A DNA stretch of 64,000 nucleotides, from NCBI GenBank assembly GCA_016209685.1, contig JACQVQ010000008.1, forward strand, positions 1 to 64,000. The letters run 5' to 3'. The stretch comes from Planctomycetota bacterium (GTDB lineage: Bacteria; Planctomycetota; Brocadiia; Brocadiales; Bathyanammoxibiaceae). The notes under the pieces were generated by a model. The model was not told where the DNA came from. It did no database searches and saw nothing but the letters and a program-made list of their open reading frames with translations. Each line of letters begins with the position of its first letter. The stretch's first letter is position 1. The translations under genes and the position numbers were made by a program. Shown one piece after another: positions 1 to 64,000 of this stretch.

Positions 1-46
1 AAATTGCAAATTGGAAATTTAAAATTTTAAATTTACAATTTCCAAT
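1..46. repeat. 46-bp AT-rich inverted repeat, copy 1
   Basis: This AT-rich imperfect palindrome (AAATTGCAAATTGG ... CCAAT type, centred on AAATTTAAAATTTTAAATTT) is identical over 46 bases to positions 3729-3774. The two copies bracket the first four genes of the window. It abuts the 3' end of the UPF0104 gene. Confidence 0.9.
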
Positions 47-49
47 GCT

Positions 50-1111
50 TTATAGTTCTGTCGGGGGAGAGGCGGGTTCCCTTACCATCTGCCCAAGACT
101 CATACCCTCCCTCCACAGGAAGAAGCTTCCCGTAGTCAGGGTTACAAACAAATTAACTGTCCATAAGACAATGGCAAAGCTCTGGGCTACTGAGGTCTCT
201 ACATGAAAAAGCTCCAGGGACTTTAGTACTGCCAGGTGGAAGACCCCGATATAGCCAGGTGCCTGAGGCAGTGCTACTGCCAGGGATGTGCATACCATCA
301 CTAAACACATTCCGGTGAAAGGTATCTGTATCCCAAAAGAGTAGCCCAGGACATAAAAGCCAGCGACGCCTAAAAACCAGATGCCAAAAGAGAGGGCAGA
401 TAGCCACATTACCTGTCTCACACTCTTCAACACCTTCAGCCCTAAGACGAAGGATTCCAGGAGACTTATAATCTTTCCCCTAAGGTTGTGGGGCAGGAAG
501 AAGAGGAGTCGGCCAATAACGTCCATGGCCTGTTTGGAGTACAAGTCCAGGATAATGAATAAGAGGAGGATTACTACACACGTTGCCCCTAGTATCCCTA
601 CTCCGGATTTTAACTGGAGTAAGAAGTGAGCGTCCTGAACCTCCCGTGGCGTGGGATTTGCGCTCGCGGCATTATGCAAAGAAGGGATAAGGGCAAAGAT
701 CGCAGTGGCCAGGATAATCAGGCTCATAGAGTCCAGCAGTCTCTCCATCACTATCGTAGCAAAGACTGTGGCCATTCCCAGGCCTTCTTTCTTTCCAAGG
801 ATTACTGTCCTTACTATCTCTCCAGCCCTGGCAGGTAAGATATTATTCGCCATAAAGCCAATGGCGGTGGCGGATAATATGTTAGTAAAGGAGACCCTCT
901 TTACCTCAGAAACAAGACTCTGCCAGCGAAGCGCCCGCAGGACGTAGACCAGAATGGACACTAATAGGCTGGGCAGGACATAAAAATATTCCGCCTCTCC
1001 CAGGGCCATGCGAACACGGCCCCACTCCATATCTTTAAGAAAGAGCCAGAGGCAGATACCACTGATTAGAAGCCCGGAAACTATCCAGACTGATTTACCC
1101 GTGATTCTCAT
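50..1111 (-). CDS. UPF0104/YbhN-like flippase-type membrane protein
   Basis: A 353-residue polytopic inner-membrane protein of the lysylphosphatidylglycerol synthase transmembrane family (UPF0104, YbhN/AglD2-like). Hydrophobic segments run from about residues 8-26 to the C-terminus. The family signature is clear near residues 80-130: NNILPARAGEIVRT followed by ATIVMERLLDS. Members are thought to move or modify lipid-linked substrates, but the substrate cannot be read from sequence, and the soluble aminoacyl-transferase domain of true MprF is absent. It is divergent from the cytochrome gene at 1258, with a 146-bp spacer between the two starts. The ATG at 1111 is supported by the length and the N-terminal membrane helix. 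Confidence 0.85.
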   Translation of the reverse strand: MRITGKSVWIVSGLLISGICLWLFLKDMEWGRVRMALGEAEYFYVLPSLLVSILVYVLRALRWQSLVSEVKRVSFTNILSATAIGFMANNILPARAGEIVRTVILGKKEGLGMATVFATIVMERLLDSMSLIILATAIFALIPSLHNAASANPTPREVQDAHFLLQLKSGVGILGATCVVILLLFIILDLYSKQAMDVIGRLLFFLPHNLRGKIISLLESFVLGLKVLKSVRQVMWLSALSFGIWFLGVAGFYVLGYSFGIQIPFTGMCLVMVCTSLAVALPQAPGYIGVFHLAVLKSLELFHVETSVAQSFAIVLWTVNLFVTLTTGSFFLWREGMSLGQMVREPASPPTEL

Positions 1112-1196
1112 TTTAACCTTGTTTAGTGGCCAGACTGAAGGTTCTGAACCCCAGGCAAGAATTTTAACATATTAGTTCTACCTTACAAGAGTGATA

Positions 1197-1225
1197 TTGA
1201 TTTTGTCTACGGTCTCGTATATTAT
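1197..1225 (+). promoter_or_regulatory. Putative sigma-70 promoter for the cytochrome c gene
   Basis: TTGATT (1197-1202), a 17-base spacer and TATTAT (1220-1225) lie upstream of the start at 1258. A purine-rich Shine-Dalgarno stretch (GGAGGATGGAG) directly precedes that start. Seen by eye only. Confidence 0.45.
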
Positions 1226-1257
1226 CGCTTAAACAAAAGATAGCGGAGGATGGAGAT

Positions 1258-1605
1258 ATGCGTAACGTATTGCTTATAATTATTCTGGTGGGATTTTTTC
1301 TTTGCCTTTCTGGGACTGCGAGGCATGTCCTGAGCATAAGCGAAGGGGCAGAGATAGATGTCAGGAAGCTCTTCAAGACCCACTGCATCCCATGTCATGG
1401 TGAAGATGGCAAGGGTACTGACCTGGGGAAAGGTCTCGGCACCCCGGACTTCACCGACGTAGAGTGGCAGAAGACCAGGCCAGACACCCGCTTCGTTGAG
1501 CAGATACTTAACGGCTCTGAGAAGATGTTCCCCTTTAAGGATAAGTTAAACATGGAAGAGGTGCAGGCATTGGTGGTCTACGTCCGCCAATTCGCTAAGA
1601 AATAG
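1258..1605 (+). CDS. Small secreted mono-haem cytochrome c
   Basis: A 115-residue class I-type cytochrome c. An N-terminal hydrophobic segment (about residues 5-22) should act as a signal peptide or anchor for export. The single haem attachment motif is CIPCH at about residues 43-47, followed by GEDGKG. The likely distal methionine ligand lies in the SEKMFPFKDKL stretch, and the C-terminal helix (VQALVVYVRQF) is typical of the fold. It would shuttle electrons in the periplasm. Its maturation could use the ResB/CcsA system encoded at 57.4-59.9 kb. It is followed 7 bases later by a palindromic element and then the SDR gene. Confidence 0.9.
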   Translation: MRNVLLIIILVGFFLCLSGTARHVLSISEGAEIDVRKLFKTHCIPCHGEDGKGTDLGKGLGTPDFTDVEWQKTRPDTRFVEQILNGSEKMFPFKDKLNMEEVQALVVYVRQFAKK

Positions 1606-1612
1606 AAATATG

Positions 1613-1639
1613 GTAGGGGCACGTGCAACGTGCCCCTAC
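1613..1639. repeat. GTAGGGGC...GCCCCTAC palindrome
   Basis: A 27-base near-perfect palindrome (GTAGGGGCACGT...ACGTGCCCCTAC) between the cytochrome and SDR genes. It contains a GTG that gives the SDR reading frame an apparent upstream start. Related copies occur at 2408, 2531, 5937, 12238, 13184, 15628, 18813, 23386, 28432, 30943, 39285, 50256 and 61376. Confidence 0.9.
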
Positions 1640-1646
1640 AACCTAT

Positions 1647-2411
1647 ATGTGCATAGAACTCTTTCAATTAAGGAATAAAGTGGCCATTGTTACCGGGGCC
1701 AGCCGGGGCCTGGGTAAGTCAATGGCCATGGCCCTGGCAGAAGTAGGGGCCAACCTGGTCCTCGTGGGACGGGACAAGGAGAGACTGGAAGGGGCGGCCA
1801 GAGAGATAGCCGACTTTGGCGTAAAGACCCTCCCCGTGATAGCGGACGTTACCAGGGCGGAGGAGGTAGAGGCAGTGGTCTCCAGGACACTAGAAGAGTT
1901 CGGAAAGATTGACGTCCTGGTGAATAACGTGGGCACGTATTTGGGAAAACCCATCGTGGAGTCTACCCCCGAGGACTGGCACAATCTAATAAACACTAAC
2001 CTCACCAGCACCTATCTCTGTTCCAGGGCGGTGGGGAGATACATGGTGGAGCGGCAAAGGGGCAAGGTGATAAACATGGCGGCGGCCCTGGGCGCATTGG
2101 GGGCCAACAACGCCAGCGCCTATTGCGCCAGTAAAGGCGGAGTAATCCAGCTCACCAGGGCCCTGGCGGTGGAATGGGCCAGATATAACATCAACGTCAA
2201 CGCCATTGCCCCGGGGACTATGGAGACGGAGCTGACCAAGGCCATGCTGGAAGACCCTGCAGTGAGAAAGGCCGTTACGGGAAAGATTCCGATGAAGAGG
2301 ACAGGCCAGCCCTCAGACCTCGCAGGGGTGGTCATATTCCTGGCCTCACAGGCCTCTGACTACATAACGGGCCAGACCATCTTTGTGGATGGAGGATTCT
2401 CCATACAGTAG
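1647..2411 (+). CDS. SDR family NAD(P)-dependent oxidoreductase
   Basis: A short-chain dehydrogenase/reductase of about 254 residues, the normal length for the classical family. Visible motifs are the Rossmann glycine motif TGASRGLG near the N-terminus, NNVG, the catalytic YCASKGG (Tyr and Lys) and a C-terminal TGQTIFVDGG. It resembles gluconate 5-dehydrogenase and FabG-type enzymes; the substrate is not predictable. I chose the ATG at 1647 because the in-frame GTG at 1623 lies inside the intergenic palindrome. The TAG stop at 2409-2411 is part of the next palindrome. Confidence 0.9.
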   Translation: MCIELFQLRNKVAIVTGASRGLGKSMAMALAEVGANLVLVGRDKERLEGAAREIADFGVKTLPVIADVTRAEEVEAVVSRTLEEFGKIDVLVNNVGTYLGKPIVESTPEDWHNLINTNLTSTYLCSRAVGRYMVERQRGKVINMAAALGALGANNASAYCASKGGVIQLTRALAVEWARYNINVNAIAPGTMETELTKAMLEDPAVRKAVTGKIPMKRTGQPSDLAGVVIFLASQASDYITGQTIFVDGGFSIQ

Positions 2412-2448
2412 GGGCGACCCAGCCTGAGGCGGGCGGATCCGCCCCTAC
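2408..2448. repeat. GTAGGGGC-type palindrome with nested GGCGG element
   Basis: Ends GTAGGGGC and GCCCCTAC enclose a shorter GCCTGAGGCGGGCGGATCC core, so one palindrome appears inserted in another. The left end supplies the TAG stop of the SDR gene. Confidence 0.85.
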
Positions 2449-2455
2449 TCTTGGC

Positions 2456-3691
2456 ATGACCCTAGACATGACCCCACCTCTTGGTAGTGTACAACGGTAT
2501 CTCCTGGGGTATCTCCTGGCGAGTCTTTTAGTAGGGGCGTATTGCGATACGCCCCTACCCTACGGGCCTGTAGTGGCCGAGGCGAGCCAGGGGACAACGG
2601 GTGATACCCCCTGGCCCCCATGGCCAATGTTCAGGTACGACCCCTCGCATTCTGGCAGTAGCACTTATAGTGGGACCAAAGAGGGGGTGCTCAGGTGGCG
2701 ATTCCCCGTAATGGGTAAAGTTACCTCGTCTCCCGCCATCGGTACGGATGGCACCATTTACATAGGCTCTGAGGACGGCCAGCTCTATGCCCTCACGCCA
2801 GAGGGTAAGAAGAAATGGAGTTTCTCTGCCCAAAAGGGTATAACCTCCTCTCCTGCCATCAGCCCCACCGGTAATATCTACATAGGCTCTAGAGACTGTA
2901 ACCTTTACGCCTTAAGGCCCGATGGCACGCTACTCTGGAGTTACAAGACGGGGGACAGCATACTCTCCTCCCCCGTTATTGGCCCAGAGGGGACTATCTA
3001 TATTGGCTCCAGTGATTATAAACTCTACGCCCTTAGCCCCGAAGGGAGACGCCTCTGGGAATACGACACCCACAGCCCCATAAGCCCTAGCCCATGCCTG
3101 TCTCCAGACGGTACAATATTTCTTGGTACGAATGTAGGACTACTATTTGCTTTTAGCCCAAATGGGGGGCTTAAGTGGAGTAAACGGTATGGTAGGGATA
3201 TTTATTCCTCTTTTTCCTCACCCACCGCAGGTCCTAAGGGAGGGGTTTATATAGGCTCTGAGAATGGCAGGTTGTATGGTTTTACGCACGGAGGGGAGGT
3301 TGTGCTGAGGGTACAGACCGGGAAGGCCATCCAGTGTTCCATAGCCCTGGGGCCGGATGGTACCATCTATTTTGGTTCTTACGACAAGAATTTTTATGCA
3401 ATCGCACCGGACGGGAACTTGAAGTGGTACTACAAGACGGGGGGCTGGATTGAGTCCTCTCCAGCCCTGGGTGCAGATGGTTCAGTCTATTTCGGTACCG
3501 GAGAACTGGACGAGGGGGGACAACGTGTGGGGAAACTTTATGCACTCAGCCAGCAGGGTCAACTTGCGTGGAGTTTCAGGACCGAGGACTGGATAGAGTC
3601 CTCCCCCGCCATAGGCCCCGACGGCACCATATACTTTGGGGCTAATGACCACTACGTCTATGCAATAGGCAGTCCGCAGGGCAAAAACTAG
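2456..3691 (+). CDS. Exported PQQ-type beta-propeller repeat protein
   Basis: A 411-residue protein with an N-terminal hydrophobic export segment and then at least eight repeats of the pattern SSPAIGxDGTIYIGSxDxxLYAL, spaced about 40 residues apart. These are the blades of a PQQ-like (YncE/BamB-like) beta-propeller. It probably sits in the periplasm or at the cell surface, binding a partner or sugar; no catalytic residues were recognised. A GTAGGGGC palindrome (2531-2558) lies inside the signal-peptide region and encodes residues around AYCDTPLPY. Because of that insertion the exact start and cleavage site are uncertain. Confidence 0.8.
   Translation: MTLDMTPPLGSVQRYLLGYLLASLLVGAYCDTPLPYGPVVAEASQGTTGDTPWPPWPMFRYDPSHSGSSTYSGTKEGVLRWRFPVMGKVTSSPAIGTDGTIYIGSEDGQLYALTPEGKKKWSFSAQKGITSSPAISPTGNIYIGSRDCNLYALRPDGTLLWSYKTGDSILSSPVIGPEGTIYIGSSDYKLYALSPEGRRLWEYDTHSPISPSPCLSPDGTIFLGTNVGLLFAFSPNGGLKWSKRYGRDIYSSFSSPTAGPKGGVYIGSENGRLYGFTHGGEVVLRVQTGKAIQCSIALGPDGTIYFGSYDKNFYAIAPDGNLKWYYKTGGWIESSPALGADGSVYFGTGELDEGGQRVGKLYALSQQGQLAWSFRTEDWIESSPAIGPDGTIYFGANDHYVYAIGSPQGKN
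2531..2558. repeat. Palindrome inside the beta-propeller gene
   Basis: A 28-base GTAGGGGCGTATTGC/GCGATACGCCCCTAC palindrome located in frame within the N-terminal coding region of the beta-propeller gene. A nearly identical unit is intergenic at 28432-28459. Confidence 0.9.
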
Positions 3692-3728
3692 TGGGTAGGG
3701 AGTAGGGGTTAGGGGGGAAAAGAATTGT

Positions 3729-3774
3729 AAATTGCAAATTGGAAATTTAAAATTTTAAATTTACAATTTCCAAT
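3729..3774. repeat. 46-bp AT-rich inverted repeat, copy 2
   Basis: Identical to positions 1-46. It lies downstream of the beta-propeller gene in a 178-base spacer. That spacer also holds AGTAG/ACTACTG mosaic repeats up to about 3860. Confidence 0.9.
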
Positions 3775-3869
3775 TTCCAATAAAGGAATAGGGATTAGGG
3801 AGTAGCAAGAAGAAAAAGGATACGGAATCTGAATTCCGACTACTGACTACTGTATTCTTTATTCTTTCC

Positions 3870-4865
3870 CTAGCCCCTAACCCCTGCCCCCTCGCCCCTG
3901 GCCACTAGTTCCTGACTAACCCCCGATAAAGATGGTCTTTGGGGCTCATCCTCTCCGCTTCTTAAGAAATCCCTCACCGCCTTGAAGAGTAGGGCCTTTT
4001 CTCTGTCAAACATCATCACATGATTACTGCGTTGTAGCCATACAAGCTTTTTCTCCATAGAGCGGGCATAGTGGAATATATAAAAGGCGCTGAAAGGGGC
4101 GGCAACGAGGTCTTTCCTTGAGTGGACCACCAGGAGGGGGGAGTGGACGTTGTCAAGCGATATCTTGGTTACCTTAATGAGTTCGCCCAGGGTTTTTATT
4201 GTCGTTATGGGGAAATGGGAAACGGTGGGGAACATGAGACTACCCTTTAATTCCTCGGAATGTATGGGCCATCTCTTGCGGACGGTCTTTACCCGGGTAA
4301 AGAGTTTTTCCGTCACCTCCAGCAGTCTCTTAAGGGGAAAATGCTCACTAATTACAAACATAGGGGTTGAGAGGCTGGCCACCCTATCCACTGGGTAATG
4401 ACTGCTTAACTTCAAGGCCAGGAGCCCCCCGGTGGAAAAGCCCACTACGGAGACGTGCTCAAAATCCTGCCTCAACTTTAAATACTCTCTTTCTACCTTT
4501 CTGTACCAGTCTAGCCAGTGGGCGGCTCCCAGGGCCTCCGTGCCTTCACAATGACCGGGTAAGAGTATCCCCCTGACGGTAAAGCCAGAAGGGGCAAGTC
4601 GCTCTCCCAACTCTTTCATCTGGATGGGGCCACAACCCAGACCATGGATTAACAGACATGCCCTTGGACCATCCCCCAGGGTGAACTCCCTACCGTAAAG
4701 GGAGATATCTTTAATTAAAGGAAGCCCCCCTCCTGGAGTGAACCGCTTGAGGAGCGAGCCAAAGTCTTGTATCCTCCCCTTCGCTACGCTCAAGGGCAGG
4801 CTGAGGTGGAGAAGGGGAAACGAATCTGTTCGCAAAGGACTGCCCCAATCCTTAAATATCTTCAT
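3870..4865 (-). CDS. Alpha/beta-hydrolase, carboxylesterase/lipase-like
   Basis: A 331-residue alpha/beta-hydrolase-fold protein. The oxyanion strand LLIHGLGCGP is at about residues 70-80. The nucleophile elbow is GFSTGG near residues 140-147. A late Asp (SRKDLVAAP) and the His of RSNHVMMFD complete a plausible Ser-Asp-His triad. It resembles bacterial carboxylesterases and monoacylglycerol lipases. The stop codon lies downstream of a PlsC-type acyltransferase, and the two genes overlap by 4 bases, so they are probably cotranscribed and both act on acyl lipids. The N- and C-terminal extensions are encoded by repeat-like sequence and may be dispensable. Confidence 0.85.
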   Translation of the reverse strand: MKIFKDWGSPLRTDSFPLLHLSLPLSVAKGRIQDFGSLLKRFTPGGGLPLIKDISLYGREFTLGDGPRACLLIHGLGCGPIQMKELGERLAPSGFTVRGILLPGHCEGTEALGAAHWLDWYRKVEREYLKLRQDFEHVSVVGFSTGGLLALKLSSHYPVDRVASLSTPMFVISEHFPLKRLLEVTEKLFTRVKTVRKRWPIHSEELKGSLMFPTVSHFPITTIKTLGELIKVTKISLDNVHSPLLVVHSRKDLVAAPFSAFYIFHYARSMEKKLVWLQRSNHVMMFDREKALLFKAVRDFLRSGEDEPQRPSLSGVSQELVARGEGAGVRG

Positions 4866-5641
4866 GACAGCCCCTTTATCCTCTCCATTATCAAGTCAGT
4901 CATCCTCCTCAGCGCTTCTTTGTTGGGCTTTTCTGCACCATTGAAAGGGATAGGCTCCCCGTAAGTTACGGTTATCTTTGTAAAACGAGGGAAGATTGCC
5001 CCTTTGGGCAGGGCCTCCTTAGCCCCGGATATCTTAGCAGGTAAGACGGGGATATGGCTCCTGGAGGAAAGCATAGCCACCCCGGGGTTCCCATGCCAGG
5101 CCTCCACACGACCATTATCCCATCCTTCTGGGAAGATGGCTATAACCCCTGACTCCTTCAATACCTCCAGCCCCCTGACAAATGCCTCCTTGTTGAGTCC
5201 CTTCTCCTTTAGAGGTATAGCCTTGTGCATACGATAGAACCACCAACCCAGTCCCCTATAGAAGGCAAAACTCACCATATAGGTTATCCTCCTTGGGAAG
5301 GCTATCTGGAGTACCCAGGGGTCTAGATGACTGTGGTGGTTAGCCGCCAGTATTATTGGTCCCTCTTTAGGAATCCGCTCTGGATACTTAACCTCCAGGT
5401 TGAAGAAGAGTTTCATCACCGGGTAAGAGAGTACCCACACGACCCGGTACATCCACTCCCCCAGGAACTCATAGAAAGCTACTATCTTTCGTTTAAACCG
5501 CTTACCCCAGGTACTGCGGCCGTCGTCCGATAAAGTCCGCCTCCCTCGTCCCTTCTCTATCCCTTCACTCTCACCCCTTTCAGGGTCAGGGTTTCGGCCC
5601 AAGGACGGCTCTATGGAAGGTATAACATCTCTCTTAAACAC
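4862..5641 (-). CDS. plsC: Lysophospholipid (1-acylglycerol-3-phosphate) acyltransferase
   Basis: A 259-residue PlsC-type acyltransferase. The catalytic HX4D box is HHSHLD at about residues 102-107, and the phosphate-binding FPEG motif (FPEGWDNGR) follows about 70 residues later. It would acylate lysophosphatidic acid or a related acceptor at the cytoplasmic membrane. About 45 charged N-terminal residues precede the domain and may reflect an upstream start choice. It overlaps the alpha/beta-hydrolase gene by 4 bases. The exact acyl acceptor is inferred from family only. Confidence 0.88.
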   Translation of the reverse strand: MFKRDVIPSIEPSLGRNPDPERGESEGIEKGRGRRTLSDDGRSTWGKRFKRKIVAFYEFLGEWMYRVVWVLSYPVMKLFFNLEVKYPERIPKEGPIILAANHHSHLDPWVLQIAFPRRITYMVSFAFYRGLGWWFYRMHKAIPLKEKGLNKEAFVRGLEVLKESGVIAIFPEGWDNGRVEAWHGNPGVAMLSSRSHIPVLPAKISGAKEALPKGAIFPRFTKITVTYGEPIPFNGAEKPNKEALRRMTDLIMERIKGLS

Positions 5642-5737
5642 AGCTAATCTCCGTTAGGTACACCTCTATCTCCAGAGGCCAACTACTCTTGAGCGGATTA
5701 TAACAACCACCGAAGGCTTCATCAAGGAATTTATGAA

Positions 5738-5790
5738 GTAGCCGCAGGCTTTAGCCTGCGTTAGAATCGCAACCTAAAGGTTGCGGCTAC
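5738..5790. repeat. Bipartite GTAGCCGCAGGC / GGTTGCGGCTAC repeat, copy 1
   Basis: GTAGCCGCAGGCTTTAGCC then AACCTAAAGGTTGCGGCTAC: a palindrome made of two smaller palindromes. Further copies lie at 33217-33268 and 43392-43445, always at gene ends. Confidence 0.9.
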
Positions 5791-5794
5791 CTGT

Positions 5795-8494
5795 TCACTG
5801 GAGTCTCTTCTTTAGCTCATCCAGTTTATTCAGCGCCTCCAGGGGGGTGAGCAGGGATACGTCCAGTCCCTTAATATCATCTATAACACCCTGTTCTTTG
5901 GGGAAGAATAGCGGGATTTGCAGGGGCTCGGTAGTGGTAGGGGCACGTTGTAACGTGCCCCTACTCGTCCCCAGTTTAGGTCTCTGGTAGGCGTCCAGGG
6001 AATTGGCCTCCAGCTCTTCCAGTATCTCCTTTGCCCTGGTTATTACCTCCTTCGGTACCCCGGCCAGTCTGGCTACATGGATCCCATAGCTCTTGTCTGT
6101 ACCCCCTTCCACAATCTTTCTCAGGAACACCACCTCCTCCCCCCACTCCCTCACGGCCACGTTGTAATTTTTTATCCCTGGGAATAAGAGGGCCAATTCT
6201 GTGAGTTCATGGTAATGGGTGGCAAAGAGGGTCCTGGCCCCCAGGTGTTTGTATATGTACTCGGTCAAGGCCCAGGCGATGCTTAGCCCGTCAAAGGTGC
6301 TGGTGCCCCTGCCTACCTCGTCCAGTATGATAAGGCTCCTCCCTGTGGCGTTGTTCAGGATATTGGCGGACTCCTGCATCTCTACCATAAAGGTACTCTG
6401 CCCCCTGGAGAGTTCGTCAGAGGCGCCCACCCTGGTAAAAATCCTGTCCACCACGCCCATCCTTGCCTCCCTGGCAGGGATAAAACTACCCATCTGGGCC
6501 ATGAGTACCAGCAGGGCCACCTGCCTGATGTAAGTGCTCTTTCCGGCCATGTTGGGTCCGGTAATGACCATCACCCGGTTAACCTCCCCGTCTATATCAA
6601 TACTGTTAGGGACGAACTTTCCCCTGCCCAGGGTCTTTTCCAGTACAGGATGTCTACCCTCTGCAATATAGAGTCTGCGGTCTTCAGTTATCTCAGGCCT
6701 AATGTAATTGTTCTCTACCGCCACCTGGGCCAGGGAAACCAGCACGTCCAGTTCAGCCACCGCACCTGCCACCTCCTGAAGCCTGGCGGTATGAGAGGCC
6801 ACCTTTTTCCTCACCTCTTCAAAAAGCTCATACTCCAGCCCCTTGGCCCGCTCCTCTGCGGTAAGCACCCTGGATTCGTATTCCTTCAGCTCCGGGGTTA
6901 TGTAACGCTCTGCGTTCTTCAGGGTCTGACGGCGTACGTAGCCCTGCGGTATGCGTTCCTTGTGGGTGTTGGTTACCTCTATGTAATAGCCAAAGACCTT
7001 GTTGTAGCCCACCTTGAGGGAGGATATGCCGGTACGGCGTATCTCCTCCACCTGAAAATTAGTCAGCCAGGACTTCCCGTTTCGTCCTATGTTACGCAAC
7101 TCATCTAACTCTGCATGATAGCCCTCCCTGATTAGCCCGCCCTCCTTCAGTCCCGGCGGGGGATTAGCCACCAGTGCCGTACTAATGAGTCCTCTCACCT
7201 CTTCCAGTGTGTCCAACCTCTCCCCCAGGCCCTTCAGTATAGTAGGGGCGGGCCCTGCACCAGAACGGTGCAGGGCAGGCCCTGAACCGTGCTGGTTCAG
7301 GGCAGGTCTTGCACCTGCCTTACTATCTTGGGCAACTACAAGGGGCTCCTTTATCCTCCCCACCTGTTCCAGGGAGTCCTTCAGGGACACGAGTTCCCTG
7401 GCATTGGACCTCCCGGCGCTCACCCTGGTAGAAATCCTCTCCATATCCGCCATATTTTTCAGGTAAGAACGGAGTGAAGTCCTCAATCCTTGCTGGGAAA
7501 ACAACCCCTGTACCCCCTCCTGTCTGTGATTTATCTCCGTTGGGTTTAAGAGCGGAGAGAGTATCCACTGCCTCATGAGTCTTGCCCCCATAGGTGTAAG
7601 GGTCAGGTCCAGTACGCCCAGTAGAGAGCCAGCACTCTCCCTCGTCCTGATAGTCTCAAGAAGTTCTAATCCCCTCTGGGTGGTGGCGTCTATCAGGAGG
7701 CAGTTATTGATGCCGTGTCTCTTGAGTTTACAGATGTGGGAGAGGGACTCCCTGTGCGTATCCCTCAGGTAGAGTAGCACCGCCCCCGCCGCCCCTAGTG
7801 CGTGTTCCATATCCTGACAGCCGAAGCCCTCAAGGTTCGCAACCCTGAAGTGTTCCAGTAATGCCTGGTAGGCAGTGTCCCTGGAGAATTCCCAGGGGGG
7901 CCTTGGAGTAACCATACTCCCCAGGGTTGCCTTCAGTTCTTCCAGGAGGATGCCCTCCCCCGCGACGGTATCTTCGGGTAGAAGGCATTCAGCGGGCCTG
8001 AGTCTATAGAGTGCATCCATAAGGCCCATCCTGGACGTCTCCTCCACCTCAAACCTCCCCGTAGACAACTCCACCCATGCCAGGCCCACCGTATCTCTAC
8101 GGGGCGATATCCCGACCAGGTAGTTGTTGACCCTCTCTTCCAGCAGGTTCTCGTCGGTGAGTGTGCCAGGGGTGAGGACCCTGACTATGTCCCTCTCCAC
8201 CACCCCCTTGGCCTCCTTGGGGTCTTCCATCTGTTCGCAGATGGCCACCTTATAACCCGCTTTTATCAATTTATTGATGTAGGCGCTGGCGGCGTGATGT
8301 GGCACCCCAGCCATCGGCACGGCCTTGTCTCCCTTGCTACGGCTGGTGAGGGTGATGCCCAATACCCTGGAGGCCGTCTTTGCGTCCTCGTAGAACATCT
8401 CATAGAAATCCCCCAGCCTGAAGAAGAGGAGGCAGTCCTTATGCCTCTCCTTAATGGCCCTGTACTGCTGCATCATGGGGGTGAGGTCGGTCAT
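5795..8494 (-). CDS. mutS: DNA mismatch repair protein MutS
   Basis: An 899-residue MutS, slightly longer than the usual 850-870. The mismatch-reading Phe-X-Glu (FYE) is at residues 30-32. Walker A GPNMAGKST is near residue 645 and Walker B IILDEVGRGTSTFDG near 720. ATPase and dimer regions are intact, so it should be active. Two in-frame insertions account for the extra length. Residues about 391-418 are encoded by nested palindromes (7242-7323), and about 843-852 by a GTAGGGGC palindrome (5937-5964). Both fall in regions that tolerate length change (lever/clamp and C-terminal linker). No mutL is present in the window. Confidence 0.97.
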   Translation of the reverse strand: MTDLTPMMQQYRAIKERHKDCLLFFRLGDFYEMFYEDAKTASRVLGITLTSRSKGDKAVPMAGVPHHAASAYINKLIKAGYKVAICEQMEDPKEAKGVVERDIVRVLTPGTLTDENLLEERVNNYLVGISPRRDTVGLAWVELSTGRFEVEETSRMGLMDALYRLRPAECLLPEDTVAGEGILLEELKATLGSMVTPRPPWEFSRDTAYQALLEHFRVANLEGFGCQDMEHALGAAGAVLLYLRDTHRESLSHICKLKRHGINNCLLIDATTQRGLELLETIRTRESAGSLLGVLDLTLTPMGARLMRQWILSPLLNPTEINHRQEGVQGLFSQQGLRTSLRSYLKNMADMERISTRVSAGRSNARELVSLKDSLEQVGRIKEPLVVAQDSKAGARPALNQHGSGPALHRSGAGPAPTILKGLGERLDTLEEVRGLISTALVANPPPGLKEGGLIREGYHAELDELRNIGRNGKSWLTNFQVEEIRRTGISSLKVGYNKVFGYYIEVTNTHKERIPQGYVRRQTLKNAERYITPELKEYESRVLTAEERAKGLEYELFEEVRKKVASHTARLQEVAGAVAELDVLVSLAQVAVENNYIRPEITEDRRLYIAEGRHPVLEKTLGRGKFVPNSIDIDGEVNRVMVITGPNMAGKSTYIRQVALLVLMAQMGSFIPAREARMGVVDRIFTRVGASDELSRGQSTFMVEMQESANILNNATGRSLIILDEVGRGTSTFDGLSIAWALTEYIYKHLGARTLFATHYHELTELALLFPGIKNYNVAVREWGEEVVFLRKIVEGGTDKSYGIHVARLAGVPKEVITRAKEILEELEANSLDAYQRPKLGTSRGTLQRAPTTTEPLQIPLFFPKEQGVIDDIKGLDVSLLTPLEALNKLDELKKRLQ
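5937..5964. repeat. Palindrome within mutS (C-terminal linker)
   Basis: A 28-base GTAGGGGCACGTT/AACGTGCCCCTAC palindrome in frame in mutS, encoding GTLQRAPTT-like residues. Nearly the same unit is intergenic at 23386-23413. Confidence 0.9.
7242..7323. repeat. Nested GGTGCAGGGC palindromes within mutS
   Basis: About 82 bases bounded by GTAGGGGCGGG and CTGCCTTAC with internal inverted repeats of CCCTGCACC/GGTGCAGGG and CCCTGAACC/GGTTCAGGG. They add about 27 Gly/Ala/Pro-rich residues to MutS without a frameshift. The same family occurs at 14308, 24804 and 30228. Confidence 0.85.
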
Positions 8495-8524
8495 GGTATA
8501 CCCTGTCTTATTCTACGAGTCCTG

Positions 8525-8971
8525 TCATTGCGAGGGACGAAACCTGTAGCGTGCGAGCTTGTCTCGCACGCTGATACTATTAAGGTGTGGTCTAAGAGAA
8601 AAATAATACAGATGGCTAGGGCATCTACAATCCGAGGAACCAAAACCCTTCATTATTACCCTTGCCCCCTCAAGCCTGGCCAGCCTCCTGCTCAACCTGC
8701 ACTCCCACTCCTTAGATGCCTTGAAGACGTGTATAGAGAGGATTTTAGCATGGGGCAGGAGGTAGTCAATATGCCAGTGGGCGGTAGCCCCGCCGGGCGT
8801 CTCTGCGTTGCGGAGGTGCCTTTCTATCCTTTGTGATAAGTTTTTCTGGGCACTGCCTACGTAGACGTAGAAACCTTTGGGGAAGGAGGCCCTCCCGAGT
8901 TTGCCTACCATCAATCTTTGTTCTTCTTGCAGGCGTAGGTGCAAGACGTATATCCCGCTATTAGATTTCAG
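8525..8971 (-). CDS. DUF123-type GIY-YIG domain protein
   Basis: A small protein of the Uri/DUF123 GIY-YIG family, about 148 residues with the start proposed here. The core reads YVYVGSA with a downstream Arg-rich helix (QRIERHLR) and HWHIDYLL, typical of this family; the function is unknown and nuclease activity is unproven. The first conserved strand (SGIYVLHLRL) lies upstream of the TTG at 8944. The frame is open to a TAG about 40 bases further up, with no ATG. I therefore propose a CTG start at 8971, and a start at 8944 would lose the GIY motif. The exact start is uncertain. Confidence 0.7.
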   Translation of the reverse strand: MKSNSGIYVLHLRLQEEQRLMVGKLGRASFPKGFYVYVGSAQKNLSQRIERHLRNAETPGGATAHWHIDYLLPHAKILSIHVFKASKEWECRLSRRLARLEGARVIMKGFGSSDCRCPSHLYYFSLRPHLNSISVRDKLARYRFRPSQ

Positions 8972-9038
8972 CTTATCCCCAAGTCTTTTTCTCCACTATT
9001 TGTTGATGAATTGAATTTAACTAATACAACAACTTTGT

Positions 9039-9245
9039 CTATTCCGATGTAGCATTTTCACCAGGATTTAAAATTCCATTTTGTATAGCTAAATCAATGG
9101 CGCCATACCAATCTATATAATCGCCAATTTTATCTTTAACGATCTCTAATTCTCTTTCAGAAAGCTTTCTTCCGAGTTCTTCTTCAGCAACATTTTGGAT
9201 ATCTTCGATATTTATTGAATAAATAATTCTTGAGGTATCAATCAT
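9039..9245 (-). CDS. Small acidic protein of unknown function
   Basis: A 68-residue acidic, probably helical protein. It begins MIDTSRIIYSINIEDIQ and contains a LGRKLSERELEIVKDKI helix followed by a DWYGAID segment. It has no recognised family, signal peptide or membrane segment. Local base composition is more AT-rich than its neighbours, which may indicate recent acquisition. It stands alone between the GIY-YIG gene and the PP-loop gene. Support comes from the clean start, codon pattern and absence of a better frame; the function is unknown. Confidence 0.55.
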   Translation of the reverse strand: MIDTSRIIYSINIEDIQNVAEEELGRKLSERELEIVKDKIGDYIDWYGAIDLAIQNGILNPGENATSE

Positions 9246-9366
9246 TCAGCCCTTCCTTGCATCATTGCATGATGCCAATTTCTCTACAATCACCTAAAAG
9301 TATGCTTGTCTTAATTTCTTTCATAATTTATTAAACATTACCTCACTGTTACTTCTAACCTTACCA

Positions 9367-10440
9367 CTAAACGGCAGTACACCCCTCACCCCCTCCAAGG
9401 CCTGTCCTTGAGCTAAGCGAAGGAACAGCGGTCTTCTTCCTCTTTACTACCAGTAATTCCTGTGCCTTGTCAGGGTCAAGGGGGGCGGAGTCTATAACCC
9501 TCTCCTCACCGTTGAGCTTGATGACGACCCTTGCACTGGGGAGTGTCCTGGCCTTACTGGAGCGGACCACCAGCCCTGCCACAAGGCAGAGGGTCTCCTC
9601 CGTCAGGTCGCCCCTTACGAGGCACAACGGGCCTGTCATATCTGTGAGCATAAGGAGGGCGTCTCCCGGGCGGGCATAGTGTTCTATCCGTTGGTTCTCT
9701 TCCTCTTCTCTCCCTACCACGGCCTTGGTCCTGTCGTCCAGGCGGTAGTGCCGGCCTACCTTTAAGAGGTGGATGTCATTAAGCTCGCACTCCATATCGT
9801 GATTAAATAGCTCCTTTATGCGGTGGGCAAACATTGGGTCTGTCAGGAGACAGCCACCGGCAGGGCATGGATAGTCCTTTAGCTCAAATACGTCTGCCAG
9901 TTGTATCTGCCCCTTTCTCCCACGGCCCTTGAAGTCCAGGAGTTTTTGTCTATCTACAAGCCCTAATTTCTCCGGGAGGGTGGGGGGCATGTGTCTGGCG
10001 CAGAGGGGACGGAGTATCAGGCCCTCCAGTCCAGCCTCCCTTTCTATAACCCTCATGGCCTCACGTCGCTGACTCATGGGTCGCTGACCCAGCACCTCTC
10101 CTGTGAATACAAAGTCAGCCCCTATCTCGCGCATGAACTCCCCGGCCATCCTGAACATATTGATGCGGCAATCTATGCACGGGTTCATGTTCTTTCCGTA
10201 ACCGTACTTGGGCTTCTTGACTAGCTTGAGGAAGCTGTCCGTGATGTTGAGCATCTTTACTGGTATCCCCAGGGCCTCCGAGACCTTTTTGGCCTCGGAC
10301 TTGCAACTCCCCCCGCGGTTACAACAGCAGAATACGGTAGTGAAGTTCAGGGCCACCATCTCTACACCCAGGGACTTCATCAGGTGTACGGCCAGTGTAC
10401 TGTCCAGACCGCCCGAGAGCAGGGCCACTGCCTTTGTCAT
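9367..10440 (-). CDS. PP-loop ATP pyrophosphatase, ThiI/MnmA-like
   Basis: A 357-residue protein. The N-terminal domain is a PP-loop ATPase (SGGLDSTLA at residues 9-17), the adenylating fold used by tRNA thiolases. Cysteines occur as CCCNRGGSC near residues 38-46 and as CIDC near residue 88, with another in PAGGC near 197, suiting sulfur transfer or Fe-S binding. The C-terminal 120 residues form a separate domain seen in ThiI/MnmA-like proteins of anaerobes. A tRNA or cofactor sulfuration role is inferred, not proven. The last 20 residues are encoded by a degenerate dispersed repeat (CTGTCCTTGAGC...). It overlaps the downstream end of the metallo-hydrolase gene by 4 bases, so they form an operon. 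Confidence 0.75.
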   Translation of the reverse strand: MTKAVALLSGGLDSTLAVHLMKSLGVEMVALNFTTVFCCCNRGGSCKSEAKKVSEALGIPVKMLNITDSFLKLVKKPKYGYGKNMNPCIDCRINMFRMAGEFMREIGADFVFTGEVLGQRPMSQRREAMRVIEREAGLEGLILRPLCARHMPPTLPEKLGLVDRQKLLDFKGRGRKGQIQLADVFELKDYPCPAGGCLLTDPMFAHRIKELFNHDMECELNDIHLLKVGRHYRLDDRTKAVVGREEEENQRIEHYARPGDALLMLTDMTGPLCLVRGDLTEETLCLVAGLVVRSSKARTLPSARVVIKLNGEERVIDSAPLDPDKAQELLVVKRKKTAVPSLSSRTGLGGGEGCTAV

Positions 10441-11057
10441 AGTATCTCCACCCTGGTCGGCGCCTTTACCAGATTCTTGAATCGCTCGGCATCTGCCTTA
10501 GTACCTACGATGGAGCCATAGTGCATGGGTACGGCCACCGTGGGCTTCATCCTGTTCACGGCCTCGGCCGCCTCCTCTGCCGTCATGACGTAGGTCCCGC
10601 TGACTGGCACCAGGGCCGCGTCTATATCCTTCAGGGACTCCATCTCTGGTATGCGGTCTGTGTCCCCGGCATGATAGACCCTCTTCCCGTTCATGTTTAC
10701 AACGTACCCCACCCAGCCACTGGCCCTGGGGTGGAATTTCTTGTTGGTATTGTAGGCAGGGACGGCCTGTATAGTAATCCCATGGACTGTAACAGAATCC
10801 CCTGCCTTAACAGTCTTTGTCTCACCCTTATACTTGGCCGTTACGTCTGCGGTGCCAATCACTACGGTATCTTTCTTCCTTATCCTGGCCACGTCTTCCG
10901 GGGAGCAATGGTCATAGTGCTCATGGGTGATGAGGACTATATCGGCGGACTCCCCACCCTTTAGTTGAAAGGGGTCTATGTAGATTACCTTGTCCCCCTT
11001 AATCTTCATAGTATCGTGGCCTAGCCAGGTAATGGTAATACCGTCCAAATTCAACAT
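10437..11057 (-). CDS. MBL-fold metal-dependent hydrolase (UlaG/UPF0173-like)
   Basis: A 206-residue metallo-beta-lactamase-fold protein. The metal-binding HXHXDH motif is HEHYDH at about residues 45-50. Further ligands are visible in YHAGDTD and in the late VPMHYG stretch. The length matches the compact UPF0173/UlaG-like group of general hydrolases, whose physiological substrates are mostly unknown. It is the first gene of a two-gene unit with the PP-loop protein, overlapping by 4 bases. Confidence 0.88.
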   Translation of the reverse strand: MLNLDGITITWLGHDTMKIKGDKVIYIDPFQLKGGESADIVLITHEHYDHCSPEDVARIRKKDTVVIGTADVTAKYKGETKTVKAGDSVTVHGITIQAVPAYNTNKKFHPRASGWVGYVVNMNGKRVYHAGDTDRIPEMESLKDIDAALVPVSGTYVMTAEEAAEAVNRMKPTVAVPMHYGSIVGTKADAERFKNLVKAPTRVEIL

Positions 11058-11380
11058 CTAATCCTCCATCTTATAGGCGCTATGATACCAAAAACCTCGG
11101 AAATTTAAAGGGAGAAAAACGGTAAGGGTGTGAAGTGTATGGGCGTGGGGTACCTATGTCTATATACAAACAACTCCCAAAGAGATTACCTTTGACAAAT
11201 CTACTTTTTACTTGTTAGACTTACGGAGGTCTCTGAAAAACCCGACGAACCTGTCATTCTGAGGGAGTGAAACGACCGAAGAATCTCTTAAAAGCCAGAT
11301 TCTTCGCTTCGCTCAGAATGACAAACAGTACTGTAGCAACTTTTGCAGAGGTCTATTACGATGAAAGAAGGGGTTAGAGA
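11058..11380. other. 323-bp intergenic region without a gene
   Basis: It separates the minus-strand metallo-hydrolase start from the plus-strand MEMO1-family gene, so it should hold divergent promoters, but no convincing -35/-10 pair was identified. It contains the inverted repeat at 11253-11322. That repeat is flanked by AGGTCTCTGAAAAA (near 11227) and the inverse TTTTGCAGAGGTCT (near 11341). Confidence 0.6.
11253..11322. repeat. GTCATTCTGAG...CAGAATGAC inverted repeat, copy 1
   Basis: A 70-base inverted repeat with ends GTCATTCTGAG and CTCAGAATGAC and inner GAAGAATC/GATTCTTC arms. A copy in the opposite sense is at 18737-18797, also beside an AGACCTCTGCAAAA motif. Confidence 0.9.
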
Positions 11381-12238
11381 TTGACCATCAGGAGTCCTAT
11401 TGCTATTGGTTTCTATCCTGCCACTGCCGGGGTCTGTGAGTCAGCCCTGGAGAGGTATCTGCGGAAGGCCTCCGCAATCCCCGCCCGGAGGGAGAAGATA
11501 GTAGCCGGCATAGTGCCCCATGCAGGCTGGGTATATTCAGGGCATACGGCGGCCACCGTCTATTACAATATAAACAGACTTTCTCAGCCGGAGACTTTTA
11601 TCCTCCTCGGCTCTGTCCACGTATCAGGTGTTGACAAACCTGCCATCATGCCTGAGGGCTCGTGGGAGACGCCCCTGGGAGAGATAGAGATAAACTCCAC
11701 CCTAGCCAGCCACCTCCTTAAAGGATGTCCAGACCTCCTTATGGAAAAGTTGGAGTGCCACCTCATGGAGCACTCTATAGAGGTGCAGGTGCCCTTTATC
11801 CAGCACCTCTTCCCAGAGGCAGATATAGTCCCAATCATGGTCCCACCCACTAAGGAGGCCCCCCTCCTGGGGAGTAAACTTGCCGAGCTGTTAAAAGATG
11901 AAAAGGTGATGGTAGTAGGCACCAGTGACCTCACCCATTACGGCCTGAACTATGGCACCCAGGACATGGGTACAGGAAAGAAGGCCCTGGCCTGGGTGAA
12001 GGAGGTTAATGACAAGCGTATCATAGACCTCTGCCTGACGATGAATGCCGAGGGGATAGTCCCAGAGGCCACCAAGAACCTGAACTCCTGTGGGCCTGGC
12101 GCCCTGTCAGCAACTGTGGCCTATGCCAGGGCCCTGGGGATTAGTAGTGGGGAACTTCTCCACTATACTACCAGTTACGACGTAGAGCCAACGGGCGAAG
12201 CTGTCAATTTTGTGGGGTATGCTGGAATAGTGTTCTAG
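11381..12238 (+). CDS. amrB: MEMO1 family protein (AmmeMemoRadiSam system protein B)
   Basis: A 285-residue MEMO1-like protein related to dioxygenases. It starts with IAIGFYPATAG and has conserved His in IVPHAGWVYSGHTAA, GSVHVSG and EHSIEVQVPF, with further family residues in GTSDLTHYG and the C-terminal CGPGAL. The usual partners (AMMECR1 domain, cognate radical SAM) were not seen adjacent. The TTG at 11381 is used with a GAAGAAGGGG Shine-Dalgarno; no in-frame ATG suits. The TAG stop belongs to the palindrome that also ends plsY from the other side. Confidence 0.88.
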   Translation: MTIRSPIAIGFYPATAGVCESALERYLRKASAIPARREKIVAGIVPHAGWVYSGHTAATVYYNINRLSQPETFILLGSVHVSGVDKPAIMPEGSWETPLGEIEINSTLASHLLKGCPDLLMEKLECHLMEHSIEVQVPFIQHLFPEADIVPIMVPPTKEAPLLGSKLAELLKDEKVMVVGTSDLTHYGLNYGTQDMGTGKKALAWVKEVNDKRIIDLCLTMNAEGIVPEATKNLNSCGPGALSATVAYARALGISSGELLHYTTSYDVEPTGEAVNFVGYAGIVF

Positions 12239-12275
12239 TAGGGGCACGTTGTCCGCCTGAGGCGGATGCCCCTAC
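12238..12275. repeat. Convergent gene-end palindrome with nested CCGCCTGAGGCGG
   Basis: GTAGGGGCACGTTG, then TCCGCCTGAGGCGGA, then TGCCCCTAC. One end completes the TAG of the MEMO1-family gene and the other provides the TAG of plsY on the opposite strand. It could act as a bidirectional terminator, although no U-tract is present. Confidence 0.85.
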
Positions 12276-12946
12276 CGTCCTATCTTCCTCTCAGTCCCTG
12301 CCAGGAGGCGACTGATGTTCTCCTTGTGCCTCAAGATTACCAGTGCGGCAATAATAAAACTGAATAAGGTCAGGTATAGCCCCTGTCCAAAGGGTTCATG
12401 GTATAGGGTTACCATTACCACGCAAAAACTCACAGCCCCCATAATTGAGCCCAGGGAGACGTAGCGCGTAATTAATACAGTAACTCCCCATGTAGCAAAC
12501 GCTATAAGTAGAGCCTTGGGTGCCAGCCATATGAGGACCCCAAAGCTGGTGGCCGCCGCCTTGCCACCCTGGAACCTGAGATAGACAGGAAAGACGTGCC
12601 CCAGGATTGCCCCCAGACCGCAGAGTATGGCCAGGGGATAGACGGCTGTTGGGAGTGGCCCTGCTACCGCTCCGACGTAGCTTGAGGCCAGATACACCGG
12701 CATTAACCCCTTTAGCATATCCATGAGAAAGACCACTGAGCCGTAACGCCACCCCATGGCCCTGGCCACGTTGGTGGCCCCGACATTGCCGCTGCCGTAC
12801 TGTGTAATGTCTATACCGCCTGCCCACCTGGCCACCAGGTAGGCGAAGGGGATGCTCCCCACCAGATAGGAACCCAGAAAGGCTAGTATATAGAAGTAGG
12901 GAGTAGGGAGTAGGGAGTAGGGAGTAAGGAGTAAAAATCTTTTCAT
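12272..12946 (-). CDS. plsY: Acyl-phosphate:glycerol-3-phosphate acyltransferase PlsY
   Basis: A 224-residue integral membrane acyltransferase that starts phospholipid synthesis from acyl-phosphate. Family motifs are present: GSIPFAYLVAR, GSGNVGATNVAR (near residues 52-63), and the GHVFPVYLRFQGGKAAAT glycerol-3-phosphate site near residues 110-127. Several transmembrane helices are evident. The first 20 residues (LLTPYSLLPTPYFY) are encoded by a tandem AGTAGGG repeat, which replaces the normal short N-terminus. It overlaps the Kdo-kinase-like gene by 4 bases. Confidence 0.95.
   Translation of the reverse strand: MKRFLLLTPYSLLPTPYFYILAFLGSYLVGSIPFAYLVARWAGGIDITQYGSGNVGATNVARAMGWRYGSVVFLMDMLKGLMPVYLASSYVGAVAGPLPTAVYPLAILCGLGAILGHVFPVYLRFQGGKAAATSFGVLIWLAPKALLIAFATWGVTVLITRYVSLGSIMGAVSFCVVMVTLYHEPFGQGLYLTLFSFIIAALVILRHKENISRLLAGTERKIGR
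12895..12934. repeat. Tandem AGTAGGG heptamer array in the plsY N-terminus
   Basis: Five to six consecutive AGTAGGG units, the last ones diverged (AGTAAGG). The array lies in frame directly after the plsY start codon. Similar heptamer mosaics occur near 3700, 47620, 58930 and 58980. Confidence 0.9.
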
Positions 12947-13938
12947 GTCCTTTTCTTTCCCTCTCTAAAAGTGGGCAGTGTCTGCTCCTTACTCTCCCGA
13001 TTTCTTCTAAGCCCGTATGGGTCTATACCCATTACCCCAAACACCCTCCACCACCACCTGTGAAAGGTACGTCCTGTAAGTCGGGAGTGGCCCAGCCACC
13101 TCCTGGCCATCTCCTTCCAGGTGTGGCTTCCGCCCATGTAGTCCCTGAGGAAACGGAGTCTGTCCTGCCGTGTGATTAGGCAGGTAGGGGCGACCCGTCG
13201 GGTTGCCCCTACGGTCCTAAACTTTTCCACAGACCTGTCCAGCCTTAGCAGGTTCTTAATCCTTTGGTTCAGGGAGAGGGATTCATGGAGGCTAGACTTG
13301 TCCAGGTCTATGATGTAAGCCTTAAATGGGGCTTCTCTGGTGATTAATATGTTCTTTAGATGCAAGTCGTTATGATATAGCCCGGCCTCATGCATGGCCC
13401 TTACAGACAGGGCAACAGCCCTTATGATTTCCCCCTTGTGTCGGGAGTAGCCCTGCCTCTTGTGTTGCTGTGCGTCTAAAGTAGATTCAGAGGATTCAAG
13501 GAGTCCCAGGAGGTCTATAGTCTCCGGTAACTCCCTGGAAAAGACCTCTGCCCTGTAAAAAGGCCCGGTCAGTAGTGGCCCTGCCGCTTCCAGCCTTATC
13601 CCCAGTATTTCTGCCGTGGGGACGCCCCTTTCCAGGGCCTTATTGGCGTTTATTAATTCCCGTACTGGGCGACCTACGCCCCAGAGCAAATCACCCGTTA
13701 CCTTTCCCCACAAACCCCCGTGCCTCACCCTCCTTATGATGGCCGTACCACCCCCCTCCAGTGGTACACAAGGATACTCCCCACGCCCTCTGACAGTCCT
13801 TAGATTTGGGATTGCGGATTGCGGATTGCGGAATTCCGCACTCCGCACTATATCCCCATACCCTTCCTTAAAGATAAATATCTTTTCCCCCTCCTTTTCT
13901 ACGCTAAAATGCCTAGGTAGGGCAAGACCGTTCAGCAT
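12943..13938 (-). CDS. Lipopolysaccharide (Kdo/WaaP-type) kinase family protein
   Basis: A 331-residue protein-kinase-like fold enzyme of the LPS kinase family, likely phosphorylating a core sugar such as Kdo or heptose on the inner membrane face. The catalytic loop HNDLHLKNIL is near residues 191-200 and the metal-binding IIDLDKSS follows. Two in-frame palindromic insertions are visible: residues about 29-45 (FRNPQSAIPNL, repeat at 13803-13850) and about 242-251 ([10 protein letters not shown], palindrome at 13184-13212). It is probably still functional because the catalytic loops are untouched. It is translationally coupled to plsY by a 4-base overlap. Confidence 0.8.
   Translation of the reverse strand: MLNGLALPRHFSVEKEGEKIFIFKEGYGDIVRSAEFRNPQSAIPNLRTVRGRGEYPCVPLEGGGTAIIRRVRHGGLWGKVTGDLLWGVGRPVRELINANKALERGVPTAEILGIRLEAAGPLLTGPFYRAEVFSRELPETIDLLGLLESSESTLDAQQHKRQGYSRHKGEIIRAVALSVRAMHEAGLYHNDLHLKNILITREAPFKAYIIDLDKSSLHESLSLNQRIKNLLRLDRSVEKFRTVGATRRVAPTCLITRQDRLRFLRDYMGGSHTWKEMARRWLGHSRLTGRTFHRWWWRVFGVMGIDPYGLRRNRESKEQTLPTFREGKKRT
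13184..13212. repeat. Palindrome within the LPS-kinase-like gene
   Basis: GTAGGGGCGACCC/GGGTTGCCCCTAC, 29 bases, in frame. Related palindromes with the GGCGACCC core lie at 30943 and 61376. Confidence 0.9.
13803..13850. repeat. GGATTGCGGATTGCGG repeat within the LPS-kinase-like gene
   Basis: A tandem GATTGCG unit followed by an inverted GAATTCCGCACTCCGC tail, in frame. The same ATTGCGGATTGCGGATT unit is intergenic at 20113-20170. Confidence 0.85.
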
Positions 13939-14142
13939 GAAGGAATTTTACCAACTATTGAGGGATTGTCAAAGCATGGTTAAGGAAGACCTTTTCAATC
14001 TCTTGCTGAGTTAATAGTTCCTAATTTTCCTACTGGCTCTATTATAGGGATGTAAGTTAGACTATGGATTATAGACTATAGTCCATTTTTAGGGTTTGTT
14101 GACATGCAGTGCGAATAAGGGTAAAATTTTTTGCATCTTCAT

Positions 14143-14195
14143 GAGACCTCTACAAAAATCTCTATGACAGTTATGAATGGTCCTTTTGAGGTCTC
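14143..14195. repeat. Inverted GAGACCTC/GAGGTCTC pair upstream of the DUF362 gene
   Basis: GAGACCTC (14143-14150) and GAGGTCTC (14188-14195) could form a stem-loop in the leader of the DUF362 gene. The AGACCTCT(G)CAAAA motif recurs near 11341, 18710 and 23350. A dispersed-element origin is as likely as regulation. Confidence 0.5.
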
Positions 14196-14212
14196 TAGTG
14201 GTAAAAAATAAT

Positions 14213-15265
14213 ATGGCAAGGGCTACACGGAGGCAGTTTCTGAAGGCGGTAGGGGCTGGGCTGGTCTTGGGTCCCCTGGGGGGTTCGTTTCTGGGGCTGG
14301 AGACAGTCGGCAGGGCGGGTCCTGCCCCTGCACTGTCCATATCGGACAGGGCTGAAGCCCTGCCCTTACAACCACCTGCAAAATCAAGACTGATTATTGC
14401 GAGGCATGAGAAGTTTTTGGGGGGTGATGGGAAGGCGAACGGGGGGCTGATTGGTAAGGCCCTGGACGATGGGCTAATGAGGCTTAGTGGGATAAAATCC
14501 CCTGATAAGGCATGGGCCAGCTTATTCAAACCCGATGACGTGGTGGGTCTCAAACTAAACTGCCTGGCAAAGAGGGCGTTTTCTCCCCACGTGGAACTGG
14601 TGGAGTCCATTATACGTGGCCTCAAACTGGCAGGTGTAAGAGAGGGGAATATCATTATCTTTGACAGGACGAGTAAGGAGCTTAAAGAGGCGGGTTTCAC
14701 CATCAGTAAGGGTGGCGGGCTAAAGTGTTTTGGGACGGACGAACTGAGCGGGGGAGGTTACGAGAGCAGGCCAGAGGTGGTGGGCAGGGTGGGGAGTTGT
14801 TTTAGCAGGGTTATATCCGACCTATGTACGGCCATCGTAAATGTCCCGGTGCTCAAGGACCATGACCTGGCAGGGGTGTCTATGGCCATGAAGAATTTTT
14901 ATGGCGTAATCCATAATCCCAATAAGTATCATGACAATAACTGCGACCCCTACGTTGCCGAGTTGTACAGCCACCCCTATGTGAGAGGGAAGGTGAGGTT
15001 GACGGTCTGTGATGCCTTAGTGGCCCAGTGTAACGGCGGTCCTGCCTATAAGGCGCAGTGGGCCTGGCGCTATAACGGGCTACTCATGGGGATAGACCCT
15101 GTAGCTATGGATAGCGTTGGGGCAAATATTATTGAGGAGAAGCGGAGGGAGATGGGGTTGCCTTCCCTTGAGCAGGCGGGGAGGAAGCCTAAATACATCC
15201 AGACGGCGGCCAGCCTGGGACTGGGCATTGATGACCCCTCCAGGATTCAGGTTGTTGAGACGTAG
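14213..15265 (+). CDS. DUF362 domain protein with Tat signal
   Basis: A 350-residue DUF362 protein, counted from the ATG at 14213. A twin-arginine signal (TRRQFLKAVGAGLVLG) at the N-terminus predicts folded export through Tat. The DUF362 body includes DDVVGLKLNCLA, a central VPVLKDHDLAGVSMAMKNFYGVI and late VCDALVAQCNGGP. The family occurs with and without Fe-S clusters and its reaction is unknown; no C-terminal ferredoxin domain is seen here. Residues after the signal peptide (RAGPAPALSISDRAEALP) are encoded by GGCAGGGC-type palindromes. The TAG stop is shared with a palindrome. Confidence 0.85.
   Translation: MARATRRQFLKAVGAGLVLGPLGGSFLGLETVGRAGPAPALSISDRAEALPLQPPAKSRLIIARHEKFLGGDGKANGGLIGKALDDGLMRLSGIKSPDKAWASLFKPDDVVGLKLNCLAKRAFSPHVELVESIIRGLKLAGVREGNIIIFDRTSKELKEAGFTISKGGGLKCFGTDELSGGGYESRPEVVGRVGSCFSRVISDLCTAIVNVPVLKDHDLAGVSMAMKNFYGVIHNPNKYHDNNCDPYVAELYSHPYVRGKVRLTVCDALVAQCNGGPAYKAQWAWRYNGLLMGIDPVAMDSVGANIIEEKRREMGLPSLEQAGRKPKYIQTAASLGLGIDDPSRIQVVET
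14308..14371. repeat. Nested GCAGGGC palindromes inside the DUF362 gene
   Basis: Two adjacent inverted repeats (GGGCGGGTCCTGCCC and GGACAGGGCTGAAGCCCTG) in the linker just after the Tat signal. The second resembles an intergenic unit at 49022-49047. Confidence 0.8.
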
Positions 15266-15286
15266 GGCAGACACCCAGGTCTGCCC

Positions 15287-15520
15287 CTACTCCCTGGCCT
15301 CCCTGAATTGATACCAGAGTCTGTTGAATCGGCTCTCGTATATCATCTCGTAGAGGTCCATCCTGTCGGGGTAGAGTTCTTCGCACCTCTGACGTACCTT
15401 AGATTTCTCAATCTCAATGTCTATCTCAGGATAGTCAGTACCAACAATGAGCATGCAGACATGGTCGGCCATCCTCTGCAGTTCCCGCATATCGCTACGT
15501 TTCAATTCTTCAGGTTTCAT
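15287..15520 (-). CDS. Conserved-looking small protein, unknown function
   Basis: A 77-residue charged, probably all-helical protein. It starts MKPEELKRSDMRELQRMADHV, with a central IDIEIEKSKVRQRCEELYP and an aromatic C-terminus (SRFNRLWYQFREARE). It has no signal peptide or membrane segment. A single Cys pair (VCML and RQRC) gives no clear motif. No family was recognised. It is convergent with the DUF362 gene and upstream of the PflX-type gene on the same strand, at 141 bases. Its reading-frame quality and ATG start support it being real. Confidence 0.6.
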   Translation of the reverse strand: MKPEELKRSDMRELQRMADHVCMLIVGTDYPEIDIEIEKSKVRQRCEELYPDRMDLYEMIYESRFNRLWYQFREARE

Positions 15521-15627
15521 TAGTTTTGCTCCACCAAGATTGCTTTTCCCACTAAAAAACTAATTATACTAGAGGTTGGTTGTTCTTGCAATGCAGCCGA
15601 GTTGGACACGCGGGGTGATGGCAGGAC

Positions 15628-15665
15628 GTAGGGGCACGTTGTCCGCCTAAGGCGGATGCCCCTAC
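15628..15665. repeat. Gene-end palindrome with nested CCGCCTAAGGCGG
   Basis: Nearly identical in design to 12238-12275: outer GTAGGGGCACGTTG/TGCCCCTAC with an inner TCCGCCTAAGGCGGA. Its right end supplies the TAG of the radical SAM gene on the minus strand. Confidence 0.9.
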
Positions 15666-16534
15666 TCCGCCAGCCTCAGGCCCTTTTGTTTGGCGTAGAG
15701 GTAGACCTCCATGTATTCATCGTGGGTAATCCTTCGGTTTATCTCTGCAAATTCCCTGGCACGGTAACAGGGGTGGTATTGCTCCATTACGTTCAGGTAG
15801 GTATTCGGGGAGATTTCTTCGGCCAGGAAGTCAATGACTGCCCTACTGCCCGCCACACCGTTGGGCATGACCAGGTGCCTGACCAGTAACCCCCTGACTG
15901 CCAGGCCCTCTTCTATCACCAGGTCTCCCACCTGCCTGTGCATCTCCCTAAAGGCGGCCCGGGCCACCTCGGGGTAATCCTCAGCCCCGGAAAACCTCTT
16001 GGCCCACCTGCCTTCACTATACTTAAAGTCGGGCATGTAGACGTCTATAGCCCCTTCCAGGAGTCTCAGGGTCTCCACGGATTCGTATCCGCCGCAGTTG
16101 TAAACAGTAGGCACCCTTAGCCCCTTATCCCTGGCAATTGCCAGTGCCTCCATAATCTGGGGTGTGACATGGGTAGGGGTGACAAAATTGATGTTGTGAC
16201 AGCCTGAGGCCTGGAGGGCGAGCATTATATTGGCCAGGGTCTCCACGGTAACCTCTTCGCCTTCTTTGTAATGGCTGATGGTATAATTCTGGCAGAAGAG
16301 GCATCCCAGGTTACAGCCTGCAAAGAAGAGGGTGCCTGAGCCGTGGCGTCCTACCAGGGGCCTTTCCTCCCCAAAGTGTGGGCCATAGGAGGAGACCACC
16401 GCCCTGGCGGCAATACCACAGAACCCCTTCTTGCCCTCCAGCCTCTGGGCCTTACAGTTTCTGGGGCAGAGCCTGCAAGGGGACATTAATTGGTAGGCCT
16501 CTTCTATCCTTTTCTCCCACGTGATTAGTTTCAT
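15662..16534 (-). CDS. Radical SAM protein, PflX type
   Basis: A 290-residue radical SAM enzyme of the PflX/COG1313 group. The cluster-binding CX3CX2C motif is CNLGCLFC at about residues 75-82. Upstream cysteines in CRLCPRNC (residues 20-27) and GFCGI are typical of this group and may bind a second cluster. These proteins are annotated as possible glycyl-radical-enzyme activases, but no glycyl radical enzyme is in the window. It lies just downstream of the pilus block and may be read through from pilO, 60 bases away. Confidence 0.85.
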   Translation of the reverse strand: MKLITWEKRIEEAYQLMSPCRLCPRNCKAQRLEGKKGFCGIAARAVVSSYGPHFGEERPLVGRHGSGTLFFAGCNLGCLFCQNYTISHYKEGEEVTVETLANIMLALQASGCHNINFVTPTHVTPQIMEALAIARDKGLRVPTVYNCGGYESVETLRLLEGAIDVYMPDFKYSEGRWAKRFSGAEDYPEVARAAFREMHRQVGDLVIEEGLAVRGLLVRHLVMPNGVAGSRAVIDFLAEEISPNTYLNVMEQYHPCYRAREFAEINRRITHDEYMEVYLYAKQKGLRLAE

Positions 16535-16594
16535 TATGACCTCTGGCCCCCATTAAGGGGGAGAAAAGTTACTTTGCCATGCCTATATTATATT

Positions 16595-17182
16595 CTAACT
16601 CTTCGTAAATAGCTTCAATACCAGTTCAACCCCTGGCCTGGGGAGTTCGCGCTTTACGGTTAGGGATTCAATTATTATATAGTCTTCTGCTCCGGTCAGG
16701 CCCTCCAGGAAACAACCCAGGGATTTAAACTCGCAGCGGAAATTGAGTTTCATATAACTCTTGTATTGGTCTAGTCCGAGCTGGGTTTCCACCTTTATTG
16801 TATCTCCTGCCTGGCTGGGTCTGTAGGAAGGGTCAATGGAGAGGTCAACTATGCCACAAGAGACTGCCCTGTTTGTTACCTTATCATAGACCTCCCTTTT
16901 TGTTCGTAAGGACTTCGTCAGGCGCTGGAAGGACGCTGCCGTCTCTGTTACCTCCTTCTCTTCCAGTTCACTGAATGGTCTAAAGCCTACCAGTTTTTGT
17001 TTATTCTTGACGATTTCCAGTTGCAGTTTATTTTCCTCTCCTTTAGCCGCTTCCAGTTTGTGGGCCTTTGCACCCAGGACACGGGAATTCACTAACAGGA
17101 AGACTATCAGCAGTGGCACTATAGGGAGCAGTGTCTTTACGAATGGAGGTATCTTTTCAAGGCTGATTTTAGGTATTTCCAA
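16595..17182 (-). CDS. PilO-like type IV pilus assembly protein
   Basis: A 195-residue bitopic inner-membrane protein with one N-terminal transmembrane helix (about residues 14-32). A coiled-coil region (residues 37-100) follows, then a small alpha/beta periplasmic domain, the architecture of PilO/GspM. Sequence signatures are weak, so the call rests on architecture and on its place directly after a PilM-PilN fusion, 15 bases apart. PilN and PilO form the inner-membrane alignment complex. The start is a TTG preceded by GGAG. Confidence 0.7.
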   Translation of the reverse strand: MEIPKISLEKIPPFVKTLLPIVPLLIVFLLVNSRVLGAKAHKLEAAKGEENKLQLEIVKNKQKLVGFRPFSELEEKEVTETAASFQRLTKSLRTKREVYDKVTNRAVSCGIVDLSIDPSYRPSQAGDTIKVETQLGLDQYKSYMKLNFRCEFKSLGCFLEGLTGAEDYIIIESLTVKRELPRPGVELVLKLFTKS

Positions 17183-17197
17183 TTGAGTCTCCTCACT

Positions 17198-18688
17198 CTA
17201 TTTTACTTTAGTGACCACCGCAAAGTCTCGCTGGCTAAGGGAGGTACTTCCCTTCATCACAGAGCTTGTCTTATCGGATTCTATTCTCCCTTCGCCCACG
17301 TCAGGGGAGGTGAGAAGGAGGGAAAAGAATTCATTGAAGCGTTTGTTTATCAGAGAGGCGTCGGCCCCAATTACCTGTCCTTTGAGTTTTAGGCTCCAAT
17401 CGGTTGGGGTCTCCCTCAGTTCCAATAGCTCCAGGTGCATCTCTGGGGGTATGTTGAGGCTTATGGTTCTAAGTATCTTTGCCCAGCCGTCTTTGGGTCC
17501 CTTTATCTTTCCCAGTAGGGCCAGTTTCAACTCCTGTTGTTTTCTCTCCTCATTAACCCTGTCCATCTCTTTCAATTTAGGTTGTAACTCAGATAGGTCT
17601 GCATTTAACATGGTAATGTTTTTCCAGTGTGGGTGGCCATCTATCCAGAGCCATGTGAAACGCAGTACTAGAAGAGTAACAAAAAGGAGGGTAGCGGCCT
17701 CTACGGCCATTTTGGCCCAACCGACCATTTTTTGCGATTGGACTTCCTGGGCCAGGAGGTTTAACTCCGAACGTTCTGGCCCGTTCCATGCCAGACCCAG
17801 GGGGAGGATGAACTGCTGGAGGGAATCCCTGAACTCTTCCATCCTCTCCCCGAGGGGGGATAGGTCAAGCCCTGGAGGGAGATACATTTCTGTCTTGATG
17901 CCCACCTCCCGAGTCAGGGCCTCTGTTACCTCTTGGGGTTTGTTTATATCTCCCAGGAGGATTATCCGCTGGGGTTCAAGCCCCCTGACCCGTTGCTTCA
18001 GGTAGAGTAGAGACCGCTTTAGCTCGGCTATCAGGCGGGCCTGTAGCCCACCCGCTTCTCCTGTCAGCTTCAGTGGGAAGTCCCTGGGGAAGCGGAGGTT
18101 GCCTTGATGGAGGATTACTATGGTACCTTTTTCCTCTCCCACCAGAATCCCCGCAAGGGTCTCTTCCTTTAGTCCCCCGCGTATCTTGAAGAGATTTAAG
18201 AGCACTGAGGGTGTCACGGTGATGGAGTTAAAGTGCAGGTCTGCCTCCTTTAATACCCGGAAGTATTCCTTGGTGTCCTTGGTACTGGCCCGGGCAATGA
18301 GGACCTCTTTTTTTGGTGCACCTTTGTCCTCTGATTCTCCCACAAGCTCATAGGCACAGATTAATTCCTCTACGGGCGATTTGAGGTCCTTTTTGGCCTC
18401 CCTGGCGGCGGCGAGGCTTAGGTCTGTCTTGCTCTTAATGGGAGGTAGGGGGACCTGCAGGTAATCTATGGATGGGTAGTTGAGGAGGGCATTCACCTTC
18501 TTCCCACGGAAGTCTTCTCCCTGGAGGAGGGACTGGAGCTTTGGGCCTGCGTCTTTCAGCCCCCCCTGGGGGAGTTCCAGCGTGGCGAAGTTGGTAACTT
18601 CAATCCCTGTGGGCAGGGTCACCAGTTCCACCAGCCTGATTGTCTTAGAGGTTGCCTCCAGGCCTATGAGGGGTTCGGCGCTAGCCAT
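17198..18688 (-). CDS. PilM-PilN fusion protein, type IV pilus alignment complex
   Basis: A 496-residue protein. Residues 1-310 look like the actin-fold PilM/GspL domain (IGLEATSKTIRLVEL at the start, RGLEPQRIILLGD late). One transmembrane helix (about residues 325-345) follows, then a coiled coil and a C-terminal PilN-like domain. In most bacteria pilM and pilN are separate genes. Joining them puts the cytoplasmic ring protein and its membrane partner in one chain. It lies between pilC and pilO in a minus-strand block. The C-terminal part is the less certain half of the call. Confidence 0.75.
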   Translation of the reverse strand: MASAEPLIGLEATSKTIRLVELVTLPTGIEVTNFATLELPQGGLKDAGPKLQSLLQGEDFRGKKVNALLNYPSIDYLQVPLPPIKSKTDLSLAAAREAKKDLKSPVEELICAYELVGESEDKGAPKKEVLIARASTKDTKEYFRVLKEADLHFNSITVTPSVLLNLFKIRGGLKEETLAGILVGEEKGTIVILHQGNLRFPRDFPLKLTGEAGGLQARLIAELKRSLLYLKQRVRGLEPQRIILLGDINKPQEVTEALTREVGIKTEMYLPPGLDLSPLGERMEEFRDSLQQFILPLGLAWNGPERSELNLLAQEVQSQKMVGWAKMAVEAATLLFVTLLVLRFTWLWIDGHPHWKNITMLNADLSELQPKLKEMDRVNEERKQQELKLALLGKIKGPKDGWAKILRTISLNIPPEMHLELLELRETPTDWSLKLKGQVIGADASLINKRFNEFFSLLLTSPDVGEGRIESDKTSSVMKGSTSLSQRDFAVVTKVK

Positions 18689-18736
18689 AGTTTTTAGATA
18701 TTAGAGACCTCTGCAAAAGTCACCGCACTACTTCGT

Positions 18737-18797
18737 GTCATTCTGAGCGAAGCGAAGAATCTGAGATTCTTCGGTTGTTTCACTCCCTCAGAATGAC
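18737..18797. repeat. GTCATTCTGAG...CAGAATGAC inverted repeat, copy 2
   Basis: Inverted copy of the element at 11253-11322, with GCGAAGCGAAGAATC and GATTCTTCGG arms. It is preceded by AGACCTCTGCAAAAGTC. It lies between pilC and pilM. Confidence 0.9.
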
Positions 18798-18812
18798 ATC
18801 TTGTTATATAAT

Positions 18813-18841
18813 GTAGGGGCGGGTTTAAAACCCGCCCCTAC
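18813..18841. repeat. GTAGGGGCGGG...CCCGCCCCTAC palindrome
   Basis: A perfect 29-base palindrome (arms GTAGGGGCGGGTTT) in the spacer between pilC and pilM, 16 bases after the neighbouring inverted repeat. Confidence 0.9.
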
Positions 18842-18855
18842 ACCCTCTCATCGGT

Positions 18856-20076
18856 TTACTTATTCATGAGTTGTCCAAGAGAGCCGTACAATGGGAGGAA
18901 TATGGAAATGGCTATAAAGCCGACTATAATGGCCAGGAAGCCCATCATGGCAGGTTCCACATAGGCGAAGACCGTCTTGATAGTCTTGGGTATCTCACGG
19001 TCGTAGTATTGACTTACCTTTTCCAGACTCTTGTCCATTTCTCCACTTACCTCACCGACTTCTACCATACGCACAACCATCGGTGGAAACTGTTTGCTCT
19101 TTTTAAGTGATTCTGACAGTTGACGGCCTGTCCTTACCTGCTCCCTGGAGGTGCGTATGACTTTGGCGATTACTGCGTTGTCAACCACCTTTTCCACTAT
19201 GGTTAGGGACTGGATGACATCCACCCCGGCCTTAGAAAGGAGGGCCATGAAGTGGGCGAACCTGGTGAGGGCAATACTGCGCATGAGCACCCCATAGATA
19301 GGGACACTCAGCGAAAATCTGTCCAGAGCCATCCTGCCCCATGGATAGCTGGAGATTACCCTAAAAGTTACAATCACCGAGACAATACCAGCCAGGAGGT
19401 AGTACCAGTTGTACCTCAGGAAGCTACTAAGGCCAATTACTATCCTGGTAGGTAAGGGCAGGGGGATGTCTAGTTCCACCAGTATCCCGGTAATCTTGGG
19501 GAAGACGAAGGCAAAGAGGAATCCCCCCAGGAGGAATATGGCACCGAAGAGGAGTTTTGGATATAAAGTGGCCTGTTTTATGCTTGATCTTAGCTCCTCC
19601 GACCACTCCAGGAAGTAACCTATATCGGTCAGTACCTTATCCACTTCTCCTGTGGCCTCGCCTGCCTTAAGGATGTTCACGTAGAGGTCTGAGAAGGCCT
19701 TTGGGTGACGGCTGAGGGCCTCAGAGAGCCTCTGTCCCCCCTGGACGTCGTTCCTCACCTCCATTATTATCTGTTTGAACCTGGGGTCTGTGGTTTGTTC
19801 TGTCAGGTCCTCCAGGCCCTGCAGGATAGGGATGCCAGCGCTCAGGACGGTCGAGAGGTGGTGGGTAAAGGTGATGACCTCCCGTGGTTTTACCTTCCCC
19901 CAGTTGAGGAAAGACTTTCCTGCACCTTTCGCTTTGGCATCTGCAGCGGAAGCAGTTAAGAGGTAGTAACCCTCCTGAGAAAGCTTGGCAGCTAGCTCTT
20001 GTTCGCTCCCTGCCGAAGATACCCCTTTGACAGTCTTTCCGTGGTCATCTATAGCCGTGTAGCTGTACTGAGGCAT
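18856..20076 (-). CDS. Type II secretion/type IV pilus inner-membrane protein GspF/PilC
   Basis: A 406-residue GspF/PilC family platform protein. The N-terminal KTVKGVSSAGSEQEL stretch leads into two copies of the GspF helical domain. The signatures are FTHHLSTVLSAGIPILQGLE (near residue 70) and ALTRFAHFMALLSKAGVDVIQSL (near residue 270), each followed by membrane helices. It anchors the PilB/GspE ATPase at the base of the pilus. The length is normal. It sits 115 bases after the ATPase gene and upstream of the PilM-PilN fusion. Confidence 0.93.
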   Translation of the reverse strand: MPQYSYTAIDDHGKTVKGVSSAGSEQELAAKLSQEGYYLLTASAADAKAKGAGKSFLNWGKVKPREVITFTHHLSTVLSAGIPILQGLEDLTEQTTDPRFKQIIMEVRNDVQGGQRLSEALSRHPKAFSDLYVNILKAGEATGEVDKVLTDIGYFLEWSEELRSSIKQATLYPKLLFGAIFLLGGFLFAFVFPKITGILVELDIPLPLPTRIVIGLSSFLRYNWYYLLAGIVSVIVTFRVISSYPWGRMALDRFSLSVPIYGVLMRSIALTRFAHFMALLSKAGVDVIQSLTIVEKVVDNAVIAKVIRTSREQVRTGRQLSESLKKSKQFPPMVVRMVEVGEVSGEMDKSLEKVSQYYDREIPKTIKTVFAYVEPAMMGFLAIIVGFIAISIFLPLYGSLGQLMNK

Positions 20077-20112
20077 TTTGCTAGCGTCGTTCCCTAAAAG
20101 TCAGGGGGGTGT

Positions 20113-20170
20113 AGGAATTGCGGATTGCGGATTTGGAATTTATAAATTCGCAATTCCAAATTCGCAATTT
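20113..20170. repeat. GGATTGCGGATT / AATTCGCAATTCC repeat
   Basis: Tandem ATTGCGG units followed by their inverted counterpart (TTCGCAATTCC) between pilB and pilC. It is related to the in-gene copy at 13803-13850. Confidence 0.8.
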
Positions 20171-20191
20171 CTCCAACCCCTACTCCCCGGA

Positions 20192-21883
20192 CTATATTCC
20201 CGCTACCTTTTGTACCTCTTCCAGGGAGGTGATGCCTTGTCGTATCTTTTCCAGTCCGTCCTCCTTGAGGGTCTTCATCCCTTGACTGATGGCCATGGCC
20301 TTCATAGTCAAGTCGTCCGCCCTTTTTACAATGAGTTCCGAGAGTTCCGGGGTGATGGCCAAGAGTTCAATTAGTGCGATTCTACCCCTGTAGCCCGTAC
20401 TTCTACAGCTAGGACACCCCTTACTTTTGTAACATTTAGTCAGTTGCCCCTCCCAATTCATATCCTTTAAGCGAACGGGGTCGGGGGTGGTCTCTTCTTT
20501 GCACTGCTTGCAGAGTATCCTGACCAGCCTCTGGGCTACGACGCCGACCAGGGAAGAGGACACCAGGAAGGGCTCAACACCCATATCTATGAGCCTGGGT
20601 ATTGCCCCCACGGAGTCGTTGGTGTGGAGGGTGCTGAAGACGAGGTGGCCGGTCAAGGCGGACCGCACAGCCATCTCTGCCGTCTCGCCGTCCCTGGTCT
20701 CACCCACGAAGATAACGTCAGGGTCCTGCCTCAAGATGGCCCTCAGCCCTGCGGCGAAGGTGAGGCCGGCCTTAGGGTTTATCTGTGACTGGCGGATGAG
20801 GGGGAGTTCATACTCTACAGGGTCTTCCACCGTTATGATTTTTCTCTCCAGGCTGTTTAGGAAGGTCAGTGTGGAGTAGAGGGTGGTGGTCTTACCTGAA
20901 CCCGTAGGACCGGTGACCAGGATGATACCGTGGGGCTTGTTAATCATTTTCTTGAATATCTCCAGGTTGGAAGCGAAAAAGCCCAGGCTCTCCAACCCCC
21001 TGACCAGCTTTTCTTTGTCCAATAACCTCATGGCGATAGTCTCGCCAAAGGTGGTGGGAAAACTGTTGACCCTGATATCTATTGCCTTGCCGTTTACAGT
21101 GGTCTTTATCTTTCCATCCTGGGGTATTCGTGCCTCAGAGATGTTCATGCCAGACGTGATTTTTACCCTTATGGTGACGGCGGATTGAAACTTCTTGGGG
21201 ATGGTGGCCCCCTGACAGAGCACGCCGTCTATCCTGTAACGGGTACGTACGAGGTTCTCCTCTGGTTCTATGTGGAGGTCAGTAGCCTCTGATTGGATGG
21301 CGTAGGCTATAAGCAAATCCAGGAGTCTTACCATAGGGGGTGCCGTACCCAATTCTGCTTCGTCTACGACATCCACCTCTTTTTCTAGCCTCTGGACGGT
21401 CTCCTCTATCTCTGTCTCCAGTTTTCCTCCGCTGGATATGCCATCAACGGAGACCTTGGTGCCGTAGTAGCCATTCAGGGCCTGGGCCATATCCTCCTCT
21501 GTGGTGGCTACGACCTGGACGAAATAGCCGGTCAATTCCTGCAGTTCGTCTATGGCCTCTACGTCAAAGATGTTAGACATTGCCACTTTTAGGGTGCCGT
21601 TGCTGAGGTTGACTGGTATGGCCTTGTGTTTCCTGGCGAAAGGCTCGGGTAGTAATTTTGTGAGGTCTTCGGAGATGGTTGCCCCCCTGAGGCTAACGAA
21701 CTCCATCCCCGCATCGGCGGCCAGGATTCTCATAATATTCTCCTGGGTAACGAACCCCAGGGTGTTGAGCACCTCTCCCAGGAGGGACCCTGTCCTGGCC
21801 TGTTCCCTGAGGGCCATCTCTAGTTGTTCCTGTGTGATGGTGCCCTCTTTTACTAATCGTTCACCCAGTCTTATCCTGGCCAT
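20192..21883 (-). CDS. Type IV pilus/type II secretion assembly ATPase PilB/GspE
   Basis: An assembly ATPase of about 563 residues. The N-terminal MshEN/T2SSE-N domain (RLGERLVKEGTIT..., about 140 residues) is followed by the hexameric ATPase. Walker A is GPTGSGKTTT (near residue 325), the Asp box ITVEDPVEYEL, and Walker B VGETRDGETA. Paired cysteines CKQC and CPSC give the family zinc-binding site. The C-terminus reads GITSLEEVQKVAGI. I chose the ATG at 21883, so the protein opens MARIRLGERL exactly like its N-terminal paralogue at 23262; a TTG at 21973 would add 30 residues. Confidence 0.93.
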   Translation of the reverse strand: MARIRLGERLVKEGTITQEQLEMALREQARTGSLLGEVLNTLGFVTQENIMRILAADAGMEFVSLRGATISEDLTKLLPEPFARKHKAIPVNLSNGTLKVAMSNIFDVEAIDELQELTGYFVQVVATTEEDMAQALNGYYGTKVSVDGISSGGKLETEIEETVQRLEKEVDVVDEAELGTAPPMVRLLDLLIAYAIQSEATDLHIEPEENLVRTRYRIDGVLCQGATIPKKFQSAVTIRVKITSGMNISEARIPQDGKIKTTVNGKAIDIRVNSFPTTFGETIAMRLLDKEKLVRGLESLGFFASNLEIFKKMINKPHGIILVTGPTGSGKTTTLYSTLTFLNSLERKIITVEDPVEYELPLIRQSQINPKAGLTFAAGLRAILRQDPDVIFVGETRDGETAEMAVRSALTGHLVFSTLHTNDSVGAIPRLIDMGVEPFLVSSSLVGVVAQRLVRILCKQCKEETTPDPVRLKDMNWEGQLTKCYKSKGCPSCRSTGYRGRIALIELLAITPELSELIVKRADDLTMKAMAISQGMKTLKEDGLEKIRQGITSLEEVQKVAGI

Positions 21884-22037
21884 TAAGCTATACAAAACCT
21901 CCGTGGGTATTTTAAACCTTGCCAGTTCAAGAGACAAGACCCTTTTAAGTTGCCTGTACGTAGGGTGAGGCAAGTCTCCGACCGGACGTGTAGGGGTTGA
22001 AAATACTCAACCCTTACACCTCTGGGTCAGAAGACCC

Positions 22038-22066
22038 TATAGGGGCACGGCGCGCCGTGCCCTTAC
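22038..22066. repeat. Palindrome between the chimeric AAA+ gene and pilB
   Basis: TATAGGGGCACGGC/GCCGTGCCCTTAC, a diverged member of the GTAGGGGC family. Confidence 0.8.
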
Positions 22067-22080
22067 CTTCACCGTCACTC

Positions 22081-23262
22081 CTAAATGGGTAGGTTATCCC
22101 TGTTAATCAGTTCTCCTTCGGCCACGAGGGCTGCCCTTTCCAGACAACTCTCCAGTTCTACAAGATGCCCTGGCCAGTGGTATTCCATAAGGGTCCAGAT
22201 GGCTCCTTCGGATAGTCTTAGGTCAGGCCTGCTCATCTTATGCCTGATTTTTTCCAGGAAGAATCCTGCCCACAGGGGGATATCGGCCTTCCTTTCCTGC
22301 AGTGGTACGAGTTCTATGGGTATCGTATTCAACCTGAAGTAGAGGTCTTTATTAAAAAGCCCCTCTTCAATGGCCATCTCCAGGTCATTGCTAGTGGCTG
22401 CTATTATTCTTACGTTTATCTTCCTGGCTTCAGTACTACCGACCCTTTCAAACTCCCCGGTTAAGAGTGCCCGTAGTACCTTAGTCTGGGCGGAGAGGGG
22501 CATATCTCCTATCTCATCTATAAACAGTGTCCCTCCCTCGGCTAGTTCAAGTTTCCCCTTGTGGGCCTTCCCCTCGCGTAAGACACTTTGGATGAAACCC
22601 TTTTCGTAACCAAAGAGTTCCCCTTCCAGTTGCGTAGGGGGTGTAGCCGTACAGTCTAACACAATAAAAGGCTTTCTCCTTCTGGGAGAGATAGAGTGGA
22701 TGGTAAGGGCTAATAGGTCTCTACCAGTGCACCTTTCACCGTGGATTGTGATGGGGTTATCGCTACCTGCCACCTTTTTGACCAGTTCATCTATTTCTTG
22801 CTGGTTAAGTGGTTTGTGTTTCAATGTTATTGCTGAGGTGTAGTAGAAACTGTCCAGGGCCTGGTTTATGTCCTCATCAGTAGCGGTGACAACCTGGACT
22901 ACGTACCCGGTTAGTGATTGGAGTTCATCTATGACTAGTACGTCAAAGGGGTCTGACATAGCCACTTGCAGGGTACTGTTGTTTATACCGAGGGGCAAGA
23001 CCTTATGCCTTAAGACGAAGGCTTTGGGTACTAACTTCAGGATGTCTGCGTGGACTTTAATCTCCTTGAGGCTGATGAAGTCAATGTCTGCATTCTTTGC
23101 CAGGGCCCTTTTAATGTTTTCCCGGCTTGCGTAACCGAGATAGCGGATTACCTCCCCCAGGAGTTCCCCTGTCCTGACCTGTTCCTTGAGGGCCATCGCC
23201 AGTTGTGCAGGACTGATGGCCCCCTCTTGTATTAGTCTCTCTCCGAGTCGTATCTTATCCAT
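22081..23262 (-). CDS. Chimeric MshEN plus degenerate sigma-54 AAA+ protein
   Basis: A 393-residue two-domain protein. Residues 1-142 are a close paralogue of the N-terminal domain of the neighbouring PilB (KIRLGERLIQEG, LPLGINNSTLQVAMSDPFD, IDELQSLTGYVVQVV). Residues 155-393 resemble the sigma-54 AAA+ domain of the other neighbour, the NtrC regulator. Key residues are altered. The Walker A region is GERCTGRD, with Arg181 for Lys. The GAFTGA loop is GFIQSV. The first Arg-finger is Asn (FNKDL) and sensor II is HLVELES. Walker B (LFIDE) remains and there is no DNA-binding HTH. It is probably a non-ATPase sensor or adaptor, perhaps binding c-di-GMP or its partner's domain. The function is inferred. 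Confidence 0.8.
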   Translation of the reverse strand: MDKIRLGERLIQEGAISPAQLAMALKEQVRTGELLGEVIRYLGYASRENIKRALAKNADIDFISLKEIKVHADILKLVPKAFVLRHKVLPLGINNSTLQVAMSDPFDVLVIDELQSLTGYVVQVVTATDEDINQALDSFYYTSAITLKHKPLNQQEIDELVKKVAGSDNPITIHGERCTGRDLLALTIHSISPRRRKPFIVLDCTATPPTQLEGELFGYEKGFIQSVLREGKAHKGKLELAEGGTLFIDEIGDMPLSAQTKVLRALLTGEFERVGSTEARKINVRIIAATSNDLEMAIEEGLFNKDLYFRLNTIPIELVPLQERKADIPLWAGFFLEKIRHKMSRPDLRLSEGAIWTLMEYHWPGHLVELESCLERAALVAEGELINRDNLPI

Positions 23263-23285
23263 TGGAAAAGGGGTGGTACGGCATG

Positions 23286-23330
23286 TTGAAAACCCGCCAT
23301 CCTTCGGCTTCGCTCAGGACAAGCGTTTGG
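23286..23330. repeat. TCCTTCGGCTTCGCTCAGGACAAG dispersed element
   Basis: Contains TTGAAAACCCGCCATCC, TTCGGCTTCGC and CAGGACAAGC. The reverse complement occurs in frame inside selB (44589-44650), and a degenerate form ends the PP-loop gene near 9400-9430. Confidence 0.8.
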
Positions 23331-23385
23331 GGTGGGCCGTGCCTGTATAAAAGACCTCTGCAAAACTCCTATTTACATAGTCCAG

Positions 23386-23413
23386 GTAGGGGCACGTTGC
23401 AACGTGCCCCTAC
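23386..23413. repeat. Perfect GTAGGGGCACGTTGC palindrome
   Basis: A 28-base perfect palindrome immediately after the NtrC-type gene on the minus strand. It lacks a following T-run but may mark the transcript end. Confidence 0.9.
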
Positions 23414-23415
23414 AA

Positions 23416-24777
23416 CTACACCTTTATATTATATTTCTTTATCCTGTGCCAGAGGCTTCTTTCTGTTATCCCCAGTAGTTTGGCGGCCTTCACCTGTACC
23501 CCATCTGTCTTTTCTAATGTCTCCAGGATAAGCCTCCTCTCTGTAGTGGCAAGGGTACTATCTAGATTGCCGTTGGCCTCGCATGGGACGGGTTTTGAAC
23601 CCTCCTGTGTGGTCACGTAGAGGGGTAGACAGTCTTTGGTGATGAGGTCCCCTTCCGTAATGACCGCGGCCCGTTCCATGCAGTTCTCCAACTCCCTTAC
23701 GTTTCCTGGCCAGGGATAGCCAATGAGGAGTTCCACGGCGTCCTGGGAGATACCGCGGATGTCTTTCTTTACCTTTCCCCTGGCCTCCTTAAGGAAGTGC
23801 TCTACAAGCAGGGGGATATCACCCTCCCGTTCTCTGAGTGGGGGGAGGTATATGGGTACCACGTTCAGTCTGAAGAAGAGGTCTTCCCTAAAGGTCTTTT
23901 CCTCTACGGCCCTCTGGAGGTTCTTGTTTGTGGCGGCTATGACCCTGACGTCCACCTTGATGGTCTTGGTCCCCCCTACCCTTTCAAACTCCTTCTCCTG
24001 TAGTACCCTGAGTATCTTGGCCTGGGTAGGCAGGGTCATGTCTCCTATCTCGTCCAGGAAGATAGTCCCTTCATTAGCTAACGCAAACTTACCCGCCTTC
24101 TGGGCCACGGCCCCGGTGAAAGAACCTTTTTCGTGTCCGAAGAGTTCGCTCTCCAGTAACCCCTCCGGGATGGCTACGCAGTTGAGTTTTACGAAGGGTT
24201 TATCCCTTCTGGGGCTGTGGGTGTGTATGGCCTGGGCAATGAGTTCTTTGCCGGTGCCGCTTTCGCCATAAATAATTACGGAGGAATCAGTGCCTGCCAC
24301 CTTTTTTACAAGGGCAAAGACCTCCTGCATGGGCCCACTGGTCCCAACGATGTTTTCAAACTCATATTTTTTCTTGAGGCTTTCCTCTAATTTGTCTACC
24401 TCTAGCTGAAGCTGTCTCTTTTCCAGGGCACGGCGGAGGATTATAAGAAATTCTTCCAGCTTGATGGGCTTGACAAAGAAGTCGTAGGCCCCTTCCTGGA
24501 TGGCCTGGATGGCAAGTTCCTTGGAGCCGTGGGCGGTCATAACTATTATGGGGAAGGCGAGGTCTAGTTCTTTCAGCTTCCTTATGGCCTCAATACCGCT
24601 CATCCCAGGAAGCCTTACGTCCATGAGTACAAGACTATAATCCTCCTTTCTAACCTTGGTAAGGGCCTGCTCGGCACTGGTGGCAGAATCCACCTCGTAG
24701 TTCTTCTTCCGCAGCACCTCTCCCAGGAAGAACCGTATTCCCTCGTCATCGTCTACTACAAGTATTTTTTCTTTCAT
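23416..24777 (-). CDS. Sigma-54-dependent response regulator, NtrC/PilR type
   Basis: About 453 residues. The receiver domain (VVDDDEGIRF at the start) has the phospho-acceptor Asp53 in LVLMDVRLPG. An AAA+ sigma-54 activator domain follows, with Walker A GESGTGKE, the sigma-54 contact loop KGSFTGA, Walker B IFLDEIGD, an Arg-finger FREDLFFRL and PGNVRELEN. A Fis-type HTH ends the protein (KAAKLLGITERSLWHRI). It probably activates pilus or secretion genes with RpoN. I start it at the ATG at 24777; the longer frame to 24852 runs through a CCCTGCACC palindrome and overlaps the kinase. Confidence 0.95.
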   Translation of the reverse strand: MKEKILVVDDDEGIRFFLGEVLRKKNYEVDSATSAEQALTKVRKEDYSLVLMDVRLPGMSGIEAIRKLKELDLAFPIIVMTAHGSKELAIQAIQEGAYDFFVKPIKLEEFLIILRRALEKRQLQLEVDKLEESLKKKYEFENIVGTSGPMQEVFALVKKVAGTDSSVIIYGESGTGKELIAQAIHTHSPRRDKPFVKLNCVAIPEGLLESELFGHEKGSFTGAVAQKAGKFALANEGTIFLDEIGDMTLPTQAKILRVLQEKEFERVGGTKTIKVDVRVIAATNKNLQRAVEEKTFREDLFFRLNVVPIYLPPLREREGDIPLLVEHFLKEARGKVKKDIRGISQDAVELLIGYPWPGNVRELENCMERAAVITEGDLITKDCLPLYVTTQEGSKPVPCEANGNLDSTLATTERRLILETLEKTDGVQVKAAKLLGITERSLWHRIKKYNIKV

Positions 24778-24803
24778 GGTCAGGTTACTGGTCATGCCAG
24801 AGG

Positions 24804-24836
24804 CAGACCCTGCACCATATGGTGCAGGGCATGTCC
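24804..24836. repeat. CCCTGCACC/GGTGCAGGG palindrome between kinase and regulator
   Basis: The perfect core CCCTGCACCATATGGTGCAGGG lies in the short spacer between the kinase stop and the regulator start. Same family as the units inside mutS and the TIGR01212 gene. Confidence 0.85.
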
Positions 24837-24839
24837 GCA

Positions 24840-26348
24840 TCATGACAGACATGTTGGCAGTTCTACTATAAAGGTTGTCCCTTTCTCCCTGTCACTATCT
24901 ACTCTTATTTGTCCCCCATGGGAGGAGATAATACGGTGGGTGATGGGAAGCCCTAGCCCCGTACCGTGTGCCTTAGTGGTATAAAAGGGGAGGAAGATAC
25001 GGTCCGTCTCCGCTGGGGGGATGAAAGAACCTGTATTGTGGAACCTCAGCAAGACCTTCCCGGAGGCCTTGCTCCTGGAGGCGAAACCATCTCCATGGGA
25101 ACTGGTTATGGTTACCCTGCCACCCTCAGGGGCTGCTTCAAAGGCATTGAGGATTATGTTCTCAAAGGCCCTGGTAAGCTTTTCTGGCTTGGCCAGGACA
25201 GGAGGAAGGTTGCCAGTTAATCTCTCCACCACCTCTAATTTCCGGTCGGGGAAACGGTATTTGATGGAAGAGAGGGCCTCCTTGAGGAGGGGGTTAACGT
25301 CCTGGGGTGTGGGATATGTGGCCTCTATGTGGGCAAACTCTAGTACCTCTCCCACCAGGGTGTTCATCCTGTCTACTTCTTTTATTACTTTCTCGGCATA
25401 GACCCCGTGGGGGTCAGCAGTGGCCGTCTCTTCTTTTAGCAGTTCCATTAGCCCTCGGATGGAGGCCAGGGGGTTTCTAATCTCATGGGCAATTCCTGCC
25501 GCCATCGTGCCAAGCCCTGCCATCTGGTCGGCCTGTCTCAGCCACTGCTTTATCAGTTCCATCTCAGAAGGGTCTTGAAAGGTTATCATTACCCCAGGGG
25601 GCTCCCCATACTTGCCTTCCCTTGGGACGATCCTGCCCTTAAAAAGTAGTGGGCCCTTTCTGTCTGATCCTGTTGCATCAGGAGACGTGGTTGGTAGCTC
25701 TATATCCTCAAAGATATGGGTGCGGCCTTCCTTAAGGGCGTTTCCTAATAGGTTCAGGAATATCCTGTGCTTCTTAGTGTCAGGGAAGAATTCCCTGAAG
25801 GGCATACCTACTACGTCTTTAGAATTGATACCAAGGACCCTCTCTGCTACTTTGTTGACTTGTAGGATTTTGCTCTCGCCGTCAAGGGTTATAACCCCTT
25901 CGGACAATACGTCTAGACGCTTACCATCTTTTATACTCTCCAGGTAATCAAAGACGTCTTCCAGGGTGCGGCTCAGGAGGTCAAGTTCGTTTGATGGGAC
26001 TGGCCCCGCCACCTGGGTCATCGTTGCCCTTTCTGGGGCCAGGGTTTCCGCCCTGGAGCTTAGTCTCTTTAGGGGTGTGGTGATGGTGTGGGCAATTACT
26101 GCCCCCGATGTGGCAGCTAGCCCGGTCATAACAAATATAGCCAGTAATATCCAGAAATCACCCCCTGTGTCTAGGGAGAGGGGGCGACTGGTGTCTAAGA
26201 AGTACCCGTTAAGGTTAAAGCTCAGGTATCCAGAGGCCAGGGTAAAAAAGCTAAAAGAAAGGGGAAGGACAACCATCAGCCTCAGGCGTACCTTTTTTGA
26301 GGTCTTTTCCTGGGTTGCTTGAGGTTCTTTTTTTGTTACATTGGCCAT
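24840..26348 (-). CDS. PAS-domain sensor histidine kinase, PilS/NtrB-like
   Basis: A 502-residue membrane kinase. Two transmembrane helices (about residues 26-45 and 66-90) are followed by a HAMP-like linker (ITTPLKRLSSRAETL). A PAS domain follows (about 145-265; VITLDGESKILQVNK, VVGMPFREFFP). The HisKA domain has the phospho-accepting His in GIAHEIRNPLASIRG, and the HATPase domain has NIILNAFEAAPEGG and GTGLGLPITHRIISSHGG. It is the first gene of a kinase-regulator pair placed ahead of pilus genes, so it very likely signals to the NtrC-type regulator. The stimulus is unknown. Confidence 0.93.
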   Translation of the reverse strand: MANVTKKEPQATQEKTSKKVRLRLMVVLPLSFSFFTLASGYLSFNLNGYFLDTSRPLSLDTGGDFWILLAIFVMTGLAATSGAVIAHTITTPLKRLSSRAETLAPERATMTQVAGPVPSNELDLLSRTLEDVFDYLESIKDGKRLDVLSEGVITLDGESKILQVNKVAERVLGINSKDVVGMPFREFFPDTKKHRIFLNLLGNALKEGRTHIFEDIELPTTSPDATGSDRKGPLLFKGRIVPREGKYGEPPGVMITFQDPSEMELIKQWLRQADQMAGLGTMAAGIAHEIRNPLASIRGLMELLKEETATADPHGVYAEKVIKEVDRMNTLVGEVLEFAHIEATYPTPQDVNPLLKEALSSIKYRFPDRKLEVVERLTGNLPPVLAKPEKLTRAFENIILNAFEAAPEGGRVTITSSHGDGFASRSKASGKVLLRFHNTGSFIPPAETDRIFLPFYTTKAHGTGLGLPITHRIISSHGGQIRVDSDREKGTTFIVELPTCLS

Positions 26349-26794
26349 TATGCCTCCTCACTCCAGGGCTTATTTACACGGGGTTCGTTTACCATAGGCA
26401 AATTAGCCTCAGGCACTACCGATGCTATAAAGACATTATGCCCAGTGGCTCTCCTTAAGTCAAGACGGTAGTAAGAAAAGAATACAGTAGTCAGTAGTCA
26501 GAATTCAGAATACTAACTACTTAAGACTACAGGCTTTGGACTTTTTTTAGTCCATAGTCCATTACCTACTACTGAATTCTAACTTCTGAATTCTTAATTC
26601 CCCTTGACCTATCCCATTTTCAGAGGTATCTTGCTGAAACAATAGGCAATAAGCAGTAGGCAGAAACCTGAATGTTAAAGCTCAGCAGTCAGTAATCAGC
26701 AGGTCAGCAAGATTGCTGATAGCTGATTACTGATAGCTGACTACTGATAAATTTGGCATTTTTAATCCTGTCTACTGGCTGGAGGAGACCCAAG
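26349..26794. other. 446-bp intergenic region filled with mosaic repeats
   Basis: It separates two divergent genes. From about 26465 to 26605 it holds ACAGTAGTCAGTAGTCAG and GAATTCAGAATAC-type units with their inverse. From about 26688 to 26755 an ATCAGCAGGTCAGCAAG arm pairs with TTGCTGATAGCTGAT. It ends with the GGAGGAG Shine-Dalgarno (26781-26787) of the next gene. No RNA gene or operator was recognised. Confidence 0.65.
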
Positions 26795-28429
26795 ATGAAG
26801 GCTTCGGAACTGTTGGTTAGATGTTTGGAGCATGAGGGGGTACAATTTGTCTTTGGGGTGTCCGGGGAGGAGGTGATGGACGTGCTTGACTCCCTGAGGT
26901 CCTCTAGAATAAAATACGTTACCACCAGGCATGAACAGGGGGCGGCCTACATGGCTGGTGTGGTGGGGAGGCTTACGGGTAAGCCGGGTGTCTGCCTGGC
27001 CACTTTGGGCCCAGGAGCCACTAACCTTACCACGGGGATTGCAGATGCCAACCTGGACCATGCCCCCCTTGTGGCCCTCACTGGCCAGGCAGACCGAAGG
27101 AAGACCCACAAGGAATCCAAACAGATTATAGACGTAGTCAGCCACCTGAGGCCCATTACTAAATGGAATGCCCAGATAGAGGGGGGCGAACTCATCCCCG
27201 AGATGGTAAGGAAGGCCTTTAAGCTGGCCCAGGTGGAAAAGCCCGGGGCCTGTCATCTGGAACTGCCCTCCGATGTAGCAGAAGAGGAGGTTGAGAACCA
27301 GAGGCCCCTCCCGGTCCAGGCGATAACCTATCCTCACCCTGACGAGGGGGCCGTCAAGGAGGCCGCAAGGCTGATAAACGAGGCTAGATATCCTGTCATC
27401 CTTGCCGGTAACGGCGTAATAAGAGGCGGGGCTACCAAGTACCTGAGGGAGTTTGTAAGACACTCTCAGATACCTGTTGCCCATACGTTTATGGCCATGG
27501 GTTGTGTACCTGCCGAGGAGGAACTGTGTCTACTATCTGTTGGACTTCAGCAGCACGATTACGCCAACTGTGGTTTTGATAGGGCCGACCTGGTTATTGG
27601 CGTGGGTTACGACCTTGCTGACTATGGACCTGAGGCGTGGAACCCAAGAGGGGATAAAAAGATAGTCAACATAGACTTCGTGTCCAGCGAGGTGGACTTC
27701 CACTACTGCCCCAGCGTAGAGCTCATGGGGAATATCGGGGAAAGCCTCCGCCTCCTTAAAGACCTGGTGAGTAGGAAGACCATTACCCCAACAAAGAACC
27801 TCAGGAGTTACATCCTTCGGGAGGTAGAGGAATACTCTACGAACGAGAGCTTTCCTATTAAACCTCAAAGGGTGATTCAAGACGTAAGGAAGGTCCTGGG
27901 CAGGGAGGACATACTGGTAAGTGACGTAGGTGCCCACATGATATGGGTGGCCAGAAACTATATGGCACAGGAGCCATTGACCGTACTCATCTCCTTCGGT
28001 TTCGCCTCAATGGGCTTTGGTCTGCCGGCCGCTATTGCCGCAAAACTTATACACCCCGACAAAAAGGTGGTGGCCGTCGTGGGGGATGGCGGCTTTTTGA
28101 TGACCAGTATGGAGTTAGAGACGGCCAGACGCCTGGGGACCTCTTTTCCTATCATCATCTTCAGGGACGATGCCTATGGGCTAATCAGGTGGAAGCAGAT
28201 GGCCCGATTCGGCGTAGAATTTGGTTCCACCTTTAAGAACCCTGATTTCGTCCAGTACGCCAGGGCCTTTGGGATGGAGGGCTACAGGGTGGAGAGGCCG
28301 GGTGAGCTCCTGCCCATACTGCAAAAGGCCCTCAAAGAGGACATCCCCTGCCTCATAGACGTCCCCATAGACTTTGAGGAGAATCTAAGGCTTTCCGAGA
28401 AACTCGGCCACCTCATCTGCCCGACGTAA
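26795..28429 (+). CDS. ThDP-dependent acetolactate-synthase-like enzyme
   Basis: A 544-residue thiamine-diphosphate enzyme with N-terminal Pyr, central and C-terminal PP domains. The catalytic Glu is in TTRHEQGAAYMAG and the metal/ThDP motif is GDGGFLMTSMELETARRLG. It is closest in style to AlsS-type acetolactate synthase or pyruvate oxidase-like enzymes. No small regulatory subunit gene follows, which fits a catabolic type. The start at 26795 has a GGAGGAG Shine-Dalgarno with a 7-base gap; the in-frame ATG at 26753 lacks one. The exact substrate is uncertain. Confidence 0.88.
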   Translation: MKASELLVRCLEHEGVQFVFGVSGEEVMDVLDSLRSSRIKYVTTRHEQGAAYMAGVVGRLTGKPGVCLATLGPGATNLTTGIADANLDHAPLVALTGQADRRKTHKESKQIIDVVSHLRPITKWNAQIEGGELIPEMVRKAFKLAQVEKPGACHLELPSDVAEEEVENQRPLPVQAITYPHPDEGAVKEAARLINEARYPVILAGNGVIRGGATKYLREFVRHSQIPVAHTFMAMGCVPAEEELCLLSVGLQQHDYANCGFDRADLVIGVGYDLADYGPEAWNPRGDKKIVNIDFVSSEVDFHYCPSVELMGNIGESLRLLKDLVSRKTITPTKNLRSYILREVEEYSTNESFPIKPQRVIQDVRKVLGREDILVSDVGAHMIWVARNYMAQEPLTVLISFGFASMGFGLPAAIAAKLIHPDKKVVAVVGDGGFLMTSMELETARRLGTSFPIIIFRDDAYGLIRWKQMARFGVEFGSTFKNPDFVQYARAFGMEGYRVERPGELLPILQKALKEDIPCLIDVPIDFEENLRLSEKLGHLICPT

Positions 28430-28431
28430 CT

Positions 28432-28459
28432 GTAGGGGCGTATTGCACTACGCCCCTAC
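28432..28459. repeat. GTAGGGGCGTATTGC palindrome
   Basis: A near-perfect 28-base palindrome directly downstream of the ThDP enzyme gene, almost identical to the in-gene copy at 2531-2558. Confidence 0.9.
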
Positions 28460-28537
28460 GACTTACATAACATTAGCCATTTTTGTCTTGATTTAGCTTG
28501 CGTGTTTGGTTATTTTGTATGCGTTCTGGGAGGACCC

Positions 28538-29146
28538 ATGCGTAATAAAGTCGTAAGCATCCTGATTGCCGCAGTAGTCAGCCTCCTATGCACCCAGGTG
28601 ATAGCTCAGGTGGAGCTGGACGAAAGGAAGCTGGATTTAGAGGGCAAGAAGAAAGACCGCTACCTTAAGGCAGGGATGCACGAGTATGGGATAAGCGGGA
28701 GTTATGGTATGGCTGACGAAAGTGAGCATATCACGGACTTTCAGCTACTCCCTAAATGGGGGCTCATCATCGCCGACTTTGATAAGGTCAAGGGGGCATT
28801 AGAGTTTGAGATAGAACCCATGTTCGGTATGTTCCTCACCCCTAGCCGGGCCGTGGAGGCTGGCGTAAACGTCCTCTTCACCTACAATTTTGAGACTGGT
28901 ACAAGGTTTATCCCCTTCTTTTCGGCAGGGGCAGGCTTTTTGTACACTAACTTAGATGTAAAGGAACTGGGGTCAAAATTTAACGGGGCTCCACAGGGAG
29001 GGCCAGGGATCAAATATATGCTAAATGACAGGACCGCCTTCAGTCTCCAGACACGCATACACCACATCTCTAATGCAGGCACAGCCAAGCCCAATAGAGG
29101 CATAGATAGCTTTATGTTTCTAATAGGTATGGATTTCTACCGTTAG
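28538..29146 (+). CDS. PagL-like lipid A 3-O-deacylase / acyloxyacyl hydrolase
   Basis: About 202 residues with a signal peptide ending near VIAQ. An outer-membrane beta-barrel follows, with alternating strands such as FIPFFSAGAGFLY and a C-terminal aromatic FLIGMDFYR. The catalytic His-Ser of the PagL family is present in RIHHISNAG. It would remove an acyl chain from lipid A at the outer membrane. The ATG at 28538 has a GGGAGGA Shine-Dalgarno; the upstream in-frame start at 28502 does not. Together with the Kdo-kinase-like gene it supports LPS in this organism. Confidence 0.85.
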   Translation: MRNKVVSILIAAVVSLLCTQVIAQVELDERKLDLEGKKKDRYLKAGMHEYGISGSYGMADESEHITDFQLLPKWGLIIADFDKVKGALEFEIEPMFGMFLTPSRAVEAGVNVLFTYNFETGTRFIPFFSAGAGFLYTNLDVKELGSKFNGAPQGGPGIKYMLNDRTAFSLQTRIHHISNAGTAKPNRGIDSFMFLIGMDFYR

Positions 29147-29290
29147 CAGACAGTAAGCAGTAACTTCTCCCCGATTGACACAACTTACAGAATCTGTTAA
29201 GTTTGCCGCATTGAGATGTCTCTCCCAATACGTTAGCTGTGGCCCGACGAGAATCGTAGCTTAGATATACTTTAAAGACAGGAGCTTCCG

Positions 29291-30319
29291 GTGGGGAATC
29301 ACAAACGGCACTACCCCTGGCAACAAGGATGTAGATACCATTCCTTTAGCCAATATCTTAAGGGGCGTTTCCCTTTTAAGGTACACAAGATAGCCCTCCA
29401 CGCAGGCTTTACCTGCCCCAACAGGGATGGCTACAAGGGGACAGGTGGTTGTACTTATTGTGCCAATGAGAGTTTCAGCCCCAACGCCAGGGGTACACTG
29501 CAACCCGTCGGGGAACAGGTAAGGAAGGGAAAGCAATACCTGAAGAGGCGTTACGGTGCGGAAAAATTTATCGTATACTTTCAGGCCTTCAGCAACACCT
29601 ATGCAGACGTTGAAACGCTGAGGTCTAGATACAATGAGGCCCTGGAGGACAAAGACGTCGTAGGGCTTTCCATAGGCACACGGCCAGACTGCGTACCCGA
29701 TGAGGTGCTTTCCCTCCTTGACAGTTACAAGGACGACTACCACCTGTGGGTAGAATATGGCCTCCAGAGCATCCACGACCGCACCCTTAAACGTGTCAAC
29801 CGTTGTCATACCTACAAAGATTTTGAAGAGGCAGTCCGTCGGACCAAGGCCCTGGGTATAAACGTCTGTGCCCACGTCATCCTCGGTCTGCCCGGAGAGG
29901 ATTGGGCAGATATGATGGCCACGGCTGAGGCCCTTTCTAAACTGGGTATAGATGGCGTAAAGCTGCACCACCTCTACGTTGCCCGTTCAACCCCTATGGC
30001 GGAGGAATACTCTAGAGGACTAGTAAAGACCATGGGGGTGGAGGAGTACGTTACCCTGGCGGCTGACTTCCTGGAGAGGGTCCCATCTGAGACTACCGTC
30101 CAGAGGCTGGTAGGGGATACTGAAGGAGAAGCCCTCATCTCCCCTATCTGGTCCCTTACTAAGGCCGAGGTACTTCAGGCCATTACAGGCGAACTCCGCC
30201 GCAGAGATTCTTATCAAGGGAAGAAATGCCTGCCCTGCACCGTTCTGGTGCAGGGCAGGCATGGCTCTGTCCCTGCCTCTCCTGAAAATCGCCTCTTCCT
30301 GGCACATAATTTGGCGTAG
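29291..30319 (+). CDS. TIGR01212 family radical SAM protein (YhcC-like)
   Basis: A 342-residue radical SAM protein. The cluster motif is the TIGR01212 form, CPNRDG...GGCTYC near residues 38-54. The family-typical GTRPDCVPDEVL, WVEYGLQSIHD and HVILGLPGE follow. The reaction is unknown. The start is GTG at 29291. The final 40 residues include CLPCTVLVQGRHG, encoded by a CCCTGCACC palindrome (30228-30260), so the natural C-terminus has been remodelled without loss of the core. Confidence 0.9.
   Translation: MGNHKRHYPWQQGCRYHSFSQYLKGRFPFKVHKIALHAGFTCPNRDGYKGTGGCTYCANESFSPNARGTLQPVGEQVRKGKQYLKRRYGAEKFIVYFQAFSNTYADVETLRSRYNEALEDKDVVGLSIGTRPDCVPDEVLSLLDSYKDDYHLWVEYGLQSIHDRTLKRVNRCHTYKDFEEAVRRTKALGINVCAHVILGLPGEDWADMMATAEALSKLGIDGVKLHHLYVARSTPMAEEYSRGLVKTMGVEEYVTLAADFLERVPSETTVQRLVGDTEGEALISPIWSLTKAEVLQAITGELRRRDSYQGKKCLPCTVLVQGRHGSVPASPENRLFLAHNLA
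30228..30260. repeat. GCCTGCCCTGCACC palindrome in a radical SAM gene
   Basis: A perfect inverted repeat (GCCTGCCCTGCACC, loop GTTCT, reverse arm) in frame near the 3' end of the gene. Confidence 0.9.
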
Positions 30320-30373
30320 ATAGTGCCCCCCTTAAATCTTACAAATTAAAGAAACGGACAACAAATTTTTTTG

Positions 30374-30401
30374 TTGACAAATGGATTTGTATCCGTATTA
30401 T
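30374..30401 (+). promoter_or_regulatory. Sigma-70 promoter
   Basis: TTGACA (30374-30379), a 16-base spacer and TATTAT (30396-30401), 118 bases upstream of the small secreted protein gene. The gene also has an AAAGGAG Shine-Dalgarno and a strong terminator, so it is a monocistronic unit. Confidence 0.7.
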
Positions 30402-30518
30402 ATACACGCCTGTGGTTTCAATACTTCCCTGATAAAGTATGTAACGACATTGGGGTAAGGAATAATTTGTATCTTGTGGGATGAGAGGGTTTTAGTTTAG
30501 AAAGGAGAATGGGTTAGA

Positions 30519-30854
30519 ATGAGAAAGATGCTAGCGTTAGCGACCTGTTTAGCCTTATTCCTTGGGGTAGGGGCCCCATCACTTAAGGCAGAAGAGTCCG
30601 TAACCGTCCAGGTCATAGTTATAGCCCTGGGTAATGCCCCCATAGAAAATGCCGCTGTAACTATAGGGGATAGGTCAGATACTACAAAGCATAACGGCAG
30701 TTGTGTATTTACCCTGCCCCCTGGCGACTATACCGTATGTGCCAAGGGCGAATGGGGTGGAATGAGCGCTCAGAAGTGCCAGGATGTTACCCTGAAGGGC
30801 TCAAACCGCTTTGTGGTTCTGGAACTCTTCCAGAAGCCTTCCAGCGTCTGGTAA
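30519..30854 (+). CDS. Small secreted protein with carboxypeptidase-regulatory-like fold
   Basis: A 111-residue exported protein. A Sec signal peptide (residues 1-24, ending SLKAEE) precedes one immunoglobulin-like beta domain of the carboxypeptidase-regulatory type: IENAAVTIGD, then GSCVFTLPPGDYTVCAKGEWGG. Three or four cysteines may form disulfides. It is a free-standing gene with its own promoter and an ideal terminator, implying strong or regulated expression. No enzymatic motif was found; a structural or binding role in the envelope is likely. Confidence 0.75.
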   Translation: MRKMLALATCLALFLGVGAPSLKAEESVTVQVIVIALGNAPIENAAVTIGDRSDTTKHNGSCVFTLPPGDYTVCAKGEWGGMSAQKCQDVTLKGSNRFVVLELFQKPSSVW

Positions 30855-30876
30855 AAAGTTTCTTTTCTTAATCCTA

Positions 30877-30926
30877 TAAAAGACTTCGGGTACTGGGAGC
30901 ATTCCCGGTATCCCGAAGTCTTTTTG
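30877..30926 (+). terminator. Strong rho-independent terminator
   Basis: The arm AAAAGACTTCGGGTAC and the returning GTATCCCGAAGTCTTTTT form a long GC-capped stem followed by TTTTTG. It directly follows the small secreted protein gene. Confidence 0.92.
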
Positions 30927-30942
30927 TTTGTAGGGTGTTAGG

Positions 30943-30971
30943 GTAGAGGCGACCCGGTGGGTCGCCCCTAC
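30943..30971. repeat. GTAGAGGCGACCC/GGGTCGCCCCTAC palindrome
   Basis: A member of the GTAGGGGC family. Its right end provides the TAG stop of the minus-strand PLD-like gene. Confidence 0.85.
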
Positions 30972-31894
30972 TTCAGGAGTTCGCCGTCGTCCAGGCGGTA
31001 AGGGGCGCCGCGCCCCCTCCTTTGTAAGAGTCTTGCCATATAGGTAATGGAATCCCCCTCCCGCAAAGTAAGGATGTCCTCCATATTATTCCAATTAAAA
31101 GAGACCTCTACGTCCGCCTCTTTTCCCTGGCCGTGCCTTATCCCCACCTTATTCCAGTCCATACGGGCGGCCCCCTTGTGTACAACTACCCCCTGCCACC
31201 GTACGTACTTACCCTGGTAGTCCTCCCATGCCTTCTTCTTTTCGGTGCTGCCCAGCTGACTCTCTCTTCCAAACATCTTTTCCATCTCATGGAAGGAGAT
31301 ACTCAGGAATTCTTTACCTGCCAGCTCTTTTGGGGGTGGTGGTAGGACCTTTTTTGTCTCCGTTGGGGATGGGCCTGTCACTTCCACCGATTGCCCAATG
31401 AGGCGTTCAAACTCCTGTACATAGGCCGCCACCACGGCAGGTTCTTTTGCCAGGAGTACACTCTCAAGGTTAAACCCCTGTGACCTCTCCGTCCAGTTGT
31501 AAGAACCGGTGAGGAGTTCCCTCCCGTCAAATATGGCAAAATTATTGTTCATGCGGCCCCCTGCCTTTCCACCGAGAAGCCTGATGTCCAGTCCCTTTCC
31601 TACCAGGAATTTAGCCTGTGTGGGGTCTTCTCGTGTATACTCCTCGTCCAGTACCAACTGCACCTTTACCCCCCTGTCCTTGGCCTCAAGGAGTGCCTGG
31701 ACCAGTTCCCCTGAATCTATGGAGGAGACGGCCGCATACAGACTTGTCTTTGTAAGATTTATTTGCTGGCGGAAGAGATGGAGGATGTCCGTCTCAGGAG
31801 AGAAGTATACCTCCGTCTCTCCCAGGAGGGGGCTGGCAAGGAATAGAAGGATTACTAATAAAAATTCAGGAAGGACATGACTACGAATTTTCAC
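30968..31894 (-). CDS. Secreted PLD-fold protein with degenerate HKD motif
   Basis: A 308-residue exported protein (signal peptide ending near LLGE). Residues 28-170 are one phospholipase D-like domain. The usual H-x-K-x4-D is replaced by N116-x-N118...D123 within GGRMNNNFAIFDG, while the following TGSYNWTERS is perfectly conserved. Both catalytic positions (His, Lys) are therefore lost and phosphodiesterase activity is unlikely. The C-terminal half (about 190-305; YVRWQGVVVHKG, DSITYMARLLQR) looks like an OB-type domain. It may now bind nucleic acid or lipid. It overlaps the end of the CBS gene by 14 bases. Confidence 0.82.
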   Translation of the reverse strand: MKIRSHVLPEFLLVILLFLASPLLGETEVYFSPETDILHLFRQQINLTKTSLYAAVSSIDSGELVQALLEAKDRGVKVQLVLDEEYTREDPTQAKFLVGKGLDIRLLGGKAGGRMNNNFAIFDGRELLTGSYNWTERSQGFNLESVLLAKEPAVVAAYVQEFERLIGQSVEVTGPSPTETKKVLPPPPKELAGKEFLSISFHEMEKMFGRESQLGSTEKKKAWEDYQGKYVRWQGVVVHKGAARMDWNKVGIRHGQGKEADVEVSFNWNNMEDILTLREGDSITYMARLLQRRGRGAPYRLDDGELLK

Positions 31895-32357
31895 CCTTTA
31901 ACTGACCTTCCCAAACCTCTAAGAATCTCCTGCAAACATCTGTCTGCGAGATGATGCCTATTAATTTACCATCCTTGACTACGGGGAGGTGCCTGAAGCC
32001 GTTTTTCCGCATCAGGGCAATGGCCACTATTACGTCACTATCCTCGTTTACTGTAATAACGGTTTTCACCATTATATCGCCTACCTTTGTCTTCTCCAAC
32101 TCCTCTACGTCCTTTATCTTAATATCCAGGGCCCCATAGTCTTTGATAAAACTCACACTGCTCAGGAGAGGCAGGAAATCCGGACTGAAGGTGTTAAGGA
32201 TATCTATCATGGAGATAATGCCCACCACAGCCCCCTTATTGTCCACTACTGGCGCTGCCCCAATCTTTTTACTGATAAACAAAGAGGCCGCCGTTTTAAC
32301 CCCATCCTCTGGCCTCAGGACCGAAGGTTTTTTTGTCATGCAGTTTTTAACTTTCAC
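31881..32357 (-). CDS. CBS-domain pair protein
   Basis: About 158 residues forming two CBS domains: MKVKNCMTKKPSVLRPEDGV... with GAAPVVDNKGAVVGIISMIDIL, then VGDIMVKTVITVNEDSDV... with FRHLPVVKDGKLIGIISQTDV. Such pairs bind adenosyl nucleotides and regulate partners. I chose a GTG start at 32357: it has a GAGGAG Shine-Dalgarno 6 bases upstream and gives the usual MKVKxxMTK opening; the longer frame to 32423 has none. It precedes the PLD-like gene on the same strand. Confidence 0.88.
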   Translation of the reverse strand: MKVKNCMTKKPSVLRPEDGVKTAASLFISKKIGAAPVVDNKGAVVGIISMIDILNTFSPDFLPLLSSVSFIKDYGALDIKIKDVEELEKTKVGDIMVKTVITVNEDSDVIVAIALMRKNGFRHLPVVKDGKLIGIISQTDVCRRFLEVWEGQLKGENS

Positions 32358-32510
32358 TCTCTGCTCCTCTTTTAATGAAGAACCAAAGTTGCCCATGCTA
32401 AAACTGGGCGATGAATATACCACAGAGTATTGTTTTTTTCAAAGCTAAATTTCCTGACAGATTCACATTTAGTTTGCATTTCTTAGTGGCATTATTTATA
32501 ATTTTGTGTT

Positions 32511-33164
32511 ATGGAGGCCCTGATATTATCAGCAATCGGCGTTGGGCTGGTGCACTCCCTGGCCCCTGACCACTGGTTACCCTTTGCCTCCCTGGCCCAG
32601 GCACAGGGGTGGTCAAGGAAGAAGCTGCTGGTCGTGAGTTTCCTGGCAGGGCTTGGCCACGTGGGCTCCAGTTTTGTCCTGGGGGTACTGGGCATTGTAC
32701 TGGGCATGGGGCTGGCCCATATGGAAGGCGTAGAATCGTTCAGGGGGAACGTGGCGGGTTTCCTCCTCATCGGTTTTGGCGTAGCCTACGCCCTCTGGGG
32801 GCTAAAGCACATAAGAGACCATCATCTCCATTTCCACGAACCCAGCGACATCCGCCTCAGGCGGACTGGACTCCATAAGGGGGAGATAGTTACCTTCTGG
32901 ACCCTCATGGCCATCTTTGTCTTTGGCCCATGCGAACCTCTTATACCGTTAATGTTCCTGGCAGTCCAGCACGGCTGGAGCGGGATATGGTTGACTACCA
33001 CGGCCTTTTCTGTAACCACCGTCTTTATGGTGATGGCCCAGAGTATGCTGGCCTTCATGGGGCTAAGCCTCCTTCCACAACGCAGCCTGGAGAAATGGTC
33101 TCACGTTATGGCAGGGGGGGTAATAGCCCTCACGGGGCTGGCGGTTATGTTCCTCGGGATTTAG
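32511..33164 (+). CDS. UreH/TauE-like membrane protein, metal or sulfur permease family
   Basis: A 217-residue polytopic membrane protein of the UreH/NicO-like group. The opening HSLAPDHWLPF motif (residues 15-25) and the later FGPCEPLIPLM match His/Cys-rich metal-permease signatures. A CCGCCTCAGGCGG palindrome encodes IRLRR in a cytoplasmic loop (about residues 117-121), after the His-rich DHHLHFHE. A paralogue heads the selA-selB operon (46935-47558). It converges on the ArsM-like selenoprotein gene. Nickel/cobalt, or a selenium- or sulfur-related substrate, is possible. Confidence 0.8.
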   Translation: MEALILSAIGVGLVHSLAPDHWLPFASLAQAQGWSRKKLLVVSFLAGLGHVGSSFVLGVLGIVLGMGLAHMEGVESFRGNVAGFLLIGFGVAYALWGLKHIRDHHLHFHEPSDIRLRRTGLHKGEIVTFWTLMAIFVFGPCEPLIPLMFLAVQHGWSGIWLTTTAFSVTTVFMVMAQSMLAFMGLSLLPQRSLEKWSHVMAGGVIALTGLAVMFLGI

Positions 33165-33216
33165 AAAACAGTAGCCACCAGGGACTACGCACTACGCACT
33201 ATGCACTAAGGACTAA

Positions 33217-33268
33217 GTAGCCGCAGGCTTTAGCCTGCGTGATTACGCAACCTAAAGGTTGCGGCTAC
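33217..33268. repeat. Bipartite GTAGCCGCAGGC / GGTTGCGGCTAC repeat, copy 2
   Basis: Same element as 5738-5790 and 43392-43445. Its right end provides the TAG stop (33265-33267) that ends the read-through frame of the methyltransferase. Confidence 0.9.
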
Positions 33269-34026
33269 ATTTTGGTAGGTTTTCTTACCGTGAAGGCGGC
33301 GCCTGTGGTGTATTGCGAGGTACGGTAGCCCGTCTTGCCCACCATCTTTACGTCCACAAAGCCTGTCTTCTCCAAGAGTCCCAGGAAGGCCCTCCCTGGT
33401 ATGGCGCCGCTGATTCAGTTGGACCACTGGCCGAGTTTTTCTACCGTGGCCTGGTCTACGCCCTCTTCCAATATTATGTCTGCGGCCTGAATACGCCCCC
33501 CGGGTCTCAAAACCCTGTAAATCTCTGCTAACACCTGGGCCTTTTGGGGCGAGAGGTTCACCAGGCCGTTAAAAATGACAAGGTCTACGGAGTCGTTTTT
33601 CAGGGGGAGGCTTTCCGCCATTCCTTCGCGGAATTCTACATTGGTAATGCCGAGCCTTTGCTTGTTGGCCTCCGCCTTCTCCACCATCTCTGGGGTCATG
33701 TCTATACCAATGACCCTCCCCGTTGGGCCTACCCGTCTTAATGCCAGGAAGGCGTCAAGCCCGGCCCCAGAGCCAACATCCAGAACCCTCTCCCCTGCAT
33801 GTATTGGCCCCAAACCCAAAGGGTATCCCACCCCTGCGAAGGACTCAGTAACGGAAGGCGGGAAGGAGTCAATCTCTTGCGGGTCATAGCCCAGGTTCTT
33901 TGCACTCTCAGGGCCTATGGGCACCCTCTTTTCTGAGGAGGGTTCTACGCCGATCCTCCTGAAACGGGCCTGTACCTGTGCTTTAATTTCGTTGTCGTCC
34001 AATCTCTCTTCCTTGTTAGACAGCAT
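33265..34026 (-). CDS. ArsM-like SAM methyltransferase, predicted selenoprotein (UGA = Sec204)
   Basis: A class I SAM-dependent methyltransferase: LDVGSGAGLDAFLA (motif I) and IGIDMTPEMVEKA match arsenite-methyltransferase proteins. The frame stops at UGA (33415-33417) after GQWSN, then continues without another stop for 49 codons as ISGAIPGRAFLGLLEKTGF...TTGAAFTVRKPTKM to a TAG at 33265. In ArsM proteins the UGA position is a conserved arsenic-binding Cys (CVSGA). With Sec inserted the protein is 253 residues. No Cys occurs anywhere in it, and the other ArsM Cys site reads Gly (IFNGLVNL). SelA and SelB are encoded at 43.5-46.9 kb. The substrate (As, Se, Te or another soft metal) is unknown. 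If Sec is not inserted, it is a truncated 203-residue gene. Confidence 0.8.
33381..33399 (-). promoter_or_regulatory. Putative bacterial SECIS hairpin
   Basis: Sixteen bases downstream of the UGA the mRNA can form a 7-bp stem (CCAGGGA with UUCCUGG, one G-U) closed by a GGGCC loop. The G-starting loop at 23-27 bases after the UGA fits the distance range and loop rule for bacterial SECIS elements. Found by eye. Confidence 0.55.
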
Positions 34027-34031
34027 TTAAT

Positions 34032-34096
34032 AATTCCTGTTTAGTGGAGGCGTAAGAAGACTCAGGTATCTTACGCCATTTCTTTTTACAGGAATT
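34032..34096 (-). promoter_or_regulatory. Nested leader hairpin sequestering the methyltransferase RBS
   Basis: In the mRNA, AAUUCCUGU (34096-34088) pairs perfectly with ACAGGAAUU (34040-34032). Inside it GGCGUAAGA (34077-34069) pairs with UCUUACGCC (34057-34049) around an 11-base loop. The AGGA Shine-Dalgarno of the methyltransferase, 8 bases before its AUG, lies in the outer stem. This could gate translation, as a metal- or ligand-responsive element would. The nested perfect arms could also be a small mobile hairpin. Confidence 0.5.
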
Positions 34097-34125
34097 TCGA
34101 AACAACACCGTCCTGAATTGAAATA

Positions 34126-34377
34126 TTAAGGTAGAATCTTAAGTCGTCTAAGGTCGTCTTCACTCCAGCAGGCCTGGTCTGCAATTATTCTCTTGAGGGT
34201 TTTCAAAGGAAAGGTCTCACCCGAACGGTGAAAAGAAACAGTAACTCTTCGCCCGTCGGAATGGCGGTAGTGTTGGTGAGAACCGGACTGCCGGTCCAGA
34301 ACAAATCCGTCTCTGGTAAGGGCAGAGGTTAGTTCCCGGGCAGTAAGGCTGCGAAGTCGCCCATACTCAATGGCCAT
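34126..34377 (-). CDS. hicA: HicA family toxin (mRNA interferase)
   Basis: An 83-residue HicA/YcfA-type double-stranded-RNA-binding-fold toxin. The sequence shows the family pattern: SLTARELTSALTRDGF, then DRQSGSHQHYRH with the catalytic His, and RVTVSFHRSGETFPLKTLKRIIAD. It would cleave mRNAs when free of its antitoxin. It lies 3 bases downstream of hicB, the antitoxin-first order. It is the first of three toxin-antitoxin remnants or systems in 2.4 kb. Confidence 0.88.
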   Translation of the reverse strand: MAIEYGRLRSLTARELTSALTRDGFVLDRQSGSHQHYRHSDGRRVTVSFHRSGETFPLKTLKRIIADQACWSEDDLRRLKILP

Positions 34378-34380
34378 AGC

Positions 34381-34626
34381 CTAGACAGTCACAGCTACCT
34401 GGGGTTCGCTGGAGAGTCGCACAGCATCCTCTGGTCCCTCTGGGATGGGTTCTCCATGTTCCCGAAGGCTTTGAATGACCATCTTCACAACTTCCTCAAT
34501 ATTCTTCAAGGCCTCCTCTCTAGTGTAACCCCATGTGGAGGCCCCTTGTCGAAGAAGGGCCGGGCAATATGCAGCCCACCGGTCATCATCCGGCTCAACG
34601 ATGACCCGGAAAATATAGGTTTTCAC
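34381..34626 (-). CDS. hicB: HicB family antitoxin
   Basis: An 81-residue HicB-type antitoxin with the partial RNase-H-like fold: YIFRVIVEPDDDRWAAYCPAL, then GASTWGYTREEALKNIEEVVKMVIQS. No C-terminal DNA-binding domain is evident, so autoregulation may be weak. I start it at the GTG at 34626, which has a GGGAGG Shine-Dalgarno 8 bases upstream; the ATG at 34665 would leave almost no leader behind the likely promoter at 34677-34704. It is cotranscribed with hicA. Confidence 0.87.
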   Translation of the reverse strand: MKTYIFRVIVEPDDDRWAAYCPALLRQGASTWGYTREEALKNIEEVVKMVIQSLREHGEPIPEGPEDAVRLSSEPQVAVTV

Positions 34627-34676
34627 TCCACTATCCTCCCTGGAAATGTGCCTTCCACCTTTCATACTCTAGCCCC

Positions 34677-34704
34677 ATGATACATCTTCCTGGAATAAGG
34701 TCAA
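34677..34704 (-). promoter_or_regulatory. Putative hicBA promoter
   Basis: On the minus strand TTGACC (34704-34699), a 16-base spacer and TATCAT (34682-34677). Placed 50 bases before the proposed hicB start. Confidence 0.45.
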
Positions 34705-34864
34705 GACTACATACTCGTCTTGTAAAGATGTTGACTGGTTTGCCCTACCCATTATAATACCCGGGAGTAAAGCAAATAAGAAATCTTTAATAAGCTCCTT
34801 TTAACTTCTTATACAGAAGAAGACAGTCTGTCTTTGCCGTTTTATACAGACTGTATAATCATTG

Positions 34865-35454
34865 TTAGCCTGGAGGAATCATCGTGGAGAAGTGGCAGGT
34901 TTACACCCAAGAGGCCCGTACATAACTCGATTTCGCCGAGCGATCATGGATCGCGTTTATAAATGCGGAGTCACGAGGGGAAGTGATTAAAGTTTTTTTC
35001 CATCTCCAGCATTTCTTGAGCCATGCAGCAATTGTGGACAAAATACTTGATCCAAAGCCGGGCAGCGATCGTCACATGATTCTATCTAATCATATCGACC
35101 TGACGGGAATGAACTTAAAACCATTTCGTCGGCTGCGGAACCACTTAGAACATTTTGACGAAAGGCTGGATAAGTGGGTTTCTGAATTTCATGGTAATGC
35201 TTTCTTTGACATGAACCTTGTGACAGGAACGAAGGGTTTCCCAAAAAAGGCGTTTCTTCGCGCACTAGACGCACACATATTCAAGTTCCACGGAGAGGAT
35301 TACGATCTTGACCAACTACATGACACGCTTGTTGCCATCGGGAGCAAGTTACCTTGAGCCAAAAACTGCTGGCTAACAGCTGGTTCGTGCGGACGCCGTG
35401 GGACAACGAGCCGTTTCCTGAATCAGCGGTGGCCGGCGCCGCACAACCAGACCG
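34865..35454 (+). mobile_element. Integron gene cassette
   Basis: The left boundary is the core site G|TTAGCC (34864-34870). A Shine-Dalgarno and reading frame follow closely, and the attC (35371-35460) begins 14 bases after the stop. The left core GTTAGCC is the exact reverse complement of the attC R'' box GGCTAAC, as expected if the cassette was once circular and inserted by an integron integrase. No integrase gene is in the window. Confidence 0.78.
34884..35357 (+). pseudogene. Cassette-borne gene with an early in-frame TAA
   Basis: A GTG at 34884, 6 bases after a GGAGGA Shine-Dalgarno, opens a frame that meets TAA at codon 14 (34923-34925). It then runs uninterrupted to TGA at 35355-35357, about 157 codons in all. 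The residues after the stop (LDFAERSWIAFINAESRGEV) read as normal protein and continue into a 124-residue frame from a GTG at 34983. No family was recognised. The protein is soluble, His-rich and probably helical, with RRLRNHLEHFDERLDKWV in the middle. Either the gene is freshly inactivated or a shorter product starts at 34983. Confidence 0.6.
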
Positions 35455-35460
35455 TTGTAC
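35371..35460 (+). other. attC recombination site of an integron cassette
   Basis: R'' box GGCTAAC (35371-35377) and R' box GTTGTAC (35454-35460) flank a long imperfect palindrome. CTGGTT-C-GTGCGG-A-CGCCG (35380-35398) pairs with CGGCG-CCGCAC-AACCAG (35434-35450). The single extrahelical C in L'' (GTTCGTGC against GCACAAC) is exactly where canonical attC sites have one, and a second extrahelical A follows. The 35-base loop is the variable terminal structure. Confidence 0.85.
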
Positions 35461-35472
35461 GCAGATAACAAA

Positions 35473-35544
35473 ATGAAATTTAAGAAAGAGACCACATCGT
35501 CATCTATAAACGAGCTATGTAATAATGGAGCAGGAATAGTATAA
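35473..35544 (+). other. Short ORF after the attC, possible remnant of a second cassette
   Basis: Thirteen bases after the R' core an ATG opens 23 codons (MKFKKETTSSSINELCNN...) ending in TAA. Cassette genes normally start this close to the core site. No second attC follows before the hicA remnant, so this is probably a truncated cassette. Confidence 0.3.
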
Positions 35545-35639
35545 TACTCAAAAAGAATGGTGCTTTCTTATGAATTTTATTATCCGGGTTTTGAATAGCT
35601 TAGTGCAGTTCTTTATTATTTCCAAAATCACCCCTCCTA

Positions 35640-35739
35640 CCCCACCACGCTCAGGTCTCTTATCGTTATTACGTCCCCATCCGACCTTTTGGAAGGCCTT
35701 AACAGCCTCCTTCCCAGAGATGTTACTTAGTCTACCCAT
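35640..35739 (-). pseudogene. hicA/ycfA remnant
   Basis: The minus-strand frame from an ATG at 35739 reads MGRLSNISGKEAVKAFQKVGW, the usual N-terminus of a YcfA/HicA toxin. It then loses all similarity near codon 22, where a CTCCTACCCCACCACGCTCA segment (35634-35653) begins. The catalytic His region is gone, so this is a broken 5' fragment. Confidence 0.65.
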
Positions 35740-35775
35740 CTACTACACTGCCACCACAATGGGCAGTCTTTTGGC

Positions 35776-36141
35776 TCAGGCATGGGATTCACCCTTTTCT
35801 ATTTCCCTGAGTATCCTTGTGATAGCCTGGTGCAGGGGAGGCAATCTTTCTTGAGCCGTTTTCCATACAGCCTCTAAGTCCACAAGGAAATAGCCATGGA
35901 CGATTAGGTTGCGCATTCCAATAATGTCCGCCCACGGCACCTCGGGATATCGCTGTTTGAGGGAAGCGGGGAGGTGGTTCACGGCCTCTCCAATAATCTG
36001 CAAGGCATGTATCACAGCGAGTGTCTTTTCTTCGTTTACCGAGAAACGTTCAAAATCCAGGCCTGTCACGAACTGCTCAACTTTTTCAGTATAATGGGCA
36101 ATGTCTCGCAGGTAATCGGTGTAGACTCGCTTACGCCTCAT
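35776..36141 (-). CDS. hepT: HepT-type HEPN ribonuclease toxin (DUF86)
   Basis: A 121-residue all-helical HEPN protein. The catalytic RX4-6H motif is RNLIVHGY near residues 77-84. HepT toxins are RNases neutralised, and in some cases AMPylated on that Tyr, by the MntA partner. The antitoxin gene lies upstream and overlaps by 4 bases. The protein has normal length and intact motif, so it is likely functional. Confidence 0.9.
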   Translation of the reverse strand: MRRKRVYTDYLRDIAHYTEKVEQFVTGLDFERFSVNEEKTLAVIHALQIIGEAVNHLPASLKQRYPEVPWADIIGMRNLIVHGYFLVDLEAVWKTAQERLPPLHQAITRILREIEKGESHA

Positions 36142-36458
36142 ATATATATGACCTCAGTTAGGATACACTGTCCAATGGCAGGCTTTAGCGTACTTTTCAT
36201 CACCAGGTCTACCTTAACCCCCAAAAGGTCGCTCATATCACGCTGTAAGGCCGCCAGGTCAAATAGCGTAGGCACCCGTGCAAACTCCACCAGGACGTCC
36301 AGGTCGCTTCGTTTGCCCGGTTTGCCATGGACGTAAGAGCCGAATACTCCGAGCGATTTAACGCCGTAGCGCTGGCGCAGTCCAGGCATGTGCGTCCTCA
36401 GGGTCTGCAAAATGTCCTGCAAACTGGGGCATTCCCGTATAGCCACTGGTTTTCGCAT
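36138..36458 (-). CDS. mntA: MntA-type nucleotidyltransferase antitoxin
   Basis: A 106-residue minimal nucleotidyltransferase. The motif GSYVHGKPGKRSDLDVLVEF (GS-X10-DXD) is at about residues 40-59, with a third acidic residue in VKVDLVM. In MNT-HEPN systems this protein AMPylates and silences HepT. The gene precedes hepT with a 4-base overlap. Confidence 0.9.
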   Translation of the reverse strand: MRKPVAIRECPSLQDILQTLRTHMPGLRQRYGVKSLGVFGSYVHGKPGKRSDLDVLVEFARVPTLFDLAALQRDMSDLLGVKVDLVMKSTLKPAIGQCILTEVIYI

Positions 36459-36611
36459 GGGATTCCTTTTATGAATCTAGTCTGAGGCCCAAATTACGCT
36501 TGTGTAAATCAACACCCAGGTAGTTTATTTTCGCCTCCTTTCGGTTTCTTTTACTACTTTTTACCAAAAACCCTCAGGGGTAGTCTAGCGTAATATCAAA
36601 GATTACTCCTC

Positions 36612-37913
36612 CTACCCCACCACGCTCAATCCGCTAAAGTAGAGGGCCGGGACGTAGTTATCCCCGTACCACTCTGGCTGGCTTCCTATGGCGGCTAGTT
36701 TGTTGAAGGCCTCAAAGACGTTCCCGGCAATCATGCGGTCCTTTACCCTGCCTATTAGTTCTCCCTTTTCAATGAGGAAGCCGAGGTCTATGTTGACCGA
36801 GAACTCCCCTGCCAGGGTGTTGCTCTGTCCGCCGCCCAGTACCTGGTCTACCAGAATCCCATGCTTTATGTCCTTTATCATGTCCTCTAGTTTCATGTCC
36901 CCTGGCACTACGATGATGTTGGAGCACGATGGGGCAGGCTGGGAGGAAAAGCCGCGTATGCCGTTCCCAGTGGACCTGGTGGACATCATGCCTGCCGTCT
37001 GCAGGTCAAATAGATAGTTTTTGAGCACCCCCCTCTCCACGAGTGGCGTGCACCGGGCCTTAACCCCCTCTCCATCCAGGGGGTAACTCCCTGGGGCAAA
37101 GTCTATCGTGGGGTCGTCATAGATGGTCAATCTCTCGTCTGCTATCTTTTCTCCCAACCGGCCTATAAGGGGGGAGGCCCCCTTCTGGACCAGTTTGCCG
37201 TTGCAACCCATTTCCAGGGGGGACAGGAGGAGGCCTACTGCCTTGGGGGTAAAGATTATCGGGAGGAGGCCCGAATTGACCTTGACCTCCCTTTCTGCCA
37301 GACGCAGTTTTTCCAGTATCTTTTCAGTAGACCTCATGAGGCCGTCCACCGTCTTTCTGGAATTCTCCCCCTCCCCCACCCAGACCAGCCCCTTTTCCTT
37401 TGCGTGTACGATGTCTATACCCATGCTGTGGAAGGTGGAGTTTTTGGAGATATCCAATCCCCTGGAGTTCAACAGGTGCCGTGTGCCAATAGACTTCCCC
37501 ACCTCTACGGCACACTGGTAATCGGGGCAGACGCTGAGGGCCTTGTTAACAGCCTCTTTCCCCAGTCTTATGGCCTTTTCCGTGGGAAAATCTACTACGT
37601 TTTTGTCAAAGATTTTTACCTCAGAGAATTTGTTCAAGGAAGGGAACTCAAACCTGGCCTCCTGTCCGAACTGAGCAGAGCGGACGGCCTTTTCCACCAG
37701 CCTTTCGGGGGTCCTCAGGTCTGTGGTGCTGGAAAAGCCTATCCGCCCCCCCTTTATAATCCGCAGACCCATCCCACGGATGGACTTGTTGTGGATATAT
37801 TTGAGTTTATTATGCTCAAAGCTGACCGAGCGGGATTCCCCTTCCTCGTATATTACCTCAGCGGCCTCCGCCACCTTGAGCGCTAGTTCAAGTATCTTTT
37901 CTTCTACTCTCAT
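36612..37913 (-). CDS. tldE: TldE/PmbA family metalloprotease subunit
   Basis: A 433-residue TldE (PmbA) protein, partner of TldD. Family sequence includes GRIGFSSTTDL, the central VVEVNSG-like stretch and GGQSNTLAGEFSVNIDLGFLIEKGE near the C-terminus. TldE lacks its own zinc site and forms the mixed cage with TldD that trims small peptides or modified peptides. Its start lies one base beyond the tldD stop, so the pair is an operon. The extreme C-terminus (SGLSVVG) is encoded by a 20-base segment repeated at 35634-35653. Confidence 0.93.
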   Translation of the reverse strand: MRVEEKILELALKVAEAAEVIYEEGESRSVSFEHNKLKYIHNKSIRGMGLRIIKGGRIGFSSTTDLRTPERLVEKAVRSAQFGQEARFEFPSLNKFSEVKIFDKNVVDFPTEKAIRLGKEAVNKALSVCPDYQCAVEVGKSIGTRHLLNSRGLDISKNSTFHSMGIDIVHAKEKGLVWVGEGENSRKTVDGLMRSTEKILEKLRLAEREVKVNSGLLPIIFTPKAVGLLLSPLEMGCNGKLVQKGASPLIGRLGEKIADERLTIYDDPTIDFAPGSYPLDGEGVKARCTPLVERGVLKNYLFDLQTAGMMSTRSTGNGIRGFSSQPAPSCSNIIVVPGDMKLEDMIKDIKHGILVDQVLGGGQSNTLAGEFSVNIDLGFLIEKGELIGRVKDRMIAGNVFEAFNKLAAIGSQPEWYGDNYVPALYFSGLSVVG

Positions 37914-37914
37914 A

Positions 37915-39276
37915 CTATCTCCCCCCTACCACTACGTTCCTGATGCGGATGTGCGGCCCTCCATCACTCACCCTGAGCGGGAATTGCCCGGCCTTGCCGC
38001 ACCCTCCCAGCCCGCCATGGAGTTTGAGGTCGTTCCCTATGGCGTCTATATTCATCAGGGTCTCAAAGACGTTACCGGTGAGGACTACGTCCCTTAGCCT
38101 CTCGGCCAGCTTGCCGTTCCTTATCCTGAAGGCCTCCGCAGGACTGAAGGTAAACATCTCCATATTGGTCTGCCCGCCCAGGGCCTCTTTACAGTAGATG
38201 CCGTCCGGAGTATCTTCCAGCATCCTTTCCAGGGTCCAGTCCCTTGGTTCCATATAGGTGTTGGACATCCTTACTATAGGCTCGTTGGTGTACCCCAGGG
38301 CCCTGGCGTTACCCGTGGGTCTTTCCCCCATCTTTGCGGCGGTCTCACGGGAGTGCAGACGGCTGGTCAGGATACCATTCTTTATAAGATAGGTCTTCTG
38401 GGTAGGTGTGCCTTCACTATCGTATTTATTGGTGCCGGCCTCTCCGGGCATGGTACCGTCATCTACGATGGAGAGTCCGTCTCTACCAAACCGTTTGCCT
38501 AGCTGCATTACCTCCAGGAGTTTCTTGTTCTCATAGGTAAAGTCGGCCTCGCTTAGATGGCCGAAGGCCTCGTGGGCGAATACCCCGCAGAGTATGGGGT
38601 CTGCTATCACCGTATAAAGGCCCCCTTCCACGGATTTGGCATGGAGGAGGTCAACGGCCCGGTGGTTAATCTCCTCACACGTTGCCTCCAGCCCCAGGAC
38701 GTTCTGATAGCCCCGCAGGTCTCCTACTGATTCAAAGGCCCTCTGTACGTTTGCCCCCTCCTTGGCGATGGCCAGGAGGGATATCCCGCAAAAGATGGTC
38801 TCCTGGGCTATGAAGCTCCCCTCTGAGTTGGCGAAGTAGGTTACCCCGTGGGAGTCCATATAGCGGACGCTGGAGGTCTGGATGAGCTTAGAGGAGAGGA
38901 TAATGTTGTTGTACTTCTGGCACAGGGAGTGTTTTTCGGACAGGGGTACTCCCCTGGGGTCTATATCCACCTTTGCCTTCACGTACTCAGTGGTAACGGG
39001 GATGGGGGCAAGGGGTCTGGTAGAGTTCCCCAGCATGGTGGCCTGCTCTACGGCGGCAAGGACGTGGTCGGAGAGGTTTTCTATATCGTTGAAGGCCGCA
39101 AAACCCCAGCCACCTTTTACAAGTGCCCGCACACAACCACCAATACTATCACTTTCGGAGATAGTCTCTAACTCTTTACCTGTATAATTTATGGTGGTAC
39201 CGGAACCTTCCTGTACCCTTATCTCCAGGTAATCCGCTTTAGCAGTCTCCAGTGCCCGCTTTATGAGTTCTTCCAT
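37915..39276 (-). CDS. tldD: TldD family zinc metalloprotease subunit
   Basis: A 453-residue TldD peptidase. The zinc site HEXXXH is HEAFGH near residue 234, followed by LSEADF, with a later Cys/His-containing GGCGKAGQ. With TldE it forms a soluble protease that matures small peptides. I use the ATG at 39276 (MEELIKRALETAKADYLEIRV); the TTG at 39294 falls in the palindrome between tldD and ligA. Confidence 0.95.
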   Translation of the reverse strand: MEELIKRALETAKADYLEIRVQEGSGTTINYTGKELETISESDSIGGCVRALVKGGWGFAAFNDIENLSDHVLAAVEQATMLGNSTRPLAPIPVTTEYVKAKVDIDPRGVPLSEKHSLCQKYNNIILSSKLIQTSSVRYMDSHGVTYFANSEGSFIAQETIFCGISLLAIAKEGANVQRAFESVGDLRGYQNVLGLEATCEEINHRAVDLLHAKSVEGGLYTVIADPILCGVFAHEAFGHLSEADFTYENKKLLEVMQLGKRFGRDGLSIVDDGTMPGEAGTNKYDSEGTPTQKTYLIKNGILTSRLHSRETAAKMGERPTGNARALGYTNEPIVRMSNTYMEPRDWTLERMLEDTPDGIYCKEALGGQTNMEMFTFSPAEAFRIRNGKLAERLRDVVLTGNVFETLMNIDAIGNDLKLHGGLGGCGKAGQFPLRVSDGGPHIRIRNVVVGGR

Positions 39277-39284
39277 AGTTCTTG

Positions 39285-39308
39285 GTAGGGGCAATTCATG
39301 AATTGCCC

Positions 39309-39311
<3 letters not shown>
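39285..39311. repeat. GTAGGGGCAATTC palindrome between ligA and tldD
   Basis: GTAGGGGCAATTCATGAATTGCCCCTAT. Its right end provides the TAG stop of ligA. It replaces almost the whole spacer between the two genes. Confidence 0.88.
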
Positions 39312-41411
<2,100 letters not shown>

Positions 41412-41436
41412 TTATCCTGGGGCTGTCAATAAAGGC

Positions 41437-41464
41437 TTGACAACAGGGGAGATTTTGATATAAA
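41437..41464 (+). promoter_or_regulatory. Sigma-70 promoter of the SPOR gene
   Basis: TTGACA (41437-41442), a 16-base spacer and TATAAA (41459-41464), 83 bases upstream of the SPOR-domain gene. Confidence 0.7.
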
Positions 41465-41546
41465 GAAAGGCTAGGTATTCTCCAGTTTAGGGTTTGTTGT
41501 TTTTGCAACACAAGGAAGATAAACAACTTATGTAAAGGGGAAGGCA

Positions 41547-42233
41547 ATGACTAAAGAAGGGAGGACCTTTTTTGAGGTCTTCAGCCAGCGTTCTCCTGGG
41601 AAAGAGGTAAAGGGTTCAGGTAGTGTTAGCCCTGGAGAAGACCTGTTGGTAATCTCTGAAGTTGGTAGTAGTGGTAGTGGTAGGCCCAGTAGGAATTGGA
41701 GGGGGCCTTATAGGGTAGGGTTAGAGACCATAGTACTAGGGGCAGTGGGTGGTGTCCTGTTGGCAGTGGGGTGTTTTTTCCTGGGACTTAAGTTAGGGGA
41801 CAACGGGAGCTTAACCAAAGGCCCATCGGAATCAACATCTGGAAAAGTTGCATCTGCTGAGAAGGCGAGTCCCAAGCGGTCTACCCCTATGGCAAAGGCA
41901 TCTCAGGAGAAGCCCAGCAATGTTGCTGTGGCAAAGGCGGCCCCTACTCCCAAGGCTGCTACTTCTGACAAAGATATGTGGAGTCTTAGGGTCATTTCTT
42001 ACAAGGAAGGGGCCAAGAGTATAGAGAAGGCGGCTGGTCTTGCTACCCTGCTTAAAGAACGTACGGGACACGATGCCTTTGTAGCAAGACAGGGTTCTCA
42101 GATAGTGGTGTGCCTGGGAGAGTTTGACTCAAGAAACAGCACCCAGTTGGAGGAACTTCAGAAACTGCTTAAAGGGTTTAAATACGAGGATAAGATGCAG
42201 TTTGCAGGGTGTTACCCTGTAAAGGTAAAGTAA
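41547..42233 (+). CDS. Membrane-anchored SPOR-like domain protein
   Basis: A 228-residue protein. It has a basic cytoplasmic N-terminus of about 60 residues and one transmembrane helix (about 66-84, VLGAVGGVLLAVGCFFLGL). An Ala/Lys/Pro-rich periplasmic linker follows, then a C-terminal SPOR-like domain (WSLRVISYKEGAKSIEKA..., IVVCLGEFDS). Such domains bind denuded peptidoglycan at division sites. It has its own promoter and is followed by a terminator, then by the PVC small basic protein gene. Confidence 0.75.
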   Translation: MTKEGRTFFEVFSQRSPGKEVKGSGSVSPGEDLLVISEVGSSGSGRPSRNWRGPYRVGLETIVLGAVGGVLLAVGCFFLGLKLGDNGSLTKGPSESTSGKVASAEKASPKRSTPMAKASQEKPSNVAVAKAAPTPKAATSDKDMWSLRVISYKEGAKSIEKAAGLATLLKERTGHDAFVARQGSQIVVCLGEFDSRNSTQLEELQKLLKGFKYEDKMQFAGCYPVKVK

Positions 42234-42255
42234 CGGGGCTGGCCCCGTTGCTTTA
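42232..42255 (+). terminator. Hairpin terminator after the SPOR gene
   Basis: AACGGGGC TG GCCCCGTT followed by GCTTTA. A GC-rich 8-bp perfect stem immediately after the TAA stop; the U-tract is short. Confidence 0.6.
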
Positions 42256-42320
42256 CGGCACAGGGGATTGCCTGATGTATACGCTTTGGTAACTTGTAAA
42301 ACGGTAAGGAGCGAGGGACA

Positions 42321-42488
42321 TTGAGCATAGATAAGAGTTTGGTCGTTAAAGGGAAGCTAGCTGGAAAGAGGAGCGTCCTTAGCAAGGCGGAGAGGGTTAA
42401 GGTACTTCAGGAAGAAGGAAGGTGGAAGGAAGGAGAGTCCCTTTTTGGACTGCCCAAGGTAAGGGTAGTAAAGGTGAGCAAGAAATAA
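42321..42488 (+). CDS. PVC-type small basic protein
   Basis: A 55-residue, Lys/Arg-rich protein beginning MSIDKSLVVKGKLAG and continuing RSVLSKAERVKVLQEEG, WKEGESLFGLPKVRVVKV. This pattern matches the chlamydial/verrucomicrobial/planctomycete small basic protein family (TIGR04137 as I recall it). The role is unknown; ribosome or nucleic-acid association has been suggested by its charge. The TTG start has an AAGGAG Shine-Dalgarno 11 bases upstream. It is strong taxonomic evidence for the PVC group. Confidence 0.85.
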   Translation: MSIDKSLVVKGKLAGKRSVLSKAERVKVLQEEGRWKEGESLFGLPKVRVVKVSKK

Positions 42489-42542
42489 ATTTTCGGAGAC
42501 TCTGTCCTCAAGGGCTTAAATGGTCTTACAGAGTTAGATGCT

Positions 42543-43382
42543 ATGTGCCACTTCTACTCAGCAGTAACCACTCTGGTGTGTACCCTGATTCTCCTGGGGT
42601 CACCCTCTAGTCAGGGAGAGCCTACCTCACATCTTCATGACCTCCAGGCGAGGGCAGGTGAGACGTCAAAAGCGACTGTGGGAGGGCCTACCGCCCATCT
42701 TCATGACCTCCAGGCCCACCTGGAGGAGGCATCAGAACTCTTAACTAAGGCCAAAGACAGCTACGCCAACCTTCAGGATTATACCGCAGAGATTCACAAA
42801 CAGGTGCACGTACACGGGGAGCTAGAGAAAGACGAGCGTACTCTTATAAAGTTTCAAAAGCCCTTTAAGGTCTATCTCAAATGGCTTAAGGGAGAAAATG
42901 ACGGTGCAGAGCTCCTGTACGTAGAGGGGCAGAATGACGGCAAGATGATAGTCCACAAGAAGGTGTTATTCGGTATAAAGAAGACCCTGGAATTGGCCCC
43001 GGAAGGCTTCTGGGTAAGGAAGTTTAGCAAACGTTCTATTAAGGATGCGGGCTTTGTTGGGATTATCTCCATGTCCTGCAAGCAGTTTGAGGAGGCCCGA
43101 AAAAATAATGACATCATGGCGGTTAGCTGTAGCACGGAAGAGGTCAATGGGCGTCCTGCCCATAAGGTAGCTTTTGCCGTATCACCACATGGGAGACATA
43201 ACGGCTATCAGTGTCGTTCAGCAGAGGAGTACTTTGATGCGGAGAACTTCATGCCCGTTAAGGTCACCTTCTGGCTCTGGGAGAACGATGAGGTAGAGTC
43301 CTTCACATTCAAAAATATAAAGCTGAACGTGGGGCTTAGTGATAAGGACTTTGACAGGAAGAACGAAGAGTACCACTTCTAA
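42543..43382 (+). CDS. DUF1571 domain secreted protein
   Basis: A 279-residue exported protein with an N-terminal signal peptide. The DUF1571 body spans about residues 65-275: NLQDYTAEIHKQ, KFQKPFKVYLKWLKG, then GIISMSCKQFEEARKNN and AEEYFDAENFMPVKVTFWLW. It is common in Planctomycetes and its role is unknown; the fold resembles outer-membrane lipoprotein carriers. After the signal peptide a 63-base unit is duplicated (HLHDLQA twice, at DNA 42617-42655 and 42680-42718). Confidence 0.82.
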   Translation: MCHFYSAVTTLVCTLILLGSPSSQGEPTSHLHDLQARAGETSKATVGGPTAHLHDLQAHLEEASELLTKAKDSYANLQDYTAEIHKQVHVHGELEKDERTLIKFQKPFKVYLKWLKGENDGAELLYVEGQNDGKMIVHKKVLFGIKKTLELAPEGFWVRKFSKRSIKDAGFVGIISMSCKQFEEARKNNDIMAVSCSTEEVNGRPAHKVAFAVSPHGRHNGYQCRSAEEYFDAENFMPVKVTFWLWENDEVESFTFKNIKLNVGLSDKDFDRKNEEYHF

Positions 43383-43391
43383 CTCTCAGTT

Positions 43392-43445
43392 GTAGCCGCA
43401 GGCTTTAGCCTGCGAGAAATAACGCAACCTAAAGGTTGCGGCTAC
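43392..43445. repeat. Bipartite GTAGCCGCAGGC / GGTTGCGGCTAC repeat, copy 3
   Basis: It sits between the convergent DUF1571 and selB genes. Same element as 5738-5790 and 33217-33268. Confidence 0.9.
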
Positions 43446-43459
43446 TATCTGCCACCTAC

Positions 43460-45517
43460 CTACCGTCTACTTTCTACTGAACCGTGCAGCACCCTCCTAT
43501 CCCCCTCCCTCCTGGTAAAGTGTATACTGTCAAGGTATTCCAGAAGCGGTACGGCGTATTTCCTGGAGGTATTGACAAGGTCCCTGAGGTCTGCCACCGT
43601 TATGGAGCCCTTTTCCTTTATGAAGCCTGCTACCAGCCCCTTTAACTCCTCCAGTACCTTTGCATGGATGTAAAGACTTTTTTCTATCTCTATCAAGGTC
43701 TTTTGTTCCAGGAGTAATGAAAGGAGGTCCTGGTGCGTCTTCCGTTGCGAAGGTCCTTGAGGGCGGCATCCACCTGAGGCGGACTCCTGAGTTAACAGTG
43801 TCTCCGGAGCCGGCGGGTTAAACTTTCCTTGCAAGAAGGCCCTCTCCATTTCCTCCGCAATCTTCTTGTCCTCCTGAGAGAGCTTGACCTGAAAACCTGA
43901 AGTAGAAACCCTATGGTCCGAGATGGTAACGAGACCCTCACGGCTCAGTTCAGTAAGGACTAAGGAGAAGAGGGGGGAAGGTATCTCCCTGGAGAGGTGT
44001 ACTTTCAGGGTCGACTCCTCCACCCCCATCCTCAGTGGGTTAGTCCTGTGGAAATCTTCCAGACCCTTCAGCATCTTGATTTTTAAGGACTCCAACCTCC
44101 GCCTGTCCACTAACAGCACCTTGGAATCCTCTCTGATTGTAGTCAAAATCCCTTTAGCCATTAATTCCGTTACTGCCTCTCTTACCCTGGAGGGGTGAAT
44201 GTTGAGGGATTTTACCAATTCCTCCTCAGAGAGGAGGTAATTTCTACTGCTACGGAGGGCCTGTCCGATTACCTCCCTGTCGTCTCCCTCCAGGAGGATT
44301 TGTAACTCCTTGAGGGTATCTTCCTGGAAGCGTCTAAGCCTGGAGGCACAGCCCCTCAAGACCTTTCCCCCACCTATGGTGCGGCATGGGGAGTATGAGC
44401 GGATTACGTAGTGTTCTCCCCTCTCGGCCACTACAGGCCCTTCCAGGCGGAATTGGACGAGGCCCTTCTCTCCAGGCATTAAGACCTCTTTATCCAGGAG
44501 CACCACCCTGCCCATAACCTCCGTGGTGGCGATATGAAACCGGACCCGTTCTCCATTCCTGAGGGGTCGGTGAGAGGCGGCATCCGCCCGCCCAAAAGGC
44601 TTGTCCTGAGCGAAGCCGAAGGATGGCGGATTTTCAACCTGAGGCGGACCCCCGGCACTAGAGAGATGATGGAGATGGCAGTCCAGGAGTTCGGCAGGGC
44701 TTAGATAACCCGGTACCGACAGCTCAAAACCACGCCTGACCTCGGAGGTCTTTATTCCTCCAAGATTGAGGGCCGCTCGCTGTCCCTTTACGGCGGACTC
44801 TACTTTCTCCCCATGGACCTCTATGCCCCTTACCCTGACTGCCTCCTTTACGGGGAGTAACTCCACCTCTTCCCCCACCTTTACCTGACCGCTAAGCACC
44901 GTCCCGGTAACCACGCAACCAAAACCCTGGACGGTAAAGGCCCTGTCTATGGGGAGACGAAAGAGGCCCTGGACGGCCTCCTCTTCCGTACCTTCCAGTA
45001 GCCCTCTTATTACCTCCTTTAGTTCTGCGATCCCTTCCCCCTTTAGAGAATCTACTTCTATCATCGGCGCCCCCCAAAGAAACGTCCCCTTTGTCAGTTC
45101 CTTAATGTCTTCTTTAACCAGTGCAAGCCATTCCCTGTCCACCAGGTCTTTTTTTGTGATAACCACTGCACCGTGTCTAAGCCCAAGGAGTCCCAGTATC
45201 TCCAGGTGTTCCACGGTCTGGGGCATGACGCCGTCATCGGCGGCCACTACCAGGAGGGCTATGTCAATACCAGTGGCCCCGGCCAGCATATTCTTTACGA
45301 AGCGTTCGTGCCCTGGGACGTCTACAATGCCCACCCGCCATTTTGTGCCGGTAGTGCTGGCGCCTTCCAGGTCCATGTAGGCGAACCCCAGGTCTATGGT
45401 TATCCCCCGTGCCTTCTCTTCGGGTAGGCGGTCAGTATCTATCCCCGTCAGGGCCTTCACCAGGGCAGTCTTGCCGTGGTCTATGTGCCCTGCGGTACCA
45501 ATTACAGCCCTCTTCAC
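43460..45517 (-). CDS. selB: Selenocysteine-specific elongation factor SelB
   Basis: A 685-residue SelB. The EF-Tu-like GTPase has [10 protein letters not shown] (G1), GITIDLGFA (G2), DVPGHERF (G3) and TKKD (G4). Domains II-III follow, then four C-terminal winged helices that bind the SECIS RNA. It delivers Sec-tRNA to UGA codons. In-frame repeats add residues near 289-310 ([19 protein letters not shown], from 44589-44650) and near 570-585 ([11 protein letters not shown]). The catalytic motifs are intact. It is downstream of selA by 17 bases. Confidence 0.96.
44589..44650. repeat. Dispersed CTTGTCCTGAGCGAAGCC element within selB
   Basis: The reverse complement of the intergenic unit at 23286-23330, followed by ACCTGAGGCGGAC. 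It is in frame and lies in a loop of SelB domain II/III. Confidence 0.88.
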
Positions 45518-45534
45518 TAAATATCTCCTACCCC

Positions 45535-46935
45535 CTACTCCCTAATAATATAGTACCTGACTAGGGCGGAGAGTATCTCCCCTGATTCCTCTTTGTTCCG
45601 CACGGTGCGGAAATCAAGGAGTACCCTATCCCTCTCTATCCTTCCTAGGATAGAGGGTACGTTCATTCGCAGCATATCAGACAGTTCCTGGGCGCTGTAA
45701 GGTCTGGGATTTATGGACAGGAGTCTGGTGGGTATCTCCTCGCCGGGGAGAGAACCTCCGCCTATGGTAGAGAAGCCATCCTCTATGGAGACCTCTACTC
45801 CAGGGGTCATCCCAGAGAGTTCCTTGACAAATTCCCGACACTGCCCCTCTATCTCCTCTACAGGACGGGCAATCATCTCCAGGATGGGTAGGGTCTCTGT
45901 GAGGGTTTCCTTATTGGCGTACAATCCCAGGGTTGCCTCCAGGGCCGCAATAGATAGCTTTCCCATCCTCAGGGCCCTGGTCAGGGGGTTCTTTTTCATA
46001 AGATTAATAAGGTCCCTCTTCCCAACTATCACCCCCCCCTGGGGACCTCCCAGGAGTTTATCCGTGCTGAAGGTGGTAATGTCCACCCCCGCTTCCACAC
46101 TCTCCTGGACGGTGGGTTCGTGGGAAAGGCCATAAGAGGCAAAGTCAATCAAGGCTCCACTGCCCAGGTCATACATTACGGGGAGGCCGTGCTCCCTCCC
46201 CAAGTCTGCCAACTCTGCTATACCCACTTCGGCCGTAAAGCCCACCATCCTGAAATTGCTGGGATGCACCATGAGGAGGAGGGCCGTGTCGGGGGTTATT
46301 GCCTTCTTATAGTCGGCAAGGTAGGTCTTATTGGTAGTGCCCACCTCCCTGAGGATGGCCCCACCCTTCTCCATTACCTCAGGCATACGGAAGGAGCCGC
46401 CTATCTCTACCAGTTGACTGCGGGAGACGATGACCTCTTTACCCCTGGCGAGCGTGTCCAGGGCAAGTAGGACTGCGGCGGCGTTGTTATTTACTACCAT
46501 CCCTGCCTCCGCCCCCGTCAGGGTACAAACCAGCGTCTCCAGGTACTCCCCCCTGGGCGCCCTCTTCCCCGTGGACAGGTCAGTCTCCAGGGAGCAGTAA
46601 CCCTTCGCCCGTTCCTGGACGTCTTCCAGGGCCTTTAGGGGTAGGGGTGAACGCCCCAAGCAGGTATGGATGACAACCCCGGTGGCATTTATCACCCTCT
46701 GTAGGGAGAGTCTGGTCTTATTCATGAGTCTGGCCTTTATCATAGAGACGATGGCATCAGGCGAGAGGTCTACCTCCGACTCATTCCGTTTCAATGCCCC
46801 CCGCAGGTCCTCAAGGACCTCCCTCACTGTAGAGACGATTAGACCCCTGGGGTAGGTAAGGCTTAGATTGGCTAGCCCCTGGCTCTCCAGTAATTCATGA
46901 ACAGAGGGTATATTTCTCAGGCCTTCTTTTTCCAT
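45535..46935 (-). CDS. selA: L-seryl-tRNA(Sec) selenium transferase SelA
   Basis: A 466-residue PLP enzyme that converts Ser-tRNA(Sec) to Sec-tRNA(Sec). The N-terminal [18 protein letters not shown] and NNNAAAVLL match the family, and the PLP Lys is in [12 protein letters not shown] near residue 292. It is flanked by selB downstream and overlaps the UreH-like gene by one base upstream (TGATG). SelD and the tRNA(Sec) gene were not found in the window, so they must be elsewhere. Confidence 0.97.
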
Positions 46936-47558
46936 CAGGAATGATGATAGATGATAAGGGCCAAACCAGTGAGGATTAATAACGAACCGATTATCTGTCT
47001 CTCGTAATCTTCAAGCCACTCCAGATTAAGTACCTTTATCCCTTTGTAGGCCAGGGCAGTCAGGGAGACCATCCCCAGGATATTGGCCAGGGTGAGGGCC
47101 AGGGCCATGAGGAGCAGGACCGGCCATGTAAAGGTACTGGCGACCAGGAACATGGGGAGGAGTTCCACGCACGGTGACAAGATGGCCATAGTAAAAAGAG
47201 AAAGTGCCGCGGCCTTATCCGAAAGGACAGGATTAGTAGAGGTATTACCGTGCTTGTGGTCTTTGGCGAAGATAATAAAACCTAGACCTAGCAGTAGCAG
47301 CAAACCGCTAGTTAATACCTCACCGCCTTCCACGTACCTGGTAACCTGGAGTCCCAGGAAGGTCACCCCAAAACCCAGGGCTACGCTCACCAGGGATTTG
47401 CCCAGCCCGCTCACGGCCGTTATGGTCAGGGTCTTAGCCATAGACCACCTCTGCCCCTTCCCCACCAGGGCAAAGGGCATCCAGTGATGCGGCTCAACGG
47501 TATGAACCAGGGTGATGATGAATAAGGCTAAGACTATGCTAAGGGGTTGATAATGCAC
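46935..47558 (-). CDS. UreH-like membrane permease in the selAB operon
   Basis: A 207-residue polytopic protein homologous to 32511-33164. It has HTVEPHHWMPFALVGKGQRW at the start and ILSPCVELLPMFL in the middle, so the His and Cys positions of the family are kept. The GTG start has a GGGAGG Shine-Dalgarno. It is first in the operon with selA and selB. Selenium- or metal-linked transport is an attractive inference from context, not shown by sequence. Confidence 0.78.
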   Translation of the reverse strand: MHYQPLSIVLALFIITLVHTVEPHHWMPFALVGKGQRWSMAKTLTITAVSGLGKSLVSVALGFGVTFLGLQVTRYVEGGEVLTSGLLLLLGLGFIIFAKDHKHGNTSTNPVLSDKAAALSLFTMAILSPCVELLPMFLVASTFTWPVLLLMALALTLANILGMVSLTALAYKGIKVLNLEWLEDYERQIIGSLLILTGLALIIYHHS

Positions 47559-47579
47559 GGAAAGCCTCCCTTTAGAAAG

Positions 47580-47608
47580 ATTGTAGCAGGTTTCTCCCAG
47601 GCTTTCAA
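47580..47608 (-). promoter_or_regulatory. Promoter of the ureH-like-selA-selB operon
   Basis: On the minus strand TTGAAA (47608-47603), a 17-base spacer and TACAAT (47585-47580), 22 bases before the GTG start. Confidence 0.65.
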
Positions 47609-47846
47609 ATGGTAAGGGTCGGTTTAGGGAGTAGGGGGCAGGATTCTGTATTCCTTCTTTTCCTCAGTCTATGCCCTTGACTACCTAGAAAAATATGCCT
47701 TATACTGAACATTAATGGTTATTTTGGAAATGTCAGAGCTCAAAATCCAAATATCAAACTAATGCCAAAGTTCAAATGTCAAAATCTAAGAAAGACCTTG
47801 TTTGGAATTTGAATTTTGGAATTTGGATTTTTAGTGAGGGTATATC

Positions 47847-48935
47847 TTGTTAAAAGACATCTCAAACTATATTCAGGACCTGAAACTTAACTCCCAGAGG
47901 GTCCGTTGGGCCGTACAACTGTTCTTCTTCCTCTTTGTCCTATTCCTTGGTTACAAGTTTTATCTCTTTGTGGAGTATTGTAAGTCAGGAGGCACGCTCC
48001 CCTATGCGGCCAGACCCCCTGGTGTAGAGGCCTTCCTGCCGATAGGGGCGCTCGTAGGGATTAAGTACTTTCTAGTCTCCGGGAAGATTGACCCCATCCA
48101 CCCCGCAGGGTTCGTCATCCTCTCCACAGTGCTTTTGACATCCTTTCTTATAGGCAGGGGGTTTTGTAGCTGGATGTGCCCCGTGGGTACCCTCTCGGAG
48201 TGGCTATGGAAGGGTGGCAAACGGGCCCTTGGGAAGAACTACTCCCTGCCAAAGTCAGCCGACTGGGCACTGAGGAGCCTGAAGTATTTGATGCTCTTCT
48301 TCTTCCTCTACCAGATACTGGTAAAGCTGGACGGGAGTTTTCTGGAGCGATTTTACAGAGAAGTGCCTTACATCAGGGTGGCAGATATAAAGATGCTCCA
48401 GTTTTTCACCAATATGACCCAAAACACCCTCATCGTGTTGTCTGTATTGGTTGGTTTATCCTTCGTCACCAAGAATTTCTGGTGCAGGTATCTGTGTCCC
48501 TATGGCGCATTCCTGGGCTTCCTGCATTTTAATAACCCCTTCGGGTTCAGGGTGACACGGAATGAGCTGAAGTGTATTGACTGCGGGGCCTGCAGGAGGG
48601 CGTGTCCTGTGCTCCTGCCCGTAGATAAGGTAAAGGTGGAAATCTCCCCCGAATGCTGGCACTGTTACGACTGTCTTAATGTCTGCCCCGTACCAGGGGC
48701 ATTGGAGATGAAGGTGGGAGGGGCAAGGGGCAACGTCCATTATGCCCTCTACGCAGTCCTGTTGCTGGGCCTCTTTGCGGGGGCTACCACCTGGGCTAGG
48801 TATAATGGCCACTGGTACACCTCCATAACCACGCAGGAATACATAGCAAGGGTGGCCGAGCTTAACCAGCCCAAGTACGAGCACAAGAGGGGGAAGTTTG
48901 AGTTGGAATCCAGTGAAAAAAGTAGACAGCCGTAG
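47847..48935 (+). CDS. Membrane polyferredoxin, NapH/YccM-like 4Fe-4S protein
   Basis: A 362-residue inner-membrane electron-transfer protein with several transmembrane helices. Two CX3CP motifs are present (CSWMCPVG and CRYLCPYGAF). A two-cluster ferredoxin domain has CIDCGACRRACP (near residue 235) and CWHCYDCLNVCP (near 270). Related proteins move electrons between the quinone pool and periplasmic or cytoplasmic partners. A final helix (HYALYAVLLLGLFAGATTW) returns to the membrane. The TTG start at 47847 opens MLKDISNYIQDLKL. The partner enzyme is not adjacent. Confidence 0.85.
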   Translation: MLKDISNYIQDLKLNSQRVRWAVQLFFFLFVLFLGYKFYLFVEYCKSGGTLPYAARPPGVEAFLPIGALVGIKYFLVSGKIDPIHPAGFVILSTVLLTSFLIGRGFCSWMCPVGTLSEWLWKGGKRALGKNYSLPKSADWALRSLKYLMLFFFLYQILVKLDGSFLERFYREVPYIRVADIKMLQFFTNMTQNTLIVLSVLVGLSFVTKNFWCRYLCPYGAFLGFLHFNNPFGFRVTRNELKCIDCGACRRACPVLLPVDKVKVEISPECWHCYDCLNVCPVPGALEMKVGGARGNVHYALYAVLLLGLFAGATTWARYNGHWYTSITTQEYIARVAELNQPKYEHKRGKFELESSEKSRQP

Positions 48936-49021
48936 GGACAGACCTTTAGGTCTGTCCCTTCCCCTCTAGAAAGTTGAAAATCCGCCTCAGGCGGGAGGGG
49001 ATAAGGGGTGTGTATTCTTCA

Positions 49022-49047
49022 GGACAGGGCTAAAGCCCTGTCCCTAC
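49022..49047. repeat. GGACAGGGCTAAAGCCCTGTCC palindrome
   Basis: Intergenic, preceded by a related GTAGGGACAGACC...GGTCTGTCCC unit (48933-48960) and a CCGCCTCAGGCGGG core near 48973. It resembles the in-gene element of the DUF362 gene. Confidence 0.75.
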
Positions 49048-49067
49048 GATAATTTGAGAACTAACAA

Positions 49068-50096
49068 ATGAAACGCCTTCCGTTGGGGAAACTAGACCCT
49101 AGACTGCTCACCAAACTCCTGGAAAAGTACACCGGGGCCACGAACTCACAGCTAGTGATAGGTCCCTCTGTAGGCGAGGATGCGGCAGTCATCCGCCTCA
49201 GGCGGATGGGGGACAGATACCTGGTAGCCAAGAGCGACCCCATCACCTACGCCACTGAACGCATAGGCTGGTATGCCGTACACATAAATGCCAATGACAT
49301 AGCCACCCTGGGGGCTGAACCTAAGTGGTTCCTTGCTACCTTACTCCTTCCCGAAGGAAAGACCGACAAGAGGCTGGTAAGGGGCATCTTTGCCGATATG
49401 GCCAGGGCCGCAAAGGAGTTGGGGGTAGCCCTCTCTGGAGGACACACGGAAGTAACCCCTGGGCTTGATAGACCAATATTAATTGGGCATATGCTGGGCG
49501 AGGTGGCCAGGGATATACTCGTCCTGAAGACCAATGCCGGGCCAGGGGACAGGATTATCTTGACAAAGGGCATAGCAATAGAAGGCACGGCCCTTTTAGC
49601 CAGGGAGAAATCAGGGGAACTGGTGACCCACTTCGGTAAGGCTTTCGTACAAAGGGCAAAAAGATTTCTACTTGCGCCAGGAATCAGCGTAGTCAAAGAG
49701 GCCCTTACCGCCGCCAAAGTCGCAAGGGTCCACGCCATGCACGACCTTACGGAAGGGGGACTGGCCACAGGCATACGGGAAATGGCAGAGATTGCCGGCC
49801 TGGGGGCTGAGGTGGATAGACAAAGGATACCCATCTTTCCAGAGACACAAGAGCTTTGTTCCTATTACGGTCTTGACCCCCTGGGCACTATAGCCTCCGG
49901 GTCCCTGCTTATTGCGGTGGCCAAGCGGGACAGGGATAAGGTGCTCTCCGCCCTGAGGGCAGAGGGGATACGTGCCGAGGACATAGGTTGCCTTGTAGAA
50001 AAGGCCAGGGGGCTGAAACTAATGGAGGATGGACGGCTAAAGGATTTCTCCACTTTTAAGGTGGATGAGGTAACCAGAATACTAGGTAACAGGTAA
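49068..50096 (+). CDS. AIR synthase-like (HypE/ThiL-superfamily) protein
   Basis: A 342-residue protein of the AIR synthase/PurM superfamily. It has GPSVGEDAAVI near residue 35, DPITYATERIG...HINANDIATLGAEPKWF, and GGHTEVTPGLDRP in the middle. It resembles archaeal and bacterial 'AIR synthase related' and HypE-like proteins; the substrate is not known. It lacks the N-terminal Cys/Sec of SelD. A palindrome CATCCGCCTCAGGCGGATG encodes IRLRRM near residues 44-49. Confidence 0.75.
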   Translation: MKRLPLGKLDPRLLTKLLEKYTGATNSQLVIGPSVGEDAAVIRLRRMGDRYLVAKSDPITYATERIGWYAVHINANDIATLGAEPKWFLATLLLPEGKTDKRLVRGIFADMARAAKELGVALSGGHTEVTPGLDRPILIGHMLGEVARDILVLKTNAGPGDRIILTKGIAIEGTALLAREKSGELVTHFGKAFVQRAKRFLLAPGISVVKEALTAAKVARVHAMHDLTEGGLATGIREMAEIAGLGAEVDRQRIPIFPETQELCSYYGLDPLGTIASGSLLIAVAKRDRDKVLSALRAEGIRAEDIGCLVEKARGLKLMEDGRLKDFSTFKVDEVTRILGNR

Positions 50097-50157
50097 CAGT
50101 AGACAGGGAACAGGCAAAAATCTTTTTCCCTGTTTTCTGTAGCCTGTCTCCTGTTTC
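50097..50157. repeat. CAGGTAACAG...CTGTTTCC mosaic hairpin, copy 1
   Basis: GTAACAGTAGACAGGGAACAGG and its inverse around CAAAAATCTTTTT. A second version lies at 51222-51296, so the reductase gene is bracketed by inverted copies. Confidence 0.7.
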
Positions 50158-51210
50158 CTAATCTAATAATAGTTTCCTCCCCGCTATCCTGTTGGCCAGC
50201 TTCCAGGAGGCAAGGGTCTCCCTCCGCTCACGCTTGGAAAGCTCAGTATAAATCTGTAGGGGCTGAATATTTTCAGCCCCTACAGCCTCATTGATGGCCT
50301 GGGCGGCCAGTAGCCCGGTAGCCAGGGCAGAGGATATGCCTTCACCGAACATGTTCAGAAACCCTGCGGCCTCCCCGACAAGGAGTACGTTGCCGCTACC
50401 CAGATAAAAATTTCCCGTGGCGCAGAGGTTTGTACCCAGACAGCTAGTCTTCCTTACCAGCCTCCCCAGCTTTAATCCAAAATGTTCCTGCAGGAACTCG
50501 GTGTAAGTCTTGAGGTAAGGCCCAAATTTCTCCCCCCTCTTGACCGAGGTACCAAAGACAATAAAATCGTCTTTCACGTTAAACCATGCGTATATCTCTC
50601 CCAGGCTAGCGTCAAGGAATCCGTGATACCATTCTGGGTCCAGATTACATTCCCCCTCATAATAGTTCTGGTAGGCCAGGAACCAGAGACATTCCCTCTC
50701 CAGTTGGGGATTCAATTTGGCCCTTATGGATGACAGGCATCCCTCTGCCCCCACCAGATATTTACAACGTATCTCTATGTCCCCCTCTCTCTCATCCTGA
50801 CAATAAAGTATTATCTCTTTGCCATTAACCTTAAAGTCCTTTAGCAGGCACCCATCCCTTACCTCTGCCCCCGAGCGATCTATAAGGAATTTGTCGTACT
50901 GTGCCCTCCAGACGTTAGGCGCCCCTTCCTTCCCCCCAAAGGGCCAGTTGGTGTGTTTCTCTGTGTTTTCCCAGAGGCGCACCCCTTTTATTATCTTTGG
51001 CCTGCAATAGCATTCCTCTGGGATTTGTCCGAAGTGTTTCTGGGTGAGCTTCAGGGACTTCTCGTTGATGAGTCCACTGCATATCTTGTACCTGGGGAGC
51101 CTCTTTCTCTCCACCACCAGCACCCCCAGGCCGTTCTGGGTTAGTCCCTTTGCCGCCGCCGCCCCAGAAGGCCCTGCCCCTACTACCACCACATCGTATT
51201 TGATTTTCAT
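50158..51210 (-). CDS. FAD-dependent reductase, geranylgeranyl-reductase-like
   Basis: A 350-residue flavoprotein. The N-terminal dinucleotide motif is VVVGAGPSGAAAAKGL, followed by RKRLPRYKICSGLI. The GD-box equivalent (VLLVGEAAGFLNMFGEGISSAL) is near residue 275. It resembles the geranylgeranyl reductase/digeranylglycerophospholipid reductase family, which saturates isoprenoid chains, but such annotations are often loose. A GTAGGGGCTGAAT palindrome (50256-50283) encodes ENIQPLQ in a C-terminal loop. Confidence 0.82.
   Translation of the reverse strand: MKIKYDVVVVGAGPSGAAAAKGLTQNGLGVLVVERKRLPRYKICSGLINEKSLKLTQKHFGQIPEECYCRPKIIKGVRLWENTEKHTNWPFGGKEGAPNVWRAQYDKFLIDRSGAEVRDGCLLKDFKVNGKEIILYCQDEREGDIEIRCKYLVGAEGCLSSIRAKLNPQLERECLWFLAYQNYYEGECNLDPEWYHGFLDASLGEIYAWFNVKDDFIVFGTSVKRGEKFGPYLKTYTEFLQEHFGLKLGRLVRKTSCLGTNLCATGNFYLGSGNVLLVGEAAGFLNMFGEGISSALATGLLAAQAINEAVGAENIQPLQIYTELSKRERRETLASWKLANRIAGRKLLLD
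50256..50283. repeat. Palindrome within the FAD-reductase gene
   Basis: GTAGGGGCTGAATA/TTTTCAGCCCCTAC, in frame. Confidence 0.9.
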
Positions 51211-51221
51211 GCCGACTCGGC

Positions 51222-51296
51222 AACAGTAAACAGGTAACAGGCTACAGGTAACAGGAAAAATCTTTTTCCTGCCTCCTGTCCCCTGTTTCCTGTCTA
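51222..51296. repeat. CAGGTAACAG...CTGTTTCC mosaic hairpin, copy 2
   Basis: Inverted CAGGTAACAGGCTACAGG/CCTGCCTCCTGTCCCCTG arms around AAAATCTTTTT, between rpsP and the reductase gene. Confidence 0.7.
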
Positions 51297-51548
51297 CTTG
51301 CTAAAGGCAATCCCCTGCCTCTTCAATATGGCGGCCACAGACTCGGTAGGTTTAGCCCCCACGCTGACCCAGTGCTCTATGCGGTCTTTCTTTACAAACT
51401 CCCTCTTGGCGTCTTCCTTGGCCAGGGGGTCATACCAGCCCACCTCCTCAACGGTCTTCCCGTCGCGCTCCTCGTGGGCGTCCATAATGGCAATCCTGTA
51501 AAAGGGCCTGTTCTTACGCCCCATCCTCTTCAGTCTGATACGAACCAT
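51294..51548 (-). CDS. rpsP: 30S ribosomal protein S16
   Basis: An 84-residue S16 (bS16). The conserved start MVRIRLKRMGRKNRPFYRI and the middle VEEVGWYDPLAK are unmistakable. It is read with ffh upstream, as in many bacteria. The usual rimM-trmD-rplS continuation is missing; after a repeat the next gene is the FAD reductase. Confidence 0.98.
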   Translation of the reverse strand: MVRIRLKRMGRKNRPFYRIAIMDAHEERDGKTVEEVGWYDPLAKEDAKREFVKKDRIEHWVSVGAKPTESVAAILKRQGIAFSK

Positions 51549-51666
51549 TTATACCTCCTCTTATAAAAAAGTAAAAAATGCAGAATACAGAATTCAGAAT
51601 ACAGAATCAAGAACACAATCCGCCTTAGGCGGACTGACTACTGAATTCTAGATTCTGCAATATGAC

Positions 51667-53016
51667 TTACTTCCTCTTCCCCTTTAGCATACCTACGGGG
51701 ACGCCCTTGGGCAGGCCCATCCTGAACGGGCTGGTGGTGCTCATCTGTTTGAGCATCTTTTTCATGAAGCGGAACTGCTTGAGGAGTTGGTTCACGTCGT
51801 GGGGGGTGGTGGCACTCCCAGTGGCAATCCGCTGGCGACGGCTCCCGTCTATTATGTCAGGGTTCTTCCTCTCGGCCTTGTTCATGGACTGCATAACGGC
51901 CTCAATCTTCTTCATCTGGGCCTCTTCTACCTGCATGCCCTCCATCTTGGTGCCCATCCCTGGAATCATGCCCATGAGTTCCTGTAGTGGCCCCATCTTC
52001 TTCACCTTCTGCAGTTGGTCAAGGAAGTCCTCCAGGGTGAGGGACTCGTCCTTTATCTTCCTGGCAAAGGCCTTGGCCTCCTCCTCTTTGACGGCGGCCT
52101 GGGCCTTCTCCACGAGGGTTACCACGTCCCCCATCCCCAGTATCCTGGAGGCCATCCTGTCGGGGTAGAACTCCTCCAGCATCTCCAGCTTCTCGCCCAC
52201 CCCAACGTATCTTATTGGTTTACCCGTAACGGCCTTGACTGAGAGGGCGGCCCCCCCACGGGTATCACCGTCCAGCTTGGTAAGGATAGCCCCGTCAAAT
52301 TCCAGCTGGGCGTTAAACTCTTTGGCACTGTTCACGGCGTCCTGTCCCGTCATGGCGTCGCAGACAAACAGGATAACGTGCGGTTTAGTCCTCTCTTTTA
52401 TCTCCCGTAGCTCTGACATAAGCTCCTCATCAATATGGAGCCTCCCGGCGGTGTCCAGTACGATAGTGTTCTGTCCGTTCTTTATGGCGTGTTCAACGGC
52501 CCTTTCGCAGAGGAGTGGGGGTTGACCCCCGTTCTCTGAATAGACAGGTATGCCTAGCTGTTTACCTAGTACCTTGAGTTGCTCTACGGCGGCAGGTCTC
52601 TGGACATCGGCCGCCACCAGGAGGGGCTTACGCCCCTTAGAGAGGGCCAGTTTGGCCAGCTTGGCCGCAGTGGTGGTCTTACCGCAACCGTGAAGCCCCA
52701 CTAACATTATCACGGTGGGGTTGCCTTCCTGGAAGGTAAGGGGCTGGCCCACCGGGCCCATGAGCTTGATGAGTTCATCATAGATAATTTTTATGACCTG
52801 CTGTCCTGGGGTTACGCTCTGTAGTACCTCTTCCCCTACGGCCTTCTCCGTCACCCTCTGGATTAGGTCTTTGACTACCTTGTAGTTGACATCGGCCTCC
52901 AGTAGGGCAGTCCTTACCTCTCTAAGCCCCTCCTGGATATTCTCCCTGGAAAGCCGACCCTTTCCCCTTAGCCTGTCAAAGACAGCCTCTAGACTTTTAG
53001 TAATGGATTCAAACAT
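51667..53016 (-). CDS. ffh: Signal recognition particle protein Ffh
   Basis: A 449-residue SRP54. The N domain is followed by the GTPase with GLHGCGKTTTAAKLA (G1), DVQRPAA, DTAGRLHIDEELM (G3) and TKLDGDTRGG (G4). The Met-rich M domain (GMGTKMEGMQVEEAQMKKIEAVMQSM) binds 4.5S RNA and signal sequences. One variation is GCGK where many have GSGK. The 4.5S RNA gene is not in the window. Confidence 0.98.
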   Translation of the reverse strand: MFESITKSLEAVFDRLRGKGRLSRENIQEGLREVRTALLEADVNYKVVKDLIQRVTEKAVGEEVLQSVTPGQQVIKIIYDELIKLMGPVGQPLTFQEGNPTVIMLVGLHGCGKTTTAAKLAKLALSKGRKPLLVAADVQRPAAVEQLKVLGKQLGIPVYSENGGQPPLLCERAVEHAIKNGQNTIVLDTAGRLHIDEELMSELREIKERTKPHVILFVCDAMTGQDAVNSAKEFNAQLEFDGAILTKLDGDTRGGAALSVKAVTGKPIRYVGVGEKLEMLEEFYPDRMASRILGMGDVVTLVEKAQAAVKEEEAKAFARKIKDESLTLEDFLDQLQKVKKMGPLQELMGMIPGMGTKMEGMQVEEAQMKKIEAVMQSMNKAERKNPDIIDGSRRQRIATGSATTPHDVNQLLKQFRFMKKMLKQMSTTSPFRMGLPKGVPVGMLKGKRK

Positions 53017-53038
53017 GGATTTCTTAAATTCCTAAGGC

Positions 53039-53067
53039 ATTATACTTACTGGCCTTGGGATATGCAA
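53039..53067 (-). promoter_or_regulatory. Promoter of ffh
   Basis: On the minus strand TTGCAT (53067-53062), a 17-base spacer and TATAAT (53044-53039), 23 bases before the ATG. Confidence 0.65.
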
Positions 53068-53117
53068 GGGGGTTACCTTTAGTTAAATGGTTATACAAGC
53101 TAATACGATTTTCTTTC

Positions 53118-53146
53118 TTGACAAGTATTTGGGTAAGGAGTACAAC
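53118..53146 (+). promoter_or_regulatory. Putative promoter of the small membrane protein gene
   Basis: TTGACA (53118-53123), 17-base spacer, TACAAC (53141-53146), 127 bases before the ATG at 53274. The long leader has no recognised structure. Confidence 0.5.
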
Positions 53147-53273
53147 AAGGCCACAATAATTATAGGGGTACCTTCACAATGGCTTAGCCTCCAAAGCCCC
53201 AAACTAGCGGTCATCACAGTGTCGGTCAGCTGTCCATTACCTTCACAACTGGAGATAAAAAAGGAGGATAGAG

Positions 53274-53657
53274 ATGGCGAGCGAAGAACCAGAAAAGAAA
53301 AACAAAGATAACAATCAAGCGAAGAAGGAGAAGAAAGAGAAGAAATGTTTAACGACGGATGAGGTTATTCTTTATTCAATTATAGGTTTCACAGGCTTCT
53401 GTTTACTCGCGGGTACACTCGCATATCTTGCTCCGTACATAAAAACGAACTGGTTACAGGAGGCGACACAAAATAAGGAAGCTCCAATGTGGGCGGGGGA
53501 AGTTTTAAAGGATGGATTCTTCCTGGGTCTGGGGGCATTATTGGCCCTCTTTAGGCAACAACATGGGCTCAAGGAGTCAATTCAGGACATCCAAAGATTC
53601 GCAACAGAGCTTAGAAAGGAGACAAATGTACCAAACAAAGGCAAGGGGCCAACGTAA
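53274..53657 (+). CDS. Small membrane protein of unknown function
   Basis: A 127-residue protein. A very basic, Lys/Glu-rich cytoplasmic N-terminus (KKNKDNNQAKKEKKEKK) is followed by one transmembrane helix (about residues 32-52) and probably a second weaker one near 78-92. The helical C-terminus reads SIQDIQRFATELRKE. No family was recognised. The start has a textbook AAGGAGG Shine-Dalgarno. It is convergent with murA and codon use looks slightly AT-richer than its neighbours. Confidence 0.65.
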   Translation: MASEEPEKKNKDNNQAKKEKKEKKCLTTDEVILYSIIGFTGFCLLAGTLAYLAPYIKTNWLQEATQNKEAPMWAGEVLKDGFFLGLGALLALFRQQHGLKESIQDIQRFATELRKETNVPNKGKGPT

Positions 53658-53670
53658 GGCAATTAAGATT

Positions 53671-54978
53671 CTATGGCATTACACCCACAGGCTTTGGCAT
53701 ATGCAATAGAGGTTGGTCCACTACCCTCTTTATTTTTGCACCAAGATGGGCTAGCCTCTCCTCAAGGCGTTCGTAACCCCTGTCCAGATGTTGTAGACCC
53801 CTAACCTCTGTGGTGCCTTCGGCGGCCAGTCCGGCAATGACCAGGCTAGCGCCGGCCCTGAGGTCAGCGGCCTTGACCTCCGCCCCCGAGAGGTAGTCTA
53901 CACCCTTGACGATGATAGTGTTCCCTTCCTTTCTAATAGAGGCCCCCATGCGGTTGAGTTCGGCGACGTGGGCAATCCTCTCAGGAAAGACCTTCTCTGT
54001 GATGACGCTAGTGCCCTTGGCTATACTTAGCAGGGAGGTGAACTGCGGCTGCATGTCTGTAGGAAACCCCGGGTAGGGGAGTGCACTCGTGCAGGCGGCA
54101 GTCAGGTCTCCAGTCCCCTTTACCCTACACCCCCCGTCTTCTTCTGTTACCGTTACCCCTATTTCTCTTAATTTTTCTGTTACTGCCTCCAGGTGTTCCA
54201 TCCTGGCATTTTCTATGAGGATGTTCCCTCTGGTGATGGCACTGGCCACCATGAAGGTCCCCGCTTCTATACGGTCAGGTATTATCTCATAATCTATACC
54301 GCAGAGCCTTTCCACCCCCCCAATCGTGAGACAGCTAGTACCTATCCCGGATACCTTTGCTCCGGCGAGGTTGAGGAAGTGGGCCAGGTCTTGTATCTCT
54401 GGCTCGCAAGCGGCACTCTTTATAATTGTAGTACCTTTGGCCAGGCAGGCGGCCATCATGACGTTGGCCGTGCCCAGGACGGTGGGGCCGAATGACCCTG
54501 CCAGGTGTATTTCTGTTCCATAGAGGTCACCACCCTCAGCAATAATGTTACCCTTGTCCTGGGTTATTGTTGCCCCCAGGGCCTGGAGTCCTTTTAAGTG
54601 GAGGTCTATGGGCCTATCTCCTATGACACAACCCCCCGGTCTGGCCACCTCTGCCCTCCCCCACCTGCCCAACAGTGGGCCGAGGACACAGATGGAGGCC
54701 CTCATTTTCTCTACAAATTTGTATAGGGTTACGGTCTCCCCAGGCCTCGTTACCTCTAGTTCCATGCTTCCGTCCTTTGACCGCTCCACCGTCATCCCTA
54801 GACAGCGGAGGAGGTCCATCATAACCCGTACGTCAGCAATGTCGGGAATGCCTTTTATCCTTGAGGGGCCATGGGCAAGGATACAGGCAGCCATGATAGG
54901 CAGGGCGGCGTTCTTGGCCCCATTAACAGACACCCGTCCGTGGAGACGTCTTCCTCCCTCAATAGTAATCTTTTCCAT
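53671..54978 (-). CDS. murA: UDP-N-acetylglucosamine 1-carboxyvinyltransferase MurA
   Basis: A 435-residue MurA, first committed step of peptidoglycan synthesis. The start ITIEGGRRLHGRVSVNGAKNAALP is typical. The PEP-binding/fosfomycin-target Cys is in RPGGCVIGDRPIDLH near residue 120, and the late DLRAGASLVIAGLAAEGTTEV is conserved. Its presence shows that this lineage can make peptidoglycan. It is followed by only 14 bases to the end of the convergent small membrane protein gene. Confidence 0.97.
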   Translation of the reverse strand: MEKITIEGGRRLHGRVSVNGAKNAALPIMAACILAHGPSRIKGIPDIADVRVMMDLLRCLGMTVERSKDGSMELEVTRPGETVTLYKFVEKMRASICVLGPLLGRWGRAEVARPGGCVIGDRPIDLHLKGLQALGATITQDKGNIIAEGGDLYGTEIHLAGSFGPTVLGTANVMMAACLAKGTTIIKSAACEPEIQDLAHFLNLAGAKVSGIGTSCLTIGGVERLCGIDYEIIPDRIEAGTFMVASAITRGNILIENARMEHLEAVTEKLREIGVTVTEEDGGCRVKGTGDLTAACTSALPYPGFPTDMQPQFTSLLSIAKGTSVITEKVFPERIAHVAELNRMGASIRKEGNTIIVKGVDYLSGAEVKAADLRAGASLVIAGLAAEGTTEVRGLQHLDRGYERLEERLAHLGAKIKRVVDQPLLHMPKPVGVMP

Positions 54979-54982
54979 CTTT

Positions 54983-55918
54983 TTATCGCTCGGCCCGCCT
55001 AAGGCGGATACCGCCTCCCCTCCTGGCTACTATCACCCGCTCTATGTCTTGCAGGTCTTTTATTGCCTCCACCCCTCCTAGATTTTCTTCCTTCAGGATA
55101 AGCCCGCTAATAGGAGCGGCTTGCCCCTCCCCCAGTTCCAGCACCAACCAGCCCCCTGGCCGGAGCCAGAGAGATGCCCCCTTTATAATATCTCGGTAGC
55201 AGTCCATACCGTCCTTACCAGCAACTAGCGCCTCCGGGGACTCATGGTCCCTCACCTCCGGCTGCAACCCCTTCCACTCCCCCTCCGGGACGTAGGGGGG
55301 GTTGGAGGCAATGAAGTCCACCCTACCTTCAAGTCCCAGGCCTTGAAAGGCGGCGTAGAGGGGGCCTTTTAGGAAAGAGATTTTGTCTTCCACTAGATAC
55401 CTCTGGGCATTAAATCGGGCCAGCCTCAGTGCCTTTTTAGAGGTATCAGAGGCATATACCTCTGCATGGGGGAGGTTGACGGCAAGGGAGACGGCTATGT
55501 TGCCGCTCCCTGCGCCGATGTCCATGATAATTGTAGATTGGGTGAGTTCTGCCCTCTGTAGTACCGCTTCCACCACCAGTTCCGTCTCAGGTCTGGGGAT
55601 GAACACCCCTTCCTCCGTCAGGAAGTCCATGGACATGAATTCTACATGCCCAATAATGTACTGGAGGGGTACCCTGGCGGCCCTCTTTTTGACTAGACGA
55701 CGGAAGGTTCTATGGGAGGCGGTGTCTATGGGTTCATTGAGTCTGGCGTAGAGTTGGTGTCTTGGCAGGCTTAGGACTTCTGAGAGGAGCACCTCGGCGT
55801 CTAAGCGGGGGGAATCTACCCCTGCCTTCTCCAGGAGTTGAGTGGCCTCTAGCAATGCCTCCTGGAGGCTCTTAGACCCTTTCTGAGGGCTCAGCGGGGT
55901 ACTACGATGAGGCATCAA
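54983..55918 (-). CDS. prmC: Release factor glutamine methyltransferase PrmC
   Basis: A 311-residue PrmC that methylates the GGQ glutamine of release factors. An N-terminal helical domain is followed by the SAM domain with DIGAGSGNIAVSLA and the NPPY catalytic motif (ASNPPYVPEGEW near residue 205). It lies directly downstream of prfA, its substrate's gene, 18 bases apart. The last residues (GGGIRLRRAER) are encoded by a CCGCCTAAGGCGG palindrome. Confidence 0.96.
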   Translation of the reverse strand: MMPHRSTPLSPQKGSKSLQEALLEATQLLEKAGVDSPRLDAEVLLSEVLSLPRHQLYARLNEPIDTASHRTFRRLVKKRAARVPLQYIIGHVEFMSMDFLTEEGVFIPRPETELVVEAVLQRAELTQSTIIMDIGAGSGNIAVSLAVNLPHAEVYASDTSKKALRLARFNAQRYLVEDKISFLKGPLYAAFQGLGLEGRVDFIASNPPYVPEGEWKGLQPEVRDHESPEALVAGKDGMDCYRDIIKGASLWLRPGGWLVLELGEGQAAPISGLILKEENLGGVEAIKDLQDIERVIVARRGGGIRLRRAER

Positions 55919-55936
55919 TAGTGAATGGTATTCATA

Positions 55937-57025
55937 TCAATGGGTCGCCACCAGTTGTCTTAATTGTTCCTCCCTGCTGTATGCCTGGAGTTGTTCCAGC
56001 ATCTCGTCTATGTGGCCCAACATGAACCTCTCCAGGTCATAGAGGGAGAAGTTTATCCTATGGTCAGTAACACGGTTCTGTGGGAAATTATAGGTGCGGA
56101 TCTTTTCGCTACGGTCTCCGGTGCCAATCTGTCCCTTGCGGGTCTTATCCCTCTTCTGCCTCTCTTGCTCCTCGTAGAACTCGTGGAGGCGGCTCTTGAG
56201 GATACGTTCGGCCTTGGACCTGTTTTTGTGCTGGGACTTCTCGTCCTGGCATCTTACGATTATCCCGGTGGGGATGTGGGTCATACGGACGGCGGAGCTG
56301 GTCTTGTTGACCTTTTGCCCCCCTGGCCCGGAGGCCCTCATGGTCTCAACCTTTAAATCCTTTGGGTCTATATTGATTTCTACGTCTTCTACCTCTGGCA
56401 AGACGGCTACGGTAGCGGCTGAGGTGTGTATCCTCCCCTGGGTCTCCGTAGCAGGTATCCTTTGCACCCTGTGGGTGCCGCTTTCGTGGCGTAGTTTCTG
56501 ATAGGCGCCCTCTCCCTCCACGGAGAAGATGACCTCTTTAAACCCGCCTATTTCCGTAGGGCTGCTATCAAAGACTTCTACCTTCCAGTCCTGTCTTTCT
56601 GCGTACTTTACGTACATACGGAACAGGTCTGCGGCGAACAGTGCCGCCTCCTCTCCCCCCGTTCCCGCCCTTATCTCCATGATGACACCCCCCTGTGCTC
56701 CTCCCTCCCGGGAGAGGAGTTGGTTGGTGATGTCTTCCATGAGTTCTTTCTCTTTTGCCTCTAGCCCCTGGAGTTCCTCCCGGGCCAGGTGCTGGAATTC
56801 CTTGTCTTCCCCACCTGAGACAATCCTCTCTGCCTCTTCCTTTTGCTGGAGGAGTTGGGTGAACTGGAGGTAACGTTGGACTATCCTGGAGAGACTACCC
56901 CTCTCCTTCATATAGGTGCCGTACTGGGCAGGATTGGCTAACGTGGCAGGGTCGGCTATCAGCCTCTCCAGCGCCATATACCTCTCGTTCAACGCCTTCA
57001 GTTTTTGTAACAGATTGTCCTTCAT
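55937..57025 (-). CDS. prfA: Peptide chain release factor 1
   Basis: A 362-residue RF1. It has the GGQ motif ([12 protein letters not shown]) near residue 235 and a PxT-type anticodon region ([11 protein letters not shown] preceding, [10 protein letters not shown] following). It recognises UAA and UAG. That UAG is a very frequent stop here is notable, since palindromes supply many TAG codons. It overlaps rpmE by 4 bases. Confidence 0.97.
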
Positions 57026-57303
57026 TTTTTCTCTTCGGGGGGCAGGGTCCCTCCTGATGGTCCGCCTGGGGCGACTACCGCCTCTTCTTTTTCTACGGCC
57101 TTAGCACTCTTTCTGTACCTGCGGCGGAACCTCTCCACCTTGCCGGTGGTGTCTATCAGTCTCTGTCTACCCGTATAAAACGGGTGGCACTTGGAACATA
57201 TCTCAACCACTATCTTGGGCTTGGTGGAGCGGGTCTTAAAGGTCTCACCGCAACCGCACGTCACCGTCGCCTCTACGTATTCAGGATGTATGTCTTTTTT
57301 CAT
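57022..57303 (-). CDS. rpmE: 50S ribosomal protein L31, zinc-binding form
   Basis: A 93-residue L31 (bL31). It starts [22 protein letters not shown] and has the CX1C...CX2C zinc site (Cys16, Cys18, then CSKC), followed by [10 protein letters not shown] 25-residue charged C-terminal extension ([19 protein letters not shown]) is longer than usual. It is the first gene of rpmE-prfA-prmC. Confidence 0.97.
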
Positions 57304-57344
57304 CTTCTCACCTCAAAAACTGATTTTAACAAATTAACCCTCCT

Positions 57345-57452
57345 GTGGCAATATAGAAAATACCAGGGACTAAGTAGCAGGAACTATGCACTATGCACTA
57401 GGAACTAAGGAAACCCTTTTAGTGCCTAGTGCTTAGTGCCTAGTCCCTAGTG
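57345..57452. repeat. GACTAAGTAGCAGGAACTA mosaic repeat
   Basis: GACTAAGTAG, ACTATGCACTA and the inverse TAGTGCTTAGTGCC form a long imperfect hairpin between rpmE and resB. A short related unit lies at 33166-33215. Confidence 0.7.
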
Positions 57453-57454
57453 TT

Positions 57455-58924
57455 TTAGTGTCCGGTAAGGGCCTGGCCTAACTTTTCCATCATCCCGGCC
57501 TCGCCCCCCCAAATTCCTGCCCTCTGTAGTTGTACATAGACTCGGCTACCCTCAGACGGTCCGCCTGAGGCGGATGCCACCTTCTCTACTACGTAACTGG
57601 CCCTCAGCCACCGACCCCAGGCCCTGAAGAGCATCCCGAAGAAGAGTACGGGGGCCGCTATCCAGAGGAGGGCTACCCCTGGGTCATGACGATAGCTCAG
57701 GACAGTCCCAGCCTGGATATTTCCAACCCCCACCCGCACCCCTTTAACCTCCTTTGTCTCCCCCTCGTAAATCTTAAATATCTCTCCGCCTGAGGCGGAC
57801 TGCCCTTCCCCAGGGGTATAGGTCAGCTTCACAAAGGGACGGACGGTGCAGGGACTTCCATCTTTTAAGAGTAACGTGCCTGAGATTACCTGCATGGTGC
57901 TGAATTCCCCCTCCAGTCCTGGTAGCTTATACGTACCCTTGTCATCGGGTTCTACCTTTACCCCATTGGCAGAGAGGTCAAAGCGGTAGTCGTAGGCACT
58001 CTGGTAGAAGGTGAGTCCCCTGTAGCGTAAGGGTTCGTTGACCTTAACGGTGACTTCCTTTTCAGGCCGCCTGGCATCGTATACCACTATGCGGCTGGCA
58101 TACTCTACGGCGTAGAGGGCATCCTCCTTAGAAGAGACTACCAGCCCCCCTTGCTTCAGGGTCTCCTTGAGCCGTGGGCCGAAACCCTTTGCGGGGAAGC
58201 CCTCTATGCTGGGCTTCTGGGTGTATTTAATAGAAAATTTCTCAAGACCCAGTTTGAACTTCTTCTCAGGGGGCACCTCCAGATGCTTTTCACCCCCGAT
58301 ATATTTGTTCCACCTTATATCCTTTGAGATGGTGGCAACGTCTACGGGCTCTCCCGGATAGATAGTCAGGTTAGACTCAAAGGCAAAGAGGAAGGTTATC
58401 AGGGCCCCAATTACCGTGAGCATAACGGAGATGTGATAGGAGAGGGAGAGCCATACATAGTGGATAAAGCCTTGTTCAAGGACTCCCCCTGAGTGGACTT
58501 CTCCCATGAGGTGGGCAGGCTTCCTGAGGAATAGCCTCTTCCTGAAGAATCCCTCAACCCGCCTTGTGGCCTCTTCAGGGCCGCAGGGCAACTTAAACCC
58601 CACCGTGGCCTTATGTGCAGAGAGGGTAGAGACGGAGAGCATCGCCGGCTTCCTTATCTTGAGCATCCACGTGAGTCGCTTATAGGTGCAGAGGCAGAGG
58701 TTAAGTAAGAAGAGCCCCGACACCCCCAGGAACCAGGGGCCTGAATAGACGTTAAGGAGGTCCATTCCTTTTATAATCCTTAGGGCCAGCCCCGTTACCT
58801 TAATCTGCCCGTAGTCCCCACCGTAAGGCAGGATGTTCCCCACCAGATAAAATAAGAGGAGGATGCCAAAGAGCACTATAGACGTCTTGGTGGAGCTGAA
58901 TATGTCGTAAAGGGCGGAGAGCAT
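57455..58924 (-). CDS. resB: Cytochrome c biogenesis protein ResB (System II)
   Basis: About 489 residues. Three N-terminal transmembrane helices (SIVLFGILLLFYLVGNILPYGG first) precede a large periplasmic domain and a C-terminal helix (LLWIAAPVLFFGMLFRAW). ResB family sequence such as LRYRGLTFYQSAYDYRF is present. With CcsA it exports haem and attaches it to CXXCH motifs. Two CCGCCTGAGGCGG palindromes lie in frame (near 57560 and 57786; ASASGG, QSASGGE). I start at the ATG at 58924; an open frame to 59128 overlaps ccsA and includes heptamer-repeat sequence. Confidence 0.9.
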   Translation of the reverse strand: MLSALYDIFSSTKTSIVLFGILLLFYLVGNILPYGGDYGQIKVTGLALRIIKGMDLLNVYSGPWFLGVSGLFLLNLCLCTYKRLTWMLKIRKPAMLSVSTLSAHKATVGFKLPCGPEEATRRVEGFFRKRLFLRKPAHLMGEVHSGGVLEQGFIHYVWLSLSYHISVMLTVIGALITFLFAFESNLTIYPGEPVDVATISKDIRWNKYIGGEKHLEVPPEKKFKLGLEKFSIKYTQKPSIEGFPAKGFGPRLKETLKQGGLVVSSKEDALYAVEYASRIVVYDARRPEKEVTVKVNEPLRYRGLTFYQSAYDYRFDLSANGVKVEPDDKGTYKLPGLEGEFSTMQVISGTLLLKDGSPCTVRPFVKLTYTPGEGQSASGGEIFKIYEGETKEVKGVRVGVGNIQAGTVLSYRHDPGVALLWIAAPVLFFGMLFRAWGRWLRASYVVEKVASASGGPSEGSRVYVQLQRAGIWGGEAGMMEKLGQALTGH

Positions 58925-58930
58925 ATTTTT

Positions 58931-59008
58931 AGGGGTTAGGGAGTAGGGGGTAGGGGGTAGAGGGAAAAGATTGCTAATCCCTACTCCCCACTCCCTACCC
59001 CCTGTTTC
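58931..59008. repeat. Heptamer mosaic hairpin between ccsA and resB
   Basis: GTTAGGGAGTAGGGGGTAG and its inverse CTACTCCCCACTCCCTACC around GAAAAGATTGC. Built from the same AGTAGGG units as the plsY array. Confidence 0.75.
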
Positions 59009-59931
59009 TAATAGGCATGCATGCTGTAGAGGCCAAAGAGCTTGGTAAGGAAGCCACTGCCCATAAACGTAACGAGCATGCAGGAGAATCCCAGCAGGCA
59101 GAAGACTGAGCCCCATACTGGCCTCCACTGAGGTACAGACATGGTGTGGAGGTACATGGCAAAGGTCGTCCAGGTTATGAGGGATAGTATCTCAAAGGGG
59201 TCCCATGACCAGTACCTTCCCCAGGCCGCATCTGCCCAGGCAGCACCTGAAATCATGCCAAAGGTTAGAAGCGGGAACCCCATTAGTATCAGCAGGTAAG
59301 ACAGCCTGTGGAAGGTCTCTACCTCCAGGGAGGGCAGACCGTAGTCCTCCCAGGTCCTCCTGGTAACTCCCAGGGCCTTTATTATGACGTAAGACAACTC
59401 CACAGAGCATCCCACTACGAATACGGCGTAGGCACCAAAGGCTATCAGTACGTGCCAGAAATACCAGGGGCTTTGCAGGGCAGGGGCCAGGGGTGTAACC
59501 ACCGGGCTATACTTGTTTATGGCTATGAATAAGGCGGCTATGGAGAGCATGGTGACAAAGATTCCTGGGGTAGTGAGTTCTGCCCACCGCCTCCTTATAA
59601 AGAGATAAGTGGCGGTATTGCACCAGGCAAACCAGGAGAGGCACTCGTATTTATTTTGTACGGGTGGCTGTCCCTCCTCAATGCCTCTGAGTATAATGAG
59701 CAGGGTGTGGGCAAGTACGGCCAGGAGGAGGGTTTGGGTGGCCACCCTGCCCACCGCAAAACTCCTCAGCGGTGGCAGGGCTACTCTGGATAGCACCGCA
59801 GGCAGGATGGAGCTTATCCAGAACTGGAGGAGATGGAGCACACAGCTCAGGATATAGAGTCCCACCACGGCAAAAAATAGCCTCATCTCCAGGGTAAGTA
59901 ACGTACTCTCCCTAAAGAACGTCTCTTGCAT
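59008..59931 (-). CDS. ccsA: Cytochrome c biogenesis protein CcsA/ResC (System II)
   Basis: A 307-residue polytopic protein with about eight transmembrane helices. The haem-handling tryptophan-rich signature (AAWADAAWGRYWSWDPFE) is near residue 235 and conserved His residues lie in neighbouring helices (SPWYFWHVLIAFGAYA; METFHRLSYLLI-like). It works with ResB to assemble c-type cytochromes. It is upstream of resB in one unit. Confidence 0.93.
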   Translation of the reverse strand: MQETFFRESTLLTLEMRLFFAVVGLYILSCVLHLLQFWISSILPAVLSRVALPPLRSFAVGRVATQTLLLAVLAHTLLIILRGIEEGQPPVQNKYECLSWFAWCNTATYLFIRRRWAELTTPGIFVTMLSIAALFIAINKYSPVVTPLAPALQSPWYFWHVLIAFGAYAVFVVGCSVELSYVIIKALGVTRRTWEDYGLPSLEVETFHRLSYLLILMGFPLLTFGMISGAAWADAAWGRYWSWDPFEILSLITWTTFAMYLHTMSVPQWRPVWGSVFCLLGFSCMLVTFMGSGFLTKLFGLYSMHAY

Positions 59932-60060
59932 GTCTAAGTCCTTGTCTTAAAGGGGTCTTATCTCTAACTAAAACAGTATTTTACCAATAAAAGTTTGGGA
60001 ATTCAACGGTAAATTCTCTTGCTCAAAGAAGCAGGACACACCCCCAGCCCCTATGGTTCG

Positions 60061-60090
60061 TTGACAAGGTGTTTCTGTGGTTGTTATAAT
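60061..60090 (+). promoter_or_regulatory. Sigma-70 promoter for the CNNM genes
   Basis: TTGACA (60061-60066), an 18-base spacer and a perfect TATAAT (60085-60090), 35 bases upstream of the first CNNM gene. Confidence 0.75.
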
Positions 60091-60125
60091 ACCCCTGCAG
60101 GGACCAGGGGCTCCTGCCTACACTT

Positions 60126-61379
60126 ATGACAATGGATTGGTTCTGGTTCTTCCTCCTAATGGGTTCTTTACTCTGCCTCTCGGCCCTGTTTTCAGGCTCA
60201 GAGACTGTCCTGTTCTCCCTTTCCAGGGAAGACGTTAAGAGGCTAGAGGCCGAAGGCACTCGTACGGGGAGGCTCATAGCAGGACTGGTCAGTTCCCCCA
60301 AGAAACTCCTTATTACACTACTCTTTGGTAACAATGTAGTTAATGTGGCCTTTTTCAGCCTCTCGTACGGCCTGTCTCAATGGGCCCTCCAGCACGAGAC
60401 CCATGGGGCCTTCTGGGCTACCGTCAGTGGGTTGGCAAGTCTCCTTATCGTTATCACCTTTGGGGAGGTAATTCCTAAAAGTATCGCAGTAAAGATACCC
60501 GAACACCTGGCCCATTACATAGCCTTCCCTATTTATGTAACAGATAAGGTCCTCTTGCCTTTCAGGGTACCCCTGGGGTGGATAGTGGATGGTGTGGGTT
60601 GGATACTGGGTTGGCGCCCCAGGCACGAACCTTATGTGACCATGGAGGAACTAAAGGTTATGCTCTCCTTGAGTGAGAAGCACGGGGCCGTGGAACCCAA
60701 GGCGAGGAGCATGATACATGCAGTGCTGGACTTTGGCAGGATGCGGGTAAGGGATTTGATGGTGCCCAGGGTGGATATGGTGGTCTTTGATATCTCCAGT
60801 CCTGCAGGGGAATTTGCTCAGTTGGCCAGGAGGGGCATCTACAAGAAGATGCCCGTCTTTGAGGGCACCAGCGATAATATACTCGGGGTGGTTTATGCCA
60901 AAGACGTGTTCCTCAACCCAGGTGCCAGACTAAGGGATATGGTGAAGCCCGTCCTTTTTGTCCCTGAGTCAAAGAATATAGAGAGCCTCCTCAGAGAATT
61001 CCGCAGGGAGCACCAGCAGATGGCCATTGTGGTAGACGAGTATGGCGGCACGGCAGGGCTTATTACCCTGGAGGACATCCTGGAAGAGGTAGTGGGAGAC
61101 ATCCAGGATGAGACGGAACTCCCAGAAGAACCCATAAGGAGGTTAGGAGACAATCGTTACGTAGTTCACGGCAGTCTCAGCCTCAGGGACTGGTCTGAGA
61201 CCTTCGGGGTAGAGTTGGAATCCAGTGAGGCTGACACCCTGGGGGGTTTTGTGGTCTCTCTCCTGGGCCGTATCCCGCAGAAGGAGGACAGTGTTAGTTA
61301 CCAGAACATCGTCTTCACGGTGGATGAGATTAAGAGGCGACGTATCACCAGACTTCTCATAGAATTCAGAGAGGAGTAG
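60126..61379 (+). CDS. CNNM/CorC family membrane protein with CBS pair
   Basis: A 417-residue protein. A DUF21 (CNNM) membrane domain (residues 1-190; [41 protein letters not shown]) is followed by two CBS domains ([41 protein letters not shown]). A C-terminal CorC_HlyC domain ends it ([12 protein letters not shown]...[16 protein letters not shown]). Such proteins transport or sense Mg/Co; 'haemolysin' is a legacy name. It is the first gene of a tandem pair of paralogues with a strong promoter. Confidence 0.92.
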
Positions 61380-61404
61380 GGGCGACCCGGCGGGTCGCCC
61401 CTAC
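61376..61404. repeat. GTAGGGGCGACCC palindrome between CNNM genes
   Basis: GTAGGGGCGACCCGG/CCGGGTCGCC-type 29-base palindrome. It supplies the TAG stop (61377-61379) of the first CNNM gene, and the next start follows 6 bases later. Confidence 0.9.
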
Positions 61405-61409
61405 AGACC

Positions 61410-62375
61410 ATGACAGAATACTACTTATTAATCCTGGCCCTTTGCCTTTCCTTCCTCTACTCTGGTAGTGAGACGGGCTTCTACTGTCTCAACCGCATAA
61501 GGCTCCATTACAGGGAGATAAAGGGCTGGTGGTCGGCAAGGATAATAATGAAACACCTGGCAGAGCCGCAGAGACTTGTCTGCGCTATCCTTATTGGAAA
61601 CAACATTGCCAATTACCTTGCTACCATTATCTTTACCTCCATCCTTATCCACAAGGTCTCTCCAGGGGAGGCAGGGTTGATGGCCACACTGATTCTGGCC
61701 CCCGTCCTGATGATATTCTGCGAAATCATCCCCAAGAGCCTCTTTCAGAGACATGCCGATAATTTCTTTTATAAGGTGGTACCACTGGTGGAGGTCTCCT
61801 CAAGGCTTTTTCAACCCCTTGTAATACTGCTGGGGCTGACGAGTCGCCTGCCAGAGTACTTTATCCGTGCGGAGGCCCGGCAGAGTCCCTTCTTCAGCCC
61901 ACAGCGTCTTAGTTTCCTCCTGGAGGAAGGGGCGGAAGGGGGGGCCCTCTCCATGTATCAAAACATCATGGCCAGTAATATAATGGCCATGGGACAGACA
62001 CCCGTAGGTAAGGTAATGATACCTCTGGAAGAGGTTACCATGGTCCCGGATACGGTCGGTCCGGAGACCCTCAAAGACATTGCTAGGGCAAAGAAGTTTT
62101 CCCGTATACCCGTCTATCAACGGGAGAGGTCTAAGGTGGTGGGTATCCTTACCCTGCTAGATTTCCTCAGGGAGGATAAAAAGGAGGTAAGGCCTTTTGT
62201 GAAACCCACCGTCTACCTGGAGGCCAGCCTGCCAGTAGATGACGCCTTACTCAGGCTCAGACACTCCAAGCAGAGGATGGGGATCGTTACCGATGGGAAA
62301 GACGGCAAGGCAGTGGGGATAATAACCATTAAAGACCTGGTGGAAGAGGTTGTAGGAGAACTCTCTGTGTGGTAG
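61410..62375 (+). CDS. CNNM (DUF21) protein with CBS pair, lacking CorC domain
   Basis: A 321-residue paralogue of the upstream gene. The DUF21 domain is intact (LYSGSETGFYCLNRIR, LIGNNIANYLATI, IFCEIIPKSLFQ), followed by two CBS domains (KVMIPLEEVTMVPD, GIVTDGKDGKAVGIITIKDLVEEVVGEL). It ends directly after CBS2, so the CorC_HlyC domain is missing. It may pair with the full-length neighbour. Confidence 0.9.
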   Translation: MTEYYLLILALCLSFLYSGSETGFYCLNRIRLHYREIKGWWSARIIMKHLAEPQRLVCAILIGNNIANYLATIIFTSILIHKVSPGEAGLMATLILAPVLMIFCEIIPKSLFQRHADNFFYKVVPLVEVSSRLFQPLVILLGLTSRLPEYFIRAEARQSPFFSPQRLSFLLEEGAEGGALSMYQNIMASNIMAMGQTPVGKVMIPLEEVTMVPDTVGPETLKDIARAKKFSRIPVYQRERSKVVGILTLLDFLREDKKEVRPFVKPTVYLEASLPVDDALLRLRHSKQRMGIVTDGKDGKAVGIITIKDLVEEVVGELSVW

Positions 62376-62452
62376 TAGAATACAGTAGGCAGTAAGGAGT
62401 GTGCAGTAGGGACAAAAAATAAGATTTCTGCTTACTCCTTACTGCTTAGTGC
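62376..62452. repeat. CAGTAGGCAGTAAGGAG mosaic hairpin
   Basis: Inverted CAGTAAGGAGTGTGCAGTAGG/GCTTACTCCTTACTGC around AAAAAATAAGATTT, between the convergent CNNM and cytochrome genes. It may terminate both. Confidence 0.65.
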
Positions 62453-62989
62453 TTACTGTTCCTTTTTTTTCTTGAACTTATCGTGGCAGTCGTAGCAGGT
62501 ACGGGAGACATCGTCGTAGCGGAGTTTTGTCATATTGGCATCCTTCCTATCCCCTGCCTGGATTAGGAGCATGATGGCCTTACGGAATTGGTCACCTATG
62601 AGGATAAAGTCCGTGGGTACCCCTGCCGGGTTCTTTTGGTAGTAGAGGTTCACACAGCGGCCTGCTATAAGGTCTTCTATCTTCCTGGAGGAAGTGTTGA
62701 TGGCGTCCCAGTCCTTCTTCTCCACGGCCCTATCCAGCCTCCTCATGTTCAGAGAGGTGGCCGCCATGGCCTCCTGCAGGCCCTTTTCGGTCTCCAGGGG
62801 CATCTCCTCCTTTTCCACCTCCCATTCCCTCTTGGCCCATTCTTCCAGGGGTGGTAATTCTTCCTTCAAGAATTGCTCCTCTTCCTCCTTCATGGTTACC
62901 TCTGGTTTCTCTCGCTCACAGCCCACCAGGGTGAGAGAACACAGAATACAGGAGACAGAATACAGGATAAGGTAGGGTTTTATTTTCAT
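62453..62989 (-). CDS. Lipoprotein-like cytochrome c with C-terminal haem motif
   Basis: A 178-residue exported protein with a likely lipoprotein signal (SLTLVGC at about residues 18-24). An acidic linker and a four-helix-bundle region follow. A single CXXCH (CYDCH) lies eleven residues from the C-terminus, the layout of cytochrome c-prime-like proteins. An extra conserved Cys sits in AGRCVN. It is paired with a paralogue immediately upstream, and both may form a redox or ligand-binding (NO, CO) pair. The role is inferred. Confidence 0.85.
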   Translation of the reverse strand: MKIKPYLILYSVSCILCSLTLVGCEREKPEVTMKEEEEQFLKEELPPLEEWAKREWEVEKEEMPLETEKGLQEAMAATSLNMRRLDRAVEKKDWDAINTSSRKIEDLIAGRCVNLYYQKNPAGVPTDFILIGDQFRKAIMLLIQAGDRKDANMTKLRYDDVSRTCYDCHDKFKKKKEQ

Positions 62990-63001
62990 GTTAGCCTGGG
63001 C

Positions 63002-63586
63002 CTATCCGCCTGAGGCGGGCCGCTCCTTTCTGTATTTTTGATGGCATCTTTCGCAACCTTCCTGCATCAGTTGGAACTGGCTAGTGGCAAGAGGGGCGTC
63101 CTGTTGCCGTTCGGCGACCAGTAACTTGAGTACGGCGTCGTTGAATCTCTGACTCATTTGCACAAAGTCCTGGGGCACCTCTCTATGGGCCTTTACGTAG
63201 GAGTTTACGCACCTGCGGCCTATCAGGTCTTCAAGGCCCTTGGCCGAATCTCTGACGGTTGCCCAATTACCGCCCCCAAGGGCGGACTCCAGCCTCTTCA
63301 TGTGCCTTGAGGCACTGGCCATGACGTCCTTTAGTTCCTTATAGTCCTCCGTCTGTTGGCTGTCCATGTCCTCTCTTCGTCGGGAGTAGCCCTGCCACTG
63401 TTCCTCCTGGGGCCTGGGGGCCCTCTCTCCTTCTTCCATGGTACTGAAGGCCTTTTTGGCCTCTTCTTCGTGGGTGGCCCTGCCGCCTTCCGGTTGTGGC
63501 TCCTCCCACCCCCAGCAAGAGGGTAATCCCATAAGGCCCAGGAAGGCCAGTAATATTATATAATTAGTCCCCGGCCGTATAAACAC
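63002..63586 (-). CDS. Paralogous C-terminal-CXXCH cytochrome c
   Basis: A 194-residue exported protein with a signal peptide (ILLAFLGLMGLPSC). A charged linker precedes a helical domain similar to the downstream neighbour (MKRLESALGGGNW..., LIGRRCVNSY). The haem motif CERCH lies 15 residues before the end. The final residues (RPASGG) and stop are encoded by a CCGCCTGAGGCGGG palindrome. It overlaps the end of the branching-enzyme gene by 23 bases. It is likely membrane-anchored or periplasmic. Confidence 0.85.
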   Translation of the reverse strand: MFIRPGTNYIILLAFLGLMGLPSCWGWEEPQPEGGRATHEEEAKKAFSTMEEGERAPRPQEEQWQGYSRRREDMDSQQTEDYKELKDVMASASRHMKRLESALGGGNWATVRDSAKGLEDLIGRRCVNSYVKAHREVPQDFVQMSQRFNDAVLKLLVAERQQDAPLATSQFQLMQEGCERCHQKYRKERPASGG

Positions 63587-64000
63587 GGAAATCTATTTCC
63601 TGGAAGATGTTATCCCTGGACTCTACTTCCTCCAACCGGGGGTAATCCATGCTGTTAGGAGTAGCCCCGCCACTTTTTATCTGCTGATAAAGGTAGTTGA
63701 ATCTGCTGATATGGTCCCTGGTGCGTTTTTCTGCGTAAGGGGACATGGTCCCTGTGGTCATGATAAAGGCCCAATCGCTGGATTGGGCCAGGAGGAGTTC
63801 CCTGGCCGCCTGGTTGAGCATCCTTTCCGTGAGGCCCTCTGCCTCCGGGAACTCTCTGGCTAGCTCCAGCATCCTCTCTTCTGCCTTGTGGAGGTGACGG
63901 TATATCCAGTCGTTAGAGGCATTGAGCCATACCTCGTTGTAACCCTTGTCGCCCCAGGTAGAGGCGGAGGGTGTAGAGACCTGCAGGACGGGGTTTTCCT
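63564..64000 (-). CDS. GH57-type 1,4-alpha-glucan branching enzyme, C-terminal part (partial)
   Basis: The frame enters from beyond the window edge and ends at 63564. It shows the DUF1957 C-terminal domain of GH57 branching enzymes: STPSASTWGDKGYNEVWLN, DWIYRHLHKAEERM, then SSDWAFIMTTGTMSPYAEKRTRDHISRFNYLY. The catalytic (beta/alpha)7 barrel is outside the window. The enzyme makes alpha-1,6 branches in glycogen. About 145 residues are visible. Confidence 0.85.
   Translation of the reverse strand, partial: ENPVLQVSTPSASTWGDKGYNEVWLNASNDWIYRHLHKAEERMLELAREFPEAEGLTERMLNQAARELLLAQSSDWAFIMTTGTMSPYAEKRTRDHISRFNYLYQQIKSGGATPNSMDYPRLEEVESRDNIFQEIDFRVYTAGD

Follow-up and report, generated by a model that had tools for sequence, protein, structure and literature searches.

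A methyltransferase gene of the ArsM superfamily, located on the minus strand (33265..34026) of the 64,000-nucleotide stretch of planctomycete DNA that was analysed as a whole (the window), contains an in-frame UGA codon (33415..33417, minus strand) that on comparative evidence is almost certainly read as selenocysteine (Sec204), giving a full-length selenoprotein of 253 residues. The codon lies in the alignment column of the ArsM cysteine Cys224 and is also TGA in relatives of the gene.

A standard gene caller ends the gene at this codon, reporting an open reading frame of 203 amino acids (33415-34026, minus strand) with TGA directly after the residues GQWSN, which is the truncated annotation that an earlier, sequence-only reading of the window had anticipated. 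That reading had followed the frame past UGA for 49 more codons to a TAG, and the frame is confirmed: it translates as ISGAIPGRAFLGLLEKTGF... up to the TAG at 33265-33267, the whole product being 253 residues plus the stop. The same reading had remarked on the lack of cysteine, and the full-length translation indeed contains none, residue 204 being coded by TGA. The true start of the gene may be TTG 34002 instead of ATG 34026; in two homologues (L008 and L010) the protein starts with the residue that aligns with TTG 34002.

The in-frame TGA is conserved. In other genomes of the same family it is kept in six of eight (G001, G002, G003, G005, G006 and G008, not G004 and G007; matches of E 1e-30 or better). 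A search of 392 genomes from the phylum, the window genome among them, gave a match at E 1e-48 or better in 17, and in 13 of these the TGA is present. Genomes of named species were also scanned, the best 80 loci of 329 relatives being kept; one relative locus is that of Candidatus Uabimicrobium amorphum (L080). When residues 154 and 204 were classified in 166 frames from 161 loci, the pair was Cys/Cys in 80, Gly/Sec in 75, Gly/Cys in 10, and Gly with an unaligned position 204 in 1. Thus 165 of 166 frames have Cys or Sec in column 204, as do all 46 further loci; the codon is TGA in 75 Gly154 frames and 12 Cys154 frames, and the Cys rows examined use TGC or TGT. Genes with Gly154 and Sec204 occur at least in Planctomycetota, Chloroflexota, Nitrospirota, Acidobacteriota, Myxococcota, Deferribacterota and others. 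Downstream of the UGA, dN/dS is 0.30 or less in 17 of 21 pairs drawn from seven family members, these being the pairs with computable dS (the other four were left out for saturated dS), and the sequence after the UGA is under purifying selection. The sequence-only reading had named a sense codon other than Cys at this column, or dN/dS near 1 after it, as evidence against selenocysteine; the homologues have only Cys or Sec, no other sense codon occurs among the relatives classified, and dN/dS is far below 1.

A bSECIS hairpin of 8 bp is predicted just downstream (33381..33399, minus strand), with a GGC loop that starts 26 nt past the first base of UGA. Taken alone, the window hairpin is no stronger than shuffled sequences (z of -0.17 for synonymous and +0.61 for dinucleotide shuffles), and an Rfam search gave no family match; the bSECIS claim rests on a trait of the family, not on the single window sequence. 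A criterion defined after inspection of the hairpins of Sec genes (-6 kcal/mol or better, with a loop starting with G 18-30 nt after the first UGA base) selects 59 of 68 distinct Gly/Sec sequences, and none of 10 Gly/Cys or 78 Cys/Cys sequences. Against synonymous-codon shuffles, mean z is -1.27 for 41 Gly/Sec sequences, -0.07 for 8 Gly/Cys and +0.05 for 49 Cys/Cys (Mann-Whitney p 1.6e-8 for Gly/Sec versus the other two classes together). Covariation was assessed in 28 sequences that share one register, of which 98.7% of cells are paired, a figure biased upward because the sequences were picked for pairing. This set has double changes in 16 cells versus 4.0 in shuffles, and a covariation score of 0.299 versus 0.156; four of five measures were reached by none of 500 shuffles, and on the fifth, the count of pairs showing double changes (three), 9 of 500 shuffles came as high.

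Part of the machinery for selenocysteine insertion is encoded nearby. As had been claimed, genes for SelA and SelB lie about 10 kb from the methyltransferase gene: selB, the Sec-specific elongation factor (43460..45517, minus strand; TIGR00475, 364 bits), and selA, the L-seryl-tRNA(Sec) selenium transferase (45535..46935, minus strand; TIGR00474, 572 bits), both scoring above cut-off. The presence of selC and selD in the genome had been put forward as a further check, which came out well for the first, a tRNA-Sec with a UCA anticodon, and not for the second, no SelD above cut-off being found in the assembly (94.6% complete). The missing selD is likely a gap in this assembly; SelD was found in all six same-family genomes searched and in G120, each selD having its own TGA. 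The gene at 49068-50096 was considered as a candidate selD and rejected, with 98.7 bits against a cut-off of 125 and a higher score (113.2) for a HypE-like model.

Among 29 genomes, hand-picked from those already met, SelB above cut-off was found in 21 of 24 with the Sec gene and in none of four with a Cys version of the same Gly154 branch (G397, G424, G425 and G426); it was also found in G416, a genome with canonical ArsM. The three Sec-gene genomes without SelB above cut-off are G198 (85% complete), G343 (64%) and G023 (99%). The methyltransferase match of G023 (L015) lacks the N-terminal 62 residues, contains a second TGA, and looks like a gene decaying in the absence of the Sec machinery. 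Another relative from the same genus, which belongs to the same order as the window genome, is L014, with one TGA; its genome (G046) has SelB and no SelD above cut-off.

That the UGA simply ends translation or stems from a sequencing error, leaving a 203-residue protein or a pseudogene, is very improbable. This reading gains something from the length of the frame beyond UGA, since by base composition alone 49 open codons would be expected by chance with P ~0.08, making the open run by itself weak evidence, and from the use of TGA as the normal stop of two of 18 other window genes checked. The open run is regarded as more than chance because the same TGA is conserved in relatives from independent genomes, the dN/dS values indicate purifying selection downstream, and the hairpin is present across the family; the restriction of column 204 to Cys or Sec and the association with SelB also speak against a stop, and the selenoprotein proposed in the sequence-only reading is supported by this evidence. 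An alternative genetic code was likewise rejected: TGA also ends the two other window genes, and so code 11 with selenocysteine was kept.

The 253-residue protein has a SAM methyltransferase domain (Pfam Methyltransf_31/25/11), with a stretch LDVGSGAGLD (33754..33783, minus strand) that we take to be SAM-binding motif I. Its best three NCBIfam models are Sec fusion families, NF041537 (260.7 bits, cut-off 510), NF041536 (243.7 bits, cut-off 575) and NF047649 (238.9 bits, cut-off 460), all with scores below cut-off, and it also misses the threshold of canonical ArsM (PRK11873, NF008823; 215.7 bits, cut-off 263). The nearest solved structures by sequence are ArsM and AS3MT. An AlphaFold model (31 sequences; mean pLDDT 92.4) gave ArsM or AS3MT as all of the best 13 chains in a Foldseek search of the PDB (TM-score by query 0.64-0.68, rmsd 4-6); the modelled protein has the ArsM fold together with the SAM motif.

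Alignment with the structure 5evj places Val66 (codon 33829..33831, minus strand), Gly154 (33565..33567, minus strand; supported also by the class counts) and residue 204 opposite three cysteines. In CmArsM, Cys72, Cys174 and Cys224 are described as binding arsenite (PMC5552862), and we read these three as corresponding to the columns of Val66, Gly154 and Sec204. Conserved cysteines at the three CmArsM positions are missing here, their places being taken by Val, Gly and Sec. The sequence-only reading had put UGA at a conserved arsenic-binding ArsM cysteine and a glycine at the second thiol site; the alignment agrees on both, as Cys224 and Gly154, and adds a valine at the third site, Cys72.

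These substitutions extend well beyond the window. Column 66 is Val in 63 of 68 Gly/Sec rows (with three Thr and two Ile) and in 9 of 10 Gly/Cys rows, and Cys in 77 of 79 Cys/Cys rows; Gly154 in all 78 rows of what is here called the V-G branch is its class definition. The alignment shows that in this branch Cys72 has mostly become Val and Cys174 Gly, and that only the position of Cys224 has been kept, as Sec or, more rarely, Cys. In a tree of 157 rows, the Cys/Cys rows fall to one side of a branch with support 86 and the Gly/Cys rows are nested among the Gly/Sec rows; well-supported branches require at least three changes of the Gly/Cys label, so that Cys and Sec have been exchanged more than once within the V-G branch, the tree fixing no direction. 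The Gly/Sec sequence L212 (G421, an NC10 bacterium) falls on the canonical side of the tree on a long branch, and may represent either a third origin of Sec or an artefact of a quick tree. Two adjacent Sec-ArsM genes, both with Gly154 and Sec204, were observed at one locus (L074:8001-8660 and about 9294-9923), and again as L213. Cysteines elsewhere in the protein are common, only 5 of 68 Gly/Sec rows having none besides Sec; the others often have them at columns 64, 86 or 159. The description of a single chalcogen is therefore limited to the window protein and to the three canonical sites.

A rule that Sec excludes Cys174 was considered, there being no such combination in the 161 loci, a sample biased by its query; it was refuted by 16 further loci, among which 12 weaker matches with one TGA all have Cys66, Cys154 and Sec204. 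Three stronger matches have Val, Gly and Sec at these columns, and L246 has Leu, Cys and Cys without Sec. The 12 Cys/Cys/Sec loci (L234-L245) come from the phylum to which G415, an uncultured delta-proteobacterium, belongs, and form a single clade inside canonical ArsM (support 96). Each of the 12 forms a hairpin at -6.4 kcal/mol or better, its loop at 23-24 nt, but in only five does the loop start with G, as the criterion asks. A canonical ArsM query of 400 Chloroflexota-side genomes (phylum of G419) found no internal stop among the matches listed, and Cys154 with Cys204 in 30 of the 30 loci classified. Most simply, Sec would have been taken up at column 204 at least twice. The loss of the other two ligands characterises the V-G branch and does not go with Sec itself. 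We propose, tentatively, that the widespread V-G branch (mostly Val66, Gly154, and Sec or Cys204, with Sec in the majority of rows sampled) has abandoned the two- or three-thiolate arsenic site, so that of the three ligands only a single selenolate is still conserved. Its members, though annotated as arsenite methyltransferases, may act on a different soft element or on a thiol adduct formed beforehand, and Sec would have been adopted a second time by an ArsM keeping all of its ligands.

The explanation that accounts best for the window protein, and that we consider probable, is that of an ArsM-superfamily selenoprotein that methylates a soft element by way of Sec204; its assignment as a soft-element methyltransferase, considered separately, is held with slightly less confidence. 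SelB and tRNA-Sec, with the downstream bSECIS hairpin, would decode the UGA at codon 204 as Sec, and SAM would be bound in the usual methyltransferase fold. Sec204, at the ArsM arsenic site, would be the one residue of the protein that acts as ligand or nucleophile towards a soft substrate. This substrate would most probably be trivalent arsenic already bound to a small thiol, or failing that a species of selenium or tellurium, and the methyl group would pass from SAM to the soft element held by Sec204. That one thiol can suffice follows from TtArsM of Thermus thermophilus, which is reported to methylate arsenite with a single Cys (PMC8649762), although TtArsM is a distant protein with no Sec, its proposed ligands being Cys77 and two His.

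Two other roles for the selenoprotein were weighed against this explanation. One, which is unlikely but overlaps it in part, so that the odds of the two do not sum to one, has a chalcogen as substrate (selenide, a selenol, hydrosulfide or an organic thiol) in place of arsenic, the loss of Cys72 and Cys174 having removed As(III) binding and turned the branch into selenium or sulfur methyltransferases. Two of the three arsenic ligands are gone throughout the branch, in Sec and Cys members alike, and a canonical Cys-Cys ArsM, fused to a radical SAM-SPASM protein (L215:696-3164, contig C6, 822 aa), is encoded in the same genome, so that arsenite methylation may already be covered; ArsM matches of this kind also lie within open frames of 600-870 aa in other genomes of the order. 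No arsenic genes were found among the annotated neighbours of the Sec-ArsM gene. In L081 and L087 the gene just upstream encodes an ArsR-type regulator with a rhodanese (sulfur-transfer) domain; L069 has an ArsR-type regulator next to it on the opposite strand, and L053 has a separate rhodanese as neighbour, but these neighbours occur at single loci only. The residue that has been retained is, moreover, one of those that bind arsenic, and the single-cysteine activity of TtArsM (PMC8649762) again favours arsenic.

The other role, rated lower still, is mainly redox: Sec204 would reduce a pentavalent intermediate or exchange a selenenylsulfide with a partner, and would not ligate the substrate. 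Fusions to AhpD, DUF2284 or UXPK-star domains occur among known relatives, and AhpD and UXX-star proteins are redox-like. A paper of 2007 on catalytic redox-active cysteines is cited for the Sec-containing ArsM in the relevant entry of a review (PMC13188914). A redox cycle of this kind fits poorly with a window protein that has no resolving Cys, and the alignment puts column 204 at a cysteine described in PMC5552862 as binding arsenic. Methylation of a soft element held by Sec204 stays the preferred function.

The idea of a selenocysteine-containing ArsM is not new, because one with a UxxG motif and three Sec fusion families have already been catalogued, and the window gene adds a member. The 2026 review (PMC13188914) tabulates a Sec arsenite methyltransferase (WP_011987699.1) with UxxG and one Sec under the label 'experimentally verified', giving Fomenko 2007 as reference, and also tabulates the three fusion families, for which it refers to Haft and Tolstoy 2025; the Sec arsenite methyltransferase is listed in PMC9312934 as well. 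By its description in that table, WP_011987699.1 resembles the window protein in its ArsM family, its one Sec and its UxxG, which is U-I-S-G here. The N-terminal methyltransferase parts of NF041537 (ArsM/AhpD), NF041536 (ArsM/DUF2284) and NF047649 (methyltransferase/UXPK-star) align with residues 9-252 (10-250 for NF047649), and the NF041537 loci above cut-off (L182-L185), with L186 just below, have Gly154 and Sec204 as does the window protein. These families have a fused C-terminal domain, whereas the window protein ends after the methyltransferase part and is far below their cut-offs. With canonical ArsM (PRK11873, NF008823), CrArsM (5evj), CmArsM (4fr0) and human AS3MT (8xt7) it shares the fold, the SAM motif and the alignment at position 204, but it has Val, Gly and Sec in place of their Cys72, Cys174 and Cys224. 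The canonical-type Sec loci (L234-L245) have the same Sec column and downstream hairpin as the window gene but, unlike the window protein, keep Cys66 and Cys154, and they form a separate clade.

No description of the division between Val-Gly-Sec and Cys-Cys-Sec proteins was found in the portions of the literature covered by the search (PMC13188914, PMC9312934, PMC9723677, PMC5552862, PMC8649762, PMC4807772 and PMC12013277). A stand-alone Sec-ArsM gene is now documented in this planctomycete family. The results suggest that a gene annotated as truncated, or as an arsenite methyltransferase, can encode a complete selenoenzyme whose metal site is altered. Since Sec and Cys versions occur in nature both with and without the other two ligands, the contribution of each ArsM ligand can be tested directly.

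The Sec-ArsM gene is adjoined by a convergent membrane-protein gene (32511..33164, plus strand), a neighbour conserved within the family (adjacent in the window, L008, L009, L012 and L216), for which no Pfam or NCBIfam match was found at the thresholds used. A paralogue with 26% identity (46935-47558, minus strand), also membrane-protein-like and with no Pfam or NCBIfam match, overlaps the start of selA, ahead of selA-selB. Matches to this pair were found in 21 of 29 genomes searched, own genome included, and the two are possibly selenium or metal transporters, which is a guess. No neighbour cluster common to the whole branch was found among the 10 neighbours annotated; ArsR-type, LysR, sigma-54 and ECF-sigma regulators are each found beside single groups outside the family of the window genome.

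Directly ahead of the Sec-ArsM gene, at 34126-34665 on the minus strand, are a HicA toxin gene (PF07927) and a small upstream gene, the latter in a HicB-like position and having no family match. A palindromic 20-mer, a REP-like element, has perfect copies at 5741-5760, 33220-33239 and 43395-43414, where shuffling expects 0. It lies within a 24-nt inverted repeat overlapping the stop codon of the Sec-ArsM gene, and another of the copies is found about 46 nt past the stop of selB.
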